20,031 nucleotides of DNA from a virus. The position numbers and the translations under genes were made by a program. A model generated the notes under the pieces. It ran no database searches. It was not told the DNA's origin and saw nothing but the letters and a program-made list of their open reading frames with translations. Shown piece after piece: positions 1-20,031 of this stretch (position 1 is its first letter; each line of letters starts with the position of its first letter). The stretch lies in IMG/VR virus record IMGVR_UViG_3300035670_006854, positions 1 to 20,031 of that record; one strand, given 5' to 3'.

Positions 1-372
1 AAACAGTTTAGCTCTTACTTCTCGCATGTTATCAGCGGCTGCGTCTTCAGCCTGCATTTTGCGGAAGAAAGTGGAGCTAAATTTAGTAGCGGCTGAGAAA
101 GGGTCAACAGAGTTTTCGTCAAAATCCGAGAAGAATTGAGTAATAGGGCTACCTGCAGTCATGTTATATTTAACAAGACTGAGGTGGGGGTTATCTTTTA
201 CTTCTCTGAGCGAGTAGGAGCCTTTGTCCGCAGGAGTTTCGGTTGAGGCATCATCGTCATAGTCGTCATAGTCGCCATAGTCGTCAGAGCCAGGCGTGCT
301 AAAAGAGTCGTCATCGCCATAGTCGTCAGAGCCAGGCGTGCTAAAAGAGTCTTCATCGGTTGGGTCTACCAT
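1..372 (-). CDS. Partial acidic protein with tandem 14-residue repeats (N-terminal 124 residues)
   Basis: This leftward reading frame starts at an ATG (372-370) and stays open to the left edge, so only 124 N-terminal residues are visible. The first 45 residues are extremely acidic. They contain two near-identical copies of a 14-residue unit, DSFSTPGSDDYGDD then DSFSTPGSDDYGDY, followed by more Asp/Tyr. After that the sequence becomes an ordinary mixed helical type with several Phe and Asp residues. No family is recognised. An intrinsically disordered acidic head suggests a structural, DNA-mimic or partner-binding role, but this is inference. Codon use favours GAC, TTC and GGC, as in the well-expressed structural genes, so it is probably a real virion or late gene. 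It is divergent from the gene at 517. A tape-measure or other tail gene is possible but unsupported. Confidence 0.75.
   Translation of the reverse strand, partial: MVDPTDEDSFSTPGSDDYGDDDSFSTPGSDDYGDYDDYDDDASTETPADKGSYSLREVKDNPHLSLVKYNMTAGSPITQFFSDFDENSVDPFSAATKFSSTFFRKMQAEDAAADNMREVRAKLF
272..351 (-). repeat. Two-copy 42-bp tandem repeat inside the acidic gene
   Basis: A 38-bp block is identical at 272-309 and 314-351, giving a period of 42 bp (14 codons). It encodes the duplicated DSFSTPGSDDYGD unit. The identity at the DNA level, including third positions, points to a recent in-frame duplication. Confidence 0.9.
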
Positions 373-516
373 AAAAGAAAGAGATTTTGACTAAAGCAGT
401 TGTTGATTAAGCTGTGAAGTTGGTACAAGTAAATATGTATATTATTTTCTTTTTTGTATGTTTTTGTAGCTATATTATTTTTAGATAACGAGTATACAAA
501 AAAACTTGCATAGTAT
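373..516. promoter_or_regulatory. Divergent intergenic spacer with presumed promoters
   Basis: This 144-bp AT-rich spacer separates the leftward gene (start 372) from the rightward gene (start 517) and should hold promoters for both directions. Its rightward half has T-rich runs and the motif TGTAGCTATATTATT (465-479), which recurs before two other genes. There is no Shine-Dalgarno sequence ahead of 517 and none ahead of the leftward ATG. No convincing -35/-10 pair can be fixed by eye. Confidence 0.5.
465..474 (+). promoter_or_regulatory. TGTAGCTAT motif, copy 1
   Basis: TGTAGCTATA lies 42 bp before the start at 517 and is followed by an AT-rich tract. The same 9-mer occurs at 1775-1783 before the portal gene and at 11531-11539 before the sheath gene. 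It is a candidate phage-specific promoter or regulator site. The function is inferred only from recurrence and position. Confidence 0.4.
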
Positions 517-1293
517 ATGGCTGATAAACCGATATTAACAATCGATTCAACTCCTAATAAAGTAATAACAGTTAGTTATTATGTACCAGATTACGGTGAT
601 TACATTAAGGTAAAGAGGTTATATCCATATCCCACGAGGGAGGGGGAGCAGAGGCCGCCGTATAGTGTTGAGGAGCTTCTATTTGCCTATCTTATTGTAG
701 AACTAAAAGCAAAAGGAAAACCAGTTGCATTAGACCCACAAGATTTGCCTTCTAGGTTAGAACCATTTGCTATTGATGACCGTCAATATGCGATGTTAGA
801 GTTTATTAGTACATGTTTTCCTGATGACGACCAGCAGAAAGCGGCCAAGAACTTTGCTATGGAGCAGAGGAGAGGAGAAGCTAAGCCTACTTTACACATT
901 CCAGGTGTTGTAACTCCAAATGGTAGAAGTTACACTTTTGAGAGGCCGAATACAGGGGTACAGTGGAAAGCTGATAATAACTACAAAGGGGCATCCGAGA
1001 ACGGCTGTACTTTAGACGAGTATATGCTAGCGATGTGTTTAACGCATGTAGACAATAAGAAGATTGAACCTACAAAAGATCCAATTGATGTATTTGCCAG
1101 TGAGAGTATTGAGTTAGTGCAGTTTTTAGCTATTGTGTTTGTGAATGCGTTCTTATTAGATGATGATGCGGCGAAGGATGCAAAAAACAAGGGAAAGTTA
1201 AACAAACAGAAGTTGAGAGCCGTACTTGGGAACACCAAGTCTGCTACACGCCATACAGTAGATACTACAGGTACGTCGGCACCTCAAGTATAG
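517..1293 (+). CDS. Putative tail assembly chaperone-like protein, zero-frame product of a frameshift pair
   Basis: The 258-aa protein opens the rightward structural cluster. It has a beta-rich N-terminus, a helical middle, and a helical stretch around residues 165-218 that ends in a run of Asp (LLDDD). This composition loosely resembles the G part of phage tail assembly chaperones, but no family is firmly recognised. The main support is translational. Codons 222-224 (GCA AAA AAC) contain the classical slippery heptamer A AAA AAC in the correct phase, and the -1 frame is open from 1167 to 1772. Ribosomes that do not slip finish at the TAG at 1291-1293. Those that slip make a product of about 418 residues. 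Its place directly before the portal is unusual for a tail chaperone, so another head or tail structural role is possible. Confidence 0.6.
   Translation: MADKPILTIDSTPNKVITVSYYVPDYGDYIKVKRLYPYPTREGEQRPPYSVEELLFAYLIVELKAKGKPVALDPQDLPSRLEPFAIDDRQYAMLEFISTCFPDDDQQKAAKNFAMEQRRGEAKPTLHIPGVVTPNGRSYTFERPNTGVQWKADNNYKGASENGCTLDEYMLAMCLTHVDNKKIEPTKDPIDVFASESIELVQFLAIVFVNAFLLDDDAAKDAKNKGKLNKQKLRAVLGNTKSATRHTVDTTGTSAPQV
1182..1188 (+). promoter_or_regulatory. Candidate -1 ribosomal frameshift site A AAA AAC
   Basis: The heptamer AAAAAAC sits in the X XXY YYZ phase of the 517 frame: the first A is the third base of GCA, followed by AAA and AAC. After a -1 slip, reading continues at 1188 with CAA GGG AAA GTT, in the same frame as 1338-1772, with no stop in between. 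A 6-bp perfect hairpin, ACTTGG (1224-1229) with CCAAGT (1235-1240), lies downstream but begins 36 nt after the heptamer, further than usual for a stimulator. An AAGGA at 1174-1178 lies 3 nt upstream, closer than the spacing known for dnaX-type stimulation. Confidence 0.65.
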
Positions 1294-1772
1294 AGTTAGG
1301 CAATTCAACTGTTGCGTTCTGTTCGCACATACCGGCGATGCCTATTGCGGCTAACGTGTTGATATCTGGCAGGCTGGCTATTTTTCCATCATGGTTTCCG
1401 ATTGAGAAGAGGTATTATTTTCAAACTCAACAAGAAGCAGATAATTTTACAATAAGCGAAAGCCTTAGACTTGACGCCGAAGCAGAACTATTTAGTAAGA
1501 GATACGATTTAAGTAGTTTTATAGCGATAAATCAATTTGTTAAAGTAGATATTCTGGATTGGTTAGGTTTAAGGGATTCGCAGTTTGTAAAAGAGTATGG
1601 TTTACCTGAAGCTGTAAAGAAGGCTTTGGCTTACGAAGTTGCAAATATAGCCCGCGATCAGGATAGCAAGAGGAGAGAGCAAGAACGCCTGCTAGAAATG
1701 AAAAATATGGAATACAACAGTCAGCTTAAATTCGGCGCTTCAAATACTTCTTTTGGTAAGGTGTATGGTTAA
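1188..1772 (+). CDS. -1 frame extension of the putative chaperone (C-terminal domain of the fusion)
   Basis: This frame is open from 1167 (after a TGA at 1164-1166) to the TAA at 1770-1772. It overlaps the upstream gene by about 127 nt. Its first ATG is at 1338, giving a 144-aa protein, but that ATG has no Shine-Dalgarno site. The codons between 1188 and 1337 also read as normal protein, for example the segment YRYVGTSSIELGNS. It is therefore best read as 194 residues added to residues 1-224 of the upstream product. The C-terminal part is helical and charged, with a stretch near the end rich in Arg, Glu and Lys that resembles the tail of chaperone extensions. Independent translation from 1338 cannot be excluded, and a missing A in the A6 run would give the same picture. 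Confidence 0.6.
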   Translation, partial: QGKVKQTEVESRTWEHQVCYTPYSRYYRYVGTSSIELGNSTVAFCSHIPAMPIAANVLISGRLAIFPSWFPIEKRYYFQTQQEADNFTISESLRLDAEAELFSKRYDLSSFIAINQFVKVDILDWLGLRDSQFVKEYGLPEAVKKALAYEVANIARDQDSKRREQERLLEMKNMEYNSQLKFGASNTSFGKVYG

Positions 1773-1774
1773 CT

Positions 1775-1783
1775 TGTAGCTAT
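1775..1783 (+). promoter_or_regulatory. TGTAGCTAT motif, copy 2
   Basis: TGTAGCTAT, followed by TTAAAAAG, fills most of the 22-bp gap between the frameshift gene and the portal start at 1795. The motif ends only 11 bp before the ATG. If it is a promoter, it must give a very short leader; if not, it could act at the RNA level. Confidence 0.35.
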
Positions 1784-1794
1784 TTAAAAAGAAA

Positions 1795-3225
1795 ATGACA
1801 GATATTGAATATCCCGATAAACGCTCTGCCAGAGGTAAATTTACTCAGCTAGGTATGCATAGCTCGCTCACCTATGCTAGAAGATTGCCCCATGTGCGCA
1901 TAAGACTCTACGAACGATTAGCTAAACAAGACTTAACTGTAAAGACTGCCTTAAACACACTCATTGACTATATAGTATCTACTATAGGGGACGTAACGCA
2001 TCCAGATCCTGAGATAGCAGATTTCTTAAATACAAATTTAAGGAGAATGGAGGACACGTTGGGTGTCAGCTGGAAGAACTGTTTAAGAGTAGCCGAATTC
2101 ACTAAGCTGTGGGCCGGAGCTTCTGTTTCTGAATTAATGTTTAACCTAGAGTTTGGTACACTAACTCTAGCAGACATAATCACGTATCATCCATCTACAA
2201 TCTTTATATATACAAATAAGAAAGGTAGATTAGTAGATGGGGATCCTACGTGGGATGGGCATAGGAGGTCTGGGGTGTACCAGACGGTAGTGGGGTCAAC
2301 CACAGCGGAGAAGAGGTTAGACTTATGGAAGATATTGTATTTATGTAACGAGCAGGATTTTGGTAATTACTATGGTCAATCCATTGTGGGGCCTTGCTAC
2401 AAATGGGAGAGGCTAAAGAATGCGGTAATAGACCTAATGATGATTTACATGGAGAAAGCGGGGCATAGGTTAACGTGGATAGCATCAACGAGTTCGCCGA
2501 CTAACCAATCGAGGTTAAATCCTTCTACAGGGGAGGAAGAGCCGATTACGACATTTGACTTATTAAAAGAGCAGATAGACGCTGATGAAGGGATTAAGAA
2601 CACGTTAATGTTACCGTTTAATATAGATGGTGCCCGGCCGGAGGTTGGTTCTATACCACAAGCGGACATAATAGGAAACACTTATTTAGATGCTATATGG
2701 TATGCTGACCAAGAGAGTGTAAGGCATATAATACCCTACTTTTTAATATCTGACAGAAGTTTAGGTTTAAATCCTGAGTCAGTGGAGAGAAGGATGGAGG
2801 TATTTTACGAGTCATTAGAAGCCAAAAGAGAGCAGTTAACTGCGGCGTTGATAAAGCAGGTATTTACGTTATTAATTCAATGGAATTTTAATAGGGAGTC
2901 AGCTAAAACTCCCCCAAGATTTACAAGAATATACTCAGACCGTTCTGAGGATAGGGTAGCTACCATGCAAGTAATAAAAGGCTTAACTGAGATAGGATGT
3001 TTAAACCCAAGGAATGATGAAGACTGGAAAATGATAAGACAGATGGTTAGACTGGGTGGTAGACAAATCGAACCTGACGATTTGAAGTTTATCGAACAAG
3101 TGGTTGTAGAACCTAGACAAAAAACACAACCGTCAGACGTTGGACCAAACGGTGCAGGAAAGCCAGGTAGGTCTACAGGTTCCACCACCAAACAAATCAA
3201 AGCCAGAGATAAACAAACCTCTTAA
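1795..3225 (+). CDS. Phage portal protein, Mu gp29 / DUF935-like
   Basis: The 476-aa protein fits the portal family of Mu-type phages (DUF935). These form the dodecameric ring at one prohead vertex through which DNA is packaged and the tail is attached. The N-terminal half has the expected order: a helical stretch with repeated-target wording (VKTALNTLIDYIVSTIG), a D/P-rich segment, an amphipathic helix with W and an SVSELMF strand, then ADIITYHPSTIFIY, close to the family's 'HRPPRWFRF' position. The segment WKILYLCNEQDFGNYYGQS matches the family's 'yG.Sl' clip region. Residues 440-476 are basic, Pro/Gly/Lys-rich and probably disordered. Length is normal for the family. It starts at an ATG without a Shine-Dalgarno site, 22 bp after the frameshift gene, and ends 6 bp from the stop of the convergent SWIM gene. 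Confidence 0.8.
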   Translation: MTDIEYPDKRSARGKFTQLGMHSSLTYARRLPHVRIRLYERLAKQDLTVKTALNTLIDYIVSTIGDVTHPDPEIADFLNTNLRRMEDTLGVSWKNCLRVAEFTKLWAGASVSELMFNLEFGTLTLADIITYHPSTIFIYTNKKGRLVDGDPTWDGHRRSGVYQTVVGSTTAEKRLDLWKILYLCNEQDFGNYYGQSIVGPCYKWERLKNAVIDLMMIYMEKAGHRLTWIASTSSPTNQSRLNPSTGEEEPITTFDLLKEQIDADEGIKNTLMLPFNIDGARPEVGSIPQADIIGNTYLDAIWYADQESVRHIIPYFLISDRSLGLNPESVERRMEVFYESLEAKREQLTAALIKQVFTLLIQWNFNRESAKTPPRFTRIYSDRSEDRVATMQVIKGLTEIGCLNPRNDEDWKMIRQMVRLGGRQIEPDDLKFIEQVVVEPRQKTQPSDVGPNGAGKPGRSTGSTTKQIKARDKQTS

Positions 3226-3231
3226 TCAACC

Positions 3232-3843
3232 TTAAACAATCTCCAGAACGCCGCTTAATTTATTCCTGTTAGATGCTAGAGATCTACCTGATCTTAAATG
3301 TTTACAGTCTCTATACACACTAAAAGTATCACAGGTACATGAATAAGTTGTTACCATATTTTGACTTAACTGACTGCTAATAAACAGGAAATGACTCCCC
3401 TTCACCTCTTTTATTTTGTACCCCTGACTTAACATAGAGCACAATATTAAGTTGTTGTAAGTTACTTCTACTATCGGTTTGCTCGGTAATTCAATACAAA
3501 CTTCTTTATGATAGAAAGTATAGTAAAGTTTTCCGTTTTTAATTGAAGAGTAGTCTATACTTGTTTTTATTAGCTCCTGTATACATAAGTTAGCTATACA
3601 TAGTAGGAGGCTTGAGCAATCAAGTTTTAGGTTTAGGATTAAAGACTGAGCTGTTACTATGTTTATAGAGTAGTGGTAGAAACCGGGTATCTTATCAAAG
3701 TTTATCTTTAAAGTTTGTGCTTTGTTTTTATACATTTCAAGATAAAACTCGATTTCTATAAAGTCTGTTTGTAGGCTAACGTTTTGGATACAAACGCCTT
3801 TATAGATATCAAAAAAAGACAACAAAAACGATTTAGATTCCAT
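3232..3843 (-). CDS. SWIM zinc-finger protein on the strand opposite the structural genes
   Basis: The 203-aa protein is read leftward and ends in a SWIM-type zinc-binding motif, CTCDTFSVYRDCKH (C169, C171, C180, H182, pattern CxC-x8-CxH). SWIM domains bind DNA or protein and occur in bacterial helicase-linked proteins, archaeal recombination partners and transposases. A small stand-alone SWIM protein in a phage virion module is unusual. The preceding 165 residues are beta-rich with scattered Cys and are not recognised. The ATG at 3843 was chosen over an upstream TTG at 3870, because the TTG would overlap the divergent gene at 3846. The two divergent start codons are then separated by 2 bp. 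The stop lies 6 bp from the portal stop. It looks like an independently regulated accessory (moron-like) gene; its function is unknown. Confidence 0.75.
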   Translation of the reverse strand: MESKSFLLSFFDIYKGVCIQNVSLQTDFIEIEFYLEMYKNKAQTLKINFDKIPGFYHYSINIVTAQSLILNLKLDCSSLLLCIANLCIQELIKTSIDYSSIKNGKLYYTFYHKEVCIELPSKPIVEVTYNNLILCSMLSQGYKIKEVKGSHFLFISSQLSQNMVTTYSCTCDTFSVYRDCKHLRSGRSLASNRNKLSGVLEIV

Positions 3844-3845
3844 AT

Positions 3846-4595
3846 ATGAATGACAATCAGTTAATATCAATGCTAATAAACAATACAGACTTAGAGAAAG
3901 TAGCTGAGTTAGAGGTAGAGCCTATTGTAGCTCAAAGGGAGGAAGTGTCAAAAGAACAGGTACAAAGGGTGCCAACGTTAGTTGACAGTAGTTCTGAAAG
4001 CAAGCCTGACGTGGCGGTGCCTGTAATTAAGCTATCTGACTATGAGTATAATGTACCTGCAGGCAATTCTTTAATGCTAGAGGATTGTAACATACCTAAT
4101 TATAGGCTAGCAAAGTGTTGTGCTAATTGTACTTTTTCTATTTATGATCCAGTGAAGCACAGCGCAAGATGTGTAAAGTGGGATTGTTGTATAGTACCGG
4201 TATATTACTGCGATGAGCATACAGACCCTAAGAGTTTGATTGATAGCAGTGAGGGGGAGTACGAGAGTTATTCTGAGAAGCCGGAGCAATCAGAGAAGCT
4301 TGTAGGGGAAGTAGAGCCTGAACTTTTAGATAGTGTAGCTGAAAAAAGTGCAGAGGTAGAGCTAGAAAGCGTGAATAGTGCTGAAGTTACTTCTGAAGTT
4401 ACTTCTGAAGTTATTTCTGAAGTTGTAGAACAACGACTAGACTTAGTAGAAGGTGGATACGAAGATAAGGAGCTATACCAACAGGTATTAACTAACGCTC
4501 CTAGCTTCGAGCCGGAAGTTTACAAGCAGGCTTACATAAAGAAAAAGTACGCACAACTTTACAAAGAAAAATACGCAAATACAGTTTCCAAATAG
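3846..4595 (+). CDS. Acidic protein with a Cys-rich zinc-ribbon-like centre
   Basis: The 249-aa protein has acidic, low-complexity flanks around a Cys-rich core at residues 81-125: CCANC (C91, C92, C95), C109, C114, C115, C122 and H125. The layout CxxC...C...C...YYCDEH resembles small phage zinc-ribbon-like modules of the kind 'C.NC.f...C...V.p..yC', so metal binding is likely. Residues around 178-194 are built from a 4-residue repeat (SEVT/SEVI). The C-terminus is a Lys/Tyr-rich helix (YIKKKYAQLYKEKY). It starts 2 bp from the divergent SWIM gene and precedes the protease-scaffold gene, so it may be part of the head module. No specific function can be given. Confidence 0.7.
   Translation: MNDNQLISMLINNTDLEKVAELEVEPIVAQREEVSKEQVQRVPTLVDSSSESKPDVAVPVIKLSDYEYNVPAGNSLMLEDCNIPNYRLAKCCANCTFSIYDPVKHSARCVKWDCCIVPVYYCDEHTDPKSLIDSSEGEYESYSEKPEQSEKLVGEVEPELLDSVAEKSAEVELESVNSAEVTSEVTSEVISEVVEQRLDLVEGGYEDKELYQQVLTNAPSFEPEVYKQAYIKKKYAQLYKEKYANTVSK
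4380..4427 (+). repeat. Four-copy 12-bp tandem repeat within the Cys-rich protein gene
   Basis: The unit TCTGAAGTTACT is repeated about four times (4380-4427) with minor changes (first base G in copy 1, ATT and GTA endings in copies 3 and 4). It encodes (A/S)EVT-SEVT-SEVI-SEVV. This is a simple in-frame expansion within an acidic disordered region. Confidence 0.85.
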
Positions 4596-4611
4596 GAATT
4601 TGTATTAAGTT

Positions 4612-4632
4612 TAATATTAATATGAACTTTTA
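4612..4632 (+). promoter_or_regulatory. AT-rich motif before the protease gene, shared with the capsid gene leader
   Basis: The leader contains TTAATATGAACTTTTA, ending 14 bp before the ATG at 4647. A near-copy, TTAATATAACTTTTA, ends 12 bp before the capsid start at 5687. Both are preceded by a TTAAGTT element. There is no Shine-Dalgarno site before 4647. A promoter element or translational enhancer is possible. Confidence 0.3.
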
Positions 4633-4646
4633 AGATTATATTAAAC

Positions 4647-5633
4647 ATGACGAAACTTATAGAGATACAGCAGTTAGATTTAGCTGAGGTACAGGATCCA
4701 GTAAAGAAGTTATTAAAGGTACCCATAGCGACAATAGGGAGTTGGGTGCATCCAGAGTATGGGGAGGTAAAGTTTTCGCAAGAGGATTTTAGGGAGATAC
4801 TAGGGAATTGGAGTAAGAATATAGCAGGGTATGAGCCGCCATTATTTTTAGGACATCCAACGGACACGAGTAGTGTAGAGGGAGCGCCGTCGGTAGGTTT
4901 TTTAGAGAAACTATACCAAGAGGGTTCTGTGTTATATGGGTTATTTGATCCAGTTGACGATAAAGTTTTCGAGGATGTTGCTAAGGGGTCCTACAGATAT
5001 TCGAGTGCGGAGTTATCAAGAAATGCTGCCAGCAAAGAAACTGGGGAACCAATAGGGACGTTGCTGCGCGGGGCTGCACTTACCAACAGACCTTTTCTAA
5101 CAGGACTACCTAGAGTAGAAGCTGTATATCAACAATTTAGTGAGCAAGAACCACAATCTAATTTAACCTTTTTATTTCATTTAAATACTATGTCTAATTC
5201 TATTGAAACTGCAGCTGCGGCACAAGTCGCATCTGTTTCCGAACAAAAACTAGCTGAGGTAGCTGCTGACCTAACTCTAAAACTAGAGGAGCTAAGCAAG
5301 AAACTGGAAGCTACTGAGCACAAACTGTCAGAAGCTAACTCTGAAATCGAACGTATGACCGCTGAGTCTGCTTTAAAGCAATTAGCTTTACTTAACATCT
5401 CGGCTGATACAAAACAGGTTTTCTCTGAACTGTTACCCTCCCTTAGTAAAGAACAACGCCGTGAGCAATTAGAGAAACTAATTAAACTCTCTGAAGGCAA
5501 TTCTGAAAAGTTTAACCAAGCTCAAGGTGAATCTAAACCAGAGTCCTCTGAACAACCTTCTAACCCCTACGAAGATATTATTAAACGTAATAAAGAAATC
5601 TTCGCAGAGCTTAACAAAGGTAAGTTCTACTAA
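4647..5633 (+). CDS. Mu gpI-like prohead protease fused in frame to a scaffold domain
   Basis: The 328-aa protein begins with a domain like the Mu gpI prohead protease family. It shows the conserved 'HPEYGEVKF...PPLFLGHP' opening, an 'SVGFLEKLYQEGSVLYGLF' strand pair and YRYSSAEL at residues 116-123, the usual core of this serine-type family. After residue 180 the protein changes character to an Ala-rich stretch and then a long charged coiled coil (about 195-295), typical of a capsid scaffold. An in-frame ATG at residue 182 (5190) could start a 147-aa scaffold by itself, as known for Mu gpI/gpZ. Arg codons change from mostly AGA/AGG in the protease part to CGY in the scaffold part, fitting higher expression of the scaffold. 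It lies directly before the capsid gene. Confidence 0.82.
   Translation: MTKLIEIQQLDLAEVQDPVKKLLKVPIATIGSWVHPEYGEVKFSQEDFREILGNWSKNIAGYEPPLFLGHPTDTSSVEGAPSVGFLEKLYQEGSVLYGLFDPVDDKVFEDVAKGSYRYSSAELSRNAASKETGEPIGTLLRGAALTNRPFLTGLPRVEAVYQQFSEQEPQSNLTFLFHLNTMSNSIETAAAAQVASVSEQKLAEVAADLTLKLEELSKKLEATEHKLSEANSEIERMTAESALKQLALLNISADTKQVFSELLPSLSKEQRREQLEKLIKLSEGNSEKFNQAQGESKPESSEQPSNPYEDIIKRNKEIFAELNKGKFY
5190..5633 (+). CDS. Predicted internal-start scaffold protein, nested in the protease gene
   Basis: An in-frame ATG at 5190 (Met182 of the long product) opens a 147-aa product consisting only of the Ala-rich and coiled-coil scaffold part. The 30 bp before it (TTTAACCTTTTTATTTCATT and on) are very AT-rich, look like an intergenic leader and encode a hydrophobic stretch of little structural sense. 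There is no Shine-Dalgarno site, but several genes here lack one. Family precedent (Mu, lambda) is for the scaffold to share the protease C-terminus. The start itself is inferred. Confidence 0.5.
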   Translation: MSNSIETAAAAQVASVSEQKLAEVAADLTLKLEELSKKLEATEHKLSEANSEIERMTAESALKQLALLNISADTKQVFSELLPSLSKEQRREQLEKLIKLSEGNSEKFNQAQGESKPESSEQPSNPYEDIIKRNKEIFAELNKGKFY

Positions 5634-5638
5634 GTAAA

Positions 5639-5679
5639 CACATATAAAAATAACTTAAGTTAATATAACTTTTATAGGA
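5639..5679 (+). promoter_or_regulatory. Capsid gene leader: palindrome, AT-rich motif and ribosome binding site
   Basis: The 53-bp gap holds ACATATAAAAATAAC, a perfect 12-bp palindrome TAACTTAAGTTA (5651-5662), the motif TTAATATAACTTTTA shared with the protease leader, and a weak Shine-Dalgarno AGGA (5676-5679) 7 bp before the ATG. The ACATATAAAA element also occurs before the hub gene (16102). A promoter for abundant capsid expression is plausible. Confidence 0.4.
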
Positions 5680-5686
5680 ACTAATT

Positions 5687-7003
5687 ATGGCAATTGAATT
5701 TGAAGCTGGTGTAAGTCCATACCAGTATATAGGAGATGAATATACTTTTGGCTCATTGCAGTTAACGATGTTAGCGAGGTCATTTGAGCAGTTAGCGGTA
5801 ACATCGCTGCAAGAGTTTTTCCCATCGAGGCTAATTAACGAGCGGACTATTGTAGTAGAGCAGATTATTGAAGGTGTAGGGATCATGCCTATTGTAAGAT
5901 TTGGCATTCCCAGTGGAGGTTACTTAGAGCAAAACCGGGTAAGGTCAATGACGGCTCGCCCGGCTGTTGTTCGTGAAGATGACTTTATTGAGCAGCATTT
6001 TATCAACCAAGTACGCCGTGTAGGTACATTTAATGAAGCTTACCGCCCTGAAGAATTTATTCAGCGCCGCGTTCAACAACTCGTTGCCCGCCACTCCCGC
6101 ACTAAAGACCTGTTTATTACTAAAGCTCTTCTGGGAGGTATAAAGTATACTGATCCTCGTACTGGCGTTAGTATAGATGTATCTTCTAATATTCCGGCTC
6201 ATAATTTATTTAAATACGACGGTTTTAATGCTACAGTCACAGACGGTACAATTAACGTTGGTGGGTCTGGCCTAAAAGCTAATAAAGCTTTGACTAACAG
6301 TAAAGGTCGTCCAGAAGCTTTAATGTTTAAGTCAACCGACGCTAGATGCGCTGTACCCTGGACTGATAATAAAGCTGATATTATCTACTGTTTGCGTTTA
6401 ATTAAAGAGTATTTGTATAAGACTAACAAAAATCGTCCAACCGACATTTTGATTAGCTCTGACTTGCTAACTATTTTGATGGAAAACGAGTACATCAAAG
6501 CATTAAGTAACGTACCTGGTGTTGTAATTCTAAATCAGCCAACATCAACCGTAGCTGGTAATGCTAATATTGCAGCTACAGCTAATACCCCAGCAAGTTA
6601 CATTACAATGGGTGCCGGCGGAGAAATTTCCTCTATTGCCGGTTTAAGAATTATTGCAGTAGACGGACTATACAGAGACCCTGTAGATAACGTTATTAAA
6701 ACCTACTGGCCAGCTCATAAAGTAGCTATTGTGTCTCGCTCCGCGTCTGGAGATCCTTCTGCTACTCTGGGCTTTACTTACCACTGCAGCGGTGAAGCTC
6801 CAGATGGACAGCCGGGTATGTATATGCGCACCTCCGCTATGTCCGAACCACCTGCACCTCCTGGACGTGTTATGCAGCTGGGTGATGCCTTCTTACCAGT
6901 TGTTATCTATCCTCACTGGATCTCTATTCTGGATGTATGTGAACCTAACGAACTGTCTAACAAGTTTATCATCCAATCCAACCTCAGTTACGGTACTTTC
7001 TAA
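5687..7003 (+). CDS. Major capsid protein, lambda gpE-like (HK97 fold)
   Basis: The 438-aa protein fits the lambda gpE capsid family. The segment around residues 40-75 (LQEFFPSRLINERTIVVEQI, then GVGIMPIVRFGIPSG) parallels the gpE 'FFRESYPFTTEKVYLSQIPG...YVSPIVSG' region. The Arg-rich helix EFIQRRVQQLVARHSRTKDL followed by ITKALLGGIKYTDPRTGVSIDV parallels the 'RRRRI...AVLKGKYTMTGE...VEVDMG' region. The C-terminus (DAFLPVVIYPHWISILDV) matches the 'SAPLMLLADPDEFVSV' end. It would assemble the icosahedral shell with the upstream scaffold and protease. Codon use changes abruptly: all six Arg codons up to residue 86 are AGG, AGA or CGG, and the next eleven (from residue 91) are all CGC or CGT. A Met at residue 88 coincides with this switch. 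Confidence 0.85.
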   Translation: MAIEFEAGVSPYQYIGDEYTFGSLQLTMLARSFEQLAVTSLQEFFPSRLINERTIVVEQIIEGVGIMPIVRFGIPSGGYLEQNRVRSMTARPAVVREDDFIEQHFINQVRRVGTFNEAYRPEEFIQRRVQQLVARHSRTKDLFITKALLGGIKYTDPRTGVSIDVSSNIPAHNLFKYDGFNATVTDGTINVGGSGLKANKALTNSKGRPEALMFKSTDARCAVPWTDNKADIIYCLRLIKEYLYKTNKNRPTDILISSDLLTILMENEYIKALSNVPGVVILNQPTSTVAGNANIAATANTPASYITMGAGGEISSIAGLRIIAVDGLYRDPVDNVIKTYWPAHKVAIVSRSASGDPSATLGFTYHCSGEAPDGQPGMYMRTSAMSEPPAPPGRVMQLGDAFLPVVIYPHWISILDVCEPNELSNKFIIQSNLSYGTF

Positions 7004-7010
7004 TCGTTTT

Positions 7011-7032
7011 ACTCCTAGCTAACACTAGGAGT
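7011..7032 (+). terminator. Hairpin after the capsid gene, no clear U-tract
   Basis: ACTCCTAG (7011-7018) and CTAGGAGT (7025-7032) form a perfect 8-bp stem with a 6-nt loop just after the capsid stop. It is followed by ATAAATAT, not a run of T, so it may be an mRNA-stabilising or weak attenuating hairpin that lets the capsid transcript accumulate. Confidence 0.5.
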
Positions 7033-7039
7033 ATAAATA
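7032..7039 (+). promoter_or_regulatory. TATAAATA element (T4 late promoter-like)
   Basis: TATAAATA follows the capsid hairpin, about 40 bp before the start at 7080. It equals the core of T4-type late promoters. No T4-like sigma factor is visible here and the region is AT-rich, so it may be chance. Confidence 0.25.
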
Positions 7040-7079
7040 TACACATAGTCATTATATAAATTATTATTAAGAGGTTTAA

Positions 7080-7850
7080 ATGGCCACTCCAATTGAATTA
7101 CAGGTAGCGCCTGGTTTTCGTTATTTAAAAGATTTATACCCAGAGTCAAGGGGTATGGGGTTAAACTACTACCCATACTCCTCTATCTACTCAGGCTTAG
7201 TTCCTAGTTGGACTGCTAATACTACAGGTACAAATCCAGACCAAACAGTAGCTATTACAGCTGGTTCTGCGTATCTAGACAGTCAGCTATCTACATTAGC
7301 CGCCAATATTAGTGTAACTGTGGATATTACTGCTGATACTCCAGTGGGGGACAATTTTTTCTATATTATTCTTAACCCTAGCCGTAGAGTTATTCCTTAC
7401 GTTACCACTCAACCTACTACTTTGCTAAATGGTGTTGCAGTAGCGGATGGGGATTGGGCAGTTAAATGTGCTGATTTAGATGAATATTTAATTGCTAACA
7501 CTTTCTATAAAAGAGTTGCGGGCGCTTGGCAACAGTCAGTTTCAGGGGACCCTGTTAATGATCTTATCTTTCAAGCCCCTATCGTTCCTTCCCAAACGGG
7601 TAAAAATCGCCATTGGGGTAACCAAGTATCTCCTACAATTGCTGCCTCTAACTTCCAAGTGAATATCGTTGAAAAACGTGTTTATATTGGTAATGTATAT
7701 CCCCCTTACGTTAACTCTAACTCTTTAGCTCTACTACGGGATTGTGCTTCTCTGCACATTGCTACTTTAGTTGCTCACATCAAGTCTGACAGAACTTTAG
7801 ACACCGCAAAGAGTTATCTAGAAGTAGTTAACAACGTTAAAAATCCCTAG
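7080..7850 (+). CDS. Beta-rich structural protein, candidate capsid decoration or head protein
   Basis: The 256-aa protein is rich in Thr, Asn, Val and aromatic residues with few charges. Its middle reads as alternating strands (AYLDSQLSTLAANISVTVDI, then FFYIILNPSRRVIPYVTT). It ends in a short helical tail. No family is recognised. It follows the capsid gene closely, has a good ribosome binding site (AAGAGG, 5 bp before the ATG) and uses favoured codons late in the gene, all of which suggest an abundant virion protein. A shell decoration protein is one possibility; a minor tail or neck protein is another. Confidence 0.7.
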   Translation: MATPIELQVAPGFRYLKDLYPESRGMGLNYYPYSSIYSGLVPSWTANTTGTNPDQTVAITAGSAYLDSQLSTLAANISVTVDITADTPVGDNFFYIILNPSRRVIPYVTTQPTTLLNGVAVADGDWAVKCADLDEYLIANTFYKRVAGAWQQSVSGDPVNDLIFQAPIVPSQTGKNRHWGNQVSPTIAASNFQVNIVEKRVYIGNVYPPYVNSNSLALLRDCASLHIATLVAHIKSDRTLDTAKSYLEVVNNVKNP

Positions 7851-7872
7851 AAGTTAATCACGTGAGGTTTGG

Positions 7873-8475
7873 ATGAGTTACAGATTAATAGCTATTAAGC
7901 CGGAGATATTATACTTAGATGGTAAAGGGACAACAGTAGAAGTTGGAGACTGTTTACATTTAAGTAATGCTGATGGAGAAGCGCTGGTAAACTCACCAAT
8001 TAGCGGGTCGTTTGTAGTTATTACTAAAGACGACCCAACAGAGGTAAAGAAGTTTACTACATTTACTGAAGGCTCAGCTATAGAAAAGGTAGTAGATGAG
8101 GGGGAGGATTCGGTGCTAGGTGCGGCGGTCAAAGACCCTGTGGAGGAGATTTATGGGGAATACAAACAGGATGGAGAGCAGTTTTTTGATGCGCTAAGAA
8201 GTGACCAAAATCTGCAACCCGGGCTTAATTTAGAGTCAGAGTCTAGTCAACAGGCACCTTCGATAGAAGGTTTTGATTCTGAGCTTATTAGGACTTTAGG
8301 CGAAACTCCTAGCTGGAAAACCCTTGTTAACTACGTTAGAGAGCTTGGTAATCAACCTTCCCCTAACCTAGAGTTAATAAACTACATCCAGCAAAAGTAC
8401 TCCTCAATGGGGTCTGTAGTTAATGAGTGTAAGAGAGTTATTACACAACTTCAAGAAAAACAGATAGAGAGTTAA
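7873..8475 (+). CDS. Head-tail connector-region protein, family unknown
   Basis: The 200-aa protein has a small beta-type N-terminal part (about 1-55, with VGDCLHLSNADGEALVNSPI), an acidic low-complexity middle, and a helical C-terminus (about 135-198). The N-terminal pattern loosely resembles the short 'pGd.v.ls..eA..Lv' modules in lambda FI-type and neck proteins, which also follow the capsid gene, but the match is too weak for a name. It has a GTGAGG-type ribosome binding site (7863-7867) and is nearly contiguous with the next gene (4 bp). Confidence 0.6.
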   Translation: MSYRLIAIKPEILYLDGKGTTVEVGDCLHLSNADGEALVNSPISGSFVVITKDDPTEVKKFTTFTEGSAIEKVVDEGEDSVLGAAVKDPVEEIYGEYKQDGEQFFDALRSDQNLQPGLNLESESSQQAPSIEGFDSELIRTLGETPSWKTLVNYVRELGNQPSPNLELINYIQQKYSSMGSVVNECKRVITQLQEKQIES

Positions 8476-8479
8476 AAAT

Positions 8480-10144
8480 ATGAGTATTCAGTTAAATTTT
8501 TCTGACAGGTTTAGTTATCCAGAACCTAATGGTATACCAGGGTATTCAGCGGACCAGATGGAGACTTTAACTGAAGCTCAAATTTTAGAGGCTGCGCCTG
8601 AGTTATCTAGTATGGTAGATATAGTTAGGCGCTCTTCTGTTCTTCTAAGAAGAAAAACAGCTCTTGAGATATTTAAGATTATTACATTTGAGTCTGACCC
8701 GCGTATTGCGTTAGTTTTAGCATCAGCCAAGAGGCGTTCGGACAGTACCTATCTTTTTCAAGGGCTTGTTCAAGTTCAAGAAGTAATGTTTGCTTCTACC
8801 ACAAGAGGAGTTTCCGGACAGACAAATAGAACTCTGTTCTCGGACGGCATTAAAAGAGTTTCTGCTATGCTAACTGCTTCTGTTTTAATAGGGCAGTTAG
8901 CACAAGTATCAGAGCAAGCGGAGCACGCTAAAGTTTTAGAGAAGCAAGCGCTTGAAGATTTAGACAGGGTGTGTTTAACCTATGAGTTATCGGGAAGTAC
9001 TTCAAGTGGTTACACAGCGGAGATAGAGGAGCAGCCTTCTTTTATATTTAACTCAGGGAATTTAACTTTAGCCGCTAATGAGTCTATCAGATGCAGCTGG
9101 TATGCTACCCATCTTACTAATTCTTGGGTTGAATTACCAGCTTACACAGGCCCGGTAACCCAGGATAACCCTATCCCTGTTTGGCGTATAGTATCTGATA
9201 TAGCAGATTCTATTAACCAAGTCAGTGTGCTGTATGAGGGTATTGGTTTAGTTGCTTCTGTTCAGCTAGCAGGTAAAAAGAATGAATTTTACTCTAATAC
9301 CCATCTATTAAGATTTTACCCGAGAAGTGCTAACACAGGCTTAACTACCTTCTCACTAAACTTCAGAATACAGAAGTATACAGGTACAGTCCCTTCTAAT
9401 CCTAATGTTGCTCCTTTTGTGTGGGGTATTAATATTAACTCTCTTACGAATAATATTATAAACGGTTTAATTTTCGTACTAAAGGATAGTAAGACTGCCA
9501 CATTAAGTGCGGAGCAAGAGATAGAGCCGCAGGTGCTGTACATAAGAAACAGAGTGCAGTATGTTGCAGGGGGGTCTGTACCGCCGACTACAGCTAAGGT
9601 AAGATACAGATTGCAGTTTTGGTCACCAAATGAGATTATTGCTTCCTCAGACTTTGAGGAGATAACTATTATTCGAAAAGTAGATGAGGATCAGCAAAAG
9701 CAGTTAGATTTAGATAATTCGAGGTATTCGCAGGTAGCGGTAGAGCTTTTGCAAGCGATAACAACTGAGAGGAATTATAGTGGAATGACCGGGGCGTTAG
9801 TAAAGAACGACCCGTTGTTTTCTTATCCACCCGAGGCGGCTATTGAGTTGATAGCTTGGACTCTTTCTAGATTAAATGTGTATGTAGTGTTAGATATATT
9901 AGAGTTGCCTATAGATATAGAAATAGCTACAGGTAATCTTGTAAATGCTTATAGTATATATAGTAATAATCCTAAATCTGTGAGAGTAGAAGCAAGAACT
10001 TTAGCCGGCGGGGCTATAATTAACAACACATCATTTACACAACCCCCCTTACTATCAACTCAATCTAAGAGAAGTAGTATTGTTAGGAATATAGAAGATG
10101 AAGTTAAGAACTTAGGGTACGGTCAATGGCCTCAAATACTGTAG
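8480..10144 (+). CDS. Large protein between head and tail genes, family unknown
   Basis: The 554-aa protein has an N-terminal helical third (residues 20-175), with regularly spaced charged residues and short coiled-coil tendency around 145-170. A long beta-rich middle follows (about 175-395, many strands with Trp and Tyr), then a shorter mixed C-terminal part. No signature of known connector, tail fibre or baseplate families was found. Position between the capsid and tail genes suggests a neck, adaptor or tail-completion role. It starts 4 bp after the preceding stop and overlaps the next gene by 19 bp, so it is likely translationally coupled on both sides. Confidence 0.65.
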   Translation: MSIQLNFSDRFSYPEPNGIPGYSADQMETLTEAQILEAAPELSSMVDIVRRSSVLLRRKTALEIFKIITFESDPRIALVLASAKRRSDSTYLFQGLVQVQEVMFASTTRGVSGQTNRTLFSDGIKRVSAMLTASVLIGQLAQVSEQAEHAKVLEKQALEDLDRVCLTYELSGSTSSGYTAEIEEQPSFIFNSGNLTLAANESIRCSWYATHLTNSWVELPAYTGPVTQDNPIPVWRIVSDIADSINQVSVLYEGIGLVASVQLAGKKNEFYSNTHLLRFYPRSANTGLTTFSLNFRIQKYTGTVPSNPNVAPFVWGININSLTNNIINGLIFVLKDSKTATLSAEQEIEPQVLYIRNRVQYVAGGSVPPTTAKVRYRLQFWSPNEIIASSDFEEITIIRKVDEDQQKQLDLDNSRYSQVAVELLQAITTERNYSGMTGALVKNDPLFSYPPEAAIELIAWTLSRLNVYVVLDILELPIDIEIATGNLVNAYSIYSNNPKSVRVEARTLAGGAIINNTSFTQPPLLSTQSKRSSIVRNIEDEVKNLGYGQWPQIL

Positions 10145-11337
10145 ATATCCAATTACTAGATAATGTATTTCCTACTCATGATCAGGCTGTGTTAGCGCTA
10201 CTTAGTGCTATATTAAATCACCCTGACATAAAGAATAGCTATATATATTATCCAGTTTTATTAGGAGAATCTACACCCCCGGAGCCGATAAGAATTACAA
10301 GTGCGCGGGACTTTAGTGGAATAGAGTTAATAGAGCCGGGGCTAACATTAGCTGTATTTCCCTTACACGACGATTATGACCAAAAATCATCTACCTTTAC
10401 ATCCCGTAAATCAAGTAAATCTGTTGTATATGGAGACCAATATCTCGGTAGAAGCTCTACACCTCACTACGGTGTAAAATGTACTTTTAACTTTGTGGTG
10501 CAGCTCTACTACCAAGATTCCTCATTTAATGCCCCAGTAGAGCTGCTATCTGATGTAATAAACTTCGACAACGAAGAAACAGGCTTTTACCCTTTAACAG
10601 TACCTGCAGTCGATTCTTGGCAGTATAACGATAGGTTACTCCAAAACCGCGTTCTTAGGTTAGAAGATAGACTAGAGTCTAGAGTTTACACTCTTCCAAA
10701 TAGTGAGGACCCTTCAGTACCTGGTACTACCCTCAAAAAACCTACTAACCTTAAATCTAAAGAACAACCTTACTCCGTAGAGTCAAAACTTGGAGGTATA
10801 GGTAGCGATATTAGTATAACTACTTTGCCCGGAGAACGTGTTATAAGAGCTTGGATGTCTTTACTAGTAAAAGTTATACGCTCTCTGGTGTATTTAAAAC
10901 CATTTGCTTTAAGAAATCCAACAGTTAGCATGGTAGATTACCCGTCTACAAACTGGTACAGGAGTTCAGAGAATTTGGTATTTCATACAGGGTATTGTTT
11001 AGTCAGTTACGATCTTATAGAAGCAGATGAAGGTACTTATTACACGTATCCTAAACCGGATATACCAGAGCCGCCAAATCCGCCAGATCCACCAGATCCT
11101 CCAGACCCGCCGCTTCCGCCATTTCCTAATATTAAAACCTTAGTTATAGAAGATTCAGATGGGGAGATAAGACCTCAAACGGAGATAGATTTAGCTGCTT
11201 TAGACCAGCAGAGTGTGGCTACTAAAACAGTGAAAACTGAGAGAGTTGTTTATGTAGAACCAGACAATGAGGTTCTTATATCGCGTCTTGAAGACCTGTT
11301 TAGAGAAATAGCTGTTGTAGATGGTGGCTTTTTTTAG
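10126..11337 (+). CDS. Possible tail terminator or neck protein with a Pro-rich linker
   Basis: The 403-aa protein overlaps the preceding gene by 19 bp and has its own ribosome binding site (TAGGGT, about 8 bp before the ATG). The first 300 residues contain GIELIEPGLTLAVFPLHDD and HYGVKCTFNFVVQLYY, reminiscent of tail terminator proteins that cap the tube before sheath genes. This is a weak, position-led assignment. Residues 314-334 are a Pro-Pro-Asp repeat linker, encoded by an imperfect 9-bp repeat at 11071-11124. A short acidic C-terminal tail follows. Long Pro-rich linkers are unusual in a terminator and may tether a separate C-terminal element. It is the last gene before the sheath leader. 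Confidence 0.55.
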   Translation: MASNTVDIQLLDNVFPTHDQAVLALLSAILNHPDIKNSYIYYPVLLGESTPPEPIRITSARDFSGIELIEPGLTLAVFPLHDDYDQKSSTFTSRKSSKSVVYGDQYLGRSSTPHYGVKCTFNFVVQLYYQDSSFNAPVELLSDVINFDNEETGFYPLTVPAVDSWQYNDRLLQNRVLRLEDRLESRVYTLPNSEDPSVPGTTLKKPTNLKSKEQPYSVESKLGGIGSDISITTLPGERVIRAWMSLLVKVIRSLVYLKPFALRNPTVSMVDYPSTNWYRSSENLVFHTGYCLVSYDLIEADEGTYYTYPKPDIPEPPNPPDPPDPPDPPLPPFPNIKTLVIEDSDGEIRPQTEIDLAALDQQSVATKTVKTERVVYVEPDNEVLISRLEDLFREIAVVDGGFF

Positions 11338-11584
11338 AAACAATATTTTAATCATATAACTTTAGTAAAATGCATTATTTTAGCATTGGTTTTGTACCCT
11401 ACACACGTACCTCTAGGTAAATGTAGGTTTCTTACAAACTCTTTTATAGTAAGAAATAATACTACCGTTAGTTGAGCTAAACCATAACAAAACTAAAACT
11501 TTTCTGGTAGTAAGAATATTAATATTATTATGTAGCTATATAAACAGCAAAGTACACTTATTTAAATTAGTAATTATTTAAACT
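11338..11584 (+). promoter_or_regulatory. Structured 247-bp leader of the sheath gene
   Basis: This is the longest gap in the window. It contains several perfect inverted repeats: AATGC/GCATT (11369-11387), CCTACA (11398-11403) with TGTAGG (11422-11427), TTTCTTAC (11428-11435) with GTAAGAAA (11449-11456), and TACTACC (11460-11466) with GGTAGTA (11506-11512). A third copy of TGTAGCTATA (11531-11540) lies 45-54 bp before the sheath start. There is no clear intrinsic terminator. It probably holds a promoter and RNA structures controlling the sheath-tube unit; their mechanism is unknown. Confidence 0.5.
11531..11540 (+). promoter_or_regulatory. TGTAGCTAT motif, copy 3
   Basis: TGTAGCTATATAAA begins 54 bp before the sheath ATG. 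With copies at 465 and 1775, it is the third intergenic occurrence. The ATATAAA that follows resembles a -10-like AT box. Confidence 0.4.
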
Positions 11585-14500
11585 ATGCCTGCACCATCAA
11601 TTAAATTTATAGACAGTTTGGTAGGGCCATCACAGGTTACCAAGCAGTGGAGAGACACAGTAGGGGTTATTGGTACATTTAGCAGAGGGCCGGAGTCTCC
11701 TATTTTAGTAGAAGATCTTAAGACTTTTGCCAGTATATATGGAGTTGATTCGTCTAGCGGGTCTTTGTTTGTTCAGCAAGCAATGGCTAATGGTCTAAAT
11801 AGATTTGTAGTAGTGAGAGCTTCCGCTAGTTCTAATCCATCATATTCAGCACTTACCTTTACTTCTGGTAATGCGCAGATAAGCCCTGTTATTGGTTACG
11901 TACTAAATGGAAACAGCTTAGAGCCAAGTTCCTATAGAACTACTGGGTTAAAAATAGACTTTGATTACATAGGAAGTCCAATTTCTATAAATCCTACTTT
12001 TTCCCCTGTAAATTCTAGAAGAGGTCAAGTTAACTTACCCAATTTTGTAGGACAAGCTAGATTTAACTTCTACGTTACTAAAGCGGTAGAAGGTAGAAGT
12101 TCATCTCCCCTGTTGCACGACACAAATAAAAAACTAAGAGTAGACACAATACTAGGGCCCACCCCAGGATACTTTTTAGGGCTTATTAACACAGCACCTA
12201 ACAGCAATCCTGACTATGCCACACTGAAGGAATACATTCGCCCTGGTTATTCTTTAGTTTCAAATGAAACACACCTTTCAGATAATTTAATTATTGCTTC
12301 TGATATCATACCTAACTACTCCCAAGACAATGATGCCTTGCTAATACGGTCTGATAAAAAGCATAGCCACGCCGTGTGGGGGGTTGTATCGGGGGTAGAG
12401 AGTGGTCAATCTCAAGTAAAAGTTGGTTTTATTAAAGTAAAACCAAGGCCAAGTACTAGTACTACTACTACTTTAAGCGAAGACTATATTCAGACAGCAT
12501 CAACAACATCAAATGGACAAACCACTAAGGTAAATACTTTCGAAGCCCTAAAAGAGATGGTATTGCTTATAGACGGCGTCGAGTATAAGCAGTCCACCAC
12601 TGCTCCAGTACCTGAAACTAGTTCTGTTTTTGCTTTAAATGCGGCTGTAAATACCGTCGATGGTTTAGGGGATGATTTAGATTTTAGTTTTGATGACCTA
12701 ATAGATGAAAATCTCTCTGAAGGTACTGCTTTAGATAATATCGCTGGCACCAGATTTACATTTACTTTACCCTCTGGCACTTCAACAAGAGCTATCCAAG
12801 GTGGCAGTACTGTAACCTTCTTGCCCAAAGTCAGCGCAAAATCTACTGACAACAAAACAATTACAATAACTGGCCTATACTCCTATACTGTGGGTATGGA
12901 AGGAAGCGGGGTAACATCTCCAGATGGTAACATACTCAGCTCTACCACTAAAGATAAATATTACCTTGTTATAAAAGGTAAAAAGTATACTATAAATAGC
13001 GTAGCAGCAGTAGTAAATAGCGTAGGAGGAGTAGATACTACTTTCCATGAACAGCTAAGTATTACTTTAGTGGAAGATTATACTGGTACTGTAGGGGATG
13101 CAGTATACATCTACTACAGACCTACTAGTGTAACAGGAAATCTAGAAACAGAGTACAAAATCCATGCGCCAAAGATTGCTCAGTACGTAATGGGTTATTC
13201 GTTTAATAGCCAATCTGGGTCTATGGATTCTGATTACTTTACTCTAACTCAAGCGTACAATACAGGAACAAGTACTGTACAACTTGATAATACTTTCTTA
13301 TTAACGGAAAGGGCAGGGGGTAGGTATATTAGCTTTGGTTATTTCATTAAAGCACCTTTCGAGACAGATTATACTAGTAAGGCCTTTCCAGTATTAACTA
13401 AACCATTTGGTATTGAGTTAATGTATGGGACACAGGGAGTCGCGGCGCTACCGTTATCAACTGGAGGTTCTTTTGCTGTACCTTTTGCTAAAACTTCTAT
13501 TACATTAGGTTCAAGTAGTGCTGGAGACCCTAATGCTTTCCAGGATGGAGATTTAGCTACGGACATTACTAAGAGCATAGAAACTGCTTTACGGTCTAAT
13601 AGTGTAATCTCATATCTAATAAGTAACATTACACTGGAAGATTCAATCTTAGTAGACAACGCTACAGAGTTTAAACCCTCTATCTCTTTCACATCTTTTT
13701 ATAGTGGTGAACAAGCTAATAGAATTAACTGGAAGGTCACTAGATACACAAATGACCCTCAGGGCAGCTCAACAAAAGTCAAAGATTTGCTATTAGGTGC
13801 AAAAGCTACGACAGACGCTAACTATGGAAGAACAAACTACTTTGAAGGTGGTTATGACGGCCCCAGTTTTGCGTTTAGAGACCTTTATTCTGCTGATGGA
13901 ACTTTACTGTGGAGAATAGAATCCGGCACCCCTGGATTACACGGTAACAATATCTCTTGCACTGTAAGAAACCAAAAGACTAACGGCAACTACGCCTCTT
14001 TTGAAATCGAAGTCCGAGACCAAAACACAACTGTTATTTCTTCAGATTCTAGAATTGTCACTGTTGTTAACAGCTCTTTGATTGACTTTACTACGGGCCG
14101 AAGTTTAGCTTTTAGTAGCACTAGCTTAGTACAAGCTTACTTTATGCCAGTAGTAAGTGCTATTAGTGGGAATTTAGCATTAGACGCTACTAAAAATAGA
14201 TTCTTTAGATTATCGCCTCAGCGTCTTGCGCCTCCTTTGGAGAAGATAAGTTCAAGTTTTTCTGGTGGGGATACAGGCTTTTCTCGCCAAGGAAGTACAG
14301 CACTTTCCTCCTTCTTCTTAAAAGGTGGCAGTGATGGTACTTTAACAGCTCCGAGTAAAAAATCTCTAGCTCAAGGCTTAATACGCGGACTAGAAGCTTT
14401 GGATAGTATTAATGTCGCAGCTATTGCTCTACCTGGCATCAACTACGGTGACCAAGATTATCAAGCTGTATTTGAGAAAGCTGTACACAGTGTTAATTCT

Positions 14501-15226
14501 TCTACTCCTGAATCAGGGCTAAGAACTGCAGTCTTTGAGTTAGCTCCAGGTATTAACGCCGATCGAGCCGCAACCCTTGCTGCAGAACTTGATAATGAAC
14601 GTATTGTACTGTTAGCCGGTAGCCAGCTCATGCGGGGCGATAATGGCCTGCTAGTACCTAACGTCGGCTCCTCTGGTTCATACCTCGGTTACGACCTATC
14701 TCGTGCTCCTAACTTATCTCCCGCTGCATCATACTCGGGTGCTTTAGTTAGACGAGTAACTTCTGTCGACACACTTACTAATACCGCTTTCTTGGACAAA
14801 ATGTCTGATGCCGGTGTTGAAGTTCTGCTGTTTGATGCTAACATCGGCGGTTTCCGCTTCTGTAATGGTTTAACTACTAGCAAACAGCTGGCTAAACGAT
14901 ACAGGTCAGTTGTTCGCACCTTAGACCAAGTCAAAACAGACTTATACTTAGCATTGCAATGGTGCCGTTCTCGCCCAAATACTCCTCAGTTACAGTCAGA
15001 AGTGGCCAGTGCATGTGATACCTATTTGTACAGTAAACTCAGAGATGGTTGGTTTAGTAATCTTCAGCCTACTATTTGCTCTGAAGCCAATAATACTGTT
15101 AGAGATCAACTAGAAGGTCGCCTTAATGTCAGAATACGGTTTACTCCTTCATTCCCAGCAGACACTATTGTAGTATCCACAATTATGGATATTTCTGACG
15201 ACTTTACTATTCAAACCACTATTTAA
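11585..15226 (+). CDS. Contractile tail sheath protein, unusually large (1213 aa)
   Basis: The N-terminal 80 residues have the sheath start (PSIKFIDSLVGPSQVTKQWR, then GTFSRGPESP and FVQQAMANGLNRFVVVRAS). The core resumes near residue 765 with AFRDLYSADGTLLWRIESGT and PGLHGNNISCTVRN, the 'akspG.wGN.i.v.v' region of the family. The C-terminal 300 residues carry the usual ALPGINYGDQDYQAVFEKAV, the GGFRFCNG strand and helical end (RLNVRIRFTPSFPADTIVV). Known sheaths are usually about 350-700 aa. Subtracting residues 85-760 leaves about 540, a normal size. The roughly 670-residue insertion is Ser/Thr- and beta-rich, with a low-complexity S/T stretch at residues 290-296 and beyond. It is probably a surface decoration of the contractile tail. 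The start ATG lacks a Shine-Dalgarno site. Confidence 0.85.
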   Translation: MPAPSIKFIDSLVGPSQVTKQWRDTVGVIGTFSRGPESPILVEDLKTFASIYGVDSSSGSLFVQQAMANGLNRFVVVRASASSNPSYSALTFTSGNAQISPVIGYVLNGNSLEPSSYRTTGLKIDFDYIGSPISINPTFSPVNSRRGQVNLPNFVGQARFNFYVTKAVEGRSSSPLLHDTNKKLRVDTILGPTPGYFLGLINTAPNSNPDYATLKEYIRPGYSLVSNETHLSDNLIIASDIIPNYSQDNDALLIRSDKKHSHAVWGVVSGVESGQSQVKVGFIKVKPRPSTSTTTTLSEDYIQTASTTSNGQTTKVNTFEALKEMVLLIDGVEYKQSTTAPVPETSSVFALNAAVNTVDGLGDDLDFSFDDLIDENLSEGTALDNIAGTRFTFTLPSGTSTRAIQGGSTVTFLPKVSAKSTDNKTITITGLYSYTVGMEGSGVTSPDGNILSSTTKDKYYLVIKGKKYTINSVAAVVNSVGGVDTTFHEQLSITLVEDYTGTVGDAVYIYYRPTSVTGNLETEYKIHAPKIAQYVMGYSFNSQSGSMDSDYFTLTQAYNTGTSTVQLDNTFLLTERAGGRYISFGYFIKAPFETDYTSKAFPVLTKPFGIELMYGTQGVAALPLSTGGSFAVPFAKTSITLGSSSAGDPNAFQDGDLATDITKSIETALRSNSVISYLISNITLEDSILVDNATEFKPSISFTSFYSGEQANRINWKVTRYTNDPQGSSTKVKDLLLGAKATTDANYGRTNYFEGGYDGPSFAFRDLYSADGTLLWRIESGTPGLHGNNISCTVRNQKTNGNYASFEIEVRDQNTTVISSDSRIVTVVNSSLIDFTTGRSLAFSSTSLVQAYFMPVVSAISGNLALDATKNRFFRLSPQRLAPPLEKISSSFSGGDTGFSRQGSTALSSFFLKGGSDGTLTAPSKKSLAQGLIRGLEALDSINVAAIALPGINYGDQDYQAVFEKAVHSVNSSTPESGLRTAVFELAPGINADRAATLAAELDNERIVLLAGSQLMRGDNGLLVPNVGSSGSYLGYDLSRAPNLSPAASYSGALVRRVTSVDTLTNTAFLDKMSDAGVEVLLFDANIGGFRFCNGLTTSKQLAKRYRSVVRTLDQVKTDLYLALQWCRSRPNTPQLQSEVASACDTYLYSKLRDGWFSNLQPTICSEANNTVRDQLEGRLNVRIRFTPSFPADTIVVSTIMDISDDFTIQTTI

Positions 15227-15232
15227 ATTATT

Positions 15233-15238
15233 AGGGAG
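15233..15238 (+). promoter_or_regulatory. Strong ribosome binding site of the tube gene
   Basis: AGGGAG lies 8 bp before the ATG at 15247 and fits an abundant tube protein. The neighbouring sheath gene has no comparable site. Confidence 0.7.
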
Positions 15239-15246
15239 ATTTTATT

Positions 15247-15960
15247 ATGGCAGCAGGAACCGAAGGCTTTGATAGTAATACTAAAAGAATTATTACTAAT
15301 AACGCCTCGTTAGACCCTATACAAGGTTTCCACCTTAACGTATACATGAATGACCAAGCTAGTGGACTCCCAGTTTTAGTAGGGGGATTTACTTCCTTCC
15401 AAAAGACTATGAGAAACGCCACAGAAGCATATATGCCGTTTGGGCGTAAGCATGCGAGGCTATTAGACGGAGAATTTCAGTATGGTTGGGTGTTAGAGCG
15501 GGGGTTACTGGATATAGGAATTTTGAAGGACATATTTGGCGTTAATGACGTAGGTCCTGAGTTTAGCGCTGAGCCTACTCCCAGGTTTACCATTACAGTC
15601 GAGATTAATGCTCCGGAACTTCACGACAAAGGGATAAACTTCCCAATAGGTAAAAAAACTGAACAAGCCGGTCAAAAAAGGTCTGCAAAAGGGAAATATC
15701 AACTAATATTTGCTAAAATTGATTCTGTAACTTTAGGAGCAATGGCCGGCAGGTCTGTAGTAGCTACTAGATTTGAGGGTTTATGCGAAAGTATTAGATT
15801 CATCGAAGGGGGAACCTCATTATTAAATAACTCTGGAAGTAGACTTGGAACTGTTGATAACGTCAACGGCGTCAATTTAGATAATCTAGTAAATAAAACC
15901 GTAAGCCCAGGAACAGGAACAGGAGCAGGCAACGGAAGCGGCGACTACCTTTACAGATAG
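15247..15960 (+). CDS. Tail tube protein
   Basis: The 237-aa protein directly follows the sheath and has the size and character of a contractile-tail tube protein. Its strands (FHLNVYMNDQASGLPVLVGG, LLDGEFQYGWVLERGL, FTITVEINA) and the closing RFEGLCESIRFIEGGTSL fit the tube fold, which stacks in hexameric rings inside the sheath. The C-terminus is a Gly/Thr-rich flexible tail (about residues 215-237). It has a strong ribosome binding site 20 bp after the sheath stop and ends ahead of the terminator at 16051. The tube assignment rests mainly on position after the sheath plus length and strand pattern. Confidence 0.75.
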   Translation: MAAGTEGFDSNTKRIITNNASLDPIQGFHLNVYMNDQASGLPVLVGGFTSFQKTMRNATEAYMPFGRKHARLLDGEFQYGWVLERGLLDIGILKDIFGVNDVGPEFSAEPTPRFTITVEINAPELHDKGINFPIGKKTEQAGQKRSAKGKYQLIFAKIDSVTLGAMAGRSVVATRFEGLCESIRFIEGGTSLLNNSGSRLGTVDNVNGVNLDNLVNKTVSPGTGTGAGNGSGDYLYR

Positions 15961-16116
15961 CAGCCAATTAACTTTAAGCAAGTCTAAAGGAAACCTGTAA
16001 CTCTTATACAGTATCAGGTACCTTTAATAACTGCAAGGTATTATATTATTAAAAGAGCATCAAAATAGTTGCTGCTCTTTTTTTATTTAAGTTAGTAACC
16101 CACATATAAAACGCGT
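15961..16116 (+). other. Intergenic region with small hairpin and terminator between tube and hub
   Basis: This 156-bp gap holds a short inverted repeat, TACCTT (16019-16024) with AAGGTA (16035-16040), the terminator at 16051-16087, and an ACATATAAAACG element (16102-16113) just before the hub start. The latter resembles the leader before the capsid gene. It marks the boundary of the sheath-tube transcription unit. Confidence 0.5.
16051..16087 (+). terminator. Intrinsic terminator after the tube gene
   Basis: AAAAGAGCA (16051-16059) and TGCTCTTTT (16073-16081) form a perfect 9-bp stem with a 13-nt loop, followed by more T residues (to about 16087). It is the clearest Rho-independent terminator in the window and follows the abundant sheath-tube genes. 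Confidence 0.75.
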
Positions 16117-17925
16117 ATGCCTAATGTACAAGCCTCATTTCAGAATAGTAAACATATGGGAGTTCCGTCTGTCCAGCAGCAGCAGGACGGTCAAGTTCCT
16201 GTAGCATATGTAACAGATATAATGGGTACACGCCTAATAGACTATCATCCAAGAAGGTCTGTTAGTTTATGGGCTGTATCAAGGGTAAGGGTTAATATTA
16301 CTAGGCTTTGGGCTTGCTCAACTGCTTTTATAAAATGTGTGTGTGAAATGCATAATAACGACGAGCCCCTCCCGCCAGTGTCTTACGTAGCCCCTTATAG
16401 ACCCGCCCCTGTGCCTAGAGGTAATGATTATGACAGTATAAAACCAAATTATTCTAATGAAGGTTTAGGTATAGGTGATGAAATATGCATACATATGGGC
16501 TATATAGATAATATTGAGATTTCGGACAAAGAATTAAGCAGAGTATTTGTTGGGGTAATAGATACTATTACAGAGTCGTGCAATCCTAATGAGGGGGCGA
16601 CTTTAATGATTGAGTGCAGAGACAGAATGAAGTATATGATGGATAGCCTATCAACATACAATTCTGCTGAAATACCAGAAAGAGCTAACGAAAGTAGAGA
16701 AGGTAAAGAAAGGCGAGAATTTATAAAAGCAATTGCGCGAAACGCAGTCGGAGATTTTCAGGGTAGTAATAGCTGTACAGAAAATGGTTGCGGTTATACA
16801 ATATTCGATTCGGATGATAATCTGGGGAGTTATGAGGTTGATCATTACTACACGCAGGGTAAAAATGGTACATCTGTTTATAAGGTTGGTGAAAAGCCTA
16901 AGGTAAGCTTAATGCCAAAGTTTCATGTATTAAGTGGTAGAGATAACTATACAAGCAACAACCAAAATTTTGCTTTCCCAAATGTTACAGAAAAAGTAGC
17001 CGTAGAACATATAAAATACCTTTCTTTGCAGGAACCTTACGTTACTGAGTTTTTTAGTCACAATGTCAATGGGGATTACTATTACATTCCAAGACACTGC
17101 GATGTTAGTAGTTTAAATGATCCTAAACGGCTGTACAGAACCTACTTTAATAGGATTGCACCCCCAGGATTAGGTAAGTTGTATGGTTCAAAAGATGATC
17201 TCCTACACCCCGCGCAGATGGCAATTATGTACCAAGAAGAAAACAGCTTAATAGCCTGGAGGTCAAACATAATTTTAAGAAATGCACAAAATATTGGCAC
17301 AAATGAAAAATATATACATATGAAAACAACCCCATTTAGGTACAACAACAGAGGATTTCCTTGCTCGTACATTTTCGTAACAGACTCATCTTTAGAAAAA
17401 CCGGCTGATTATCTCGCTGTAGGTCTTAGCTACCTAAGAAGAATAGCAAAGGAAACTAGGTCAGCTCAATTACATGTTATTGGCGATCCTAGTTTATCCC
17501 CAGGAGAGCTAGTTCAAGTAGTTGGAAGTATGAATAAGCAATACAAGGCGACTTCACAAAAAAATTATATAGCAAAAGATGAGCTTCAAAGAGCTCTAAC
17601 TGATAGAGAAAATGTTATACAATACTTAAAAAGCCTCAAACAGGAGGTTAAGGATCTTATTAATGAGTCACAAAGTAGTACACCAGACAGTAGTACAACA
17701 ATTAAAGGGGTTGGTTTTTCAGCAGAAGTAAATGTGACAATAGCTGAGAACGACAGGGGCGTTCTACAATGCCCGAAAAACAACCAACAAACAGTGCAGG
17801 CTGATGTACCTCTTGATTACGAATCCGAAGTAACGACTGTGTGGAGGATAGATGGAGTTAAGCATAGGTTAAACGACGGATGGGCAGGATATAGAACTGA
17901 GTTAATACTACTACCTCCTTTTTAA
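16117..17925 (+). CDS. Baseplate hub protein (gpD / gp27-like)
   Basis: The 602-aa protein has the hub-type layout of contractile tails. VSLWAVSRVRVNITRLWACS (residues 48-67) and GIGDEICIHMGYI (118-130) lead to VFVGVIDTI (143-151) and TLMIECRDRMKYM. This is the 'GD.v.i..Gy...vF.G.I..i......l.i.c.D' pattern of Mu gp44, T4 gp27 and P2 gpD relatives. Around residue 451 comes QLHVIGDPSLSPGELVQVVG, the family's second beta-barrel. A region of high charge and helix (about 488-530) and a Thr/Val-rich C-terminus follow. The protein would sit at the base of the tube and hold the spike. It is larger than most hubs, with extra sequence between the two barrels. It starts a new unit after the terminator, without a Shine-Dalgarno site. 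Confidence 0.75.
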   Translation: MPNVQASFQNSKHMGVPSVQQQQDGQVPVAYVTDIMGTRLIDYHPRRSVSLWAVSRVRVNITRLWACSTAFIKCVCEMHNNDEPLPPVSYVAPYRPAPVPRGNDYDSIKPNYSNEGLGIGDEICIHMGYIDNIEISDKELSRVFVGVIDTITESCNPNEGATLMIECRDRMKYMMDSLSTYNSAEIPERANESREGKERREFIKAIARNAVGDFQGSNSCTENGCGYTIFDSDDNLGSYEVDHYYTQGKNGTSVYKVGEKPKVSLMPKFHVLSGRDNYTSNNQNFAFPNVTEKVAVEHIKYLSLQEPYVTEFFSHNVNGDYYYIPRHCDVSSLNDPKRLYRTYFNRIAPPGLGKLYGSKDDLLHPAQMAIMYQEENSLIAWRSNIILRNAQNIGTNEKYIHMKTTPFRYNNRGFPCSYIFVTDSSLEKPADYLAVGLSYLRRIAKETRSAQLHVIGDPSLSPGELVQVVGSMNKQYKATSQKNYIAKDELQRALTDRENVIQYLKSLKQEVKDLINESQSSTPDSSTTIKGVGFSAEVNVTIAENDRGVLQCPKNNQQTVQADVPLDYESEVTTVWRIDGVKHRLNDGWAGYRTELILLPPF

Positions 17926-17926
17926 T

Positions 17927-19762
17927 ATGGTTTCAATAGCAAGTAGTATTCTTGCCAATTCTGCTGTTGGGCAAGAAACTTTAAGACAAATGCAGGCCAC
18001 ACATATAGAGTTGTTTGGTATTGTACTATCAGAACGCTCTAGTACACATCAAACAAATGAGATAGAGGTTAAGATATACAGGGAAAGTGTAAATGTTCTG
18101 TGTGAAAAACCAGCGCAATATAAAGATATAGATTTAACAGGATACAAAGTCGTAATAGAAAGAAAAGCAGAAGAGGGCTTTAAAGTAGCTAGAATTAAAA
18201 ATGTTTTTGAACAGAGAAACAACAAAGCAATAGAAGACTTTATAAAGAACATTGGTACTCGATTATCTGTAACTGAGTTACAAAATGCAGGTCTTAATAT
18301 AAAAACTACAGAACAAACAGTTACTCAAACAACAGAAGGTCAAACAGCACAAGGTCCAGAAACTAGAATAATTATAGTACGCGGGACGGTTTCAACCACC
18401 GGCAATAGTAACGAAACACAAACTCCTGAAAGTGTACATATAGAAGACAGTAACTCTACACTTATTATTAACGCAAGCTCAAATAACCCGACAACAGCTC
18501 AGCAAGATTATATAGAAAACAGAAAAAAGCGTTTAGACGAATTACGGGAGAAATTTAATAGTGGTAAGAGCGACATTATAAAGGACATTAACGGTAGTGA
18601 GTATAGACGCAATACTAAGTCATACGAGTTTTATAGCAGAGAGGAGATAGAAAAAGCATATAGAGACATCTTTAAAGAGCATGCTAACGACGAGTTAGAA
18701 GATATAAAGAAATATCTTGAGAACTTAGACAAGATAAAGAAATGCATGCAACCTACAATAGCGGAGACTAAGAGGAAAACAAGAACCTTTTGGGACGATG
18801 TTTTGGATGAAGCTTTGAAGTTAGGGACTAATTTTGCTCTAAGTAATTTAAATAGTTTATTACCAGAATACCTAAGAGTAAATGTTAAAGTACAAAGAAA
18901 CTTTGAAGATGGGTCTATAGTAGTTTCTGAGTTTTCTGTAGGTCAAGTAGTATATAACGTAAAAGAAGAAACAGTTACAATAAGCGGCGATATATTTAAT
19001 CCTTTTATAAACTCAGGTATAGAAGAGGTAAACAAACTATTACCACCATTTCTACAGGTTAGCGCCTCAGAGTTGGGGTTAGAAGTGGGAGAGATAGTTA
19101 TAAGAAAACAGGAGTTACAAAAAGAAGAGCAGGCACAATATAGAGTTAGAGAAGATATTATTGTTGTTAATAGCAACGCTACCACTTACATACAAATGAG
19201 AGGCAGTAGGTTTAATCTAGGTAATGCTAGAGAGTTATTTGTAGACAAATCTATAAGAAAGGGGTTAGACGAGTTAAATAAAGAGTTACCTGATTTGTTC
19301 CAAGTAAGTGTGAGGAGAGACCCGGAAGACCGGGGCAGGATATTTGATTCTGGACCGTTTAGCATAAAAGTTGAGGGTAAAAATGCCGGGTTATCAGTAG
19401 ACCAAGAAAGGCTAAAAACGACTATAGAGTTACTACCTGAGAGGCTACTAAATGATGTACCAGCACCGCTGCAGCCAACTGCAAAAGTTGCTTGGAAAAG
19501 GGCTAGTATCTTTATAGTAGAAGATATTTTGTACGCCAAAGAAACAGCTGCTAGACGAAAAAGAGAAAAAGAACTAATAGAACAAGAAAAAGAAAAAACC
19601 CTCAGTTTAAAATATGACAGCTGTAAACAACAAAATGAAAGTGATAGCAAAGTCCCGGCTATACCCGGTACTAAAACCCTATCAGTTCCTGTTCCTGCAA
19701 ACACACAACCTTCAACTACTAGAATCTCTTCACCCTCGGTCACTTCCCCCCCTTCTGGTTAA
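17927..19762 (+). CDS. Baseplate-region protein with internal helix-strand repeats, family unknown
   Basis: The 611-aa protein begins 1 bp after the hub stop and is surely cotranslated. Its N-terminal 100 residues are mixed alpha/beta. Residues 120-190 are Thr/Gln/Asn-rich and low-complexity, and residues 190-290 are helical and charged. Three repeats follow, centred on a helix ending in L(L/K/E)LP: ALSNLNSLLPEYLRV (304-318), GIEEVNKLLPPFLQV (364-378) and GLDELNKELPDLFQV (446-460). Each is followed by beta strands (SIVVSEFSVG, EIVIRKQE, PFSIKVEG). A Lys/Glu-rich helix (540-565) and a disordered Ser/Pro/Thr tail close it. No family is recognised. Position suggests a baseplate or tail-tip component. 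Confidence 0.65.
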   Translation: MVSIASSILANSAVGQETLRQMQATHIELFGIVLSERSSTHQTNEIEVKIYRESVNVLCEKPAQYKDIDLTGYKVVIERKAEEGFKVARIKNVFEQRNNKAIEDFIKNIGTRLSVTELQNAGLNIKTTEQTVTQTTEGQTAQGPETRIIIVRGTVSTTGNSNETQTPESVHIEDSNSTLIINASSNNPTTAQQDYIENRKKRLDELREKFNSGKSDIIKDINGSEYRRNTKSYEFYSREEIEKAYRDIFKEHANDELEDIKKYLENLDKIKKCMQPTIAETKRKTRTFWDDVLDEALKLGTNFALSNLNSLLPEYLRVNVKVQRNFEDGSIVVSEFSVGQVVYNVKEETVTISGDIFNPFINSGIEEVNKLLPPFLQVSASELGLEVGEIVIRKQELQKEEQAQYRVREDIIVVNSNATTYIQMRGSRFNLGNARELFVDKSIRKGLDELNKELPDLFQVSVRRDPEDRGRIFDSGPFSIKVEGKNAGLSVDQERLKTTIELLPERLLNDVPAPLQPTAKVAWKRASIFIVEDILYAKETAARRKREKELIEQEKEKTLSLKYDSCKQQNESDSKVPAIPGTKTLSVPVPANTQPSTTRISSPSVTSPPSG

Positions 19763-19793
19763 TTTTACATAACTTATTATAAAACCCCTTAAC

Positions 19794-20031
19794 ATGTTTT
19801 CTTCTTTTACCAACAAAGTAACTCCTCCACCTATCTTTATAGAAGAGCTAATAGAGACCACAAACTCTTTTAACTTGCAACTCTATCTGTACTCCATCAA
19901 GCAGACTGATTTAATCATACAGGCTTATAAGGACTTCATCACTACTAATTCTTTTTACTATTTGTTTGACCTAATATTGTTATCCTGTTACAATTCTGTG
20001 ATTGCGTTACCGGTAGTAGCGTTACAGTATC
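19794..20031 (+). CDS. Partial protein running off the right edge, function unknown
   Basis: An ATG at 19794, 31 bp after the previous stop, opens a frame that stays open to the right edge (79 complete codons). It begins MFSSFTNKVTPPPIFIEELI and continues with mixed helical sequence containing Tyr, Leu and several Cys/Thr. It lies in the baseplate gene row, so a baseplate or tail role is likely by context only. The leader carries TTATTATAAAACCCC, an AT-rich element like those before other genes. No Shine-Dalgarno site is evident. Confidence 0.55.
   Translation, partial: MFSSFTNKVTPPPIFIEELIETTNSFNLQLYLYSIKQTDLIIQAYKDFITTNSFYYLFDLILLSCYNSVIALPVVALQY

Follow-up and report, generated by a model that had tools for sequence, protein, structure and literature searches.

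A predicted -1 frameshift gene pair before the portal gene of an Ma-LMM01-like virus, very probably a tail assembly chaperone cassette with a duplicated domain

Background

Why should two overlapping reading frames, linked by in-phase slippery heptamers, stand directly before a portal gene and far from the tail tube gene? We met this arrangement in a virus record of 20,031 bases (the window, meaning the whole stretch of DNA analysed here), the portal and capsid of which have distant homologues in Microcystis phage Ma-LMM01 (LMM01). In phage lambda, gpG and gpGT share one start and are made as a short product and a product extended by -1 frameshifting; G_GGA_AAG has been named as a highly shift-prone heptamer in E. 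coli (PMC5009743). The comparisons below lead us to conclude that the window pair is very probably the tail assembly chaperone (TAC) cassette of an Ma-LMM01-like myophage, in which ribosomes would slip at A_AAA_AAC and/or G_GGA_AAG to give short and fused products.

Methods

Direct searches of viral contigs and phages with the C part of the pair gave no match, and portal and capsid proteins were then used as anchors. Relatives were gathered by capsid- and portal-based searches, after which the pair was located with profiles of both parts. In-phase X_XXY_YYZ heptamers were counted in a table of 30 pairs and compared with the number expected under synonymous shuffling of the same genes; slip sites were compared after codon alignment. 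Homology to the L068/L069 pair was scored with leave-out HMMs, built without these two loci. Structures of both parts were predicted with AlphaFold (AF2), and the N model was compared with BFVD and the PDB using Foldseek.

Results

Two frames and two in-phase heptamers

The features of the locus are collected in Table 1. A first-pass annotation of the same DNA had called -1 slippage at an in-phase A_AAA_AAC, a -1 frame open without an ATG until 1338, and a 418-aa fusion. All three hold: GCA AAA AAC occupies 1180-1188 in the 517-1293 frame, the -1 frame is open as described, and translation gives the fusion at the expected length. What that annotation did not mention is a second in-phase heptamer, G_GGA_AAG, which is common to most of the window's clade. 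A slip at either heptamer yields a 418-aa product, with residue 225 (Q vs K) as the sole difference between the two. The 13 main genes of the window contain 23 in-phase X_XXY_YYZ heptamers, and only beyond these two does the -1 frame stay open for more than 25 codons (194 and 191, respectively).

Table 1. Coordinates of the frameshift pair and its landmarks in the window
Feature	Position	Strand	Remarks
Putative TAC N part (gpG-like), zero-frame product	517..1293	+	ORF, 258 aa
Slippery heptamer 1, A_AAA_AAC	1182..1188	+	In phase; same codon column as A_AAA_AAG of LMM01 and many relatives
Slippery heptamer 2, G_GGA_AAG	1191..1197	+	In phase; same column as the sole heptamer of L008, L017, L018, L020, L021 and L023
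-1 open frame	1167..1772	+	Open 1167-1769; stop 1770-1772; first ATG 1338
Putative T-like C part	from ~1188-1189 (site 1) or 1197 (site 2) to 1769	+	194 or 191 aa; homologues, coding pattern
-1-frame bridge, N stop to first ATG	1294..1337	+	Conserved [ILV]PAxP-type stretch, indicating translation
Portal (Portal_Mu), direct downstream neighbour of the pair	1795..3225	+	PF06074, E=8e-16
Giant divergent gene, 5' end	1..372	-	Counterpart of the PLD-like giant gene adjoining the pair in L001 and others
Tail tube	15247..15960	+	Homologous to L102 tube, E=3e-13; phrog_34837

The layout is kept among relatives

The pair was located in about 30 relatives, and the -1 relation was found wherever both parts were seen. 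It is present in all 30 tabulated pairs, and 27 of these carry an in-phase heptamer within the overlap, against 8.03 expected. Identical copies were left out of this table, but near-identical rows (L005, L011, L012, L055 and L057; L017 and L018) were counted repeatedly, and the 27 are therefore not independent events. The three pairs lacking a canonical heptamer are L006, L049 and L062. None of the homologues examined has a single continuous frame. Thus the alignment of homologues, which the first-pass annotation had proposed as a check, favors a genuine -1 frameshift, with the two-frame layout and the slippery site both conserved.

Folding of the RNA downstream of the window site was no better than that of shuffled sequences (z=-0.02), and upstream Shine-Dalgarno-like stimulators gave no general signal among the sites.

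A doubled N domain

A profile built from N proteins with one domain matches the window N part twice, at residues 48-124 (i-E 5e-7) and 134-236 (i-E 3e-14). Two matches were also found in L001, L008, L017, L018, L020, L021, L023 and L030, and one copy in LMM01 and the remaining relatives. The AlphaFold model of the N part (pLDDT 88) repeats the same order of strands and helices. By profile matches and predicted fold, the 258-aa N part consists of two TAC domains of about 110 aa in tandem, a duplication missed by the first-pass annotation, which had drawn the parallel with TACs that the homology below bears out. Foldseek matches to the N model in BFVD are weak (best 2.7e-3) and include TACs, a pre-tape-measure chaperone and T4-like baseplate-hub-assembly proteins; in the PDB, the HK97 TAC 2ob9 was matched weakly (E=1.1, prob 0.44). 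The predicted fold of the C part is poor (pLDDT 64).

A probable chaperone away from the tail genes

Homologues of both parts form a pair in L069 that lies between the tube (12404) and the tape measure (13710), with T_TTT_TTG in phase; the tape measure there matches PF10145 (E=1.1e-45). The leave-out HMMs recover the L069 N part at 8.6e-20 and its C part at 6.5e-5, and an independent PHROG model matches the N part at 1.7e-4. In L102, the order is sheath, tube and then an N homologue. Since both of its parts are homologous to this canonically placed pair, the window pair is, by homology, a TAC displaced to the head end. The pair itself matched no TAC family in Pfam and no named TAC family in PHROGs; phrog_32670 (function unknown) was the only PHROG reached, via relatives.

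The window pair precedes the portal and does not lie between tube and tape measure, and after the tube the window holds neither a further N-profile match nor a small gene pair, in which L069 and L102 differ from it. The first-pass annotation had placed the pair correctly, directly before the portal and far from the tube. It had also put the pair far from the tape measure, but one of the two candidate tape-measure genes starts at 372 (minus strand), beside the pair. What it had missed is that the place before the portal is no peculiarity of this contig: among relatives it is a clade-wide rule, seen in every locus covering that stretch except L068/L069. That position, with the tube more than 13 kb from the pair in the window, is what would be expected if the frameshift were genuine and the product were a head or portal-assembly factor. 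We consider such a role unlikely in view of the homology of both parts to the L069 pair, with which the TAC-like fold matches agree, their E-values being weak.

On the reading of the pair as a TAC, most ribosomes would yield the 258-aa N protein (gpG-like), and a minority would slip -1 at A_AAA_AAC and/or G_GGA_AAG to make the 418-aa N+C fusion (gpGT-like), the slip frequency setting the ratio of N to N+C. If lambda is a guide, tape-measure binding would fall to the N domain and recruitment of tail tube subunits to the C extension. We infer this slippage, product ratio and chaperone action from the conserved pair and its homologues.

A divergent giant gene adjoins the pair in those relatives with enough sequence; in L006, L009 and L049, giant gene and pair share a strand. 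Several of these pair-adjoining genes are tied to LMM01 gp080 by profile or BLAST matches, and several giant genes have a PLD-like domain, in some cases below the Pfam cut-off. In LMM01 (gp120) and G012, another giant gene comes after the terminase; in G001 and G003, the neighborhood of the terminase includes a long gene that encodes several hydrophobic segments. Candidates for the tape measure are the gp080 type beside the pair (the window gene running from 372 on the minus strand) and the gp120 type after the terminase, which has more hydrophobic segments. Among eight records tried, only L069 matched the tape-measure family PF10145.

Several neighboring genes were recorded in passing. In G001, a giant open frame of 4484 aa stands beside the pair (G001:C1:8892-22343) and another of more than 5682 aa follows the terminase homologue (G001:C1 54181-71226). 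Between the portal and a 249-aa gene, the window has a 212-aa gene (3232-3870, minus strand) with a Cys/His-rich C-terminal stretch, CTCDTFSVYRDCKHLR; the same slot also holds a minus-strand gene in L001, L008 and LMM01 (gp084). The tail sheath of the window (11585-15226, plus strand) is very long at 1213 aa, and the sheath profile covers residues 655-1202 only.

Probable translation upstream of the internal ATG

Could the C part instead be a separate 144-aa protein, started at ATG 1338 and made without frameshifting? An ATG does occur at 1338, L001 and L008 have one at about that location, RefSeq annotates LMM01 gp082 as a gene of its own, and for T4-like phages the title of Vladimirov 2022 (cited in PMC12846349) reports TAC production by a route that does not involve frameshifting. 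Against this, the -1 frame stays open and resembles coding sequence ahead of the ATG. Over the 14 codons from the N stop to 1338, comparison with L001 gives 6, 4 and 12 changes at the first, second and third codon positions, and the [ILV]PAxP-type stretch is kept in the window, L001, L008, L017 and L020. Because of this excess at position 3 and the kept stretch, ribosomes most likely enter the -1 frame from upstream of ATG 1338. The substitution pattern within the overlap itself is not decisive, since the overlap also encodes the 0 frame. The ATGs of the window and L001 fall in different alignment columns, and the excess of in-phase heptamers (27 of 30 pairs against 8) likewise speaks for slippage, so that we regard a solely separate protein as very improbable. 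The first-pass annotation had also pointed to the lack of a ribosome binding site at 1338; the site is indeed lacking, but this is uninformative because the starts at 517, 1795, 11585, 16117 and 17927 lack one as well.

A sequencing or assembly error, in which a missing A in the A6 run of site 1 split one long gene into two frames (the caveat of that annotation), is hardly credible: an exact-match scan found no other contig covering the heptamer, but the same two-frame layout occurs in relatives, including the complete Ma-LMM01 genome, and several of them have another slippery sequence in that place or close to it.

Turnover of the slip site

With -1 frameshifting as the preferred reading, the slip sites themselves can be compared. 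Site 1 is most commonly A_AAA_AAG (L001, L005, L009, L011, L030, L031, L032, L034, L036, L037, L043, L055, L057, L063 and L067); it is A_AAA_AAA in L053 and A_AAA_AAC in the window. The base before the Lys codons comes from the Ala codon GCA in most site-1 rows and from TTA (Leu) in L030, and the Ala codon is therefore not a fixed feature. In the window's clade, G_GGA_AAG lies three codons after site 1. Six duplicated-domain rows have G_GGA_AAG only, site 1 being disabled (L008, L017, L018, L020, L021 and L023); the codon before the disabled site is GCG in L020 and GCT in the other five, and the codons after that position also differ in L008, L020, L021 and L023. In L050 and L039, site 1 is off and G_GGA_AAG is found further downstream.

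Both sites are present together in the window and L001, and we predict that both function. On a capsid tree, the window and L001 nest within the G_GGA_AAG group, pointing to a gain of site 1 there, although the midpoint rooting and the position of L030 (A_AAA_AAG), which branches near the base of the group, leave the direction unsettled. A fuller account, in which both slip sites of a duplicated-domain TAC work at a spacing of nine bases, one site is in the course of replacing the other and the chaperone has left the tail module for the head module, is one that we put forward tentatively, at somewhat less than an even chance.

Discussion

These results suggest what two hypothetical genes in the group of Microcystis phage Ma-LMM01 are likely to do, and indicate that a TAC can leave its usual place and persist in another throughout a diverse clade. 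With the TAC domain duplicated and the frameshift retained, chaperone stoichiometry on the tape measure becomes testable. The natural series of relatives with site 1 only, both sites, or site 2 only offers a way to ask how one frameshift site gives way to another without loss of the protein product.

One of the nearest known counterparts is the homologous pair of Ma-LMM01 and its relatives (phrog_32670), gp081/gp082, which shares the -1 relation and the place before the portal and has an A_AAA_AAG site; unlike in the window pair, its N part is a single domain of 120 aa and there is one slip site. The two genes are annotated as two hypothetical proteins, and our search of a literature collection with few subscription papers found no paper naming both 'Ma-LMM01' and 'tail assembly chaperone'. 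In our Ma-LMM01 segment (L073, 55000-104000), RefSeq starts gp082 inside the -1 frame and labels the portal homologue gp083 'tail protein'.

The L068/L069 pair (IMG/VR 2515154092) likewise has homologous N and C parts, the -1 relation and an in-phase heptamer, but it lies between tube and tape measure, uses T_TTT_TTG, and has a single N domain and a short C part. The T4-like TACs (baseplate hub assembly proteins) are among the weak predicted-fold matches of the window N part. The layout of the window pair is like that of lambda gpG/gpGT in its scheme of a short and a -1-extended product, and lambda itself uses G_GGA_AAG; unlike lambda, the window has a duplicated N domain, a pair placed before the portal and two candidate slip sites. 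A conserved -1 frameshift has also been inferred by comparison at the TAC locus of another myophage, Pakpunavirus Adele, where, in contrast to the window, the pair is upstream of the tape measure and the motif is GTTTTT (PMC12846349).
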